Shown here: piece by piece, positions 1-64,000 of the stretch | Position numbering within the stretch: the stretch's first letter is position 1 | How the letters are laid out: the number at the start of each line of letters is the position of its first letter | Source: Cylindrotheca closterium | Lineage: Eukaryota > Bacillariophyta > Bacillariophyceae > Bacillariales > Bacillariaceae | Assembly: GCA_933822405.4 (NCBI GenBank) | Contig: CAKOGP040000003.1 | Span: 40,109-104,108 of the forward strand | Reading direction: 5' to 3' | Length of the DNA stretch: 64,000 bases | Program-made: the position numbers and the translations under genes | Notes under the pieces: model-generated | The model's input: only the letters and a program-made list of their open reading frames with translations | Told to the model about the DNA's origin: nothing | The model's database searches: none

Positions 1-87
1 ATTAGGTGGCAATGCTTCTTGATTGATTTATTCGCTCCTTCTTGGGCTCATTGTTACGACCCATCACATCACTTCTCCTACCATTAG

Positions 88-495
88 GCTGGGCAAGCAC
101 TGCGAGATTCTCTTCGTTTACGGAATGATGAACGGAAGCAAGTAAGGGCCAGTGGTATGCAGCAGCGTGTCGAAACGTCCAAGTTTTCCATGCCAGAGAG
201 GACGCCGCAAGCGATGATAAGCAATCTCTCGGAAACAGCACCCACGATAAAGATGCTCACTGGAAACGATAAGATTGCCATGAGATCAGATGGTCGTCAG
301 TTGTCACCTACCGATCTATTTCATGGCATCAGTCCCCCAAAAGATCTAACAGAATCGGCAGAGTCCAGCCCTGATACTCTGTACCAGTTGAGTAAAGAAG
401 TTACTTCGGTGGATAGCTCTGCGTTGAAAAATGGAGAACCGCCTACCCCAGAAGAATGGCTTACACTAGAGAACATTGGATCCAAGCATGATTAA
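88..495 (+). CDS. 3' exon of a DUF6824-like protein (5' end outside window or lost)
   Basis: From position 88 an open frame runs to the TAA at 493-495. It begins with GQALRD-LRLRNDERKQ, which matches the end of the DUF6824-like domain in the three complete genes further right (VGQALRDAARLQ-EK-K). A pyrimidine-rich stretch ending in TAG at 85-87 looks like a 3' splice site, so 88-495 reads as a last exon of about 135 codons. The intact paralogues have no intron at this point, so the gene may instead be broken here. The rest of the exon is a Ser/Thr/Pro-rich tail without recognisable domains, and it lacks the LLEWFEN ending shared by the paralogues. Family membership rests on one short motif. 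The function of the family is unknown to me. Confidence 0.5.
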   Translation, partial: AGQALRDSLRLRNDERKQVRASGMQQRVETSKFSMPERTPQAMISNLSETAPTIKMLTGNDKIAMRSDGRQLSPTDLFHGISPPKDLTESAESSPDTLYQLSKEVTSVDSSALKNGEPPTPEEWLTLENIGSKHD

Positions 496-606
496 TTGAT
501 TGAAGGTGACCACCCAACCAGTTTACTTCACTGAATAGAATGGTAGAAATGGTGAACAATTTTGAAACAACTTTTGGAATGGCTTTTTAAAAATGACTGC
601 CATGGT

Positions 607-1821
607 TCAACTCGCGTATCCAAGTTTCGAGTGCAGTTTGTCAATCTGCTTCAACAGAGCAGGTGTTGCGTACGGTTGTAGGTCTTCTTTTGAGACTCGT
701 CCTTTGTTAATCTCATTTGACTTGGCTCGCGGAGTAGTCTCCGTCCCTTCAATATCCTCTCCATTACACATAGACTGGTACTTGTGGTGATTGTCTTGCC
801 AAATCGTAGTTTCCGGTGAATCTAACCCTGCCATCCTTGCGACATCGCAAAGGCTAGCATTTTCAATCGGATACACTGTGATATCTATGGACTTACTAGC
901 CTCTAAGATAGTGCTGTAGTAGCTCACAACGTACTCCATCATTTGAGTAGGACATGAAAGAGGCGGATCATTGGCACTCACCCAGCCCACTGATGACAGA
1001 AGGCGCTGAAGCGTTTCGGGATAGGCCGAGTCATCAATCTTTCCATTCTTGTAACAGTACTTTGCCGAAAGCGAAGTGATAATTTTCCAGGGTTCTCTGG
1101 TTTGCAGCAAGGTTTTTTTATAGGGAGTCTGGCAACCCTCTGGCTCGAGAGCGCATCCAAATTCACGAAGCAATGCCTTGTGACATGATGACAGGTAGCA
1201 CTTTCTGAAATATGGATTCCAAAAGGAGCACTCGTATTCCGGGTTTCCAAATAGAGTTGGACCAAAACCATGGTTACCAGATATTGACTTGGATGTAATT
1301 AGCCATGATACCGCGCAAGTTTTTGCAATCCTGATAACCTTGTCGGCGTCATCCGTTGTGGATATGAATCGAATGCCATGAAACCAACTGACCGTTCCGT
1401 CACGGACAAACTTCCACGTGGCGTCTGTGTCTTCATGACCCACTTCCAGAATCTGATGGCCTCTCAAATCAGCTGCAATGCTTGATGTTCCAGACGACAT
1501 GCTTCCAAGAATCAATACTTGTCGTTCATCCGATAGCGCGACGGGAGGCCTCATGCTAGACAAAAAAGGGTGCTGCAAGACAACCCATCTGAAAATTAGG
1601 TATGAACCATATGGGATACCAAGTAAAACAAATCCCCAAAAGAGGGGATGGCGACGAATGGTTTCCCAAATGGTTTGGTTGCTCTCTAGCGACTGATCAT
1701 CCTCCTCTACTGTCTTGTTGTTGTTCTCCTCAGGAGGACCGGCATCTTTGGTTTTACTCTCCTTTTCGTTTCTCTTGCGGTTACGAAGATTTCCTTTCTG
1801 TTTTTTCGTACTCCCCGCCAT
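607..1821 (-). CDS. type II membrane sulfotransferase-like protein
   Basis: This single-exon protein has 404 aa. A very basic cytosolic N-terminus (residues 1-30) and an acidic linker precede one membrane anchor at about residues 60-82; a large lumenal domain follows. Residues 103-114 (LILGSMSSGTSS) resemble the 5'-phosphosulfate loop of sulfotransferases (G-x-x-x-S-G-T-S), directly after the predicted first beta strand, and the lumenal part is cysteine-rich. This is the layout of Golgi carbohydrate sulfotransferases, which transfer sulfate from PAPS to glycans. The 3'-phosphate-binding motif is not obvious to me, so substrate and activity are open; another nucleotide-binding fold is possible. 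The start is the first ATG, at 1819-1821. A short copy of the sequence around this start codon occurs near 7817-7843. Confidence 0.55.
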   Translation of the reverse strand: MAGSTKKQKGNLRNRKRNEKESKTKDAGPPEENNNKTVEEDDQSLESNQTIWETIRRHPLFWGFVLLGIPYGSYLIFRWVVLQHPFLSSMRPPVALSDERQVLILGSMSSGTSSIAADLRGHQILEVGHEDTDATWKFVRDGTVSWFHGIRFISTTDDADKVIRIAKTCAVSWLITSKSISGNHGFGPTLFGNPEYECSFWNPYFRKCYLSSCHKALLREFGCALEPEGCQTPYKKTLLQTREPWKIITSLSAKYCYKNGKIDDSAYPETLQRLLSSVGWVSANDPPLSCPTQMMEYVVSYYSTILEASKSIDITVYPIENASLCDVARMAGLDSPETTIWQDNHHKYQSMCNGEDIEGTETTPRAKSNEINKGRVSKEDLQPYATPALLKQIDKLHSKLGYAS

Positions 1822-2100
1822 GATGAATCGGCCTTGGGTGGATCAGTCGAAGGCCGTGATGATAAATAAAAGAATATGATCTAAATACCTTTCATTTGTT
1901 GCGGCTTATTCTTATTTTCAATCTTTTGGCTTGGGATTTTTATCCGTTGAGATGACTAGTACGACTAGAATCCGTCCTTCATGCGTGACTTTGCCTCATA
2001 ACCTACTGTACACGTGTACGGGTACGTCTGTATGTCACACAAACACCCGCACACAGTCGCATGAAAAAAAACACAGCGTACCTGGTACAGTCCAAACCAA
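1822..2100. other. 5' flank of the sulfotransferase-like gene; no gene seen
   Basis: AT-rich spacer. The 16-mer at 2085-2100 (gtacagtccaaaccaa) recurs as its exact reverse complement at 3887-3902, bracketing the first copy of the tandem duplication. I see no tRNA, terminator or credible ORF. Confidence 0.4.
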
Positions 2101-3882
2101 AATTCTCAAACACGCAGTAGAAATACGTAAGAATAGTAGTCCACGTCACATAACAGGTCTAAGAAAGTACTTTGGCAAACTCCCCGTGTCATCGTGCAAT
2201 TTCGTGGGTTTTGTACCAATCCATCAGAACAACAAATCGTCAATTTCATCATCAACCTTCCGACCCCTTGTTGACATCAACAAAACATCGGGCATCTCCA
2301 CTTTTTTGCACAATTCGCTTCCTAACACATCACACTAGTATAATATCGAAAAAAGTGGAGATGCGAGATGAATCCAAACGGTCAAAATCCACCAAAAAGT
2401 ATGATGAATTTGATTTCACTACGATGGTAAGCTTTGAGGCACTTGCAGTTATCACCGACTGCAAGAAAATTGATGCACAGCTGACAGTAGTTGTATCTTT
2501 ACATAAGCTATCCTGTTTCTATGACGTGATCTGGCCTCGTTTTTTTCTTTGGTTCCCAAAATGACCACTGAAGCCCACCATCAACGTCCAAAACGAAGAA
2601 TTATTATGGTTTTGGGAGCCCACGAAGTCTCAAGGCACCAAGTACTTGAAAATTCCAGCAGAGGTTGCTTCTGGCGTTATAATGGAGGTCTTGGAATCAT
2701 CTGGTGGTCGATATCAAGGTTTCATTGTGCATATTCTCCATCGAGTTCATCAAGTGGCAAAATTCGTCAAAAACACATCTATGTCATGGCATGGGCCCCA
2801 CAAGAAGAATAGGTGGATTCAGATGCTACGGCAGGCACTTTTGATATTTATACTACGCCATGAGCCATGATTCAATTTAGGTTTTACCCCAATCATGCCA
2901 CAATCAACAAGCGTTGTTAGAATTGTTTCGGTCAGCCTGCCCTTTGGGGTCCACAGAGGGCCACACATGCAGAGATCGCCGAGCTTCAAGGTATATTATG
3001 GTATATTGGTATCTGATACAACGACAGAGCATTATTGGTTCACTTTCTTTGTTTAATTTGGAAAGATTTTGCGATTTCCTTCCTTTGTTCTGTCGGTTCT
3101 CTGCCGCTCTGGAGGTCCCCCTGGCCGCCATTTAGACAGCTATCCATCCAACAACACACCAGGGTCTTTCTTGGATGCCTAAAGTTTAGATTTTTTGGGA
3201 CCAAGGCAATGATTCCTCCTAGATCAAGAATCATGTGGCCAAACTGGTGTCAAAAAAATGTAAGTTTGTTGAAATTTCTGGAATCGTCGAATTGTTGACC
3301 TAATTTCCTCAATCTTCTTTATTCTGGCCCATTTTATTAGTCCATGGGTATATTTAACAAGGTTTGGCACCTTGGAATGGGAGATTTCAAGGTGGAAGTG
3401 ATTGAGCTGTAGCTACTTGACCTGGGGGGTCAATTCGGCATTCAATCCAGAATTTCCCAGGAATGTGTCCCAGTCGCCGTGTCGGTAACCAGACACGGTA
3501 GGACCACTACAAAAGTGACCAATATACCTATATGTATCGACTTTGGGTGTTTTTTTTCAATGGTGCGGCAGAAATGAGATTTGTTGGTCTGGTTTTCTGT
3601 TGACCCGTCCCAACATTGCAGGAGCCCTGATTGAATGATTCGAAATTCCATGTATTCTAGACCGAAATTTGCAACTTTTGTTGCGTATACCACTAGTCTA
3701 CGTAGATTAAGCAATCATACATATTAAAATATCAAGATTTGTAATCAAGACCAGGTCTTGGGCCTTGCCTCTTGTAGTATAATTTCGGTTGGATATGTAG
3801 TCGATTAAGTCAAACTGGTATCCGACTCGATCGATCATAGGGTTCTCTACCACGGCTACGGATTTTCCACGATGTCCAGTCT
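2101..3882 (+). repeat. tandem duplication, copy A (about 1.8 kb, diverged)
   Basis: This segment aligns along its length with 3903-5702 at an offset of about 1795 bp. Shared anchors include ctaagaaagtacttt (2159 and 3940), gatggtaagctttgaggcac (2424 and 4218), the stretch around caacaacacaccagggtct, ccagacacggtaggacc, and atgtatcgactttgggtgtt. The copies differ by many substitutions and indels, so the duplication is old. Neither copy holds a long intact ORF. A reading frame around 2583-2830 is conserved in part in copy B (tryptophan-rich start followed by PTKSQGT-YLK), so the unit may once have contained coding sequence. Confidence 0.75.
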
Positions 3883-3902
3883 GATCTTGGTTTGGACTGT
3901 AC

Positions 3903-5702
3903 AATACGTAGGACTTATTAAGCCACGTCACCAAATCGGCCTAAGAAAGTACTTTCAGTTTTTGCCCGCGCCTTTTCGTAGAATTTCGTGAATTTTGTTC
4001 GATACCGTAGACGCAATGACGACAACAAATCACCATTTCCATCATCAACCTTCGGACCCATTGTTGACATCAACAAAACGTCGTCGTTCTTTATTTTTTT
4101 GCATAAACCACTTCTAAACACATCAAAGAAGCATAATGTCAACAAAAAATAAAGATGGTAGGGGAGTTCAAGCATTGAAAATCCACCAAAAAGGCTGATG
4201 GATTTGATTATTTCATGATGGTAAGCTTTGAGGCACTTGCATTCATCACTCACTCTAAGAAAATTGATTCGCAGCTAACAGTAGCCCTATCTTTACATTA
4301 GCTATCCTGCTTGTACCAACTGATATGGCCTCAGTGGTTTCTGTCGTCCCCAAAATGACCTCTGAAGCCCACCATCATCGTCCAAAAAGCAGTTTTCGCA
4401 TGGTTTTGGGACCCTACGAAGTCCCAAGGCACAGAGTACTTGAAAGTTTCGGCGGAGGTTACTTCTATTGGTATATGGAAGGCCTTGGATTAGTTTGATG
4501 TTGGTTATCAGTTTATCTTTCTGCGAATTCTCAACCGAATCCTTAAATTGGCAAAATTCGTCAAAAACAGATGGATTGCATGGCACGGGCCCTACAAGAA
4601 GAGAAGATGGAATCAGATGCGGCGGAAGGCCTCATGATTATGTAGACTACCCAATGAGGTGCGAAACAATTTTTTCTGACCTCAATCATGCCACAATCAA
4701 CAAGTGCTGTTGGAACCGTTTCCGTCAGCTTGCCGTTTGGGATGCACAGTGGGCCCCACATGCAGAGATCGCCAAGCTCCAAGCTATAGTATGCTCTATT
4801 GGTATCTGATATAACGACGGAGCGTTATTGATTCACTTTATTTGTTTGATTTGCGAAGATTTTGCGATCTCCTTCGTTGGGGCTGTGTTTTCTGTGACGC
4901 TCTGAAGGTCCTTGTGGCCGCCATTGAGACACCTATCCATTCAACAACACACCAGGGTCTCCCTTGTATGTCTAAGGACTGGATTTTTCGGGACCGAGGC
5001 AATGATTTAGCCTAGATCAAGAATCATGAGGCCAAAATGGTGTAAGAAAAAGGTAACTTCGTTGAAAATTTCTGGAATTGTCAAATTGTTGGCCTAATTT
5101 CGTCAAACTTCTTTATTCTGGCTTACGCTATTCGTCTATGGGTATATCTAAGACGGTTTGGCGGTTTGAAATGGGAAATTTCAGGGTAGTAGTGACTGAA
5201 CTGCACCTACTTGACCTGTGGAGTCGATTTGGCATGCAATCCAGAAGTTGCCAAGAATCTATCCTAGTGACCGTGTCTGTATCCAGACACGGTAGGACCC
5301 CGACAAAAGTTTTTCAAGGACCTATATGTATCGACTTTGGGTGTTGTTTTGCAATGCTGCGACAGAAATGAGATTCCCAAATCTGGTTTCCTGTTGACCC
5401 CTTCCCACCATTTCAGATGACTTGATTGAATGTTTCAAAATTTCGTGTGTTCTAGACAGAACTTTGCAGTTCAAAGTGCGTACACATATATCCTATACAC
5501 ATTAGGCAAATAGTATATGTTCAAATAACAAGAATTGTAATCAAAACAAGGTCTTATCGTACAAGATGGATCTCTTGTTTCTTGGAGCAGAATTTCGTCT
5601 GATGTCTATTAGTCGATTAAAATTCAAAACCACCTCCGACTCGATCGACTATCGGTTTTTGTACCGCAGGCTATTACACATTTTCAACGGTATACGCAGT
5701 CA
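3903..5702 (+). repeat. tandem duplication, copy B (about 1.8 kb, diverged)
   Basis: Second copy of the unit at 2101-3882, in the same orientation and directly abutting it. Similarity continues to about 5702 (cagtc, matching 3878-3882). The partly conserved coding-like stretch of copy A is interrupted here by an in-frame TAG near 4494, which argues that any protein is no longer made from this copy. I see no terminal LTRs or transposase signature in either copy. The exact inverted 16-mer at 2085-2100/3887-3902 might be a leftover end of a transposon or coincidence. Confidence 0.75.
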
Positions 5703-6233
5703 AAATTTGCATCCGCTGGTGCTGTGCTGCATGCTGCATGATACAGTACACCAGGGAAAGGTCGACTGCAAGACGATGATTAAAAGTCATTTCGTGCGTG
5801 CACAAGGCGGAAGGTAAACACAAAACACAAAACTTAAAACCAAAGCGAACCAGAGCGACTCTGATCTGCTATTTCTTAAAAAAGGCTTCATATATAAATA
5901 TATAATGCTTTCGACCGTGTGGCGAACTAAAAATTTAAAATTTGAACATGTGCCATTATGGAAACAGCTTAGCTGGATTAGATGAATTAATAAACATGGA
6001 CACGTTTCAGAATACCTTATGTGATGGTTGATTTGTGTATCATAAGAAGAACGGTGCGAAACTTCCGGATCATTTTCCTCTGAATGAACATAGGGCTCAA
6101 AAAGGGAAAAGGACCGTCTCTTTCTTCTCCGCGGAATAGAAGAAAGCGAAAACAGGTATCCCAGTCACCAGATGAAGTCAGTGGATCATCATCACACCAG
6201 AGGGTTTCTGTCCAATCGAACAAAGCGCACACC
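5703..6233. other. 5' flank of first DUF6824-like gene; duplicated segment
   Basis: Around 5950-6230 this flank resembles the flank of the second DUF6824-like gene (about 8065-8398): both carry tgccattat-gaaacagct, a ggctca block and the stretch just before the ATG (ctgtccaatcgaac). The duplication that made these genes therefore included promoter and leader. The frame of exon 1 stays open up to an ATG at 6084, but the paralogues support the start at 6234. No other gene is visible. Confidence 0.5.
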
Positions 6234-7329
6234 ATGGTTGACCGAGGTCTTTTTGACAAACAGTATCACACAGCAGCATCGTTGGTTGGAATCCCGGCGG
6301 TACACCTACCAAGCCAGAGCTCAAACTATTCGCAAAGGCAAATTCTTGGACCATCGTTCCAACCGAGCAACTGGGATGTCATATGCCACAATTCTAAAGA
6401 GTATCAGGAGCATAGTGAGTATGCTTCTTGCACAACATCTGTATCGTTCCACATGTAATAAATGACGCTCATATTGGCCTTTTGCCGTCTCTGCCGTTAT
6501 ACTTTCTCTTGGTATCACAGTTGGAAACAAGAGGTTCAAGATTTGCATTGAAAATCATCTAAGCTCGTATATGAAGGCACCTTCCAGGATTGCCAAGTCT
6601 GTGGTCATCACAAACCTTGTCAACAGCATTAGAGATAGCGCGACAGAACAAGGAGGTGGCGGCTTCGTTCGGTTTGACAGCTCAAGTGGACTTTGGTACG
6701 AAGTTGGTGAGAAGATTGCCCGAGATAAAGTGGGACAAGCCCTGAGGGATGCAGCGCGTCTCCAAAGCGAGAAGCGTAAATCGATAACCATTGACTCATC
6801 ATCATCATCATCATCCTCGTCACATCCTCATCGGGATGATGGTCGATTTCCTCTTGCAGAACCCAGCATCACGCCTTCAACAACTCCAGACAATACTGTA
6901 GCAATGGTCAAACAAGAACGTAGTGGACAATCAGTATTGAAGTGGACCCATAACGAAGATTCCGAAAGGCTCTCACCTTCATCAGCGCCAACGATCGCTA
7001 AGAATGATAGTGGAGCTGACAACAACAGTAGTAGCTTTTGGTTCCGGCAGAACACAACGGCGATGCCCAGAACACGAGGAACTACTCAACATTCCAGCAC
7101 CACCGACGAGGAGGTGATGGCAGCTTTTGCTGAATCGCTAGAAGGAGATATTTCGAGCCACAACCAACGCCATCAACAGCAGGCAAGAACAGGATCACCT
7201 AGCATCATGCTCTTCTCCTCTGAGCGCGTCCTGTCGCCTCTGCCATCATCATCAATACCATCATCATCGTCATTGGAAGGAATCGAAGCTGCTGATGCCT
7301 TGTTGGAATGGTTCGAAAATGACATTTGA
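6234..7329 (+). CDS. DUF6824-like protein, paralogue 1 (two exons)
   Basis: Exons 6234-6414 and 6521-7329, with a 106-bp intron (GTGAGT...CACAG), give 329 aa. The start MVDRGLFDKQYHTA is shared with both paralogues. The intron splits the domain at one conserved codon: exon 1 ends NWDVICHNSKEYQEH and exon 2 resumes GNKRFKICIEN. The domain (about residues 48-140) continues with a helix-rich stretch, GGGFVRFD, GLWYEVGEK and ARDKVGQALRDAARLQ, the pattern I associate with the diatom-expanded DUF6824 family. After it comes a low-complexity Ser/His/Gln-rich tail ending EAADALLEWFENDI. The paralogues conserve that acidic-aromatic end, so it may be a short interaction motif. No catalytic residues or membrane segments are visible and the function is unknown. 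Confidence 0.8.
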
Positions 7330-7816
7330 AAGGTCACTCGGATCAGCTGGAATCATGTTAGAATCGCGTATTGCTCCCATAAGCGCGAACATGGAGGCTT
7401 TGCGTGCTTTGCTGATACATGCATGCACGAGCGTATGCATGCCTCAGGAACGTTCCTTCACAAGATTAATGACGAATAACAACGCCGATTCTACAGACCA
7501 TAATACCGGTGTGCACGGCTGGCCGCTGGTACGGTACACAAACATATAAAAGAAACCAAGGGCAGACAGGAAAACAGTGTCAATCGTCGTAACACTGAAA
7601 GTTTGCTTCACCAAAGGCGGACTGAAGCCCATTATTTGCCAATGCTGGAAGCAGATGATTGCCTATACCGATACCATAAGGTAGCCATAGAGATATACAA
7701 TATGCAGCGTAGCACACCACCTGGACAATCTAGTATGCATGTTGCTCTTTTTGTTTTGGCAGCACAGGCCAATAGTCTGAATGTAGAGCCACAATAATAT
7801 GCATCATTCGTTTGCT

Positions 7817-7843
7817 GCTTTTTCGTACTCCCCGTCATGATGA
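7817..7843 (-). pseudogene. fragment of the 5' end of a sulfotransferase-like gene copy
   Basis: On the minus strand the ATG at 7836-7838 is followed by MTGSTKKQ. The gene at 607-1821 starts MAGSTKKQ, and the DNA from the ctg before ttttttcgtactcccc through catgatga matches in nearly every base. After eight codons the similarity stops and the frame carries nothing resembling that protein. It looks like a truncated duplicate, or a relic of the same segmental duplications that copied the DUF6824-like genes. Confidence 0.4.
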
Positions 7844-7869
7844 AATGGTCTCTACGGTAGAGACCATTT
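7843..7869. repeat. perfect palindrome, 13-bp arms
   Basis: aaatggtctctac, one central g, gtagagaccattt. A second, interrupted inverted repeat (ggtaacggtagag against ctctaccggtaccgttacc) follows directly at about 7870-7903. In RNA both would form stable hairpins. The position, immediately upstream of the truncated 5' copy, suggests a breakpoint or a small foldback element. Confidence 0.8.
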
Positions 7870-8398
7870 CGGTAACGGTAGAGACTCTACCGGTACCGTT
7901 ACCGGTACCGATACCAGTCAAGATGCCAAAATCAAGGAGAGAAAAAGAGAACATCGTGCCCCTCCATAATGCGAACTAATTATAAAACATGTGTGAAATG
8001 AAAAGGATTCAAATGATGCCACGTGATTGATATAAATTTGAGAGATTAATTGGAAAAATGATCCTGCGCCATTATTGAAACAGCTGTTGACTGGATCCAC
8101 ACCTAAATAATTGGGCAGATTTGTTATATATTACGAAACTAATGCGACACGAATGTGGATATATTCCGAAACACTGGATGAGACTACGGTGCCAAGCGAA
8201 CAATAAAAGGAGGTCTACGTTTTGAGAGAGCGTCCTTCTTTTTTATTGGGCTCATCGGAAAGGAAAACAACTCTCTTATTCTCCCCCGACAAACATATTA
8301 TAGTAGAATAAGAAAGACAAAGCAGGTGACATTGTCACCAGACAGTCAATCGTTAAGCACACCAAAGGGTTACTGTCCAATCGAACACCGTACACGTC

Positions 8399-9440
8399 AT
8401 GGTTGACCGAGGCCTCTTCGACAAACAGTATCACACAGCAGCATCGTTGGTTGGAATCCCAGCGTTGCCAAGCCAAGAGAGACCAAACCACTCGCGAAGG
8501 AAATTTCTCGGGTCATCGTTCCAACCGAGCAACTGGGATGTCATATGCCACAATTCTAAAGAGTATCAGGACCACAGTGAGTATGCTGCTCGTTCAACAT
8601 CTAACAAATGACTGGATACTATGTGTTCCCTTCGATACCGCTAACATACCGTTTCTTGTCGTCACACCAGTTGGAAACAAGAGGTTCAAGATTTGCGTTG
8701 AAAATCATCTAAGCTCGTATATGAAGGCACCTTCCAGGATTGCCAAGTCTGTGGTCATCACGAACCTTGTCAACAGCATTAGAGATAGCGCGACAGAACA
8801 AGGAGGTGGCGGCTTCGTCCGGTTTGACAACTCATGTGGACTTTGGTACGAAGTTGGTGAGAAGATTGCCCGAGATAAAGTGGGACAAGCCCTAAGGGAA
8901 GCAGCTCGTCTCCAAGACGAGAAACAAAAGTCGCGGACTATTGACCTGTCATCATCGTCACATCCTTCTCTGGTCGGTCCATTTCCTCTTTCAGAACCCA
9001 GCATCGTAAAATCAACAGCTTCAGGAGGCGAGCATGAGCAAGCGTCAATTGGCAAGTGGGTCCCCAAAGGAGTTCCCGGAAGGCTCTCTCCTTTTTCGCA
9101 TGCGACCTCCAATAATGAGGACAGCCGCACAAGTGCTAGCAACAGTCGCCGTAGCTTCTGGTTTCGGCGTAACGTATTGGAAATAATGCCCCCAAAAGAA
9201 AGGGATACTCAAAACTCCAGCACCACCGACGAGATGATGACGGATTTTGTTGAATCAGCGGAAGGAGGCCAGCAGCAAGCACCAGGGTCTTCTGGCACCA
9301 GGCCCATGCCCTTCTCCTCTAATGATCACGTATTGCTTCCATCATCATTACCAGCATCACCAGCAATGCCACCGTCATCAATGGGGGGAGTTGAGACTGC
9401 GGATGCCTTGTTGGAATGGTTCGAAAATGACGACGTTTGA
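8399..9440 (+). CDS. DUF6824-like protein, paralogue 2 (two exons)
   Basis: Exons 8399-8576 and 8671-9440, with a 94-bp intron (GTGAGT...ACCAG) at the same codon as in paralogue 1, give 315 aa. An in-frame stop at 8354 makes MVDRGLFDKQ the natural start. The domain is nearly identical to paralogue 1 from GNKRFKICVEN to KVGQALREAARLQDEK; the tail has diverged but ends ETADALLEWFENDDV. Paralogues 1 and 2 are direct repeats about 2.17 kb apart and share flanks, so this is a tandem gene duplication with relaxed constraint on the tail. Function unknown. Confidence 0.8.
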
Positions 9441-10068
9441 GAGCTCATTATAATGCTAGGATGAGTGCTCGTTCGAGAATGACATTCATTTGAAAGCTCA
9501 TTGCACCGCAGGAATCACCTGGCATCGCATTCCCTTCTTCTCGCCACGGATGATCGCGCGTATTATTATTATTATTATTCTATTCATCAGTTGGAAAATG
9601 AAAAAGGCTGTGCGAGATATGGCATTCAGGAACCTTTTATTCGTCGACAAAAGGAAGGGTCTAATCTTGTACCGATTGCATGCCCACTACTGTACCGATA
9701 CTGTATGGAAAATAGAAAGCAACAAAGGGAAAACGGGAATTGGGAAATCGGGAAAAAAGATCAAATTGCGCCCACCAAGAGACGACTGTGATACAAAATT
9801 GTTGAAGCCCGTTCTTTGCCCGCACGCTTTACGCTGGTAATGGATTGCCTACAAGAACATTATAGGTATAGATGAGATACATGAGATAAAAAGAGGATCT
9901 GATGGTCCATTATTCGATGATCGCTTGATTATTTCAATCTATACTATGGCCTTTGGATTGATAGCACTTGTGTGCCGAGGAGTTCAGACATTCGGCAATA
10001 TATACATATTCAATCTTTCTCTATTTCTTATCTATATCACCGTCGAATAATAGTATGAACATGTCGCC
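9441..10068. other. 3' flank of paralogue 2; no gene seen
   Basis: The first 100 bp are homologous to the 3' flank of paralogue 3 (gctcgttcga-aatgacattt and aatcacctggcatc), extending the duplicated block past the stop codon. A short (TAT)n run lies at about 9561-9578. The remaining ORFs look accidental. Confidence 0.5.
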
Positions 10069-10770
10069 TTAACAGTGTGAATGCTCTTGGTTTCTCCCGC
10101 CGTTGCTGATTGATTTCGTGATCAGAAGGTCTCTCGCCTCTACAACCTTCTCTTCAATAGCCTTCATCTTGGAGCGAATTCGTTCTCTCTTCGATTCGCG
10201 GGGTTGTTGTTGAGGATGCTCCATGACCATGATCACAGCACCTGAAAAGTCAAGATGTTTGGAATGGTTGTCGTTCTTGTTTTCGTCATTGTTATTGTTT
10301 TTCATGGCCAGCATCAGTTCCATGGGTAATGACTTGGGACTTTCATGATGAAGTGGGTGGTTACTGGGCAAGAGCAACTCGATTGTTCGGTTACTCTTGT
10401 GTGATGACGATGATGAGTCATTGGAACAATCAGCATGATCGCCATCGCCATCTTCCTCACTACTATCATTCGTATGGGCGGCATTCAACCTTTTGGAGGG
10501 CTCACTCTTTGCAGAGAAAAGACTGTCTTGGCTGTATTGTCGATCCAATAATTCTTGATGTTGTTGTTGTTTTTGCTGTTGCGCAGAGTCACTGAAACTG
10601 CTGAAACTGATATTTCCAAGACTTGGTGAAGTTGTTGCCACAGTGGACTTGGATATCAAATCCGCCGTACATTCTTCCCATATTGTGTTCAGATAGAGAT
10701 CAGCGCTGTCTTCTTCTTCATCAAGAAGATAGGGGTAATCATCGTGGTAGTAGTATTCGTCATCCAACAT
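10069..10770 (-). CDS. acidic low-complexity protein, unknown function
   Basis: Single-exon 233-aa protein. It starts with a strongly acidic, tyrosine-rich segment (MLDDEYYYHDDYPYLLDEEE) and continues through Gln-, Ser- and Asn-rich stretches. A basic, helix-prone C-terminus follows (about residues 190-220, with many Arg/Lys/Glu; possible coiled coil or nuclear localisation signal). No catalytic motif, signal peptide or membrane segment is visible. It is transcribed divergently from the gene at 11291 across 520 bp. An acidic head plus basic tail would suit a regulatory protein, but that is a guess. Confidence 0.55.
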   Translation of the reverse strand: MLDDEYYYHDDYPYLLDEEEDSADLYLNTIWEECTADLISKSTVATTSPSLGNISFSSFSDSAQQQKQQQHQELLDRQYSQDSLFSAKSEPSKRLNAAHTNDSSEEDGDGDHADCSNDSSSSSHKSNRTIELLLPSNHPLHHESPKSLPMELMLAMKNNNNDENKNDNHSKHLDFSGAVIMVMEHPQQQPRESKRERIRSKMKAIEEKVVEARDLLITKSISNGGRNQEHSHC

Positions 10771-11290
10771 ACTGTATTTGTTGTGGTACTGTAGTATTAT
10801 GACTGCTCCTCGTCTCTCGCGCTCTGACGAAAAAGTTTGTGAGGGGAGACAGAAGCCGGCACACTCCCGGTATTGGGTCAGTTTCTGATCAACCTTTTAA
10901 ATCTCTCACTTCTGAGATTTATGATATGTTTGTTTTATGCACGTTCTAGAATGTTCCGAACCGAATTTCCATTGAAGCCTTAATGAATTTGGGGTCTTGC
11001 ACATTAAATAGTGATAAGAACGTGCTACATAACATCGGACATTTCTGATCCATTAGGGGCGAACATTCTGTTCTAGTAAAAAAGGGAACATTCTTGGTCG
11101 ATTGTTTTGATCAGAAGTACGTGAACCTCACAAAATCTGGTATCATGACCCAAGATACTGGTACCGGTATGCAATCATCACCAGTGAAGCACACGACACA
11201 CGAAGCAAACATCACAATATATTATTTGTTCTAAAGTTACCCAAAGACAAACAACAACAGCAACAGCAACAATAACAATAAAACGACAAT
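10771..11290. promoter_or_regulatory. shared divergent intergenic region
   Basis: The 520 bp between two divergent genes must hold both promoters. The last 60 bp before the ATG at 11291 are A/C-rich (caacaacagcaacagcaac...), a typical untranslated leader. tactggtaccggtatg lies near 11156. I see no convincing TATA box or named element. Confidence 0.4.
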
Positions 11291-12052
11291 ATGGCAGCAC
11301 TGAACCAAAAGACGATTGCAAACACTGGAGACGAACACGCGAAGACGACTGCTCTGGATAACACCAACAAAAACAATAATCACGAAAAGAAGGTTCGATT
11401 CAACGATCGAATCAAAGCAAAGAGTCAGATTCTTTATTTTGACCCCAAAGATATTCCAGAAGAGGAGGTACTAGTCGACAAGGAAAAACTTTGGTACTCA
11501 ACACAAGACTACGATGAGGCTTGCAGGAACGAACAGATTCTTCGAACTTGCATCTCAAACAATGATCAGCTCTGCGACGAAAATAGTGAAAACTTGAATG
11601 CCCAGGGGGTCCTCACAAGACAACAATCCTTTGATGCGGGAAGAACTGTTCAAGAATCCACAGCAGCAGTATTACAAGAGCAAGAACGACAAGAAAGAAC
11701 ATTTTTTGATGACAATGCTTGGGGCGAGGAGTTTGTTTTGGACTCTGAACGACTCGCCCAAGCATATCAAGAACATTCACAAGAAGCTCAGGAAGAGGCA
11801 CAGCGTCGTGCCGCTCGTCATGAAAAACACTTGATAGATACCGGTGATGATAGTGATGATACTGATGCTGATAGTAATGGCATTGCGGTCAGCACGGATA
11901 GTAGTGATGATAATAATGATGGGAGCACAAACAGTGATGAGACACCATCGTCAGTCTCTTCGCCTCACTTATTTTTGAAAAAGTCTCTTGGTGGTGCTGT
12001 GCGAAAGCTAATCCCGAGACCATCTGCTATATTCAAGCGATCTTCCGAGTAA
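11291..12052 (+). CDS. acidic protein with a KVRF motif, unknown function
   Basis: Single-exon, 253 aa. Residues about 30-75 form the best-conserved-looking part: KKVRFNDRIK, then a short spacer, DPKDIPEEE, and LWYSTQDYDEACRNEQ. KVRF fits the [RK]-V-x-F docking motif that binds protein phosphatase 1, and I have seen similar short VRF...WYS-Y blocks in diatom proteins of unknown function. The second half is Glu/Asp/Ser-rich low complexity, and the C-terminus (LFLKKSLGGAVRKLIPRPS) is basic and amphipathic. No catalytic motif is visible. A regulatory or scaffold role is inference only. Confidence 0.65.
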   Translation: MAALNQKTIANTGDEHAKTTALDNTNKNNNHEKKVRFNDRIKAKSQILYFDPKDIPEEEVLVDKEKLWYSTQDYDEACRNEQILRTCISNNDQLCDENSENLNAQGVLTRQQSFDAGRTVQESTAAVLQEQERQERTFFDDNAWGEEFVLDSERLAQAYQEHSQEAQEEAQRRAARHEKHLIDTGDDSDDTDADSNGIAVSTDSSDDNNDGSTNSDETPSSVSSPHLFLKKSLGGAVRKLIPRPSAIFKRSSE

Positions 12053-13022
12053 GTGAAGAACACCACCCAGTCCATTCTTATTTTGAAATACAAGTACAAT
12101 AGAAGTAGAATTTAAAGTATACTATTTTGACAGCGACTTTTGGTAGGTGTACTGTAATGGATGAGATGGTTGACTTGTCCGTTCGTTCATTCGTTTTTCC
12201 ATCTCAGTATTGTTGTACTTTTTGTATTTTATAGAAGTTGAAAGTGTGTACGGTAGTATGAATGAGTCAGTCAGTCAGTCAGTCAGTCAGTCAGTCAGTC
12301 AGTACTGTACCTCTCGAGATATATATATGGGACTATATAATCGCACTCGATGAATGAAGGAAGCGTGTCTCGAGAGATATTTACCTCTATGATTACCTTT
12401 TCAGGTCAGGCTCCGATTCAGACTAGTTGATAGATAATTTAAAAAATCATGAATACATTGTCCAATGATTGAATATCTCACTACTCGGCTAGCGTAGAAA
12501 CACCTATATTCGCTAACAATCCACATCAGGCCATACTACTAATACTTAGTAGTAATAGCTAGAAGAAGAACAGGAGCAGGAGAATGAATGAATGAATCCT
12601 CTTCAAACTTCGACTGACCCTCATGGTTGAAAGGCCCTAGCTATGCTGTAATCTATATTATTAATGTATATCTCTATAGCCATCTAGCATGATATTTGTG
12701 ATGCAGGTCATGAATGATCATCAGCGAAACGGAGAATGCATGATGGGCGAGCCGAATCAAGAATGCGAGAAACAACAATACCGTAGCACAACATACCGCC
12801 CCTTTTGCATTCCGATAGGTACTGGCTGGTACATTATGGAACCGGTAAAATATATTTCGTCCTTTTCCAACGTTGCTGATGCTCACCAAAGCATCCAGAG
12901 CCTTCTTCGATTACATGATATCGTCAGAATCAAGATGCCAGGTGATCCTGGTGAGCTTTCAAATGTCATTTTCGAACGAGCATGATACTACAGTGCTAGG
13001 AGATCCTAGCAGTAGTGACCTT
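12053..13022. other. intergenic; simple repeats, no gene seen
   Basis: Holds an (AGTC)n tract at 12265-12303, (GAAT)n near 12581-12597, and from about 12950 the 3' flank of paralogue 3. That flank contains a second copy of the gene-end sequence (tcattttcgaacgagcatgat at 12966, compared with the true gene end at 13023). No RNA gene was recognised. Confidence 0.5.
12265..12303. repeat. (AGTC)n microsatellite
   Basis: Nearly ten uninterrupted AGTC units in the 3' flank of the gene ending at 12052. Confidence 0.95.
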
Positions 13023-14141
13023 TCAGGCGTTGTCATTTTCGAACCATTCCAACAAGAAATCCGCAGTCTCGAGGATTCCTCCCAATGATGATGATGGCAA
13101 TGCTGGTGATGATGGTAATGATGGTAATGACGATGGCAGTAATACGTCATCATCAGAGGAAAAGAGCATGGTACTAGAAGCTCCTGGTGCTAGTTCTTGT
13201 TGTTGATGCTGTCGATGCTGCTGCTGGTCGTGGTCATCGATGGAAGTAATGTCTTCATCGGCGGATTCAGCAAAAGCCGTCGTTACCTCATTGCTGGAGT
13301 TGTAAGCAGGCATTTGCAATGCATTACGCCGGAACCAAAAGCTACGGTTTTTGCCAGCTCTTGGATGAGTGTCCTCGTTATTGGAGGTCGTAGGCGATGC
13401 AGGAGAGAACTTTCCAATATATTCTGTATGGGCCCACTTTATGGCGGAATGTCTCGAACTATGTTTGCCCATTGACACATCATTGTTCTCTCCTCCTGAA
13501 ACTTCTTCTTCTAACTCAAATATGTTGGGTTCTGCAACAACCTGACATTGGCCGTCTTGTTGACAATGAGATGACAACGATGGTGATAAGTCAACAGTCC
13601 GCGACTTTTGCTTCTCGTCTTGGAGACGCGCTGCATCCCTCAGGGCTTGTCCTACTTTGTCTCGGGCGACCTTCTCACCCACCTCGTACCAAAGTCCACA
13701 TGAGGTGTCAAACCGGACGAAACCGCCATGTGGTTGCGTAGAACTATCCCGAATGCTGTTGACAAGGTTCGTGATGACCACAGACTTGGCAATCCTGGAA
13801 GGTGCCTTCATGTACGAGCTTAGATGATTTGCAACACATATCTTGAACCTCTTGTTTCCAACTGTGACATAAAGGATGGGCGATATAGGAGCGGTATCGA
13901 AGGGAACGTATGATGAGCATCATGAATAAAGGTGAAACGAAGCAAATGTTGAACGAGCAGCATACTCACTGTGGTCCTGATACTCTTGAGAATTGTGGCA
14001 TACGACATCCCAGTTGCTCGGTTGGAACGATTGCCCAAGAATTTGCCTTTGCGAATAGTTTGAGCTCTGGCTTGTTGACACCGCTGGGATTCCAACCAAT
14101 GCTGTGTGATACTGTTTATCGAAGAGACGTCGGTCAACCAT
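13023..14141 (-). CDS. DUF6824-like protein, paralogue 3 (two exons, inverted)
   Basis: Exons 13970-14141 and 13023-13861 on the minus strand, with a 108-bp intron (GTGAGT...CACAG), give 336 aa. The start is MVDRRLFDKQYHTA. Exon 1 ends NWDVVCHNSQEYQDH and exon 2 begins GNKRFKICVANHL, so intron position and phase match the other two copies. The domain ends VGQALRDAARLQDEKQK; the Ser/Gln-rich tail ends ETADFLLEWFENDNA. The minus-strand flank (about 14142-14290) resembles the 5' flank of paralogue 1. It carries ctatatag about 65 bp upstream of the ATG, a possible TATA-like element. The inverted orientation shows that the family did not spread by tandem duplication alone. Confidence 0.8.
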
Positions 14142-14870
14142 GGGACAGAATAAAGCTTTTGATATGCTGAACGATTAACTATTTGGTGACAGCTGCCACT
14201 ATATAGGGACACCTGCGGTGCATGGTTTCGATTTTTTCTTTTTTCTTCGGGAAAATAGACGGTCCTTCGCCCCTTTTGAGCCTCTTCGTTTAGAGAAATA
14301 CTCGTATTCTGGATTGGAGTGTAGTCCCTTGTCTCTTTTATTTTATTCAATCGTGTCTGTTTCTTCACGATTTATTAATCCAGTTTCATATATAAAAAAT
14401 GATACACGCAGCCCCTCGCGACCCAAACAGTTGACCGCTTTTTAATGACGAGACTCAAAAGGGAGCAAAAGAGTCGCGTGTATCATCTATATATAAAATA
14501 TGGAGAGGACGAATCAATCGACTGTATGTACTATACCAAGCAGAGTTATATCGATTTTGCGATCTCTACAGTACCTGACCAAGATCAGTACTGACAGTTC
14601 CAAAAGTGTAAGTCCATTCTTTTACGATGAGGACATGACGGATGATTTGGTGAAAGCAATCGCGCGCATGACAACTTCTACTAGCATGAGTGAGAGTGGT
14701 GGTTTCCTCGCTCAGCACATTGCTTATATTGGCGCAAAGAAATAAACGATCATATACTAGAAAACCTCGATTGCCAGCCCGCAATATAGAAAACGTATCT
14801 TGCCGGCTTGGATGGATCAATGGGTTCAATGGCTGGATTATACCAGTGGTACCCGCATTACTGAAAGCAT
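14142..14870. other. 5' flank of paralogue 3 and spacer
   Basis: To about 14290 this is the homologous promoter/leader block of the DUF6824-like genes. Beyond it I see no supported gene. A plus-strand frame at 14500-14745 (81 codons) has mixed composition and no recognisable motif. Confidence 0.4.
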
Positions 14871-15387
14871 TCAAATTCGTCTAGTTCTTGACCTGTACAA
14901 ATCTTGACGGCAAGAATTCCAGGTTTGATTCTGTCTCCTTGTTAAATCGTCATGCGCTCTAGATTGGTATCTAGTACAGCCGTTTTTGTAGCCAGCCAAG
15001 GATATACAGATCCAACAGGGTCTCTTTTTCTCGTAAATGTCGACACCAAAATGACTAATATCATTTTCTTTTGCAATTGATTCGTCCTTGGACATCACGT
15101 TGACGACTTCTTGACGTTTGTCGGAAGTAAGAAAGCTGAGAATGTGTTCATCTATCCGATCGTGGCCATCTCTCTCTCTCTCTCTCTCTCTCTTCATCCG
15201 TCATTAGATGGCAAAAATGTAACGCCTCGACCATTTTCTTGATGTCGTTTAACTTTGCAATGGATGGGTTTCGATCGGCTTCCAATCCTGGAAGGGACCA
15301 GGATAGTGAAGTTGGCTCATCAATATCATTGCAAGATCCATGGTCGTAGTTTGCTGTTGGAGGCAAAGTTTGTGTTGGATGATTCAT
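14871..15387 (-). pseudogene. possible coding region frameshifted at a (GA)n tract
   Basis: On the minus strand a coding-like frame starts at ATG 15387 (MNHPTQTLPPTANYDHG) and runs into DEERERERER, encoded by a (GA)n tract. After the tract it continues only in a different frame (HDRIDEHILSFLTSDKRQ ... DISHFGVDIYEKKRPCW) to a stop at 14871. Both halves have balanced composition and read like one protein. This could be a pseudogene, a length-variable (phase-switching) repeat or a sequencing error in the repeat. I recognise no family. Confidence 0.35.
15169..15193. repeat. (TC)n microsatellite
   Basis: About twelve TC units. On the minus strand this is the (GA)n run that encodes alternating Glu-Arg, and it separates the two reading frames of the possible gene at 14871-15387. 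Confidence 0.95.
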
Positions 15388-16178
15388 TCGTTCTTCTTGT
15401 TGGACTTGGTGAGATCTTGCTATGCCTACGCTTGATGCCTTGTGGAGATGATGGACTTTCTTTAATGGATTCCATGTTCGTACATTGATTGAGGAAGTAC
15501 AGGAACAGGTTTCGTTCCCAATTTCGTTTGCTGTGTTGGATTTGATTGAAAATGTGTTGCAGAATATAACGATCCAATCCATTCCATCATACACTACAGT
15601 ATAATATCAACAATAGATAAGCGACCCAAGCCAATCGACGAAATTCGATAGAGGACTCGCCAGTCGACTAGAGTCAGTCAACCATCAGCAATTCTTATCT
15701 CAGCAACCAACAATAATACCGGTACCATCATCAATTGAGGAGGGCACACTATTTGAAGTTATCATCATCATTGAAACGTAGACACAGCCATCATCATGAT
15801 GATGACCGTAACGACGAAACGGTCGTCAACGCAATGACTGATGAATGAATGAATGAATGAATGGCTGACTCATTCTGCTGGTGTCATGAAAGTGATGGCG
15901 AAGCAAATCCATGTATTTCTAATTATCGAAATGCTCGGCATAGTGGTCATGACAGCCACAAATATGAAACAATATTGCTGGTACGGCGGTGCCGTGACTA
16001 TATACAGTATGTGATTTTATTCATCTCTGATTGTGAAAATGAAACAAACAAAGTGAGCGGAATCGACGTACGATGCACAGACGTAACACATTATACGGAA
16101 GATGAACAGACGCTCGCTCCTATCACATGTCCATCCAAAAATAGCAACAGGTTTGTATAGCAGATCCCAACATGGTGT
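15388..16178. other. intergenic upstream of tRNA-Trp; no gene seen
   Basis: AT-rich, with a (GAAT)n run at about 15843-15861 and a few short ORFs without motifs. The minus-strand frame of the neighbouring candidate stays open to 15594, so its real start could be further upstream. Confidence 0.4.
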
Positions 16179-16251
16179 GGCTGTGTAGCTCAGTTGGTAG
16201 AGCATAGGATTCCAGACCCTAAGGCCGCTGGTTCGAGTCCGGTCACGGTCA
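16179..16251 (+). tRNA. tRNA-Trp (anticodon CCA)
   Basis: The 73 nt fold into a cloverleaf. The acceptor stem is GGCTGTG/CACGGTC with two G-T pairs, the D arm is GCTC-AGTTGGTA-GAGC, and the anticodon stem TAGGA/CCCTA has one A-C mismatch at its base. The loop TTCCAGA places CCA at positions 34-36, after T33 and before G37. The T arm is GCTGG-TTCGAGT-CCGGT and the discriminator base is A. The internal pol III A box (TAGCTCAGTTGG) and B box (GGTTCGAGTCC) are both intact, and a TTTT terminator follows at 16258. There is no intron. CCA is generally not encoded, as expected for a nuclear gene. Confidence 0.9.
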
Positions 16252-16750
16252 TCCTACTTTTGTATTGTTTCAGTGTGGATTACCTCATGGCCATTGTGGT
16301 AATTGCTTGGGTGACCTTGATCACCGCGGTATTTTTACTTTTCTTTGATTTTACGTTGGTGCACCAGCGTATCTCGTACCAGTACTGTTACCTACCGTAC
16401 TATACCTGCATGTGCGGTCAAAGTTTTATTTTTGATGCCAACAATGACTGATGTTGATGAAGAAGAATGACCTTTGAGGTACTTGTTTAGTTTAAAATGT
16501 ACTGTTTTAGTGTTTTGTATTTTATGTATTATTCTACAGGAGCGGCCTGTAACTGGACCTACACGCGCCGAGTCAGCTTTTAGGGGGTGTCGTTCGGACA
16601 AAATGATGGGAATAGCATAGTCTTCAATTTTTTACACAAGTTTGGTTGACTGGCGCGTCTTTCTTTTCAAAACTACTCGGCGTGCGTGCCTTTTTTAAAT
16701 GCTTCCGAACCGTTGAACCTTCGTCCAAATGGACGAAAATAGTCGACCCT

Positions 16751-16836
16751 TCGTCGAGTCCGACTATTCTCGTCGGAGTCCGACTATTCTCGTCGGAGTC
16801 CGACTATTCTCGTCGGAGTCCGACTATTCTTCGTCG
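16751..16836. repeat. palindromic minisatellite array 1 (20-bp unit, about 4 copies)
   Basis: Units of cgtcggagtccgactattct at 16771-16790, 16791-16810 and 16811-16830, after an imperfect first unit at 16752-16770. Each contains the inverted repeat gtcgga-g-tccgac. Flanking sequence adds ttcgtccaaatggacgaa (16721-16738), another palindrome, and repeated atggacgaa words to about 16865. Confidence 0.9.
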
Positions 16837-17186
16837 AAATGGACGAAATGGACAAAATGGACGAAACTGGTTTCGGAGCTCGCAAGAATCGATGTAAAAT
16901 TCTAAATGAATTCTATGGTTGGCATACCGTTGCACGCAAGCTGGTCCAAGAAGAATGACAAGCAACAACGGCAAAAAACGGTATTTTAATACCACCTACG
17001 AGTACAAAACAAGAAACGGTCACAAAATAGAAAATGGCAGGTTTTATTTCTCCACAGCAATATGCCGAAGTTGCATGCTTTCAGAAATTCAAACGTCAAC
17101 CACGAATTGTACTCAGTTGAGTAATAGATTTAGGATTAATCCGATCAAGAGGTTTAAAAATAATCTACCCTGTTTCTAATGCGACC

Positions 17187-17261
17187 AAGTTTCGTCGGGT
17201 CCGACGAAGTTTCGTCGGGTCCGACGAAGTTTCGTCGGTCCGACGAAGTGTCCGACGAAGT
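17187..17261. repeat. palindromic minisatellite array 2 (20-bp unit, about 3.5 copies)
   Basis: Units of aagtttcgtcgggtccgacg start at 17187, 17207 and 17227 (one base shorter), then a truncated unit. Each holds ttcgtcgg/ccgacgaa with 8-bp arms. The stem core cgtcgg/ccgacg is the same as in array 1 although the rest of the unit differs. Confidence 0.9.
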
Positions 17262-17699
17262 TCACCCATTTCAACGGAACGTCCACGAATGAAATGAATC
17301 TTTAGGCAGGCTCGTTTTCAGCGAAGCCCAAGCTCTGCATTGCGCAGAGTCTGTCACCGGCAAGTCAGCTTCCGTCATCCTTGATAGGCAATCTATACGA
17401 CATCGCTGAGGACATTCCCAGCAAGCCTGCCATTTCAGGCCGCTCCTGTATATACGCAGTATTACAACGGTACCGGGTATATATTATTACCTGCTTGATT
17501 GTACGGGTAGGGTGGTGCACCTGCATCTGCATCTGCGTACAATATCTAGGCATTCCGAAGACCGGTCAAAGTAGTGTTGTATTTCATCTGATTTAGGCGT
17601 TTTATATGCAAATCAATATTGAAAAACATTTTAAGATATTATACTGTGGTGAGAAAACCCTAATATTCGAATACTATAACGACCTCGCATATTCTCATG

Positions 17700-19058
17700 C
17701 TATATTTTAGATCCACAATTGAAGCAAAAGGTAGCGTCCATTCTATGGCCAGTGGCCCGACAGTTGCCACAAACCTTGTAGGAGGCAGCATTCCCTGTAT
17801 TCTCCATCTTGACATCTTTGGGAGGAACTTCCAAGTCGGCCCCACTTGGTCCCAATCCATTCGTAGGACTATCCGTATCTCCTCTTGATTTTTTCGTTGT
17901 CAGCAGCGATGTACTCCTGGTCATTGTTCCAATCGTTTCATCTTCTGCCAATCCTTGACTGGCAACAATGGCGTCCACAAGTTTGGCAGCTTGTGCTGGA
18001 ATGACGGCAATGCCTACTAGAATGGACCCGCATACCACTAACCGTCCATTGAACGTGACTGGGACAATATCACCAAACCCAACTGTGGTCAAGGTAGTTA
18101 GGCCAAAGTAAAGTGCCGTGAAATAATCTGGAATGGCTGGATTGACAGCGTGTTCGGCGGTATAGATGAGACCCGAGGCTACGCTCAGCAAAGTAAAAAT
18201 GGACAAGAGGACCCTGGATAGCTGCAACTGATATGGTCGGACATCGCTCCGTCGAATTCCAATGGCTCCTGCGAAGCGTCGAAATGTCTGAATGTCCGTC
18301 AACACTCGTTTCAGTCGCAATACTCGTAGCAACAATAGAACTTGGAGGCCAGAACTTTCCGAAACATTTGGTACAAAATCTCCCATTAACCCAAAGCCAT
18401 CCAGCATGGGCATGACAGAACCGAGAAATAATGGGATGATTACCACAAATAGATCAATAATGGCCAGAGGTTTCGTCAGATAGATGAATTTGAATTGACC
18501 TGCAGCATACCATCGGACAAAGAAATCTATCGTAAACAGGACGTTCAATCCAATCACGGCATCATCAATAGCGGCATAGGCCTCGATCGATAAATTGTCC
18601 AAAGTGCTGACAGCCACCAAAAAGGTGGAGAGAATGACGGATGCGGCTGCCAACAATTCAATCCTTGGATCATTCAAGGTAGCAAATACCTTCATTCGAA
18701 GGTTTGTTCGATGTGCGTGGTGGTGCCTGAGACGATCGGAAGTAATCATTGTAGGCGATTCAGCACTTCTTGACAAAGCGGCATTTTCTAATTCCTCAAT
18801 TTCTTCTTGAATTTCTTCTTGAATTGCTTCTAATTCTTGAATCTCACTATCAGTATTCTCAATCATGGAGAACAGCCTTGATGATGATGATGCTAATGAT
18901 GCTGAAAAGGCATGATGTCTTGGATACCGGTACGTATTGTGCCGATGCAAATCAATGTGCCTTCGTCTGCATGTGTTCGTTTGAAAGCCTGTTGAGGGGC
19001 TGGCATTCAACAGTATCGTCGCAATGGTACACAAGATGATGCAAGTTGAGGTCGACAT
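17700..19058 (-). CDS. voltage-gated-type K+ channel with C-terminal zinc ribbon, probably plastid-targeted
   Basis: Single-exon, 452 aa. A hydrophobic presequence (residues 1-24) ends NASPSTGFQT; a Phe right after the likely signal cleavage site is the ASAFAP-type signature of proteins imported into diatom plastids. After an acidic coiled-coil-like region (about 66-95) come S1-S3 (about 132-218), a modest S4 (LLLRVLRLKRVL, about 240-252), S5 (275-302), a pore loop with the K+ filter TTVGFGD (about 324-330) and S6. S4 has fewer regularly spaced arginines than Kv channels, so voltage dependence is uncertain. The C-terminus (about 428-452) has CGNC and CFNC pairs, a zinc ribbon unusual for a K+ channel. 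A thylakoid or envelope K+ conductance is an inference; export to the cell surface is the alternative. Confidence 0.8.
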   Translation of the reverse strand: MSTSTCIILCTIATILLNASPSTGFQTNTCRRRHIDLHRHNTYRYPRHHAFSASLASSSSRLFSMIENTDSEIQELEAIQEEIQEEIEELENAALSRSAESPTMITSDRLRHHHAHRTNLRMKVFATLNDPRIELLAAASVILSTFLVAVSTLDNLSIEAYAAIDDAVIGLNVLFTIDFFVRWYAAGQFKFIYLTKPLAIIDLFVVIIPLFLGSVMPMLDGFGLMGDFVPNVSESSGLQVLLLLRVLRLKRVLTDIQTFRRFAGAIGIRRSDVRPYQLQLSRVLLSIFTLLSVASGLIYTAEHAVNPAIPDYFTALYFGLTTLTTVGFGDIVPVTFNGRLVVCGSILVGIAVIPAQAAKLVDAIVASQGLAEDETIGTMTRSTSLLTTKKSRGDTDSPTNGLGPSGADLEVPPKDVKMENTGNAASYKVCGNCRATGHRMDATFCFNCGSKI

Positions 19059-19307
19059 TGTCTTTTGATTGAAAAGTATTATATTGTATTGTATAGGTAC
19101 CTGGTACGGTATTCTGATGACGTTCGCATCAAGAAAAAGTCTTCACAGCCATCATATATCATCACAAGAATTCAAAACAGGGCCTAATGAAGTACTTCTT
19201 TCTGTTGAATTCGTGATTATTATTATACCTACAGTATACTACAGTACAGTATGAAATGACATAAAAATAGTAATCCCTCCTCATTAATTGAGCTACATAC
19301 ATGTATA
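19059..19307. other. spacer between K+ channel and kinase genes
   Basis: AT-rich with tacagtatactacagtacagtatg near 19230-19254; no gene or RNA recognised. Confidence 0.4.
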
Positions 19308-20034
19308 TCACTCACCCCTGTGGAGTGACTCACTCCTATGAAGCGAGTCTCTCCCTTTCCGACTATTGCTCAAGGAGCCCTTTCGTTTATGCCTGCTCAG
19401 GCTGAATCCTTGTAGAGAATGATTGGATCGATTGATCATGTGCTGAGTCCGATTCACAACTTCCGCGGCATCATCAATGTCCTCCAGTTCACCCCGAATC
19501 ACAGCTCCTATTCGTCTCATGGTCGGACGACAGGAAGGATCTGCATGCCATGCTTCTGGCATGATGGATCGAGTCATGGGTGGAGCATTCTTGGGAATCG
19601 GTAGCCGCTGACCGTGCTTGGCCACCTGAATAAAGAAATCCTTTGTGGACAGACCATTGAACGCCCAATCCAAGGTCAAGAGTTCCCATAACAAAATACC
19701 AAAGGAGAAGACATCCGCCGATTCGTCATATGGCTTATTCAATACTACTTCCGGTGCCATGTAAGGTATACTGCCAGTCTTGGCGGTCAACTTGTATCCG
19801 CTTCCTCCGTCCTTGCACTTGTCTTTTTCTTCCAGCGATCGACAGAGACCAAAGTCAAAGATCTTGACATCTCCTCGAATATCAAATCCAATGTTTTCTA
19901 AGGCATGCAAAAGCAATGAACACACGAGTGAGAATTATAGACGTGGCGCATTGGTGTTTGAAGCAACTGTAGTTTGCCTACTGATAGGTCGTTGTGTTTG
20001 GTCGTACCTGGTTTGATATCTCGATATACAAGGC

Positions 20035-20073
<39 letters not shown>

Positions 20074-21149
20074 TAATAGTGATGAAACAAAGAAGGAAAG
20101 GAGGAAATGGAGGAGGGAGATATGGGATGAGTTCGAATCATCATCAGCATTCGACTTATTTGTTGCATCAACGATATTCCTCCAATGCAATAGTTGAGAC
20201 GTACCGACAATTGTGTAAATAGGCAAAGGCGACGCTCAAATCGTAGGCCACCAACAACCTAGCCTTCAAGGAATCACGAAATGCCGGATGCTTCTTATTG
20301 ATTCCGCAGCAACCTGTGAGCATTGCCATTTCTTGATGCCAAGTTTCAATCTTGTCATTCAGAGTGCCATAGAGCCGATCCATAACACTAATTTTCAAGT
20401 TGCGAGAAGCAGCAGCAATAAGTGAGAATCAATAGTCGTCAAGTATTATGTGTCGTGTCACTCTTTCTTGCTTATACTTGCATGAAGGTCTCGGTGCTCA
20501 TCATTTCTGTATTGGAGGTTCCTCGCATTTTCACTGTCACACATGGATGAACACGAACATTATATGTTAGTGACGATAATTTAGCAACCACTTTGTCAGA
20601 ACGACACACGAGGGTCGAGGGTGTATTCATCAGTCTGTGCATGTATGTTATCATCAGATGATTCATTCACTCACCAATATTGGGATGCCAAAAGGCGCTC
20701 ATGAGTTTGATTTCAATTGCCAAATCGAGGGCTCCTCGTGCTCGTTCCAACTCGTCCAGATCATCTTTCAGGCGCTTGATGGCATATCGAGCACTTCCAA
20801 GGCGTTGTGTGTGCTTTGCCATGTGAGTACGGGCCGTGGATACATCATAGTGATGGTGATGGTCTTGTTCGACGCCCTTGTCATTATTATTACTCTCATC
20901 GGCATGATGGATTATTTCGTCATTGTGCAATTCAATCTCCAAGACTTCCTTGACACCTGAAAAGCCACCTGTCCCTAACAATTCTCCCATTTTAATTTCA
21001 GAAGTGTCAAACTTTGGAAAATCCCGACATTTGGCAGTTCCAGAGCTGAAAATGTAGGCTGACTCAAAGTCTTTTAAGGTCCCAGGGGCTTGCTCGTAGA
21101 CAGCTTGTGCCTTTTCCTGAATCGTCAGCTGGGCGGTTTCTTGCGACAT
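19308..21149 (-). CDS. protein kinase (five exons; one GC-AG intron, one 26-nt exon)
   Basis: Exons on the minus strand: 20675-21149, 20482-20533, 20205-20387, 20008-20033 and 19308-19897, together 441 aa. Every junction preserves the frame and rebuilds the kinase core: glycine loop LGTGGFSGV (about 58-66), YAIK with Lys125, HPNIVKMRG across intron 1, the hinge FIVMDRLYGTL across intron 2, YRDIKPEN (Asp242) across introns 3 and 4, DFG (Asp260), and GSIPYMAPE. A hydrophilic His/Asp-rich insert (about 73-108) sits between beta strands 2 and 3. Intron 2 uses GC (gcaagtataag...attag); a GT site next to it would break the frame. Exon 4 is only 26 nt. The tail after about residue 400 is Ser/Arg-rich. 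It should be an active Ser/Thr or tyrosine-kinase-like enzyme; substrate unknown. Confidence 0.82.
20036..20074. repeat. (GACGAT)n microsatellite inside kinase intron 3
   Basis: Six to seven hexamer units lie a few bases inside the intron, next to the 3' splice site of the 26-nt exon. On the transcribed strand they read ATCGTC repeats, which supply part of the pyrimidine tract. Repeat-length changes could affect inclusion of the small exon. Confidence 0.9.
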
Positions 21150-21718
21150 TCTTCAGCTTTTCTTCTTAGGAGTGGCAGAGTAAATGGTTGACGAGGTGAT
21201 TGATGATTTGAAGTACTATATGATGGAATAGATGAGGTGAGAATATGAGAGTCCTGGTATGGTATTGCCAACATGGAAAACACTTCGATGGTTCATACAA
21301 AATGACTTATTATAGCTATACTGAGAGATTCATTATTCGATGAGATTTATTTTTATTGCGAAGAAACGGATATCTGCATGACTCATTCGACCAGCTTATA
21401 CCCAAGCACCAAGCAGTCGAGAACAGAGGATTGATATTCAATATAGGCGATACATGCACCTACCACAGTACCGTAATAATACCAAATATTTGAGAAGTCA
21501 GAGAATACGGTATCCTATAGTGATATTATAATACCCGCACTACCAAACTCAACATCAACACTCATCAAAACTATCAGTTGACGGCCGTATTATTATTGTA
21601 GCTAGCTGTCACAATGTACGGCACGGTAGGATATGAAAAGAAGATGAAGGGCGTGAAGAAATTCGACACAGATTGGGGGAGACTGACAGACTGGCATCTT
21701 ATTCTTCCTCTTGTAATT
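21150..21718. other. intergenic between kinase and kelch-BTB genes; no gene seen
   Basis: AT-rich. It serves as the 5' flank of the kinase gene and the 3' flank of the kelch-BTB gene. No RNA gene or repeat stands out. Confidence 0.4.
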
Positions 21719-24138
21719 TCATCGACTCTGAAGCAATTCAAAGACCAAATCAATGTTGCTTCGTCCCATATTCTCAAAGCTTGGTGACTTGGACACTGAT
21801 TCAAAATGTGACAAGATATACTTTTTGGCTTTTCCTCTCAGTGCAATGGCAGAATGCACATCTGCCGCATGGAAGATGGATGCTGCATTTTGAGGCGAAA
21901 TAGATTGGAGGATGCGTCGTTCGCACATTTGTTTCAGACGGGGAATGCAAAAGAGATCTGCGGCCTCAAAGAGTTCCATTGCAGATTCCACAGGAATCTT
22001 CAATTGATCTGTATACAAGTACTCCATGACCTGCAAGAAGATGGGATGGGAAACTTGTTCAATTCGCACAGTAGCCATGGTGGATTCCTTCATTTCTCCT
22101 AGAAAGAGAGCCCGAAAGTACGGTGATCGCATGAGCAAGAGTTTGTGAGCATAAATGGGCGTGCCTTCAACCAGAATAGTCACATCCGAAAAGGAATCAT
22201 CGTCCACCATGGCACGGAATTCCGAAATCAATGTGGAAGGCGGAACGTCAAACGACAAGTCATGGACGGAAATATCAAACTTGATAAAGTCGCGCAGGCG
22301 ATTGGATCCATCGTAACCTCCAAAGACAAAGAAGGAATCCGAATGGACCACTCCAACGTGACAAAAACGATACCCAGGTTGGTTGCTTTTGCATGTTTCG
22401 ACGGTGCGCCTGACGAAACGGAATGGAGAAGGTGGAACGTAAGAATGGGCAGCATGAGTAGACAATAATACGGTCAAAGCATATATACATAGACATGCAT
22501 GAATGCAAATCATCATACTTCCAAAGCTTACCATTTGGCCACTGATGATTCTTTTGTAGGCAGCTGGAGTTCGTGTAAATCATTCAAGGCACTTCCACTG
22601 CTGCCTCCAAAAATATACATGCTATTCCCATGGATTGCCGAGACATGGGAATCCCTCGGTGATGGCAAAATGCCATCCGTGACGAGGCAGGACCATTCCT
22701 TATTCACCAAATCAAATATAAAAGTGTCATTCAAATGACGATTCCCATCGTGACCTCCAAACAATATCATATAATCCTTGTGAACCACCGTCGTCGCTCG
22801 ATATCTGGCCCTTGGTCGTCGTCCAGTGGTTTGCACCGCACTCCATTCCAGAGTGTCAAAGTTAAATTCATGCAAGTCGGATCTATAATTTGTGGTTGGA
22901 TCAGAAAGTGAAATTTCGGAGTGAGCCATAATTATAGTGTAGAGCTGTCCACAATGAACAAGTCAAGTCAAGTCAAATCATGAAACGACACGAAACATCC
23001 GACCATCATTTCAATCCCAGACACTGATTCCATCGAATGATACAATAATTTCAATTGCGCCATGAACTATAATATCACAACTTACTTGTACGAACCATCA
23101 TATCCTCCAAAACAATAAAAGGAATTAGCATGAACAATGGCTGCATGGGAATGTCGTGGTGACGGGGACCGCCCAACTGCCGCCACTTGTCTCCAAGTCA
23201 TGGAGGAAAAGTCGAATCGCCAAAAGTCCGAGACTCGGGAAGTCCCATCAAAGCCACCATGTACATAGAAGGAGTTTCCAAAACTAAAGGCTACATGTCG
23301 ATCTCGTGGGGATGGCGGTGGCTCACTTTGAGCTGCCGCCAATACGGGCGACCATCGCTTCTCTTGGAAGGAATACGCGTGAAAGGTATTGACCCGACCA
23401 ACGCCGTCGTAGCCACCAAAGACATACAACACATTATTCAAGACAGCAGCGGCGTGGACTACATATATGGGTGTCGGTGTCGGTGTAGGTAGGCATCATA
23501 GGTGATGGTACACAGACAGATGGGAAAGAATCGGTTAGCAAAGCAAAGCATAGTATGGATATGGATATGCGGTATGACTGAATCTTCTGCACAGGCAGTG
23601 ATACAATAATAGCAACAACGTTATACGTACGTGATCGTTCTGACGGTGGTGTCCCTCCATACGTTGGAACAGTAGACCAAGTGGCTGGAGTGGGGGCTTC
23701 TGACGAGTCATCATCGTCTACTGGAATAGAATTATTGTGCTGTTCGGGAACTGAGGTTCGTTCGACTTCATTGATGTTGAGGCGTCTCATCATCGAAAGC
23801 GATTCGTCTTCACGCGTACGATGATCACGAGGAGGTCGTCGCCTTAGAGTTTCTTCCGAACGTGCCATGACACGGGAAAGATTGGATGGACTCAATAGTC
23901 TAGAAGCCGAGGGATCCACTTGTCGCTGCCATAAATCTCCTTGAGGACCCACTTGCTGCAATGGCTGAGCACTACCATCAATCACATTGCGTAGCTCCTC
24001 ATCAGCAATCATCATGGGTTGTTCCTGAGGAATTCTTCTGACATCAAAATTATTGATGCCTTCGTTTCGTTCTTGTCGTTCTTGCTGAAGCAAGTTTGGT
24101 TGTTCTGTTTCAGCATTCTCATCTTCCATGACTTGCAT
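21719..24138 (-). CDS. kelch-repeat BTB/POZ protein (four exons)
   Basis: Exons 23631-24138, 23086-23458, 22532-22882 and 21719-22409 on the minus strand (introns of 172, 203 and 122 bp, all GT-AG) give 640 aa. The N-terminal 165 residues are low-complexity. About six kelch blades follow, each with FGG-D-G and a W about ten residues on (LYVFGGYDG, FYVHGGFDG, FYCFGGYDG, MILFGGHDG, MYIFGGSSG, FFVFGGYDG). A C-terminal BTB domain (FSDVTILVEGTPIYAHKLLL...) and a BACK-like helical end follow. Kelch repeats before the BTB domain is the order seen in LZTR1-like proteins, not in animal KLHL proteins. By family it would be a substrate adaptor for a cullin-3 ubiquitin ligase in the cytosol or on membranes. 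Splice junctions fall inside blades and keep them intact. Confidence 0.85.
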
Positions 24139-24223
24139 TGTGATGAACTATTGGCTCATAGTGATGCTTACCGTTACCGGTATATTACAGTATGTATAGA
24201 CTCGCTCAACTTTATTGAATCGA

Positions 24224-24523
24224 CTAATAACAGAAGACAGTATCGCGCGCATGTACGTACAGTACCGGTACGATTGTCGAAGAAGTGACACTGGTCGAAG
24301 AGGTCGACGAATAATCTTGCAAAAGTATTATATCTATAATACACGTTCCAACAATTATGATGACAGGAAAGGCAATGGACATGTTACTGGGAATAAATTG
24401 TGGTATTCTTGTTTTGCATCCACCACGTGGTCCCGAGGATTCAGCAGCATTAGAGCTTGGAACAATAATAATTACAAGCACCAACGCAATGATAGGTAGC
24501 GCCCCGTTTTTTCTTGCGGCCAA
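24224..24523 (-). CDS. small membrane or secreted protein, unknown function
   Basis: A 99-aa frame with a classical signal peptide or anchor (MAARKNGALPIIALVLVIII, ending SSNA-A) and a second hydrophobic segment at about residues 48-68. The Ser/Thr-rich stretch after it is simple in composition and the last 20 residues look like read-through, so a 3' intron or shorter protein is possible. No family recognised. The order of signal and second segment is protein-like, but ORFs of this size also arise by chance. Confidence 0.35.
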   Translation of the reverse strand: MAARKNGALPIIALVLVIIIVPSSNAAESSGPRGGCKTRIPQFIPSNMSIAFPVIIIVGTCIIDIILLQDYSSTSSTSVTSSTIVPVLYVHARDTVFCY

Positions 24524-25055
24524 AAGAGGTCATCAACGAAGAATGCAATACAAAAGCTCCTTGTACACCAAGTGAAGAAGCGGCATTTGCCATAATGATT
24601 CATGGCGTCTATACTGTAGACTGAGTGGCGCATGAACAATGTGGATATGATATGCAGATAGAAGACAATTCGTGAGGGTATATACAGCACGATTGCAATC
24701 AGGTTGGAGTGCGAGGAGCATAATATATAGGATTTTCCGATCATTAAGCAAGAATGCGATCGCCATCTACGCTTGTAGGCATCGCATCGCATCCCATTCA
24801 TGCCATGCGATGCGATGATGCTTGATACCTTGGCAACAAAACGCAAGGTTTACTAGTCCAAAAGCAGAGTATTCGAATACCAATAATAATTCCATTCATT
24901 GCATAATTCATATTCTAAAATATTAGAAAGTCGGACTGTGTTTCATCATTGGCATCGTCGATTGATTTCGCATGCCAAGACACCAGCACCCGTTCTTAGA
25001 CAAGCAGCTTCTTGATCACCTCCAAATGACCATCACAGCATGACCTTTGGACTAG
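24524..25055. other. intergenic; no gene seen
   Basis: AT-rich. A run of gcgatcg/catcgcatcg-type words lies at about 24757-24820. No coding signal is convincing. Confidence 0.4.
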
Positions 25056-26259
25056 CTAGCAACATGACCATCGCAGGTCGAATTCATCCTTGCAACAACA
25101 CATCATCTCAAATGGAGTCATCCCAAGTGTGGCTTTGGCATGAGCATAAGCACCCTTTTGGAGTAGCAATTTGACAATCTCGAAATGACCTTTATCACAT
25201 GCCTTGTGCAATGGTGTGTCTTCATCATCATGTTTGGCATGAATGTCAGCACCGTTATCGAGTAGGAATTTGACCATCTCAAAATGACCCTCACTGCATG
25301 TCTTATGTAATGCTGTCTTTCCTTCAGCGTCTCTGGCATTTACGTCAGCACCCTTTTCCAGTAGCAATTTGACTATCTTGAAATTACCTCTATCACATGC
25401 CTTGTGCAATGGCGCTGTTCCATCATCGTCTATGGCATTCACCTCAGCACCCTTTTGGAGTAGCAATTTGACAATCTTGAAATGACCTATATCACATGCC
25501 TTGTGCAATGGTGTGTCTTATTCATTATCATGTTTGGCATGAATGTCAGCACCGTTATCGAGTAGCAATTTGACCGCCTCTAAATGACCACGAATGCACG
25601 CTGTATGCAATGGTGTGTGTAGAGGTGTTGTTTCGGGCATGAATGTCCGCACCGTTATCGAGTAGCAATTTGACCGTCTCTAAATCACCCTCACTGCATG
25701 CAATATGCAATGGCGTTTCTACATATTCATTATTGGCATGAAAGTCCGCACCGTTATCGAGTAGCAATGTGACAATCTCGAAATGACCATAATGGCATGC
25801 AATATGCAATGGCGTTGCTCCATATTCATTATTGGCATGAATGTCCGCACCCTTCTCGAGTAGCAATTGGACCGCCTCAACTGCATGCAATATGCAGTGG
25901 CGTTGTTCCATCATCGTCTATGGCATTCACTTCAGCACCGTTATCGAGTAGCAATTTGACCATCTCAAAATGACCACGAATGCACGCTGCATGCAATGGT
26001 GTTGTTCCATATTCACTCTTGGCATTCACGTCAGCACCCTTCTCAAGTAGCAGTTTGACCATCTCGCAATCACCATCACAACATGCTATCATATGCGATT
26101 GCGTGCGTGTCCATCATCGTCTCTGGCATTCAAGTCGGCGCCTGCATTCAGCAATGTTCGAACGAGCGACAGCTTTCCTTCTTGTGAGAAATTGTGATAC
26201 GGTAATGTGTACCACGTATATATTATTATATAATCTCGCACTATACTGATGCAAACCAT
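25056..26259 (-). pseudogene. ankyrin-repeat protein gene, broken
   Basis: Minus-strand sequence encodes about eleven ankyrin repeats (pattern G-TPLH-AC--GHFE-VKLLL-KGAD-NA). They lie in several frames. The first break is near 26095-26120, after NAGADLNARDDDG, where the frame shifts. The second is near 25898, where part of a repeat is missing between HIACS and AVQLLLEKG. The third is near 25630 (a 1-nt shift after GADIHA). Near 25518 an extra triplet creates an in-frame TAA. The last segment (25056-25508) is intact and ends with a different helix (MTPFEMMCCCKDE). A plausible start is the ATG at 26257-26259. Repeats are very similar at DNA level, so unequal recombination is a likely cause. Introns could hide one break but not all four. 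Confidence 0.75.
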
Positions 26260-26729
26260 ATGGCATATATCATACAGACGCGTTGCAAATATCGAACGGC
26301 CGGGAAATGTTAGTCATATGAGTCAATTCCCATATCTATCAAGTGCGACGGAATCAATCGTGTAGGGGAGAGAGGAAGAGGGTCGTGCACGGTGGAATAA
26401 TGGGATTGCCTTCCTCAATGGTCAAACTATAATACTAGCCGTTCTTTTTTAGTCTTCACCAATTCTAGCTCATTCAATGTCGCACATGCATACAGCTAGT
26501 ATCGCTCACCGGTACACCTATCTATTGAATAAGCCACACCACTCGTCATCCTCATGCCACAACAGTAGCTGTATGTGCTACTCACTCATCAGCAAATAAT
26601 ACCTATATGATAGGACAGGACGACTTCACAAAGAAATTTAAAATTGGATTGTATATTTTAAAATATAAATTGAGACCTAGGACTATCACATTCAAATTGG
26701 TTTTTTTTAATTTTAATGTTCAAACTTTT
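26260..26729. other. intergenic; no gene seen
   Basis: AT-rich; 26640-26735 is almost pure A/T and likely serves as the 3' end region of the large gene to the right. No repeats or RNA genes recognised. Confidence 0.4.
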
Positions 26730-29700
26730 TTAATCGGTATATTCATAAGTGTCGGCCAATAGCGGATCAATGTTGGTGACATTCCCAGTGGGGCCGATCC
26801 GTGCTTTTCGATTCTTTGAATTGGTGGTGGTAGTGGTGGTAGATCGCTCATTATTGAACTTCCAATTGTTCCCCTGAAGCCACTCGGCTACTTTACTGGA
26901 GCATCGCGTCGACAGTTTGGCTGTGGCAATCACTTTTTCTTTCGCAGAACGTAGCTCCATTGTGGCTCCATCCTCCATATATTTCCAATTGACAAAAGAA
27001 AACGATGAACCAGCATTCGGATAGTGTGTAATGCTGCCGTCCTTGTAGACCACAACATATCGTTCCTTCCATAGATAGGGAGGCCAACGGCTTCGAATGC
27101 GTAACCAGCCTTTGTGAACCACACGGTTCGATCCTTCTGGTATCCCTTGTAACTTGAGCACATTAGTAGAGTCAATCTTCCCTTCTAACTTTGTGAGCTT
27201 GTCTTCCAAGCGTGCAATGAAGACATTGTCAGCGTTAGACGACGAGATTGCTGATTTTGCCCTTATTTCTCCATTGTCCGCTGTCATCTCTACCTCGCCT
27301 TTATGATGTTCAATCATCAATTTGATAGGACTTCCACTTCCTGGTTGCGGTGCTGCTACCGACGATGCCAAAGTCCCACGCTTTGTTGTTCCATTGCCCC
27401 CAGTTGCGGCGCTTCCCTTTTCAGCATGCTTCTTCTTTTCACTAAAAGCTTTCGCAGCCAATATGGCATTTTCCTTTTCCCTTTCTTCCATCGACTTCTC
27501 AAAGCATTTTGACCCAAATTTTTCAAAGAGGGGTTCAACAGCAGGGTGCACATACTCATATTCCTTCCCATTGCTACTGATTGCCTGCACAAGACCACAG
27601 CGTTCGAATTTTTCGTCCTTAATGAGAGTACCAATGCCTTCATACGACTTTTGAATCCTGTCTTGATGATTCTTTTTCATGGCTCCTGGACCATCTGCCG
27701 AGGCTGCACTATCGATTCGGTCTGTGAATTTTTCCAGCATCATATCCGCAAGGCCATCTTCCTCGGCATCGCCTCCTATCCCTTCAACCAACAACCCTTG
27801 CATCTCTGAAAAAAGATTAGAAGTCTCCTTCAATCCTTCTTCAGCCCCACTCAATGAAGGGAGGGGGAGGCCGAATCCACGGCCCACTGCAAGTCCTACT
27901 TGGACAATCTTCAGGCCAATCAGAATAGCAGGCCCATATTTCTTGACCCAATCCTTGGCCAATTCAATATCATACCCAATCGCTTTTCCATCTTTTCCCA
28001 AAACGGGTTGAAGCGATACAGGACAAATGAAGCATAGTCTTGCCTTGGTTTTGACTTTTACAGTTTCCTTCATCGTTGACAGAAATCTAGAGAACCGCTT
28101 CTCTTGATTGTCTTGTTCGAATGCTGGAAGAATTATAAGATACTTTGGTTGTGAATTGTTCTTCCCTTGGAAGATCCCTTTCAAAAGATTGTTGGCGGCT
28201 TTTTGATGGCTTAGGACAAGCTTTAGTGATTCGTGGATCTTGGAGAATCCATGTTGCATTATTTGCCGGTTCTCAAGTACTAGTGATTGTGTCTTTCGAA
28301 ACTCTTCCTTTACCACTTCTGTCAACTCATCGGTAGTCTTGCCAGTAAAGAAAGGATCGAGAAGAATTTTCTTCATTGGTGGCCTATCCTTGGGATTGCG
28401 TTTAAGAATTTGCTTCAGCAGTTTTTTTGCCGCATCGTCTTGAATGCTATTCTCAAGAATTGAGTCAACTTCCACATCATCTTGTCCCCAATGGAACAAC
28501 TCTCGCATCGAATTACCATCAGTGATATCATCATCAGTGTTCACTCGGAACAAAGGCTCCTTGCTGCACATCGTATACAAGAGAACACCAAAAGACCAGA
28601 CATCGAACGACTTATCCGCCCCAACCAGCTCAAACATCGGTAAGTTACCTTTTGAGGTCACCATACGTTTTGTTTTAGGTACCATGTTTCCAGTCTGTCG
28701 ATCCTCAAATGTTGTCGTCTCGTCATGTCCCAAAAATGATTTGACTGCATATCCTTGGATAGTGGGGATTCTGCTGAACTTCGGGGCACGCTTTTGTTGT
28801 TCTTCTTCGTTTTGATCTTGGAAGTATGAAATGTATTGTTCCTTCTCTTTATGGTTTGCCAGCTGGTAAATCATTTCAGGAGGAATGACACCTGACGAAT
28901 ACTTCTCACCAGCGAAATCCTCCCCAATCTTCGCAGAAGCATCCATGTCAATCAATACCATGTGCCCATTAATGCGGACGACGTTCAACATCTTCAAGTC
29001 CCCATGGATCAGTCCTTTCTCATGTATGTGTGCCACCGCTTCTCCGATTTCCTTCGCAAGTGTTTGAATTGTCAGAATATCGAGCCGCTCACTTCGAAAG
29101 ATTGTGTCCAAATTTCGATCTCCGTAAGGCATCACCAACACGTTGCAGTAATCCTCTGCCTTGGCACCGTCCTTTTTTAGAAATGATGATGTGCCGTTGC
29201 CATCTTCTTGTAGGATTGAGTCCTTTAGTGATTGGACCAAATTGGCATCGCTCTCTTCATCATGGCTTCGGATACTACCAACCACATATTTCGAATCCAA
29301 TTTATTGTCTTTGCGGCTATCCACTTCTCGGCGAAACTGATCCTTGTTCCGCATAAACTTTAGAACCACAGTCCCACCAATTTCGGCAAGGCAAAAGTTC
29401 ACAAACTCTTCTTTGGAAATCTTTTTATCTTTTTCGACATCTGCCCGTTGGAATAGGTGGTTGATGTTTTCCTTGTCATGTGGAATAAGCTCTATCATGC
29501 TCAATATCTCCTTGAACAATTTCTTGTCTACTTCTTTTCCTTCATATGGTTCATACTTTTTTTCAAAGTAGTCCCTCATCTTAGCATCCGTTGCTTTCAC
29601 TACAACACAAGTTGCCGACTGGTGAATGGGTGGTCCTCTTGCAATATCATAACGACCGAGAAAGAACAATCGTGCTTGAAACACTGCTTGGATGTGTTTC

Positions 29701-31742
29701 GATGCCACCGACTTTGCAACACGCTCGGATTGATCCTTGGTCTCGGCGAGTTGTCGGACTTTCCCGATATCCTCAGTTGTTTTCAGATGGTATATTAACT
29801 TGCTCATGTCGGGGTCATTGTTTCCGTCGCCTACATTGTTCGCCAAGAATTGTAACCACCCATTGCGTTCCGAAATGGAAAGTAAACGCCTTGACCCATC
29901 AACAATGGAACCAATATAATTTGCTCTGACTTGTTGAAGAATCAAGGCTTCTTCCCCCGAGTTCTCCAGTAATTCAGAGCTCTTGATTGGATTGGAAGCA
30001 TAGACATTCACTGTAGCATCCCAATTAATCAAATGCTTTTGATCCTTGCCAAGTTGTGTGTACAATCGAATGCGAATCGCTGGATTCACACTAGGAATCT
30101 TCAAACATTTGAGATTGGGACATTCTTTGAGGACATCCTTCTCGACAACCGTCACGTTGGGAGCAAGGTAAACCTTTTCAAGACTAGGGCAGCTGAAAAA
30201 GGCTGAGAATCCAATCTTTTCCAAAGCGGTGGACTCGGTGGAATCAATTTTCTTTAGATTTTGACAACCCACAAAGGCATATAGTCCAATAGTCTTGACA
30301 TGGGATGGGCACTTGAAAGCAAGGAGACTAGGACAATAGGCAAAGGCCCTTACCCCAATCGTTTTCAATGCAGTCGCCTCGGTAAAATCAATTTCCTTCA
30401 GCTTTTCACATCCACTGAAGGCTTCCTGTCCAATAGTATTTACATGAGGCCCACGCACAATCAACTTTGTCATGGTTTGTTTGATGGTTTCTGGTATAAC
30501 TTGATCTTCGCTTTCGTAAACAAATTCGAGACTTAGGCAGTTGTTGAAGGCACCAATTCCAATATTTTCCAAAGCGGCTGCCTCGGTGAAATCAGTCTCT
30601 TTTAGTTTTTCACAGTCCGCAAAGGCAAAAGTTCCAATAGTCTTTACATTGGATGGGCACTTGAAACTACCAGCAAGACTAGGACAATGGGCAAAGGCTG
30701 CATCTCCAATCTTTTCCAACGCAGTTGCCTTGGTGAAATCAATTTCCTTTAGATTTTGACAACTCGCAAAGGCGGCAAGTTCAATAGTCTTGAGATTGGA
30801 TGGGCACTTGAAAGCAAGGAGACTAGGACAAGCGCTAAAGGCTTGTTCTCCAATCGTTTCCAACGAAGTTGCCTCGGTGAAATCGATCTCTCTCAGCTTT
30901 TCACAGTTCTCAAAGGCCTTCTCTTTAATAGTCTTGACATTAGGCCCGCGCACAATCAACTTTGTCATGGTTTGTTTGATGGCTAACGGTATGTCTTGAT
31001 CTTCCCTTTCGTAAACAAATTCGAAATAGAGACTTGGGCAGTCAGAAAAGGCATTATTTCCAATCGTTTCCAACGCAGCAGTTGCTTCGGTGATATCAAT
31101 TTCCTTCAGATTTTCACATTCCCCAAAGGCCCATGCGCCAATAGTGTTGACATTGGATGGGCACTTGAAAGCAAGAAGACTAGCGCACTTGAAAAAGGAA
31201 CCAACTCCAATCGTTTCCAACGCAGTCGCCTCGGTGAAATCAATTTCTTTTAGTTTTTCACTTCTATCAAAAGCAGACTCTCCAATAGTCGTGACATTGG
31301 ACGGGCACTTGAAAGCAAGGAGACTGGGACAATAGGCAAAGGCTTGTTCTCCAATCGTTTCCAACGCAGTTGCTTCGGTGAAATCAATCTCTCTCAGCTT
31401 TTCACATTCCCTAAAGGCCTCCTTTCCAATAGTCTTTACATTAGGCCCGCGCACAATCAACTTTGTCATAGTTTGTTTGATAGTCTCTGTAATTTCTTGA
31501 TCTTCGCTTCTGTATACAAATTCGACAAATTCGTCAATCTCTTGTTCATCGTCTTTGTTTGGCGACTCATCATCTCGTTCACTTGATGATTCTTCTGATT
31601 CTTCTGATTCTTCTTCACTTTCGTATGATTCACTTGATGATGACGATGACGATGATTCTTCTTCCTCTTTGATCGTCGATTCGTCGTGATCTTGATTTCC
31701 TTTCGATGTCATTTCTTGCACTTCTTGTGTTGTATCGTCCAT
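26730..31742 (-). CDS. 1670-aa BspA-type LRR / EF-hand / protein kinase / PH-domain protein
   Basis: One uninterrupted 5-kb exon. Residues 1-70 are acidic and Ser-rich. About 72-600 hold LRR_5 (BspA-like) repeats (IG--AF--C--LKEIDFTEAT), grouped in about three longer units of roughly 155-180 residues that begin FVY--EDQ-I--TIKQTM. From about 695 a kinase domain starts without a normal glycine loop. An EF-hand loop (D768-V-E-K-D-K-K-I-S-K-E-E779) lies just before the beta-3 lysine (VVLK, Lys795). HGDLK (Asp915), DMD in place of DFG (Asp932) and a DVWSFGVLLY segment follow. A helical region (about 1150-1535) precedes a PH domain (about 1541-1632, KGWLRIRSRWPPYLWKERYVVV). Predicted role: Ca2+-responsive, membrane-phosphoinositide-associated kinase. 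HGD and DMD are variants of HRD and DFG; the catalytic Lys and Asp are present, so activity is possible but not certain. Confidence 0.85.
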   Translation of the reverse strand: MDDTTQEVQEMTSKGNQDHDESTIKEEEESSSSSSSSESYESEEESEESEESSSERDDESPNKDDEQEIDEFVEFVYRSEDQEITETIKQTMTKLIVRGPNVKTIGKEAFRECEKLREIDFTEATALETIGEQAFAYCPSLLAFKCPSNVTTIGESAFDRSEKLKEIDFTEATALETIGVGSFFKCASLLAFKCPSNVNTIGAWAFGECENLKEIDITEATAALETIGNNAFSDCPSLYFEFVYEREDQDIPLAIKQTMTKLIVRGPNVKTIKEKAFENCEKLREIDFTEATSLETIGEQAFSACPSLLAFKCPSNLKTIELAAFASCQNLKEIDFTKATALEKIGDAAFAHCPSLAGSFKCPSNVKTIGTFAFADCEKLKETDFTEAAALENIGIGAFNNCLSLEFVYESEDQVIPETIKQTMTKLIVRGPHVNTIGQEAFSGCEKLKEIDFTEATALKTIGVRAFAYCPSLLAFKCPSHVKTIGLYAFVGCQNLKKIDSTESTALEKIGFSAFFSCPSLEKVYLAPNVTVVEKDVLKECPNLKCLKIPSVNPAIRIRLYTQLGKDQKHLINWDATVNVYASNPIKSSELLENSGEEALILQQVRANYIGSIVDGSRRLLSISERNGWLQFLANNVGDGNNDPDMSKLIYHLKTTEDIGKVRQLAETKDQSERVAKSVASKHIQAVFQARLFFLGRYDIARGPPIHQSATCVVVKATDAKMRDYFEKKYEPYEGKEVDKKLFKEILSMIELIPHDKENINHLFQRADVEKDKKISKEEFVNFCLAEIGGTVVLKFMRNKDQFRREVDSRKDNKLDSKYVVGSIRSHDEESDANLVQSLKDSILQEDGNGTSSFLKKDGAKAEDYCNVLVMPYGDRNLDTIFRSERLDILTIQTLAKEIGEAVAHIHEKGLIHGDLKMLNVVRINGHMVLIDMDASAKIGEDFAGEKYSSGVIPPEMIYQLANHKEKEQYISYFQDQNEEEQQKRAPKFSRIPTIQGYAVKSFLGHDETTTFEDRQTGNMVPKTKRMVTSKGNLPMFELVGADKSFDVWSFGVLLYTMCSKEPLFRVNTDDDITDGNSMRELFHWGQDDVEVDSILENSIQDDAAKKLLKQILKRNPKDRPPMKKILLDPFFTGKTTDELTEVVKEEFRKTQSLVLENRQIMQHGFSKIHESLKLVLSHQKAANNLLKGIFQGKNNSQPKYLIILPAFEQDNQEKRFSRFLSTMKETVKVKTKARLCFICPVSLQPVLGKDGKAIGYDIELAKDWVKKYGPAILIGLKIVQVGLAVGRGFGLPLPSLSGAEEGLKETSNLFSEMQGLLVEGIGGDAEEDGLADMMLEKFTDRIDSAASADGPGAMKKNHQDRIQKSYEGIGTLIKDEKFERCGLVQAISSNGKEYEYVHPAVEPLFEKFGSKCFEKSMEEREKENAILAAKAFSEKKKHAEKGSAATGGNGTTKRGTLASSVAAPQPGSGSPIKLMIEHHKGEVEMTADNGEIRAKSAISSSNADNVFIARLEDKLTKLEGKIDSTNVLKLQGIPEGSNRVVHKGWLRIRSRWPPYLWKERYVVVYKDGSITHYPNAGSSFSFVNWKYMEDGATMELRSAKEKVIATAKLSTRCSSKVAEWLQGNNWKFNNERSTTTTTTNSKNRKARIGPTGNVTNIDPLLADTYEYTD

Positions 31743-32149
31743 GGAGTTGCGTGGTGAATGAATGAGCGAAAATGTCGAGTGTCAACTACTGTATGCGATG
31801 AGGATGAGCATCAAAATGCGACGATGCGACGATGATCATAATCATATGCCTTCGGTCATAATATTCCTCTCGGACAATATTGACTATGACTGTCGGAGCT
31901 CGGAGATATTTACCGCACGGAGACTACTAAAGTACTATTTAGCGAAAGAGCCGGCATGGTTCGTGAAATGATATAAAAATGAATCGCAAAATGCCTTCAG
32001 ATTTATACACATCCGGGTCTTTAATCGCCAATCCACAGCCTCGCTCACACAATTTCGGGATTGCCTCCAACCTAAACTCCCTTCCTCCTTGATCACAAAA
32101 TCGTCTCCCTCCACCAATCCACTTTACACCAACACGAAAATACAATAAG
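31743..32149. promoter_or_regulatory. divergent intergenic region, 407 bp
   Basis: Separates the start codons of the LRR-kinase gene (minus) and the membrane protein at 32150 (plus). C/A-rich leader sequence precedes the ATG at 32150 (caacacgaaaatacaataag). No specific element recognised. Confidence 0.4.
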
Positions 32150-33259
32150 ATGTGGTCAGCTTTGGATTGGACTGGAATGTTATCTTCTGGAGAAGGAGCC
32201 CCTAACGCTTCTGCCCCCTCGGACGCTCCTGGCGCCACACATGTTCCTACGGCGCGTCCCGTCGACAAGAATAAGAAACGAATGTCCTCATCGCGAACCA
32301 TTCATGCCGAAGCAATTGAAGTTATTGCCGATCCAGACAAGATGGACAAGGCTAGCAAGAACTGGGACAGGAACTCTGATACTGGAAGTGAAACCGACAG
32401 TGACACGGACCTTGACCGTGCCGTGGTCAAGGAGAGCAAGACCAAGAAACGTATTTGCATCATCATTGTCTTGGCCCTCCTTTTGGCTGCTTTGGTCAGT
32501 GGCTCATTTGCTAAAAAAGCAGAAGAAGAAGAAATGGGAAAGAGCTTGCAGGGTCTAGCATCCACTGACTATTCTTGTTCGGCCAATGGAACCGTTGACT
32601 TTGAATCGGCCGATGTGATTCTGAATTTGGAAGGCATGGAACGTGAAGCAACTGAATCCGAACTCAATCAAGTCCAAAATACTGTTTCCTCTGTGTACAA
32701 TGAAGTTTCTGATGGATGTGAGGACTACTACCAACGTATCATGGCCAACGCAACCGTTATCGAACAAGCTCTTGTTCAAGATAGCAAGGGTGCCAAGCAC
32801 TTGACAATGGGCATCAAGACGACTCTTGCCTGCGATGGATGCGCAGCAGAAGACGAAATCCTCTTTGGCGGTGACGATGAGGAAGAAAAGGGCGAGCGCA
32901 AGCTTCGATCTGGTATCCGGGGTACTGTCCCTTCTTACAAAACTCCCGCTACTACTGGACGCAAACACCGTGCCCTCAAGAGTAGCACGAAGGGTTCCAG
33001 CACGAAGGGTTCCAAGAAGAGCAGCGTCAATTCTCAAGAATTCATTGATGAGCTTGATGCATCTCTCCAAGCTTCTGGAATGGGTATCACCAATGTGAAA
33101 GAAGGCTATGTCTACAAGCAAAAGGCCGGAAAGAAGAAGACGGACAAGGTCAAGATGGCCCCAACGAAGAAGAACAAGGACAAGAAAGAAGAGAAGGATA
33201 CCGATGAAATTTACAAGGGTGACCTCAAGCAAGATGACAGACGTCAGAGGAGACACTAG
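32150..33259 (+). CDS. single-pass membrane protein with lysine/serine-rich lumenal tail
   Basis: 369 aa, one exon. An acidic cytosolic N-terminus (1-98) is followed by one membrane segment (about 102-119, IIIVLALLLAALVSG) without a cleavable signal, so type II topology is likely. The lumenal part has a region of about 130 residues with cysteines and N-glycosylation sites (NGT, NAT). Then come several dibasic sites (RKLRS, RKHRAL) and a KGSSTKGSKKSS stretch. A C-terminus of mostly Lys, Asp and Glu follows. Lys/Ser clusters and R-x-L sites recall diatom silica-associated proteins such as silaffins and silicanins, but the match is compositional only. No enzyme motif is visible. Confidence 0.65.
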   Translation: MWSALDWTGMLSSGEGAPNASAPSDAPGATHVPTARPVDKNKKRMSSSRTIHAEAIEVIADPDKMDKASKNWDRNSDTGSETDSDTDLDRAVVKESKTKKRICIIIVLALLLAALVSGSFAKKAEEEEMGKSLQGLASTDYSCSANGTVDFESADVILNLEGMEREATESELNQVQNTVSSVYNEVSDGCEDYYQRIMANATVIEQALVQDSKGAKHLTMGIKTTLACDGCAAEDEILFGGDDEEEKGERKLRSGIRGTVPSYKTPATTGRKHRALKSSTKGSSTKGSKKSSVNSQEFIDELDASLQASGMGITNVKEGYVYKQKAGKKKTDKVKMAPTKKNKDKKEEKDTDEIYKGDLKQDDRRQRRH

Positions 33260-33525
33260 AATGACAGTTATTGGAATGAATACTATAGTTGGCATGATGA
33301 GCCAATACTATGAATGTGACTGACTTTACTTACCCCCTACCTTACGCAAGGATGAAACATCACGCGCTGTGCAAATATATATTATACTACTCATATGTGA
33401 AAGTAAAAATAACCAAAACTTTTTGATTACACAGATACATGACCATGCATTCCATCTTCTGCCTTTCGAGTATTGCAGCAAAGCCACGTCGCTGCCCATA
33501 CTTAACATTATTCACATACATTGCT
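33260..33525. other. spacer between convergent genes
   Basis: Short AT-rich spacer between two convergent stop codons; no gene seen. Confidence 0.4.
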
Positions 33526-35241
33526 TCAATTTTTCTTGGGATTGTACGTGTACCCCAAGAAGATCGTCACTTGTGGAATCACAATGGATGCCCCGCTTGT
33601 GAATCGAGCATCTCGTCGATCTACAATCCGACTTGTAGTCGTTGTCGTTATCGAGTCGTCCATAATGTTGTTTGCTTTCCACAGTGCCTCCTCCAGCAAG
33701 GACGTTTTCTCCACAATAATATACTTTTCTAGTTTGGTATACACCGTTTCGACGCACTTGCGTCGATTTATATAGGAGGTAGACGACCATTCCTCGTGAC
33801 CATCTTGCAATGGATTGGCCATGTCCAATATTTCCATCCGCCACTTTTGCAACCCCAATTGATTTGCAATGTCCAGTATTTCTTGTTGGACGATTGTTTG
33901 AAATAAGGCATGAGCTTCTTTGGACACATGTATACACAAATATCCCAGAGGGCTGTTCCCGCGGCGATCCTTGCGACTCAGCAACTCGGTCGGATATAGA
34001 TTCATGAGGGTGCGAAAGAGATCCATGTGTTGTTTACCAGATGCCAATATATGAAACGGTGTCATACCAAAGACATCCACTAGATCATCTGGACTTGCTC
34101 TATTATCATCGCCAGAATTTTCTGCTGCTGCAGCTGCCGACACCAGTTCCTTCTCTGTTGTAGTGGAGGCATGGTAGCACAAGTCGTGAATGGGATACCC
34201 TTGGAATCTCTCCTTGAGAGCTTCGGTGATTTGTCTTCCCGCATATTTCTGTTGGAGTAGTGTACATCCAACAAATGCGCCTTCCTCGAGGTCGTTGAAA
34301 GTACTCGGAATGGAAATGTTCACTAGATTCTTGCACATGTTAAAGACGGCTTCGCCCATTCGAATTTCAGTTGTGGTTGGAAGAAGCTCCACCGACACCA
34401 AGGCAATACAGAAATTGAAGGCCATGTCCCCAATCCAAGAGACGGTATCTGGAATAGCCACTGCCTGTAACGAACAGCACCCTTCGAATACATTCGCACG
34501 AATCTCTTCCAAGCCAGAAACCATGTTGACCTCCACCAACGCCTTACAGTTCGCAAAGGCTCCCTCACTCAGTACGATTACAGTACTAGGGATATCCACC
34601 GTCTTGAGCGAGACGCACATACTAAAAGCATTGCGACAAATATCTTGCAACCCCACGGACAAGCTCAGTTCGACCAAAGAGGAGCATCCATCAAAGGAAA
34701 ATTCTTCAATCCTATTGACCGATGGTGGAATGGCAACCTTTTGTAGAGCCTCACATTTTCGAAAGGCATATTCACAAATCTTTTTCAGTGTTCCGTCTCT
34801 TTGAAAGTTAACATTTACCAAGCCTGTACAATTCAAAAAGGCATGGTCGCCAATCTCTTCCACAGTCGATGGAATGGATATTTCGGAAATGGAAGTGCAT
34901 CGAGCAAAGGCCATGCTTTCAATGGCCTCCAATTGACCTTCCACCAATTCCAGATCATTGAGCAAAGAACAATTGGCAAAGGCAGCGCGTTCAATTCTTT
35001 GAACAGTGGAAGGAATCAAGGCCGACCTCAATTTGTGTTGATCGGCAAAGGCTGCTTCTTCAATGCGTTCGACCACGACTGCTGCAAATGCAAATAACAA
35101 TGATTCTTCAATGGTCAGCACAGTGATATTGGAAGGAATTTCAAAGCGTCTCTGTCCGGTGTAATTGAATACTAATCCCTCATATTGTGTGCTGCTGTTA
35201 TCGTCAGTAGTATCGTCTTGACTTTGATAATCCATTGTCAT
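33526..35241 (-). CDS. BspA-type leucine-rich-repeat protein with ankyrin-like C-terminus
   Basis: 571 aa, one exon. After about 40 residues come roughly a dozen LRR_5 repeats of about 23 residues (I---AF--C--L--V-IPSTV) to about residue 330. A linker and an ankyrin-like segment follow (DVFGMTPFHILASGKQHMDLFRTL ... NSPLGYLCIH, about 385-445). A helical C-terminal region ends in a short hydrophobic stretch. There is no signal peptide or strong membrane anchor, so the protein is likely intracellular. LRR_5 proteins of this layout are numerous in diatoms, where their role is not established; protein binding is the usual assumption. It shares the repeat type with the giant kinase at 26730-31742 but none of its enzymatic domains. 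Confidence 0.8.
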   Translation of the reverse strand: MTMDYQSQDDTTDDNSSTQYEGLVFNYTGQRRFEIPSNITVLTIEESLLFAFAAVVVERIEEAAFADQHKLRSALIPSTVQRIERAAFANCSLLNDLELVEGQLEAIESMAFARCTSISEISIPSTVEEIGDHAFLNCTGLVNVNFQRDGTLKKICEYAFRKCEALQKVAIPPSVNRIEEFSFDGCSSLVELSLSVGLQDICRNAFSMCVSLKTVDIPSTVIVLSEGAFANCKALVEVNMVSGLEEIRANVFEGCCSLQAVAIPDTVSWIGDMAFNFCIALVSVELLPTTTEIRMGEAVFNMCKNLVNISIPSTFNDLEEGAFVGCTLLQQKYAGRQITEALKERFQGYPIHDLCYHASTTTEKELVSAAAAAENSGDDNRASPDDLVDVFGMTPFHILASGKQHMDLFRTLMNLYPTELLSRKDRRGNSPLGYLCIHVSKEAHALFQTIVQQEILDIANQLGLQKWRMEILDMANPLQDGHEEWSSTSYINRRKCVETVYTKLEKYIIVEKTSLLEEALWKANNIMDDSITTTTTSRIVDRRDARFTSGASIVIPQVTIFLGYTYNPKKN

Positions 35242-35571
35242 GGATTGCCCTTATTGCCATGGATTACTATTTCCTACTAAGATCCAAAACGAATGATGTG
35301 CGTATATTTAAAATATGATGATTTACAGTCATTTTCAAAAATCTCAAAATTGTGACCGCAGTACAGATCGGATGAATCGAATCGTGAACGTATGCTATGA
35401 CAGACGCTCCTGTCATTTTCAGCTGACAGCATTATTTTCAGCATTTTTATCAACACATCGCATCAGCATCATTCAGCGATATATTGTATAGGCCGTATTA
35501 TAGACTGTCTTATCATCTATTTCCCAAACACTTGATCCTGTGACAAAGCCATTCCTTCAAAACCCTTCTCA
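35242..35571. promoter_or_regulatory. divergent intergenic region, 330 bp
   Basis: Lies between the start codons of the LRR gene (minus) and the cyclase-like gene (plus). AT-rich, with ttcaaaacccttctca just before the ATG at 35572. No specific element recognised. Confidence 0.4.
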
Positions 35572-36798
35572 ATGGCTAATATGAACCCTTTCAAACGCCA
35601 CCAGCCAGTGACATCATTGCTTCTAGCGTCAGCGTTGACAGCAACAATTCTGCTGTCAACTCCTGCAAACGCTCAGAATAACAATAATAACAATATCAAT
35701 AATAATGCTGGGCAATCTCTCTTTTTGAAGGAGATTTTGTCAGGTCGTTGTTATGAAAAGATGGTCAATGCTAACCAATGTCCTCAAGTTGTCGGGTCTA
35801 TCATGAGCGTCTTGGATGGTCAATCCGATGCCAACATTGACGCCATTACCAGTTTTGCACCTTATTTCCGGCAGGTCGACATGTCCTCGCCGAACAATCA
35901 AGCTTTGATTTGGTTGACGGGCAATGATGGTTCCTTTGTTGGTGGAAGTACCAACAACAATAACGGCTACCAAAATGGTAACAATAATAACAACATGTCT
36001 GGTGGCTATGGCGGATATGGTAATGGCGGTGGTGGAGGATATGGTGGATATGGTGGCTACTCCAATCAGCAGCAGCAACAACAACAGCAACAACAGCAGC
36101 AGAGCAGTAACTTTGCCTTGCACCGTGAAATGGCACCCGTGGAACTGGTAACTCCCGAACAAACACCAGGTGGATTCTTGATGCACGATCTGGTCTTTTG
36201 TGGTGTGGACCGCAAGAATGATTGCAACAAGATCAACTCGAATGCCTATTCGAGCTTTTGGGCCGCTGCCTATTCTCAATTTGCTCGTACGGCATCTGGC
36301 CGCGTCCAAATTGTGATTGAACCCTATGCCGATCTATCTTTTTTCAGAACCAATGTCATTCAGCAGTTGAATGCCTACCAGGTCACGGAAGTCATTCTCT
36401 ACGTTCAAAATTGTCAAGATCCTACCTATTCGCAGCTGACGGATACCTTTCCGATTACCTCGGTCCAATGCAACGACCAATACAGCGATTATGCCTTTTT
36501 CTTGCTCTGTCAGAATCCTGGCTCTGGCGCTTGTAGCATGCTCAGCCAGGTGGATACCACTGGAGCCATTAGTACCCAACAAGAGGCTGCCATTGAACAA
36601 CAGGAGGAAGACCAACTAGTCTTGGAAAAAAAGACCGCAGAAGGTGGTAGCGGTGGTGGTGGTTTCTTTTTCAAATTCCTTCTCTTTGGGATTGCATGTA
36701 CTTTGGTATACCGTTACATGCAAAAGCCACGCGGTCCACCCCAATATTATCAATATGATAATGTTCCTCCGGCAGAAACAACATCCATGAGGATATAA
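35572..36798 (+). CDS. ADP-ribosyl cyclase (CD38)-like membrane protein
   Basis: 408 aa, one exon. A signal peptide (1-34, ending PANAQ), an N-rich stretch, a folded region, a G/Y/N/Q low-complexity insert (about 124-178, with a run of 13 Gln), a second folded region (180-325) and a C-terminal membrane anchor (about 368-386). The second region follows the CD38/ADP-ribosyl cyclase pattern: TPEQTPGGFLMHDLVFCG against the TLED...WCG block, DCNK...FWAAAYSQFA against DC...FW...F, and C300...C313...C321. Trp114, Glu196 and Trp230 match CD38 Trp125, Glu146 and Trp189. The catalytic Glu226 position appears to be Val262 in an ungapped alignment I made by eye, so activity is doubtful. Active members make cyclic ADP-ribose from NAD. 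The low-complexity insert is unusual. Identification is from memory of the family. Confidence 0.6.
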   Translation: MANMNPFKRHQPVTSLLLASALTATILLSTPANAQNNNNNNINNNAGQSLFLKEILSGRCYEKMVNANQCPQVVGSIMSVLDGQSDANIDAITSFAPYFRQVDMSSPNNQALIWLTGNDGSFVGGSTNNNNGYQNGNNNNNMSGGYGGYGNGGGGGYGGYGGYSNQQQQQQQQQQQQSSNFALHREMAPVELVTPEQTPGGFLMHDLVFCGVDRKNDCNKINSNAYSSFWAAAYSQFARTASGRVQIVIEPYADLSFFRTNVIQQLNAYQVTEVILYVQNCQDPTYSQLTDTFPITSVQCNDQYSDYAFFLLCQNPGSGACSMLSQVDTTGAISTQQEAAIEQQEEDQLVLEKKTAEGGSGGGGFFFKFLLFGIACTLVYRYMQKPRGPPQYYQYDNVPPAETTSMRI

Positions 36799-37178
36799 AA
36801 AGTTGGTAATATGTGTAATGCCATTCCATGGAACTGATTATTCAGATCTCTTTATGTGGGAATAACGAATGGTTAATTGCTCATTAGGGTCGATGGCAAT
36901 AATTGAAACATAGGAAGTGATACATCATAACGCGAATCGGTTCTTCTATTGTGATACATGACTAAATTAAGTTATACTCATGCCTATTCTCCCAGCCTAG
37001 ACACGAAAAGTTTGTTGGCATCATTGCCGATATCTCATGGAAGTTGGGATCTAATACTATATTATTTCATTCTATTTTTTTAAATCGTGCCCAAATGGAT
37101 TGATATCTTACAGTATAAATCTTCTTCGAAAACATACTGTATTGAAGGATTGAGTTGATATAAGCTTAATATACTCAT
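36799..37178. other. intergenic; no gene seen
   Basis: AT-rich spacer between convergent genes. A segment near 36885-36925 (cgatggcaataattgaaacataggaagtgatac) recurs near 37806-37842, so part of it belongs to the repeated units of the small-gene cluster. Confidence 0.4.
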
Positions 37179-37550
37179 TCATTTTCCTTCTTCGTGGTGG
37201 TCATTGTCATCATCGTCATCGTCCTCATCATCTTTTGCTGAATTGATTACAGCAATCGCTTCTTTGACAAAGTCCATCGGCCGTTTTCGATGCTGCGCGA
37301 TTGGAAGACTCATCGGCGATAGAAATCCGACGCTCAGACTTGTTTGTTCAATCCAAGACAGGAGCATCATGCTGCTCCTGCTGGCACCAGCAGTTTCATC
37401 ATCCTCATGGCTGTCACGACCTCTTGTATCGACTGTGAGATTCTGTAAGTGGCCGAGGAGCCTCTGTTGCAATATGGGTGATGGACGGGGAGCATCGACA
37501 TTGTTGGGATAGGTACCATGCGGGATATCAGTTTTGGAAGGTGGTTGCAT
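37179..37550 (-). CDS. small PSKTD-family protein, member 1
   Basis: 123 aa, one exon. It belongs to a family of four minus-strand genes between 37 and 47 kb. Shared blocks are an N-terminal M--PSKTDI, PRPSPI-QQ, a central W--QTSLS-GFLSP, and a helix near the end (FVKEAIAVINS here, IDIVDEALDVING in member 3). Member 1 ends in a long Asp/Glu run and lacks the PKQ ending of members 3 and 4. There is no signal peptide, membrane segment or Cys/His cluster, so it is probably a soluble, mostly disordered protein with one amphipathic helix. I do not recognise the family outside this window. Conservation of the blocks while spacers diverge supports real coding. Confidence 0.6.
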   Translation of the reverse strand: MQPPSKTDIPHGTYPNNVDAPRPSPILQQRLLGHLQNLTVDTRGRDSHEDDETAGASRSSMMLLSWIEQTSLSVGFLSPMSLPIAQHRKRPMDFVKEAIAVINSAKDDEDDDDDDNDHHEEGK

Positions 37551-38668
37551 GATGTTCAGAAACGTTAATTTGTCCCTTGGAAATTATGAGTGCAAGTCCA
37601 AGTTTCTGCCAACTGACTTCGCATCACCAAATCAGCTGGCAAGAAGTTGCAGATTCGTGTGGCCACGTGATTTCTCAATATTCTGGTCATAATATTTTAT
37701 ATATATTATATATATTGCTTGAAATTTTCCGGTGGAACGGAAAATATAGTGTGTACTTTTGGACGTGATGTTCACTTCTTTCTGCTCGTGCAGGGTTGTT
37801 GTGGTCGTTATGGGTAAAGTGGCAATAATTGAACTATGGAAGTGATATAAAATATTCCAGTCGAATACTCATCTACTCTCAAGAAAATAATCTCCTTCAC
37901 TTCACCAGGTGCCTGCAGGCGTAGCAGGGTACGGCTGCAGGTACAGAAACAAGGTTTGTCATTAGAATGGTTGGATTCCACCATTGTGGGCCGTTTGTGC
38001 ACAAACAAGACCATTCCACACGCATTTCTTGTCGTGTATGAATGGAAAGGGGCGATCGCTCTGACTCGCCCATTTCGTAGCGGTAGTTATCTCATTCTCT
38101 GCTTCTTACTGTCTATGATATTCATTGCTTCTTTGACAATTTTCTCCAATCTAGACTTGTTTTTCCAATGCTCATCTTTCTTCAACTTTTTCACTTTCTG
38201 CCCATGTTTACGGCTTTTCCCCATTCCATCACTCGTCATCGTTACTGCCCCTCGAGTGTTCTTCCGGTTTCATAATTGCGTCAACTAGATCAATACTTCC
38301 GTTTTAGGTTTGCACTATATGCGGTCTCAAATGGTTGCGTACCAGGCGCCATTCGAAACTTGGGCAAAACGTCAAACGCACTTCTGAACTAGACCTTACT
38401 ACATGACAATGCTACTGGGACGATTGCTTTTGTTTAGGAATACAATGCCTCGTCTATTTTATGTAAGATCTTTTATTTTATTTCTAAAATATGGTAATAG
38501 TGAAGGGCCATGCCCGTCGTCCCATTTTCGTGAATCGTTCCCTTGCTCCTTGACGGCCAATATAAGAAGTTTCCAGCTGGATGGTGGTGACTGCGTTGGA
38601 GCTTACTTGGAAATGCAAAGAGTTGACGAGCGTTGGCTCTGCTCCTATGGATTGCTCGATGTTAACCC
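37551..38668. repeat. spacer of the small-gene cluster, duplicated unit (copy 1)
   Basis: Segments within 37840-38400 align with 39290-39850: ataaaatattccagtcgaat/acaaaatattctggtcgaat, atgaatggaaa-gg-cg-t, and ccctcgagtgttct-cc-tttc. The order is the same, so the spacer was duplicated together with the small genes (period about 1.45 kb). Frames on the plus strand here, such as 38403-38825, overlap member 2 in antisense and are not credible. Confidence 0.6.
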
Positions 38669-39048
38669 TTACTGTTTTGGACGATCAGATGAAAGGCTTG
38701 AGTTGCCAGGCGATCCCCCTTCCTCGCCATTATCATCACATTTTAAATTGATTATATCAACCGTTTCCTTTGCTGTTCAGCATAGAAAGCCTCGGTATCA
38801 CCATGACCTCTGGATAATCCCGTAGGCGAAAGAAATGCAGGGGGAGTTGGGAAGCTCAGACTTTGCTGATGCCAATTGGCAGCTTCATCATGATGATCAT
38901 CTGTTGATGCCCCCCAAATTAATGGCTGATTGGCTGCGAGATTGTGTGAGTGGTCGAGGGACAACTGCTGCCATATGGGTGATGGACGGGGAGTGTCGGT
39001 ATTGTTAGAGTAGTTACCATTGGGGATATCAGTTTTGGAAGGCTTCAT
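38669..39048 (-). pseudogene. small PSKTD-family gene, member 2 (frameshifted)
   Basis: Starts MKPSKTDIPNGNYSNNTD and keeps PRPSPIWQQ, NWHQQSLS, AFLSP and AEQQRKR. After that the frame hits TAA. A one-nucleotide shift near 38765 restores IINL-CDDNGEE and a tail ending PKQ with its stop at 38669-38671, matching the ends of members 3 and 4. Compared with member 3, a block of about 21 nt encoding VDEALDV is also missing. The gene is therefore probably non-functional, or makes a protein truncated at the helix. The ATG at 39048 corresponds to the start of the other members. Confidence 0.6.
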
Positions 39049-39977
39049 GATTTTCAAAAACGTCGTTTCGAATATATTGTTGTAGAAATTATTATAATAT
39101 GTGAGAATGTAAAAGTTTCGGCCAACTGACTTTTAACACAGCGTATTTTTTAATATATCAGCTGGCAAGAAGATCCATATTCGGCATGCCACCAAAAGTA
39201 CACGTGATCTGTCGAGATATACTTGGCGTAAGGTTGTTTGAAATATTCCGGTGGACTGATTGAAGAAAAGGAAATAATACTGTGTGATACTGCACAAAAT
39301 ATTCTGGTCGAATGCTCTCAATATAATAGACTTCCTCACTACAGGTACCGGTATCGTACCAGGGTACTGTGCGGTGGCAGTTTACCAAAGCAAGCTATCA
39401 TACCGGTAGAGGAGGATGTTTGGGTTCCAATCGCCATGATATGTCCTAATATAGGACCATTTTGCAAGTGATACGCGAGTTTCCATAATCGCAATAAAGT
39501 TCCGCCTAAATTCCTACCTCAGTAGCAATGCATCATTTTTGCACAAAGGTCATCTTGTCGCGTAATGAATGGAAAAGGATCGGTAGTTTTCTCATTCGCT
39601 TTTTATCTCTTCCGACTTCTTTATTTCTACTTATTTCTTTTATTCTTCTCTACTAGTCCTAGGCTTGTTTTTTCATGCTAATCTTACTTCTCCTTTTTCA
39701 TTCCAGCCCATCATGGTTCGGCTTTTGCTCGTGGCACACGCTCGCAATCGCTACGTCCCTCGAGTGTTCTACCATTTCAATTGCGATTTCGAATGCAGTT
39801 CGATCTGTGGGCCAAACGACAAACAAACTTCTGAACACAGGACCTAGCCTCATCATAACATTAGTGTAGAGGATTCACTTCTGCTATAATTGCTTGTATA
39901 TGTTATTTAATGTGTATTTTCATATTTTAGCACTTTAAGCTTTAATGGGCCTTTCCTGTGCTTGATGATATGAACCC
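39049..39977. repeat. spacer of the small-gene cluster, duplicated unit (copy 2)
   Basis: Counterpart of 37551-38668. It also contains ctaccggtatcgtaccagggtac-type words near 39343-39366. No independent gene is supported. Confidence 0.55.
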
Positions 39978-40310
39978 TTACTGCTTTGGAAAATTAGGTG
40001 AAAGGCCGCTTGAGGAGTTGAAGAGGAGCGATTCGCGATCATCATATTTTCCATTGATTACATCAAGCGCTTCGTCGACGATATCAATTACCCATTTTCT
40101 TCGTTGTTCAGCAGGGGAAGCATTGCTATCACCGTCTCCCCTTGATAATATGATAGGCGAATGAAGAAACGCAAGGGGGGCTGACGAGACGTTCAGACTT
40201 TGCTGCTGATGCCAATTGGCATGAGTTTCGTCATGCTGACCGTCACCGCTTCGATCATCGGTGTTATTTGGGAAGCTGCCGCTGTAGATATTAGTTTTGG
40301 AAGGCTGCAT
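39978..40310 (-). CDS. small PSKTD-family protein, member 3
   Basis: 110 aa from the ATG at 40308-40310 (MQPSKTNIYSGSFPNNTDD) to the TAA at 39978. The frame stays open upstream, but the paralogues share this ATG and the sequence just 5' of it (catgatgt-ttgaaag on the plus strand, read antisense). Conserved blocks: NWHQQQSLN, FLHSP, SPAEQRRKWVIDIVDEALDVING and the C-terminal SPNFPKQ. The PRPSP block is missing. The amphipathic helix IDIVDEALDVIN is the best-preserved element and would be the first place to look for a binding surface. Function unknown. Confidence 0.6.
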   Translation of the reverse strand: MQPSKTNIYSGSFPNNTDDRSGDGQHDETHANWHQQQSLNVSSAPLAFLHSPIILSRGDGDSNASPAEQRRKWVIDIVDEALDVINGKYDDRESLLFNSSSGLSPNFPKQ

Positions 40311-41272
40311 GATGTATTGAAAGCAAATCGTTTTGTTTTTGGGAAATTGTGAGAGGCACTGTTCGGAAATTGTAAGTCGAACTATGTTTCCCGTCACCAC
40401 GTTTATTTCTTCGAAGCATGTTCTTCTTGCCGCGTGTCCACTTTATCGTTAAATGGAAAACTAGAAAATTTCCGGTAGAATGCCGAAGAATAATATCAAT
40501 TGTACAAGGGGAGGTATTTCCTTTTTTTCCACAATCGACCAACAGAATGATACGCGTCGTTATGTATGCCTCCCTGTCACAACTGAGACGGGGTTTCGCC
40601 GTAGTGACATATATATGTCTGACCTCGGAGTCAAAGAGGATACTGCATACACCACAATACTGTGCGCGAACTGATCTCGTTCTGTAGTAGTTTGGCTCAT
40701 GAAAGATGAAAACCGACAGATGTTCTGCATTATTCGACTTGCTTCACTAGTGTAGCCGGAATCAATCATATTATCTATGAGAAATCACCTGCTGATACGA
40801 ATGTGGGAATCGCTTCATTTTTATATACACGCTGGTTCTCCTTCTTTTTATCCTTCCCATTTGCAGACATACCTTCGCATTGTGTGTTTGGCCGTTCTCT
40901 CTCTCATTCGTTTCTGACCTTCTCATCATCAGCAACTTGAAAATTGCTCTCCTTTTCTCTCTCTCTTTTCTCCTTTGGCTTCTCATTTTCCAATTCGCCT
41001 CGGTTCCATTCATCCAAGAAGCAATGCCTAAAATATACAACGTGTTTCGTCCTTCCCAAGAAGACGTCAAAATCATCGATTTATCTTATTCTTATAGTCT
41101 CATACGGTACATTACAAACTATAATCTAGTTGTGATAGTAAACTCCTAGTAGTATCATGATGATTGTCCAATCTCATTTTATTTTTTCAGCACCACTCTT
41201 GTGAAAAAGGAGCGACGATACTACATTGTCGTCGTCTAGACACAATAGGCATAAAATGTTAAAATGCACTGG

Positions 41273-41362
41273 TACTATTACTATTACTACTACTATTACT
41301 ACTACTATTACTACTACTATTACTACTACTATTACTACTACTACTAGTAGTAGTAGTACTAC
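41273..41362. repeat. ACT/ATT microsatellite ending in a palindrome
   Basis: Units of actattact/actactatt repeat for about 70 bp and end in actactactactagtagtagtagt, a perfect foldback. Confidence 0.9.
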
Positions 41363-41365
41363 GTC

Positions 41366-41390
41366 GCTAGATAGCTAGCTAGCTAGCTAG
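41366..41390. repeat. (CTAG)n microsatellite
   Basis: gctagatagctagctagctagctag, self-complementary tetranucleotide repeat next to the ACT/ATT tract. Confidence 0.9.
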
Positions 41391-42860
41391 ATGAAAGGCA
41401 ACAAGAGTTGGCGACGAGATTCCTCTTTCTCTTGCAGTCATGCACCATCATTATCTGTCTGATTTGACCGATCACTTTTCGGAGACTTGACCCCCAAAAT
41501 CCGATTACGACTTCTAGCTACTAGGCTAGTAGCTCGTAGCTAGTAGTTAGTAGCAGTAGATGTTACAATACCTGCCTGTTTGTTTTTCATTTGCTCACTA
41601 CTTGTCCGGTAGTAGTACTACCTACAGGTACTGTACGCTACTGGTACGATACGGTGTCGTCACCACACACCCAGGCCATGTTCAATGTACTGTACTGACT
41701 GTACTAGACTGTAGAGTACTGCACCGCCTGCGTCCAACGGGAGCTTCGCATCCATTATTTTCACAATAATAGCAATATATACTACCGGTAGATGACATGT
41801 CCATATGATATTTCGACGACGAAGGCTCTCTGCCTTCTTCCGATAGACTGACATTGAATCATCATCAAGGATGATTGGTTTTTTACACATCCCGGGGGGT
41901 ACCGGTTTGTGGCACTGCCGCTGTACCGGAAGCAGAAGGTTCCCAAATTCGAAAATACACACGTTTCACCCCCAGGTTCAATGTCTCGCTTGAAACTTCA
42001 ACAACGTTGTCTTCCAACGATATTCCTCGCAGCTGTTTATTCGTTCCGCTACATATGAAAAAATGTTCCATTCTTTTCGCTGACTATTTGAAATCCGATT
42101 ACTTACAGAACAGTACCTAAAGTACGATGAAAATGTGCGAGGTAAAGACGGGAAGTTCCACTGATTCAGTCCAACAATGGAACACCGACAAGTAATAATA
42201 AATTCCCCTTCGCAAAGGCCATTTGGTACAGTTCGAAATAGCGTAAGACATTTTATATATATTTCATTATATATATATGTCCATTTGACATTTGTCCAAA
42301 TTCCTTCAACCACAACCGTAATTGTGTATCGTTCGTGGTTTCGTGGTGGTTTCGTTTTGTACACGCACACACAGACCACAGACCACGCACGGCTTGACAT
42401 CTGACATGGCAAAGAACCGAATTCAGAATGGTCCCAGCCAGAGTGAAAAGCGAACATTGGCTGGAAAACATTTTCAGTCCCAGCCTATAAGTTGAAAAAC
42501 TGCAATCGCTATCGTCATCGTTTTCGAATGTCTCAAAGAAGATGTATACTTAGTACTGAGACATGGAAATGTATGCCAAAACCAACATGACCACTAAATT
42601 CGTTAGTTCCCACGACAATTATCCGTTGGAATATTTTGTGCCGAGAACTTTTTCGATCAAAACCACACCACACCACACCACATGAACCACGTGCGTGAAA
42701 ATAGCACCGAATGTGCCGGTGCTATTATTTTTTTCTTTCTTTCTATTCATCATCTACCCATCATCACTTCCTTCACTGATAGCTCAATCAATCAATCAAT
42801 CAATCATTACTAAAAACCCCACAATACAATATAAAAGCACAGCAATACAACAAAAGCAGA

Positions 42861-45800
42861 ATGTATCCAATATGCCAGCGAGAATACTTGATGGAAGTCA
42901 AAAAGATTGACTTTCACTTTCGAATTGTGGCTGGTTCCATTGTGATTGCCTGGCTCACATTGATAGGAACTGTCTATCGCTATGCGCCAGCCGATAGCTT
43001 TGAGGCCTTGGACGGCCCCGAAATGTACGCCGCCTGCTTTTCCGCCTCCTTTCTAGGGTTTGGCATGCTAGCACGTTTGCTGAAGATTCTGTGGTTGGAA
43101 ACCAAGCCCAGTCAGAACTTTCGCATGAGCGGCGTGTTGTGGGGTTCCTTTGCGGTCCAGACGGTGGCCATGTGCACCAACGCCTTGATGGCGAGCGGAT
43201 ATCCAACTCCTGTCATGGTGGATCCTGTATTGGGCACTAGAGTCTTTCTGGCTCGATGGTGCGAATGGACTTGCCTGAGCTTTGCACTGACGTTCATTGT
43301 CTGCGGGGTGGATCCCAATTCTGGGGTCAAGACTGGTTACGTCATTGGAGCCTCTCAGAGTTTGTCCACCTTTTGTGGATTGATATTCCCTTTTTGCAAA
43401 AGCCTGGAAACCTGGTTGGTCTGGATGACCATCTCTTGCATCTTGTTCACCGTCATTTTCATTGGACTGTTTCAGCAAAAAAGGACTTTTGGTAGCATGG
43501 AAAAGGGAGCTACAGCCTATGCCATTGAAGTATGGGATCGAGCCAGCTTGGCATACAACCTCATGATGACCTGCTGTGCGGCATGGTCGGCCTTGGTGGT
43601 CATGTACTTTGTGGCAGGAGCGGCTGCCTTTTACAGGCCGGACGATATCCCCGATTCCGCCTTGCCCCTCTTTCAACGAACCTATTTCATCATGTTTTGG
43701 GAAGCCATTATGGATGTCATTCTCAAAAATCTTTACATGAAAATCATCATTCAAGTACACAAGGCCGCCTTTGATGATGGAGAACGAGCGGATCGCCGTC
43801 TTGCAGAACTCCGTCAGCAAATGGCAGCGATCTGGGAATCCTCCAGCGATGCCATTTGCGTGTCCGTGGAGGGCATTGGCGGAGCCATTACCACCATGGT
43901 CAGTCCTGCGTATCTGCGTGAATTCCATGGGGTGACTTCCAAGCCAAGGACCATTGTCTTTGAAGTGGACGAAGAACACATTCGGAGACAAGACTACGGC
44001 AACCTCCAAGTACTTACGGCACGAGAAATCAATTTTCCAGAACTGCCGACCAAGAGCGACTCCATGGTAGAGCCTGGCGTTGGTGGTGCCTTTGGTTTGG
44101 AACACATGGAAATCGGGGTGGACGAGAGTCTTTTGACCTCCCTGGCAGGCATGGTGGGACGTGCCTGGAACCAAAAGAGGCATAGCAAAAGCATGAATCA
44201 CCGACTACTCAAAATGGCGGATGGAAAAAAGGTCTTTATGAAATGTGAGGCGAACATTTGCACACTCGATAACGAAGCCATGCTAATGGTCGTACGAGAC
44301 ATTTCCGAACGGACCAAACGATTCGAAGCTGAAAAGAAGACCATTCTCGAGACTACTGCAAGAAAGAAGGATGCGGAAGCCAATAGATTCACTAGACACG
44401 AAGTCAAGAATGGTCTTTTGGCAGCCATTCACTTGTGCGAGACCCTCAAGGAGTCCACTGTTGTTGCGAATGGACAGCCAAAAGCACAAGAATTGCATGA
44501 TGGAACATCTATCACCACCATTGACCTTCCACAACCGGCTTCCTTCAGCACACCAATCATGACGGACAAACTACAAGAGGTACTGACCGACCGAAACAGC
44601 CATCATTCACCAAGCAGCCAAAATATTTCCATCTACACAGAAGAACTCGACAAGACCCTCAAGACGGTTTTGGATACAATTCTATCGGAGGCCATGGCAC
44701 GTGATGTCATCCATGGTAACTACGAGCCGAAACTGGAACGTGTCGAGCTAGAACAGCTACTCCATACTACAGAAACAAAGCCCGACCAATTCTCCCTCCA
44801 AGTCGCTCCAAAACCAATGCCATCGCTGCATTTGGATCCACGGCTGGTCCTATACATTCACCGAAACGCAGTCAGCAATGCCTGCAAGTACGGAAGGGTC
44901 AATGGACCAGTCACTACAAAAGTGTCCTATGACGAATCCACACAGCTGCTACAAATGGATGTCCTCAATCTTCCCGGGCCGGAACACCAATCCCTTTTGG
45001 AAATGGGGGCCAGCGCTGCCACTCAAGTCTTTGCGCCGGCCAAGAGGCTGCATAAAAAGCAAAGCTCAACTTCGGCGGGAGATGGTGCTTGGATCATGCA
45101 AAAGTGTTCCGAAACATTGAGAGGAAATGTCAACATTCGATTCGAATCTGACATGACTGTCTTTAGTCTGGTCTTTCCAGCCAAGAAATTTGAAGAGTCC
45201 GCCAAACCGGTGCACTTTCAGATTCCCAAACGAACCTGGGGAGTCGCCATTGATGACTCCAAGATTCAACGAAAGCTTCTATCCAGGTTTCTGGCACATG
45301 CCGGGATCGCAGACTCCCGCCAAATCATCAAGGGATATACGACCGAAGAAATTCAAACCTTTGACTCCTTTTTGCTAGACCTCATGGAACGAAATCCAAA
45401 CGACTACTTTTTGGTGGTGGTGGATGAAAACTTGGACATTGCGACCGAGAATGGACCACTGAAAGTCACCGTCTCGGGCTCGGAATGCATCGAACGAGTG
45501 CGCAAACAATTGGATCCCATGCTGGAATCCCGAATGCTCAGTCTTGTTCGGTCCGCCAATGACTCTTCTCAAGATGTTGCCACCTACCTTTCCCGCGCCC
45601 ATGGCTTTGTTCCAAAGGCTCCAGTGCGACCGTCAGCTGTCATTGAGACGATTGCTCCACTCTGGCAGCAGCGCTTCAATTGCTTGTCGACTACAAGTAA
45701 GAGCACTTCGACGTTTGAAGCAGAGCCAGATTCCAGCTCTGGGGAATCATCCATGTCCGATTTTCTTTCACTTGTGGTGCAAGAACTCCGAGCAAACCTG

Positions 45801-46151
45801 GATGCAGTGGACGAATTGTGTTCCGAAGAATCAGACTGTTTGTTGAAGGAGAACTGGCCTTTGGTTTGGGAGAAACTACACAGTTTGAAAGGTGATCTTT
45901 TGAGTCTTTTCAATAATCCAAGCATCGAGCAAGCAGTATCGGAAATCAATTCCATGCGAGGCTTGAACTGGCCGAAGGACTTTGAGTCCCGGTGGGGTGG
46001 TCTGCGATCGCGAATATCTGACATTGCATCGGCAATTGGTTGCAAGAAGCTGGATGCAGACTCACCACAATATGAAGGTGGAAGGAAGAGGTCTCTTTCG
46101 GAGTCTCACCGAAGCAGCACTCCAACATTCAAGAAGCTTCGGTCCAGCTAA
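42861..46151 (+). CDS. rhodopsin-type hybrid histidine kinase with receiver and HPt domains
   Basis: 1096 aa, one exon. Eight hydrophobic segments (about 19-41, 55-79, 91-113, 127-149, 156-178, 184-205, 231-256, 271-298) form the N-terminus. The last seven match type I rhodopsin helices A-G. Helix C has A-R132-W-C-E135-W136, as in the R-Y-A-D-W of bacteriorhodopsin. Helix F has W242-S-A. Helix G has M-D285-V-I-L-K289, the D-x-x-x-K of the retinal Schiff base. The proton-donor position is Ile146, which argues for sensing, not pumping. Then come a PAS-like region (about 315-490), an H-box (RH513-EVKN), an ATPase domain with N-box N669AVSNACKYG and a poor G-box, a receiver (D798-D799, acceptor Asp855 in VVVDENLD) and an HPt domain (H1007-SLKGD). 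Light would drive a phosphorelay His to Asp to His. A second in-frame ATG lies at residue 11. Confidence 0.8.
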   Translation: MYPICQREYLMEVKKIDFHFRIVAGSIVIAWLTLIGTVYRYAPADSFEALDGPEMYAACFSASFLGFGMLARLLKILWLETKPSQNFRMSGVLWGSFAVQTVAMCTNALMASGYPTPVMVDPVLGTRVFLARWCEWTCLSFALTFIVCGVDPNSGVKTGYVIGASQSLSTFCGLIFPFCKSLETWLVWMTISCILFTVIFIGLFQQKRTFGSMEKGATAYAIEVWDRASLAYNLMMTCCAAWSALVVMYFVAGAAAFYRPDDIPDSALPLFQRTYFIMFWEAIMDVILKNLYMKIIIQVHKAAFDDGERADRRLAELRQQMAAIWESSSDAICVSVEGIGGAITTMVSPAYLREFHGVTSKPRTIVFEVDEEHIRRQDYGNLQVLTAREINFPELPTKSDSMVEPGVGGAFGLEHMEIGVDESLLTSLAGMVGRAWNQKRHSKSMNHRLLKMADGKKVFMKCEANICTLDNEAMLMVVRDISERTKRFEAEKKTILETTARKKDAEANRFTRHEVKNGLLAAIHLCETLKESTVVANGQPKAQELHDGTSITTIDLPQPASFSTPIMTDKLQEVLTDRNSHHSPSSQNISIYTEELDKTLKTVLDTILSEAMARDVIHGNYEPKLERVELEQLLHTTETKPDQFSLQVAPKPMPSLHLDPRLVLYIHRNAVSNACKYGRVNGPVTTKVSYDESTQLLQMDVLNLPGPEHQSLLEMGASAATQVFAPAKRLHKKQSSTSAGDGAWIMQKCSETLRGNVNIRFESDMTVFSLVFPAKKFEESAKPVHFQIPKRTWGVAIDDSKIQRKLLSRFLAHAGIADSRQIIKGYTTEEIQTFDSFLLDLMERNPNDYFLVVVDENLDIATENGPLKVTVSGSECIERVRKQLDPMLESRMLSLVRSANDSSQDVATYLSRAHGFVPKAPVRPSAVIETIAPLWQQRFNCLSTTSKSTSTFEAEPDSSSGESSMSDFLSLVVQELRANLDAVDELCSEESDCLLKENWPLVWEKLHSLKGDLLSLFNNPSIEQAVSEINSMRGLNWPKDFESRWGGLRSRISDIASAIGCKKLDADSPQYEGGRKRSLSESHRSSTPTFKKLRSS

Positions 46152-46756
46152 CTGTACAATCGGCTGTTCTTGGGAGTATTGGGGATGGTGTGCGCGCGAT
46201 ATAGAATATTTGATCCGCCATGTTAATAGTTTGAAACCAAAAATAGAAATACATTTATGATTATACAGTTGTAATTTCAAGTGTAGCTTGTAGCCTGAAA
46301 TTGAAGTCAAAACACGTGATGGATGGCATTTTTAACTACACCTCATAAAAGGCGGCTACTATGTGTTTACAGTCTCTCGCAAAAGGTGTTTGTCTATTGA
46401 TAAAAAATATATTGGTGTGATTTTTACAGCCACTTCCGTCACTGTCATTTCTTCAGTTTGTCTGACGTTGTTTTACTGTACCTTGGTCGCGGGTTTTTTT
46501 CGTCCAGACGATTGTTTTATATGTTTCTCACTCACCAAGGCACCATTGCATATACTGGTAGTCTTGTCTGTTCTTGTCCTCTCTCTCTCTCACCCATCTC
46601 CTCCAGTCTTCTCCTCCTCTTCCTATCTACAATTTGAAAATTGCTGTCTACTGGTAAACGTATTGGATCATCATCCGGGCGTAGTATAATTGATACCGTC
46701 TTAGCGTTCTTATGAATATAGCACTTTTAAAATAATTTCTTACACGATACCTGCAG
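46152..46756. other. intergenic; no gene seen
   Basis: AT-rich, with a (CT)n stretch at about 46580-46593. Part of it (46550-46660) resembles 40860-40990, the corresponding flank of member 3 of the small family. No RNA gene recognised. Confidence 0.45.
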
Positions 46757-47146
46757 TTATTGTTTTGGAAAGGTGGACGAGAGGAAAGAGTCAATGGTGA
46801 GCTTTTCCCCTTTTTCCTCGTCGCTATCATCATGGTCTTTTGAATTGATAATATTAAGGGCTTCGTCGATGATATCAAGCATCCGTTCTCGTTGTTGTTC
46901 AGCAGATAAAGTTTCGATTGGCTCTTCAAATGACATGCTCATTAAAGGCGACAGAAATCCGCCACTAAGACTCGTTTGCTGAAGCCAAGACATGGCAGTT
47001 TCATCGTTCTCGCCGCTTGAGTCTTCGATTCGATTTTGTGAGTGGTCGAGGAGGAGCCACTGTTGCTGCATGGTTGGTAGCTGGGGCGCTTCTTCTGTAT
47101 TGCTGGGGTAGTCACTGTTGTGGGTATCAGTTTTGGAAGGCTGCAT
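46757..47146 (-). CDS. small PSKTD-family protein, member 4
   Basis: 129 aa from ATG 47144-47146 (MQPSKTDTHNSDYPSNTEE) to 46757. Conserved blocks: SWLQQTSLSGGFLSP, LSAEQQRERMLDIIDEALNIINS, an acidic run, and the ending SSTFPKQ. The copy is fuller than member 3 (the helix, W-QQTSLS block and tail are all present) and may be closest to the ancestral form. It is separated from members 1-3 by the rhodopsin-kinase gene, so the large gene sits inside the family's cluster. Function unknown. Confidence 0.65.
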   Translation of the reverse strand: MQPSKTDTHNSDYPSNTEEAPQLPTMQQQWLLLDHSQNRIEDSSGENDETAMSWLQQTSLSGGFLSPLMSMSFEEPIETLSAEQQRERMLDIIDEALNIINSKDHDDSDEEKGEKLTIDSFLSSTFPKQ

Positions 47147-48997
47147 GATGTGTTGAAAGGAAATTATTTCTTGTTTCGGAAATTGTGAGGTACAACGTTT
47201 TTATTTTTGACTTCCCGTCACCATATTCAGGGAACAAATCTTCGGCGTTTTTAAAAGAAGTACTATAGCCGATATTTTTAATACGTCAGCTGTTTTGTGT
47301 GTGGAACGTAACGACGTGATTGGGTAATTAAAGAGTCCGCAACAATTAAAGGACACGCGACAAATTCAACAAAGAGCTTGCGTATGAGTACCACGGTGGG
47401 ACCCTTCCGACCACGCTTTTCTTGTTCGTTTTTCTTTTACAGCATGATATATACTCTCCCAACTTGCTTCGTTTGTCAAACGTTGTAGTGGCAAGGACCC
47501 TTCTTGGTTGCGACCGAGTTCTTCTTAGTTAGGAGTCTTTACGTTTTCCAAACCGAATCCAATCGAAAGGCCCCTCTACCTTCAACCACCATACTTTGAA
47601 CTTACTGTATGTGTTGGATACCCTACAGTACCCCACAAATTGAACATGGCGATCGATCGAGCCACCACAATTTTATTCAAGAGTACCGGTACATACTGGG
47701 CGTCGAACTATTCTTTACTCTTCTGGCAGTAAGTACCATTAGAATGCAAGGCCCATCCGTCTATACCTGCCGCGGTCACTGACTACCGGTAGAACTGAAG
47801 GTTTAAGCTTGCATACTGTTCTGTGTTTTCCGAAGCACACATCTATCATAATCGAAAGGCCCCTCGATCTTGAACAGCCATATCGACTGTACCTGGTAGC
47901 AATACCGGTATATCACGACTAAATAATAGTTAGGTCACAAATGGAACAAGGCTACCACCATTGCACAGACGTGTGCGTGTACTGAAAGGGTTTGAGCCTC
48001 AAAGGCAGTGTCGAAGAACTACGAGTATGGTACCGTAAGCACCAAACGCCATTGACGTCTTGTATTGCAGTATTCTTTACTCTTCCAGTAGAACTGAAAG
48101 AGAACCCTCCTGCCGTACCAGGTACGCATCAACAGTAATCCTTGCTTCCGTACTAGCGTCTCAGTACCGGCGGGACCTTTCCATGTTGTCCTTGAAGCGA
48201 GCCGCAGTGCTTCCGTACTCGCGATCTTCAGAGTCTTGGAAACGATTATCATCATTTCTACCGTACGTACCAGGTACACGTGTACCGGTAAGTGTACCTA
48301 CTCCTCGCCATCTTCGTCTATCAGAACGAGAGGCTCTTTTTTTCTGCCGGTTCATTACTACAATATTGAATATTGTTCTTCACTCTTCCAGCAGTAGAAT
48401 AAAAGCCCCCCACTTTCCTCCACCTGGTACCAGTACCTGCCGCCACCACTATAGCGAAAGGATCTGCAATATCATTAAGAATGTATCTAGAGTAGTATTG
48501 TGTATTGTATTCTTCTTCACTAGAGTAGTAGGTATACCAGCATACCAGATAGTTTCCAAAACAAATCCACAGACGGTACTGCAGCTCCCGGCCCCTGTCA
48601 TATCCTCATTCATTGTCAATTATTTCATTAGGATTAACCGTCGTCATCCAAAATCGACCACAGCACTACTGGTGTAGTAGTAGTCTAGCTACCTACTAGT
48701 CCTAACCTTTTGTCTGCCATCATCACTATAGGTGTAATATCGTCGTCGAGGGATATCCATCATTTACGGCAGTGGGTAATATAGTTTACTAAATGATACG
48801 CTGCGTGAGATTAAATATGTTTCTAGATAGCTATGGTAGTCCTAATAGGCCTAGGAAATGGTCCTATGCTATTATTATTATTATTATTATTATTATAAAA
48901 CCAAAGAATAAAATCAATCCCTCTTTATATCATATAGCTGTAAAAGTACTAGTACTAGTACTAGTGCTGCTGCTGCTACTGCCATGTAGTAATAGTA
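47147..48997. other. 1.85-kb intergenic with short diverged repeats
   Basis: No supported gene. A loosely repeated motif set recurs: atcgaaaggcccctc (47561 and 47850), tattctttactcttc (47709, 48071 and a weaker copy near 48377), and frequent taccggta. Near 48871-48896 lies (ATT)n, and near 48946-48966 agtactagtactagtactagtg. A plus-strand frame of 205 codons (48060-48677) has an irregular composition and overlaps these repeats, so I do not call it. Confidence 0.45.
48871..48896. repeat. (ATT)n microsatellite
   Basis: About eight ATT units. Confidence 0.95.
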
Positions 48998-50572
48998 TTA
49001 CAGCAGTGCTGGTAGCATCGTCATTGTCATCATGGTCGCAACCATCATCATCATCCCAAAAGTGAATGATGATTGGAGAGCAGAAGCAGCACCGCTGTCT
49101 TCATCACCGTTAATCCTGTCATTGTTATCATCGAGATCCAAATCCCCAAAGAAAAAGTTGATCGTAGGTTCTGGCGTCGTGGGTACATTGGTGGGCATGC
49201 CAGAAGCAGTGGGTGCGGCAGAGGGAGTCGCCGACGGAGATTCCGAAGCCGTAATGGAGGGCGCCGGACTTCCATAAAACTTCATTGCATCGACGCACCA
49301 GCTGTCTGGAACCACTTGCGAGACAAAGTTTTCTCCATCGTAGGAAGTGGGAAAGGTCTGACAAACCGTCCCTTGTGTGCCCGAACTGTCAAATCCAACA
49401 GCTGGACAAAAGCTTGGAGGAAAACTGTAGTCAAAATTGACCTTGACAATGCGTGGCACCATGGTGAGCGATTCGGCAATATTCAGCACAGTATTGCCAT
49501 TGGGGTACCAGGCCACTGCTTCGAATTGTTTTTTATCGTCGGCTGCTTCGGGTGGATTCTCCCAAATCATGCAGGCATCTCGTCCCACAATGGCTTCTTC
49601 AACCGTCTGGCCGGGACAACGCAAAAAGACATAGTTGCGATGGACGGTGCCCATGATAATCTTGGTTCCATCCCACGACATGCTGGCCGAGGTCCATAGA
49701 AATCGTCTGAATTCACCATCGTTGTAATTGGATCCAACCACTTGTGGCGAGTACTTGGCATACGTTTGTCCATTGGTGGGCCAGGCACTCGCAGGGACCT
49801 TGTAGAGTCTACCAAAATCTCTCGATTTGGTAACGATATAAATGTCACCAATGGCACCCCCTCGTCCCCATCCGGCATGGTCCAAAAAGACGCCCTCCGA
49901 GTTTCCAGTGCGGGCGGGTGACGAGGCGTCCAGATAATCAATTTCCAGTGCTGTCACAGTCGTGGCGGGATAGGAAATACTCCTGGCCGAGGTTCTCGCA
50001 TAGGCCGCTAGAACAGGTTCTTTAATCTTGTAGATCCGATAGGGTCTGTCGGCGGGACGAATGGAAGTGTTAATGACATCGCTGGCGTAATTGTCCCCCA
50101 AATCCGCCAGATAAATGCAAGTCTCTCCCATTTCCTCGGCTGTATTGCCACAGGAACCAATGGTCATGTCTTCCCAGTCTTGATTGACCAAGGGTGGGTC
50201 CGAGGTTTCATCGTAGGGCAGAATAAACGTGACGAGTCGTTCGCCCGTCACAGGATCCCATGCGGCAAAATTGGTTCCAAATTCCGCTTGGTCTCGGCCA
50301 TCATTGTGGCCCCACATGATCGGTGCTCCACTGGGCGCAATTTGAGTGGGACTGACAGCGAGCCCACTCACTTCGTTCCATTCCCTTGCGACATTGGGGT
50401 CTGCAATTTCAATCTCCGTCGTGAAATCAATTTCTTTGACCATGGGACATTTGACCACTTCGTCCGCCTCGGGAAGGTTCAATGGGATTGCCGAGACCAC
50501 TGTTTTCGTTGTTGAAACCATGATTGACAGCAGCAGCAGCAGCAATGGAATGTACGATATTGACGAGGACAT
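48998..50572 (-). CDS. secreted, probably GPI-anchored propeller-like protein
   Basis: 524 aa from the ATG at 50570-50572, chosen because it places a signal peptide at the N-terminus (SYIPLLLLLLSIMVST); an upstream in-frame ATG at 50663-50665 would add 31 Thr/Arg-rich residues. The body (about 40-440) has beta-propeller-like spacing with W-H-DGRDQ, WEDM, a DLGDN...R...YRIYKIKEP block and NSEGVFLD. DLGDN followed by R and I-x-x-x-EP recalls bacterial secreted propellers of unknown function. A Pro/Ser/Thr-rich stalk (about 450-480, repeated PSATPSAAPT) leads to an acidic linker and a C-terminal hydrophobic segment (MMMMVATMMTMTMLPALL), a pattern for GPI anchoring or cell-wall attachment. Ligand or enzyme activity unknown. 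Confidence 0.7.
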   Translation of the reverse strand: MSSSISYIPLLLLLLSIMVSTTKTVVSAIPLNLPEADEVVKCPMVKEIDFTTEIEIADPNVAREWNEVSGLAVSPTQIAPSGAPIMWGHNDGRDQAEFGTNFAAWDPVTGERLVTFILPYDETSDPPLVNQDWEDMTIGSCGNTAEEMGETCIYLADLGDNYASDVINTSIRPADRPYRIYKIKEPVLAAYARTSARSISYPATTVTALEIDYLDASSPARTGNSEGVFLDHAGWGRGGAIGDIYIVTKSRDFGRLYKVPASAWPTNGQTYAKYSPQVVGSNYNDGEFRRFLWTSASMSWDGTKIIMGTVHRNYVFLRCPGQTVEEAIVGRDACMIWENPPEAADDKKQFEAVAWYPNGNTVLNIAESLTMVPRIVKVNFDYSFPPSFCPAVGFDSSGTQGTVCQTFPTSYDGENFVSQVVPDSWCVDAMKFYGSPAPSITASESPSATPSAAPTASGMPTNVPTTPEPTINFFFGDLDLDDNNDRINGDEDSGAASALQSSFTFGMMMMVATMMTMTMLPALL

Positions 50573-52492
50573 GGCTATTGAATGGTATTTGGAAGGCTTC
50601 TTCCTTGCTATTCTTGACGTTGTTGTTCTTGTTCTTGTTGTTGTTGTTGTTGTTCTTGTCGGCATTTAATTTTTTTTTTTTCGTTTTCCGTTTTCGTCAA
50701 TGACGAAGGTTTTTGTGGAGTTGTGTGGTGGTCGATTTTTTTTGTCTTGCCAAAAGTTCTAGCAGATCACGCGTTTTTGGGGCTAACTGGCGTAACGGCA
50801 TTCGAATACACTAGGATAAAGTATATAACAAAGTAACGAGAAATGCCGTGGGATTAAATATGTCGAGTTTTTTTACTATGGGCGAACCGTTACGTGAACG
50901 TGGAAAAAGTTCAAAAATACCAAAGGAATCGTTCAAAAATACAAAAGGAATCAATCGTTCAACGGTCCGATCAAGTTTAGTCGAGGAGGCAGATTTCCGT
51001 TGTGCCATCTGCATTGGATACTGTAGTTTGAAGTTTATTTGTATTTAACACACAGGTTTTGACTCACTTGACTGACTGATTGACCGACAAAGTTTGTTCT
51101 TCTCGTTACTCTTTTGTCTTTTGTCGAAGCATCTTCTCTAGACCACCAATTACTTTTGCATCGACACAGCAGTTTACAATCAGTCACCCTATTACTGCTT
51201 CCGCATCTCTGCGAATTTCATAGTTTGGATAGTATCTTCCATTATTCGCGGCCCGGCAGGTCTCTACTTCTACTATCGTCGTGCGATGATTCTTCCTGCT
51301 ACTGCTACTGCTACTGCTACTGCTGCTGCTACTGCCGCTACTGCTGCTGCTGCTGCTGCTGCTACCACTACTGCTACCATTCTTGAGATGAAATACAAAT
51401 ACCACCACACCAGTGCAGTGGTTATCACTGAAATGATCTGCCTTCTTTGCTTTATAGATGACTTATGCTCGGAATTGTGCTCCGTGGCTGTTTACTGTCA
51501 TTCTCCTTCTTCTTCGCTCGCCTTGACAAAACAATCGTCCTTTCTTGCTTGCTGCTTTGTCAGAACCACCATCTCTAGCAGCTCCTACTAGATTTCCTGT
51601 AGGTAGTCAGCAGTCGGAGTATGACAATGCGGCCAGACAAGAAGTGACTGACGCCACTTTTTAACTGCAATGCCTTGTAAGAAACACTCTAGACTTGCGC
51701 ACGAGAACAAAAATAAATAAGATGTACAGGAGTATTCCTCTACATGTGTACCAACGTACCATACCGGTATGACCAAGAAGTTGCGAAATTTTGTTGCGTC
51801 AGTTTTTTGGGAGACTGTTGTGGGAAAGTTTCACCTCTCCATCCATACCGGTACAGGTGTACGGTATAGGTATTATATAATATGTATTGGTATTATAATA
51901 TATATATATACTGCATGTGGATCAGGATCTCACACACATTTATATATATGTAGGTGGCGAGATCTTCGTATTTCATACGACTACATTGATACTATGCGCT
52001 CCTGAGTCTGATCATAAAAAACTATACAGTAAGTAAGTACCGTTTGATTGGAAGTGTTGTATTTTATTAAATCAGTCACAGGGCTTAGGTCGTGAGCCTT
52101 CACTAGTTTCAACACGAATACATGGATATTTTATGAGCTGGAGAGTCTGATCATGACAATAAAAAGGGAAAGTCTTCCCGTTTCGATTCAAACCTTTGGG
52201 CCAATGATAGAGGTGTTTGGGCCATTTCATCACTTATCGAATTCTCAAATTCCGACGAGAGAACCTCAGACATTACGATCACACCTGATCACAATTAGAG
52301 GGTTGGTGAGGCGTATGTGGCAAAAGAAGACTCCAGGGAAAGTTCTGATACGTATCTTCCGGAATGAAACTGAGAAGCAACTCACATCATTTTTCGTCTT
52401 CTCAAAAACAAAAGCCTCAGAACACACAACCTACAAAAAACTATACACGCAAAACACACAAAAAGCAAATAGATACCTATATACAAACAAAT
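50573..52492. other. 1.9-kb intergenic; simple repeats, no gene seen
   Basis: Contains the (ACTGCT)/(GCT) tract at 51297-51379 and (AT)n at about 51895-51912. At 52430-52492 an A/C-rich stretch leads into the ATG at 52493. Reading frames over the GCT tract are simple-sequence artefacts. Confidence 0.45.
51297..51379. repeat. GCT/ACTGCT microsatellite
   Basis: Seven ACTGCT-type units followed by (GCT)n with interruptions. Confidence 0.95.
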
Positions 52493-53746
52493 ATGATGTT
52501 CTTGGATCCGTCAAACGCAATGAGCCATGGCCTCATGTTCGTAGCACGCCAACGAGAACGAGAGGTTGCTACCAAAGGTGTCACTAGCACTCGTCTTCCT
52601 CCTCCTACCAATGGGATGGAGAAACGCAAGGCCAATCATAGTGCCAAAGATACGGCTGCCATTCAAACTCTAATCGAAGAAGCCATGAAACTCCAAGAGG
52701 AGTTGATCCATGGACTCTCCTTACGCATCCACCACACAGCTCAGCTTGCGGATCGAATGCAAGGAGAAGGAGGAGATGCTGAACAACACCTGGTATGTGT
52801 TTCCATGAGAAAACTCAAAGTGGTTCAACAAGAGTACATTCAAGCGCTTTTTTGCAAGCGAGCTCTAGAAACCTTGAGCGAGCACCACGAATATGGCCTC
52901 GTCACTCTCAAAGGAGTCGAGAAAGAGATCAGGGCAATCACAATGTGCAATGAGAGCAACAAGAAATCCACCAAGACCACCGCCTCCAAATGGAGCGATG
53001 ATGAGCTTCTATTGCAACTCAAGAAACGCAAGTTCTTTCCCATTCTACGAATTGAAGATGGCAGTGTTGCCTTTGGTTGGACGGACATTCCGCCCTTTTG
53101 CAATCACAATGTGGCCCGTCAACGAGCCATGGAGGTTGCCACCAAGGGATTCACCAAGATTCACATTCCAATGGGATACGAAAAGATTGAGAACCCCTGT
53201 ACAGATGCTGTCTTGTTGATTAGCCAAGCAGAGCAACACGTTGTGGAATTCAACAAGCAGCTGCACAAGCTTAATTTGCAAATCCATCTTTTGGTGAAAG
53301 CTGCCACTGGAAGCCTTGAACATGGCAACTCTGTCGAAGCTTGCTTACGAATGAAAGAAATGGAATCCATTCAAGCAGAGTACTTGGCAATCTTAAAGGT
53401 CTTGGAAGGAATCAAGGTTTTGGTATCTGACATTCAGCATGGGGTCATCGACCTTAATTTGGGATCACAAACCTTGGAAGATATTTGTGACTTGAGCAAT
53501 AGCAATGTCGAAGCCGAGGAAGATCTAGGGGATGAAGAGTATCTTTCGAGGCTGGAAGAAAAACAGTTTTACCCAAGACTCTTTTCACTGGTCGGTGGAG
53601 AAGGTGTCAGGATATTCTACAGAGCCACAGCACCCGACAAGAAGGGAGCATCTGCGCCCAAATCTATCGAAGAGGCCCCCAACAAGACGCGTGTTTCCTT
53701 TCAAATGCACCAACCAAGAAGGGAGATGGTTAGTCGTGTTGCTTAA
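52493..53746 (+). CDS. internally duplicated helical protein, unknown function
   Basis: 417 aa from the ATG at 52493 (MMFLDPSNAMSHG), preferred over an in-frame ATG at 52364 because 52430-52492 looks like an untranslated A/C-rich leader. The protein is two diverged repeats of about 180 residues. Each starts VARQR--EVATKG, has a long helical region with paired helices (MRKLKVVQQEYIQAL in repeat 1, MKEMESIQAEYLAIL in repeat 2), and ends with an acidic segment, L-KR/EKQF-P-L and a short strand. The last 40 residues are basic. No signal peptide, membrane segment or catalytic motif is visible. A helical-bundle scaffold is plausible. I know no named family. Confidence 0.65.
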   Translation: MMFLDPSNAMSHGLMFVARQREREVATKGVTSTRLPPPTNGMEKRKANHSAKDTAAIQTLIEEAMKLQEELIHGLSLRIHHTAQLADRMQGEGGDAEQHLVCVSMRKLKVVQQEYIQALFCKRALETLSEHHEYGLVTLKGVEKEIRAITMCNESNKKSTKTTASKWSDDELLLQLKKRKFFPILRIEDGSVAFGWTDIPPFCNHNVARQRAMEVATKGFTKIHIPMGYEKIENPCTDAVLLISQAEQHVVEFNKQLHKLNLQIHLLVKAATGSLEHGNSVEACLRMKEMESIQAEYLAILKVLEGIKVLVSDIQHGVIDLNLGSQTLEDICDLSNSNVEAEEDLGDEEYLSRLEEKQFYPRLFSLVGGEGVRIFYRATAPDKKGASAPKSIEEAPNKTRVSFQMHQPRREMVSRVA

Positions 53747-54167
53747 AATCACTGCTGTCCACCACCGACAATTAAGTTTATACCTGGGGTATTATCATGG
53801 GTACATGGGGTAGTATCCATGTACGTATGCTGCATAATGTTATTAGATTTTGAAATTTTGGCTTTATTACAGTACTACTTCCAGTTGTTCAACTATGAGA
53901 CTCGGTAGTCATGCACTATGTTGAATGTCGGTGGCAAAAGGTACCGGTACAAAGCTGTTCGTTGTAAAACTTCTCAAAAAATCCTCTTCCTTTTGAAACC
54001 GCACACTGTCAATGCGCGATCTTGACAACGTGTGTACGGTTACACACCAACACAAAATCTCATCGTCCGATCCGCTAACATCATTCTTTTTCTGTGTTGT
54101 TCCGCCAATTATTTTAACAGACCCTCAACACCATTCATTGCCGATCAGCGTGTGCTGCCAATAAAAT
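53747..54167. other. intergenic, promoter side of the MATE gene
   Basis: AT-rich with two near-identical words, tacctggggtattatc and tacatggggtagtatc (53780 and 53801). Nothing else stands out. Confidence 0.4.
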
Positions 54168-55779
54168 ATGGAGTCGTCGTCCATACCAACTGAAACGGAA
54201 GATCATGAAGATGCCGAGGAACACGTGATTTCATACAAGCAACACCTGAAAGATGTCTTTTTGCTGACCTATCCAATCATTCTTTCGGAAATCTTTCAAA
54301 ACACTCTTCCGGTTATGGACATTGCATTTGTAGGTCAATTGAGCAAGCAAGATTTGGCTGCCACTGCGTTGGCTACCGTCTGGTTCAATCTATGGAACTC
54401 TTCCATGACAGGCTTCATGACTGCCATTGACACCTTGTTGTCGCAATCGTATGGGGCAAATCAATACAAAAGCTTTCAGATTTGGACGGGAAGTTCATTA
54501 GTCATTGTCTTTGGCACGACGATACTGGTGTCGGGTCTTATAGCGCTGTGCGGACCGGCCATGCATCTCTTTGGACAAGAGCCTGCTCTAGCCGATGCCG
54601 CTGGAGAATTCTCGTATCGACTGATCCCTGGTTTGTTTCCATATTTTCTCTTTAAGGTCTTTACAAAATACTTGCAGACTCAGAACAAGCTGGCACCGGG
54701 TGTTTATATTGGTATTCTTGCGAATGGAATGAACGCGCTATTCAACTGGCTACTGATCTTTCACCTAGGCTGGGGAATCAGTGGAGCGCCATGGGCGACC
54801 ACTCTAACACGAGCCATGGAACTGATAATGATGTGTGCGTACTTGCTCTTTTCTAAGGAAAGTTTACAAGCCACGTGGCCAAAGTTTTCCAAACAGAACT
54901 TTCACTTTGCAAACCTAAAGCCGTTTTGGAAGTTGGCAGTATCCGGAGCCTTGTCGATTACCGCCGAAGCCGTAAGTTTTCCAGCATCCGTGTACATCTT
55001 TATGGAGCAAGAAGAGTTTCGTATTATATCTCACAATTACATAAAACCTTTTTCAGTGGTCATTTGAAATCACAACCATCTTGGCAGGTCTGCTTGGAGT
55101 GATTGCACTGGATGCCCACATTATCACATTGACGGTCGCTACCTTTATCTTTCTGAGCTTTCCGTTTGCCATTGGAATTGCCGCATCCATCCGAGTCGGT
55201 CAATTGATTGGCGACCAGCGGGCCAAGGACGCTCAGCGATCCAGTCATGCGTCCTTTGTCTTGAGCGGTGTGGTACAATTTATCCTGTGCATTGTCTTGG
55301 TGGCTTGCAAGGATATTGTGGGAGATCTATTCAGCGACGATGCCGATGTAGCATCTTTGGTAACCATCCTGGTTCCAATTTCGTGTATCTTCATGATGGG
55401 GGATGCCATTCAAGCGACAATTGGTGGCGTCCTACGGGGACTCGGTCGTCAAAACTTGGTTCTGTGGCTCAACATTCTTGGATTCTGGGTATGTGCTGTC
55501 CCGATTGGTGCTGTTTTGACCTTTGTCGTTGACATGGGTGTGAATGGACTCTGGTGGGGATTCAATATTGGAATCTATACATCCGCGGCGGTGGGGATTT
55601 GGTTCCTCAAGTTCCGCATAGACTGGGAACAAGAGACCAAGAAGACTGTCGATCGCTTGTCGACGTTGAAAAAGTCAGACGAAACGAAGAGCGGGTCAAC
55701 AGAGCCAACTGAAAAGAGAGACGAATTGATCGACGAACCGAAAGAAGAGGCGATGTTACAAGAAGTGCAAAACTGCTAG
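54168..55779 (+). CDS. MATE-family multidrug/toxin extrusion transporter (two exons)
   Basis: Exons 54168-54971 and 55057-55779, with an 85-bp phase-0 intron (GTAAGT...TTCAG), encode 508 aa. About twelve membrane segments in two MatE halves: the first begins FLLTYPIILSEIFQNTLPVMDIAFVG, and the second starts at the exon junction with WSFEITTILAGLLGVIALDAHII. Typical MATE signatures follow, such as SIRVGQLIGDQRAKDA and GVLRGLGRQN. Both termini are acidic and cytosolic. Members export organic cations or metabolites in exchange for H+ or Na+ at the plasma membrane or tonoplast; substrate cannot be told. Its 3' neighbour is transposon-rich. Confidence 0.92.
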
Positions 55780-55969
55780 AATGCTAGAATGCGACTGCAT
55801 ACATGTGCATCTACACTATAAGCAGGACATAGACTGGGAGTACTTCTACTCTTGTTTTATTATCTACTGACGTCATATTTTATTGTATGTTTTCTATGTC
55901 AATTCTAACCTCATATCTTCGTCTTTTACTATCCTCTACTATTCTAATCTAATGATACACTCTGTCATT

Positions 55970-56457
55970 TTAGGCTGATTGTGCCAAGACTATCATGCGC
56001 TCGGCTCCCATGACTGAGGAACTAGGCAAGTTTATGCTTCCTTCATCAAAGATGGCACGCAAATCAGCGAAGCGTTCCACGCATTGCTCAAAGACATCTC
56101 CTTCCATCCAGGAATCGTGCAATTTGGATTCAAAGATATCTGGCAATTCTTCAATTGATCTGAATCCAATTCCAATTGAAAGAGGGTGTAGTTCTTCAAA
56201 ATGATACGACTGCGGACATCATCATCAATCATGCTATCATGTGAGGAGTACACAAAACCCATCTGCAAAAGGTTGGCCATGAGTTTGGCAAGACGTTTGG
56301 TTTCAATCCGTTTGAAAACCATTTTCAATTCAGCATCTTCTTGAATGTTTTCACAGTAACCTTGAATGAGAAATTTGAATTGGCTTTCTCCACTGAGTCG
56401 TTTGTTAAGGCTTTTCCATGGGCGACTGTTGTTCATCTTGTTGGAGTGGTGTAGCAT
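55970..56457 (-). pseudogene. truncated-hemoglobin-like gene, frameshifted
   Basis: The ATG at 56457 opens a frame with WKSLNKRLSGESQFKFLIQG-YCENIQEDAEL--VFKRIETKRLAKLMANLLQMGF, the early helices of a truncated globin. After VRSR (near 56205) that frame degrades. A one-base shift gives YHFEELHPLSIGIGFRSIEELP, where the His fits the proximal histidine. DIFESKLHDSW and DVFEQCVERFADLRAIFDE follow, then a stop at 55970-55972. The two frames together make a complete globin-like protein of about 160 residues, so a single indel probably inactivated the gene. No splice signals fit the shift. It lies beside a copia remnant. Heme ligation by the His is inference. Confidence 0.5.
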
Positions 56458-57351
56458 GTTGGTTTATGAAGTACAATGCAAGTTTTTAGAATTTGTGAGA
56501 AGCAACAGAATTTGGCAATGAGTCAATATAAATGGTTTTGATATTTTGTCTGCTGACATTGTACTTGGACCCAAGTTTGGAGACCTTGAAAGTTGCGCTA
56601 TTGTTGAGAAAGCACTCTATGGATCAAAATCTTCTGGGTTCTCATGGAGATCTAAGCTTTCTAAGACTCTGAGAGAAGAAGTGGAGTTTGAACAGTGTCG
56701 TGGTGATATGGATGTTTGGAGAAAACCTGCTTTGAAGTCAAACGGCAAAAGATATTTCCAATATACTTTTGTTTACACCGATGACCTGATTGTTGTTTCT
56801 GAAAATTCTTGTGCTATATTGAAGAAGCTTGGAACACATTACATGCTCAAGCCTGATTCAATTGCAGAGCCTACAACATTCCTTGGTGCAACAATTTCAA
56901 AACATTTTGTTGATCGAAGTGATTCTCAAAAATGCTGGTCGATTGGTTCAACTAACTATTTGCTTTGTTTGACTAACTATTTGCTTGAAGCATTGCATGT
57001 CATTAAGTCTCAAATCTCACATAAAAAGTATAACTTGATTTTGAAAAGAAAAGTGTCTGCTGCCTTACCTTCTGGTTACAAGCCTGAGCTTGACAACACT
57101 GATTGTGTTGACACAGACATGCACACAAACTGTACATGCAACTGATTGGAATATTACGGTGGTCAGCTGAAGTTGGAAGATTGGACGTTTGTGCTGAAGT
57201 CTCTATGATGTCTTCATACAATGCCATGCTTCATGTTGGACACTTCCATGCGGTATTACACCTTTTTGGTTATCTTGAAACACATCCGAGCCGCAAGATT
57301 GTCATGGGTTCCGCATATATGGCACTGACCAACATACCCAAATCAGAATCG

Positions 57352-57777
57352 TATGAGTTCTATCCATGCTTTGAAATAGCGTGTTGACCAAAAGGCTATT
57401 GGTACTAAAACACCAGTCGAGGTGAATATCATCACATTCCAGCATGGATTCTGACTTAGAGGCGTTCAGTCATAATCCTACCAATGATAGCTTTGCGGCA
57501 TTGGCTGGTCAGCCAACCGCATTACCAAATATCCAAACCAACAGTTCCTCTTGTACTAAGTTGGATTACTGTTGCGACAACCATTTATCAGTAGGCTAAA
57601 ACTAACCTGTCTTCTGTTCAAAATACAGATGCCCCACATGGTTCAAACTTGTTGTTGACTCACCGCTTCACAGTACTTGACCTTTACAGCCAAATATTTC
57701 ACCGGCAATCAAATGCCCACAGAGTAGCATATTAACAATTAATGTCTCAGTTATTATTATTATGAGTTCTATCCATG
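57352..57777. repeat. 17-bp target-site duplication around a 392-bp insertion
   Basis: tatgagttctatccatg occurs at 57352-57368 and again at 57761-57777. Removing one copy and everything between restores the copia frame (SESYEFYPWAKEVLPP) exactly, so 57369-57760 was inserted into the element by a mechanism that makes long target duplications. Confidence 0.9.
57369..57760 (-). pseudogene. retroposed LSU (28S) rRNA fragment in antisense, SINE-like
   Basis: On the minus strand 57440-57613 reads as the 3' part of nuclear LSU rRNA: agacaggttagttttagcc, the region around the sarcin-ricin loop (agtacaagaggaac, where functional rRNA has agtacgagagga), gctat-at-ggtaggattatg, and gaacgcctctaagtcagaat. 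The loop, which is nearly invariant in functional rRNA, is mutated, and other stretches differ by substitutions and gaps. On the plus strand the insert ends in (TTA)n at 57750-57760 next to the target duplication, like the tail of a LINE or SINE. It is therefore a retro-inserted rRNA piece or an rRNA-derived SINE, not a functional rRNA. Confidence 0.75.
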
Positions 57778-58472
57778 GGCAAAAGAAGTATTGCCTCCTG
57801 ATATGCCAGAAGCCCTTGGAGGAGCGGTAAAGATTGTAATGCTTGTTGATGCCTAACATGCTTCTGATCTAATCCAGAACAGGTGTTCTCATCCTCTTAA
57901 ATCATGCACCTTCAGTTTGGTATTCAAAGAAACAGAATGTTGTTGCTACAAGTTCTTTTGGAAGTGAATTTGCTGTGTTGAAGACTGGTGTTGAATTGGT
58001 TGGACATCTAGTATACAAATTGTAAATGATGGGCATACCAATTGATGGCTATTGCTATACTCTTGTTGATAGCAACTCTATGGTGATGAACACAAGTTGC
58101 CAGGAATCTGTCTTGAAGAAGAAAAGCAATTCTGTTGGATATATTAGGATTTTTGAATTACATATTCGGAAAAACGAGAAAATGATAATACATGTATACA
58201 ATAGAGAAATGATGTTGACTGATGCGACTAAAAATATTGCGCATGGCGAGTCAGAAAACAGATCATATTTCTATGGAAATCATCCTGTTGATGATGTAAG
58301 AAAGCAAGACTAAAGCAAGAACCAAGGTTAGATACTAATCAAAGTACTGACTACAGTGGAAGGTGAATGGATAAACAGATTGAACTTGCAGCATATCAGG
58401 CTGACGTAGAGAGAATTCTGAGAATTTCCACTGAGCTGGAGAAGAAAGAGTCAAAGTCAAAAGTTGACAGAT

Positions 58473-58661
58473 TGTTCTCACTTTTTATAATATATTGCAA
58501 GCAACAAGTGAATTGGTTGATAAAGTAGGATCTCTGATAGGTCTATATACTTCTATATACTGTAAATTCATATGCTTAGAAGGCAACATTACCTGGACAG
58601 CTAAATTGCAGTCAATTGAACAGGTAGATTGCAGGCGACAGTGGATTGCTTACTTCTAACA
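58473..58661 (+). repeat. LTR (copy 1, 189 bp)
   Basis: Begins TGTTCTCAC and ends TTCTAACA, so the ends show the TGTT/AACA inverted termini of LTRs. It is about 90% identical to the reverse complement of 63806-63997. It lies between the RNase H remnant and the pol-end remnant of the copia element. The 5-bp flanks (cagat and aattc) do not match, so it is not a clean solo-LTR insertion. Confidence 0.75.
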
Positions 58662-60390
58662 AATTCTGTTGCTTATCACTATTTTTGAATTCAAGTTGCT
58701 TGGGAAGTAACCAAAACAAATCTTGCCAATATGTTAACAAAGATTCAAACTGGTGCAGAGCATGCTCGTCTAGTGGAATTTAGTATGGATGAAGCAAACA
58801 AAATTCCAAGAGTGGTACAATCTGCAATCAAAGCTCTGAATATGCTTTTTGGTCTGCCTCCACACTAAAGTTGATGAATTGCTATTTCTTTCAGTGGGCA
58901 TGATCATTCTTGGACTGTGTCAGCGGGCGTCCTCCACAAGAGGTACACTGCATTGATATGTTATGGTTACAATTTTTCTTGATTCTTTTATCAAGTCAAC
59001 ATTGAGGGGACAATTATTTTGGGAAGTACATGGTCCGTCCTATGTACATATATCCCTTAACGCTTTATTTCATGTAATGACTTCCGCCATGTACAAATAC
59101 ACCTTTTACTGCCATCAATAAGTTTATTGCCAGTGAAATAAGGAATTCATTGGTATGCTACATGTTATATCTCAGCCCATCACAGAATCAAGGATGAACC
59201 TCCAAAGCCGAATAGACCCATTTGCCCCAAAACTGACACCAACACAAAATTGTCTTGTCAGGTCATGAAGATGGCATATTCTTCCACCCTACCATTTGCC
59301 ATTCTTGGCTCTATCAGAAGGTGCAATAGGCATTGGAGAGGACCATGCGGCACAATTTGGTGGTCTGATGGACCAAAAAACTGTTGCTCGTCATCCCAAA
59401 TGTAAATAGTCATGCAAGACAAAGGCCAGCACCTTCAAGGGTGAAGGATAGTCATTCAAAAGTGATTCTAGTTATGATTGCAATGTGTAACTGCATTTGC
59501 ATGGCTGCCAATCCTGCAAAGTAGGCTGCTGGCAATTTCGTTGTGGCAGAGTTACATGGCCAACACATTATGTGACAATATACCAAGAGGAGCACCAATG
59601 AAGACGTTTAGAATGATTGCCACATCTATGCCATGGCTTCCTGCGCCTAGATTCAGCAGAAAACAGTAAAAGCACACTGTTGCTATCAAGAAAGAAAATG
59701 AGCAACTCCATGTGGTCGATTTTGCTTATCAGAAGGCTCTGGAGAAGCAAAATGGAGTTACAGCAACAACTAAGCTTACTGTACCTGCTAGGAAGTATTC
59801 ATATTTAGATTTGTCCCTTTGTAATGATCATTTTAATGCTTATTATTGTAGTAGTATGGTGTAAATAGTAGTGCGTAATTATTTTTATATCCGATATAAT
59901 AGGATAAAATCGAAGCATTAAGGGATAGTTTTGTAGTCTGAAAGGATCCGATAGTCACAAGTTTTCCTTGTCTATATTTTGTACAGTAATTGATCTTGTT
60001 TGTTTGACTTGCAGCACATGTTAATGATTTCTTTTGTCAGAAATTTTTTGATGACGTGACTACTTTCAAAGACTTCTACGACTTCTTTGAAGTACTAGCA
60101 TAGTCCGTTTCATCATCATGGTGGAAATGTCGAAGATGCTATGAAGTATCAAAGACTGTTTCTTCTTCCTCTAGCATTATTAGTCTTACTGATTGATTAG
60201 AATACGAATACAACTTTCGTTTCAAATGGCTCCAGTAGCGAAAAGACAAGCAGTCTGTCTTGTTTTGAACAATTGCAAGGAGCAGAGAACCAAGATGTCT
60301 TGAACTCCACATCGATACGTCAGCTGTATCATAGACTTTGTCAAACTCAATATTCAAGTCATGCCTTAATCAATCCTGCTGTAATCCAAA
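58662..60390. other. 1.7 kb of transposon debris; no intact gene
   Basis: At 58690-58866 a frame reads QVAWEVTKTNLANMLTKIQTGAEHARL, the C-terminal end of copia pol. At about 59690-59865 another broken frame (KENEQLHVVDFAYQKALEK) might be coding relic but is not recognisable. 60119-60390 is the 3' flank of the Crinkler-type gene. No RNA gene recognised. Confidence 0.5.
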
Positions 60391-62684
60391 TCAAGTATTT
60401 TCTCTTGCCACCAAACCACGCTCGCCAATCAGAGGACAATGTTCACACAGACTGTTGCTGTCGACCCATAGTAGCCGTTCATGTATTGCTTCAACATCCT
60501 GAATCACCTCTCTATTTGTCACCCAGACAAATATCCAGTCCCCCTCCACATCCCATCCATGCTGTGGGTCCAAGCAATGATCAAGATTCTGCGCAGCCTC
60601 ATTCATGTGTGAAACATTCACCCTTGCGTTCGATGACAGTAGCTCGCTGTGTTTATACTGCAGAAATATGGTCAGTCTTTTACCACCAAGAACCTTTACG
60701 TTTAGATACCCATCCACAATCGGTGTGCCTGCTTTAGCAAGATGAACATGCGCATGATCTTCTGTGGTCACACGAATTTTCTGGTTCGAGATGCACTGTC
60801 TTTCATCCTCTATATAATTGTTGCTTTGAAACTCCAAGGGCAGGACCAGCTTTTGGGACAGGTAAGAATTGCCAGCAGGTTGGAGGTTCCGTAGATAGGT
60901 CCTCAGAGAAATGTCCTTAAATTGCTCTCGTTCTTTGACCATGGCACCCATTGTGGCGGCCAGATAGAGCAAGTGGACTTTCTCGAAACTCTGCCACGTC
61001 CATGGATCGGCTCTAGTAGGCGCCTTCAGTATAAGCGAATGCAACATATCATTGTCGTTGGTGAATTTTCCCAGCACTGCGGGAGCGAGCCGAATTTCAT
61101 GGTTCTGTAGGAAAATGGTCCCTCCATCTAAGGCGCTTTGCACGGTGAAAGTGGTGTCCGTCCCAGCCATGAGAACAAAGGCATTGGAGACCCTGATCCT
61201 CGAAAGGGAAGCCGAAACAATCGATTTCATCTTTGCGTCCCATTTCTTGTTAACATACGCTGCCACTTTCAAATGGAGATGTTGAACTGGTGAGCTGTTG
61301 CCCTGTTGAAAGTTGTATTCGCAAGCAAATTCAACCAATCCAGGCAGCCCTCCAGTATCCGCCAGGGCAACTTGGAATAAATCATTCTCAAGGATGTTGC
61401 TGATCTGATTTTTGTCTACATTTGCATTCCCCTGCAAACATTCCGCTGCCATTTTTTTTCTGGTGGCTGTATCCAAGACAGGCAACGCCAAGTGATGAAC
61501 TTGGTATTTGCTCAGCTCCGTGAAATTGGCGTCAGTGCTTGACGTCCCAGTGGTTATTGGGACAAGGAAGAAACTCCCAGCTCTGTGCCAATCACGGACT
61601 GCTGAATCATTCGAAGTAGCAAGTGACCCTAGGCATTGCAACATTTTCAAAAAGAAATTCCTCCCATCACTGTTATTCTCCGATTTGTTACGATCTGCAA
61701 TGAATTCGCCATGTTCGTCAAAATGAATGACGACCGGAACAACAACGTTTGCTTCTGCTTTATTGTGTCGCAGCACATGCCGTAGAATTTGTCCCATGAC
61801 AAAGTCATGTGAAATCGGTTGTAGAACAGAAATATCGAAGTATGACAACAGCAAACGGCCTCCAAGTGCCTCGCTTGGTGCTCGACGGGGCGTATCAAAT
61901 TGCGCGTTGAATTTTGAACCATTCAAAAAATCTATCTTCAGATATACAGTTGGAAGAACCTTTTGATCGAGGGACTTAGACTCAAAGACCCTGTCGATGA
62001 TTCCTGGTAACTCAATTCCAGTCCTTGTCTTGCCACTTCGTACGTGACCAGATGCAACAAGGAATGCAAACTGGGCATGGTCTGTCGATTGTCGTTTAGA
62101 GAAATTAGATTCGACAATACATTCAATGGAATTTCTTGTAGCCTTTCTGCCAACCCATGGTGTTGTTGGTGTTTCCAGCAGATTTGTCTTCCTTTCCAGA
62201 TTTTCCAGAGTAGCCAATAGGTGGCCAAGCTCTACACATTTGCAATATGAGGAAACTCAATGAGGGTTACTGGTATCCAAAAAAAAATTATTGAAGACAC
62301 AGCAGTGGCTCACCTTGTTGTCTGTTTGCCATCTCATTTGGATTGTTTGCTGCCGGAAGTAATGGCGTCGGTAAGAGACATGAAACAAAATATAGTGAAA
62401 CGATTCTCATGCTTACCTTGTACCATCCTTGTCACATCAAATGCAGCGTTTGGCACTGGAGTGCGTTCAATCAACAACAACTTCTCTTGCCGAAGCCTGT
62501 CTTCCTTTTGCCGAAGCTGGCTTTCCTTTTGCCGAAGCTGGCTTTTCTCTTGCCGATGGTAAGTTTTGTCGTCATCCGAAATGGTGGGGCTCTTGAGAAT
62601 TTCGTTGATCTCCTCAATTTCTCTTTCCACCCTTGCAATAGCTTCGCCTACTTGCTCGATTTCTTGCTCAACAGAAGCAGCCAT
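60391..62684 (-). CDS. Crinkler-type P-loop NTPase with PD-(D/E)xK-like nuclease domain (two exons)
   Basis: Exons 62417-62684 and 60391-62231 on the minus strand, with a 185-bp intron (GTAAGC...TGTAG), give 702 aa. Residues 1-75 form a charged coiled coil with a repeated QLRQKE heptad. After WVGR (about 115) comes an NTPase: Walker A GHVRSGKT (151-158) and Walker B VVIHFDE (Asp261-Glu262). A helical middle part leads to a C-terminal domain with VDG (Asp596) and FLQYK (Gln614, Lys616), the D...(E/Q)-x-K core of restriction-endonuclease-like folds. This layout matches Crinkler (CR-type) proteins, known from oomycete effectors and from many free-living eukaryotes, where a transposon-linked nuclease has been proposed. 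No secretion signal is visible. In a diatom the role is unknown. Two inverted LTRs flank the gene. Confidence 0.72.
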
Positions 62685-63805
62685 CCTAAAACTTGAACAA
62701 TGTTCCTAGCGGTAGCGGTATTGTGCTGTCATTGTTTTACAGCACCAGGTAGTGTGGCCCGAAGTCTATATTGCAAGACAACACAGGAACATATCGCGCC
62801 AGCCACGCCATTCTTCCTTCGCCAGTGCAGCCAAATATTAGACGCAAGCGGTAACGGCGTCCAGGACGCTTACGTACCGAGGCGCGCCGCCACACGCTAG
62901 CAACCTTCCTTTCCGTGTTTCTGACAGTACAGTATCTCGCTGTCAACTGCCTGCTCAGCCACCTATCTTTCAAGATTGTTTTATCCACCGGTCCCACCTG
63001 GAAAACCACTTCACTCCCAACTCCCCTAGTACTGCTACTAGGGCCTAATCGCCTCGTGTCCAGATGTCCACTCCTGTCCCCATCAGTCACAGGAGCTGGC
63101 CGTGTCTGCATTAGATCGTCGAATAGCTGGCCCGTTGCTCCCTTGCACACGATCTGGACATGTTTTGGTCCGAAGTCAAAGCTTTCCTCTATTTCGCTTA
63201 CTACATAGTTACTCTCCAATCGCACCACTGCCCTCCACAGATCCATACCCTGTTCAACCTCTTTTCTCGCCTCCGGTTTTTCATTCTGTGTGACTCCCAT
63301 GCATCAGCGTCTAGATCGTTGGGACAGATCTCGTCTGCTTCGCTGTCTGAATCATGCGCACACTTACCATACATTTTGCAGGTTACACTTTAATATATCA
63401 ATCACAATACGGAAAACTGTCTCTTTTGTTTGACTAAATGAGGAGCACTTACGCTTCTTATACTTCCTCAAAGCTTCTATTTAAATTAGATGTGGTTTCT
63501 GTCAATGTGAACAGATATGGTTAGTACCTTGCCAGTAAATAGTGGTCGGCTTGTTATCACGCAACCGTTTACTATTTAGTATTAAGCTTTCAGATTGAAG
63601 ATTGTCTGGGCACACTGATTTGCGACTCCGTCGCATGAAACTTGCCTCAGCAATCTCACTCTTCTGTAATGTTTTCGTATGTTGCTCCTGTATCCGGTCC
63701 GTACGGAGAACTGCAATCATACAGTCTCCTTTCTGTCTTCTGCAGCCATGACCAATTAACTCTAGAGTCACCGGTTACTGATTCGGTTTCACCAGGTTGC
63801 ATTAT
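62685..63805. other. 1.1 kb between the Crinkler-type gene and the right LTR
   Basis: No confident gene. The part at 62700-63300 is GC-richer than its surroundings, with a minus-strand open frame of 187 codons (62737-63300) that I do not recognise. At 63502-63838, downstream of the minus-strand LTR, two overlapping short frames (one starting MQPGETESVTGDSR) could be remains of a retrotransposon gag leader. Confidence 0.4.
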
Positions 63806-63997
63806 TGTTAGAAGTAAGCGATCCAGTGCCGCCTGCAATCTACCTGTTTCAATTGACTGCGATTTAGCTGTCCAGGTATTGTTGCCTTCTAAGTATGTGA
63901 ATTTACAGTATATGTAGAAGTATATAGATCAATCAGAGATCCTACTTTATCAACCAATTCACTCGTTGCTTGCAATATATTATAAAAAGTGAGAACA
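63806..63997 (-). repeat. LTR (copy 2, 192 bp, inverted relative to copy 1)
   Basis: The reverse complement begins TGTTCTCAC (63997) and ends TTCTAACA (63806), matching 58473-58661 with small differences. After the end, reading leftward, comes ataatgcaacctggtgaaacc, where a primer-binding site would lie if this is a 5' LTR of an element running on the minus strand. No complete element is present within the window. Confidence 0.75.
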
Positions 63998-64000
63998 GTC

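Follow-up and report, generated by a model that had tools for sequence, protein, structure and literature searches.

The window analysed here is a 64,000-nucleotide stretch of Cylindrotheca closterium DNA, in which a single frame on the forward strand runs from ATG to stop at 42861-46151 and encodes a protein of 1096 amino acids (P0001), exactly where the first-pass annotation had read a rhodopsin-histidine kinase-receiver-HPt fusion. The residues on which that reading was built (R132, E135, W136, W242, D285, K289, H513, D855 and H1007) were all found at their positions. The modules of the protein, whose folds are predicted from structure models, are collected in Table 1. After the final module, the last 35 residues (46044-46148) form a basic tail (KRS...KKLRSS) that the model shows as disordered and that is reminiscent of a bipartite nuclear signal.

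Table 1. Features of the fusion gene in the window, and one paralogue elsewhere in the genome
Feature	Position	Strand	Basis
Whole gene, rhodopsin - PAS-like - histidine kinase - receiver - HPt-like	42861..46151	+	intact ORF, full-length homologues, purifying selection
Type I rhodopsin domain of eight predicted helices (TM0 and seven more), residues 1-305	42861..43775	+	profile matches, model, Foldseek, VIA
TM0-like extra N-terminal helix, residues 3-41	42867..42983	+	model helix; VIA alignment to Rh-PDE
R132-W-C-E135-W136 (R-x-x-D/E-W), start of third canonical helix	43254..43268	+	conservation; alignment with Rh-PDE R-Y-A-E-W
W242-S-A, sixth canonical helix	43584..43592	+	conserved W242
D285-x-x-x-K289; K289 the likely lysine of the retinal Schiff base, D285 its likely counter-ion	43713..43727	+	conservation
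Linker helix toward cytoplasmic part, residues 306-327	43776..43841	+	model
Predicted PAS-like alpha/beta domain, residues 331-480	43851..44300	+	model; Foldseek LOV-/PAS-kinase rows
DHp helices with disordered loop in between, residues 512-617	44394..44711	+	model; kinase-fold matches
H513, candidate H-box phosphoacceptor (RHEVKNG)	44397..44399	+	120/120 among matches listed (of 267)
CA (ATPase-like) domain, residues 626-773	44736..45179	+	HATPase_c matches, conserved residues, kinase fold
Receiver, residues 786-940; D798/D799, D855, S898, K919	45216..45680	+	receiver fold
Helical HPt-like bundle, residues 958-1061, H1007-S-L-K-G1011	45732..46043	+	model; H-x-L-K-G motif
Paralogue P0010, Ala at Glu135 position	L022 943-4242	-	

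The genome assembly (47.6 Mb, 572 contigs) contains three genes of this family. The two paralogues of P0001, P0002 (1134 aa, 75.9% identity) and P0010 (1099 aa, 56.8% identity), are exact matches to proteins that NCBI names as Cylindrotheca closterium, which bears out the diatom host proposed from the sequence. Comparison of P0001 with P0002 over the whole gene gave a dS of 1.12, a dN of 0.155 and a dN/dS of about 0.14. Across five modules the ratio ranged from 0.09 to 0.16, with dS near saturation in the rhodopsin part; a ratio below 0.2 in each of them indicates that all modules are under purifying selection. A homologue search (E≤1e-3) returned 267 proteins, the query included, of which 120 were listed. 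These matches and the low dN/dS against P0002 indicate that the ORF is more than a chance frame. A C. closterium transcriptome contains a protein, P0003, with 82.1% identity to P0002 and 71.8% to P0001, indicating that the family is transcribed, the evidence coming from another copy than P0001. Conservation is counted below over the 120 listed homologues (of 267) and over a larger alignment of 135 members, with P0136-P0140 left out of all counts.

Sequence similarity to type I rhodopsins was borne out by a profile search, with matches to bestrhodopsin and Rh-PDE (7.7e-9 and 2.8e-4), and P0001 as a single query matched cyanorhodopsin-II (5.3e-4). Pfam Bac_rhodopsin matched one of 35 family members (E 0.0012); it found nothing in the C. 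closterium genome and nothing in the control genomes either, so its silence in the former is not evidence of absence. The model of the rhodopsin domain (pLDDT 93) predicts a seven-helix type I rhodopsin fold plus TM0, its eight long helices before residue 305 (3-41, 53-79, 91-111, 130-149, 155-178, 182-211, 219-257 and 276-304) agreeing with the eight hydrophobic segments read from the letters. The top Foldseek rows for this model were bacteriorhodopsin, and the best VIA match was Rh-PDE, aligned from residues 17-305 and 12-330.

Lys289, whose absence from close homologues had been named as a point against a rhodopsin, is present in 120 of the 120 listed homologues and in 135 of 135 members of the larger set. 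Among the same 120 listed, position 285 is Asp or Glu in 119, Arg132 is found in 113 of 113 lettered rows and Trp242 in 116 of 118, while position 135 is Glu in 106 of 113 and replaced in the other seven. Position 146, which we take to be that of the proton donor Asp96 of bacteriorhodopsin (counted as R82+14), is Ile in P0001 and Leu, Met, Ile, Val or Phe in 113 of the 114 lettered rows of the listed homologues, with Gln in one; the Ile here had been taken to fit a sensor, not a pump. The alignment lays the DVxxK of P0001 on DVVMK of bestrhodopsin and its R-W-C-E-W on R-Y-A-E164-W165 of Rh-PDE (numbering as in PMC7644710), by which Lys289 and Glu135 would lie in the retinal pocket. According to the available text of that paper, the residue equivalent to Glu135 stays protonated in Rh-PDE and the equivalent of Asp285 is the counter-ion (PMC7644710). 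By analogy, we refine the earlier reading: Asp285 would be the counter-ion of P0001, and Glu135 would be protonated.

The kinase part carries the features of a hybrid histidine kinase, namely the H-box His, the N-box Asn and the receiver Asp and Lys. H513, N673 of the N-box and K919 are each invariant among the 120 listed homologues (of 267), in 118 of which D855 is Asp, in keeping with the H-box, N-box and receiver first recognized by eye; the G2-box glycine G742 is also conserved among them. Of the 133 lettered rows in the larger set, 129 carry Asp at position 855, two Asn and two Ser, the latter (P0134 and P0135) being read as alignment artefacts because these proteins end before the receiver. 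The G1-box (D-x-G-x-G) lacks its Asp: alignment with YycG puts N703 in that place, and all 120 listed homologues (of 267) have Asn there, as do 131 of the 132 lettered rows in the larger alignment. Pfam gave for P0001 a weak HATPase_c match alone, below its cut-off, and matched HATPase_c in 26 of 35 family members; NCBIfam returned general kinase models only, for P0001 a single one far below its cut-off. Foldseek and VIA matched models of the kinase part to kinase and receiver folds. The PAS-like domain, one of the weaker points of the first-pass annotation, agrees with the model and with Foldseek rows of kinase structures that contain a PAS or LOV domain. The comparisons thus establish an intact fusion under purifying selection in which Lys289, Arg132, Asp/Glu285, His513 and Asp855 are conserved.

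The claim that three phosphotransfer modules sit in one chain stands for the kinase and the receiver, the HPt being the least secure of the three. The H-x-L-K-G motif around H1007 and the predicted helices agree with an HPt, but no significant profile match was obtained: Pfam Hpt matched one of ten segments (E 0.062), and a PDB search with an HPt-like profile did not find an HPt chain. As a yardstick, the one stretch of the C. closterium genome matched by Pfam Hpt, within a 1168-aa frame, reached in the PDB only BRIC1 (E 0.059), CheA (0.37 and 0.43) and the ArcB HPt (0.74); since a Pfam-positive stretch also scores weakly, weak scores do not disprove an HPt here. That genome count could miss a divergent or intron-split HPt. 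A second-model VIA list was filled by kinases and CheY, with no HPt row, and is uninformative on this module. His1007 is absent in 14 of 117 rows among the 120 matches listed (of 267) and replaced in 17 of 127 lettered rows of the larger set.

The fusion was found in at least seven named diatom genera, Cylindrotheca, Skeletonema, Cyclotella, Detonula, Thalassiosira, Cyclostephanos and Seminavis, and the family covers Bacillariophyceae and Thalassiosirophyceae. An eighth genus, Corethron, is represented by a fragment that begins in the last membrane helix (P0115). All organism names among the matches listed are diatoms, most rows being unnamed, and relatives beyond diatoms are possible. In the larger set, Gly or Ala takes the place of Glu135 in seven of the 127 lettered rows, and P0010 reads R-W-C-A-W where P0001 and P0002 read R-W-C-E-W, so their colours may differ if pigments form. 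In a FastTree tree of 128 rows, which omits the seven of 135 without a letter at R132 and has long branches and 32 weak forks among 125 inner ones, the replacement of Glu135 takes at least four changes and that of His1007 at least nine. Two copies, P0062 and P0097, lie on one contig of Thalassiosira sp. AJA248-18 under neighbouring gene numbers (ACHAXR_013265/013266), and P0068 and P0093 lie close together in Cyclostephanos tholiformis (ACHAXA_004581/004583); such tandem copies could be partner subunits.

Rhodopsin-kinases are known from green algae, where the single chains of Cop5/HKR1, Cr2c-Cyclop1 and Ot-HKR likewise run from a rhodopsin through a histidine kinase to a response regulator, and where Cop5 and 2c-Cyclop have an eight-helix rhodopsin, as predicted for P0001 (PMC6284317, available text). 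In Cr2c-Cyclop1, a kinase active in the dark feeds the response regulator and output is inhibited by light, and one green-algal 2c-Cyclop is located at the nuclear periphery (PMC6284317). The likeness drawn here is one of architecture. P0001 differs in the PAS-like module before the kinase and the HPt-like end, and no Pfam cyclase domain was found in P0001 or 34 relatives, which separates them from 2c-Cyclop, their chain ending in a helical bundle. P0001 shares with enzyme rhodopsins a predicted TM0, and its chain includes a kinase domain on which light may act; Rh-PDE of Salpingoeca rosetta, however, carries a phosphodiesterase effector in place of a kinase relay, and bestrhodopsin (PDB 7pl9), unlike P0001, has tandem rhodopsins fused to bestrophin. 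The diatom xanthorhodopsin FcR1 is a type I rhodopsin as well, but it is a proton pump of the plastid, and the term 'histidine kinase' is absent from the main text of its description (PMC10627834). Enzyme rhodopsins are attributed to fungi, green algae and choanoflagellates in the available part of a 2025 review (PMC12558739), and the accessible portion of a study from 2018 describes putative type I rhodopsins in a non-photosynthetic stramenopile with no mention of a kinase (PMC5795050). No description of a diatom rhodopsin-kinase appeared among the matches listed from open-access PMC papers, as far as their text was available; an earlier mention is possible. The principle is that of the green-algal rhodopsin-kinases; what differs is the set of modules after the kinase, in a family that occurs in no fewer than seven genera of diatoms.

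We consider it likely that P0001, a rhodopsin-kinase-receiver fusion with predicted PAS-like and HPt-like modules, is a retinal-based light receptor that switches a phosphorelay. The relay proposed at first is supported by the rhodopsin similarity, the invariant lysine and the predicted fold; retinal binding, light control and kinase activity would be its putative working parts. The kinase and receiver folds, the conserved relay residues, the low dN/dS of the modules and the presence of receiver-family proteins in the genome also speak for it. Light would isomerize retinal bound to Lys289, Asp285 serving as counter-ion next to a protonated Glu135, the arrangement described for Rh-PDE. The last membrane helix would then shift the linker helix and the PAS-like domain, changing the DHp dimer, and phosphate would pass from ATP to His513, Asp855, His1007 and a separate response regulator. 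After the green-algal two-component cyclase opsin, we slightly prefer light as an inhibitor of the kinase.

Counting against this reading are the Asn of the G1-box, an HPt lacking profile support, the losses of Glu135 and His1007, and the single Bac_rhodopsin match in 35 members. The Asn703 that occupies the YycG Asp position in nearly every homologue would fit a kinase part that uses ATP poorly and serves chiefly as a phosphatase or scaffold under light control, in a relay fed by another kinase, but the conservation of His513, Asn673, G742 and the receiver residues and the HATPase_c matches make this unlikely. The remote rhodopsin similarity and the lost Glu135 could mean that the fold was kept for a stimulus other than light, or that retinal was lost; we hold this to be very unlikely given the constancy of Lys289, Arg132 and Asp/Glu285. 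Moreover, eight carotenoid-oxygenase matches over the cut-off lie on five contigs of the genome, so retinal cleavage enzymes, and with them a supply of retinal, are possible. A role as an ion pump or channel carrying a kinase is hardly credible: the bacteriorhodopsin rows of Foldseek concern fold alone, whereas the donor position is hydrophobic in all but one of the 114 lettered rows and the best VIA match is Rh-PDE, for which structural reasons against pump or channel activity are given in the available text of PMC7644710.

If the light-receptor reading is true, diatoms possess a retinal-based class of sensory receptor in addition to the receptors discussed for this group, namely aureochromes, cryptochromes and phytochromes. 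For a benthic community with C. closterium, phytochrome-like receptors were proposed for far-red migration and genetic tests called for in 2026 (PMC12783169, available text); a kinase family present in several diatom genera provides genes that could be targeted directly to test light behaviour, and its natural variants at the counter-ion site are material for colour tuning. A bolder proposal, which we regard as doubtful, is that this is a widespread photoreceptor class of the diatoms' own, missed by standard annotation, in which Ala/Gly135 paralogues of one genome are differently coloured dimer partners, so that a single relay would let the cell compare colours.

The genome holds 28 matches to the receiver family. 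Seven ORFs were scanned from eight of these loci; five have kinase domains, one (L019) is a receiver alone, and another (L018, G000:C562:598476-598832) combines a receiver with a DNA-binding domain of the LuxR type (GerE), possibly a target of the relay or else a contaminant contig. Among nine other ORFs of the window scanned with Pfam, four had domains, none of them two-component. ORFs 6571-7329 (+) and 13023-13811 (-) face opposite ways and share their first 20 residues, probably through an inverted duplication. The ORF at 35572-36795 (+) is ADP-ribosyl cyclase-like (Rib_hydrolayse, 3.7e-13) and possibly a calcium-signalling enzyme, and two LRR_5 (BspA-type) proteins are encoded near each other at 26733-31742 (-) and 33529-35241 (-), the larger also having a protein-kinase domain.
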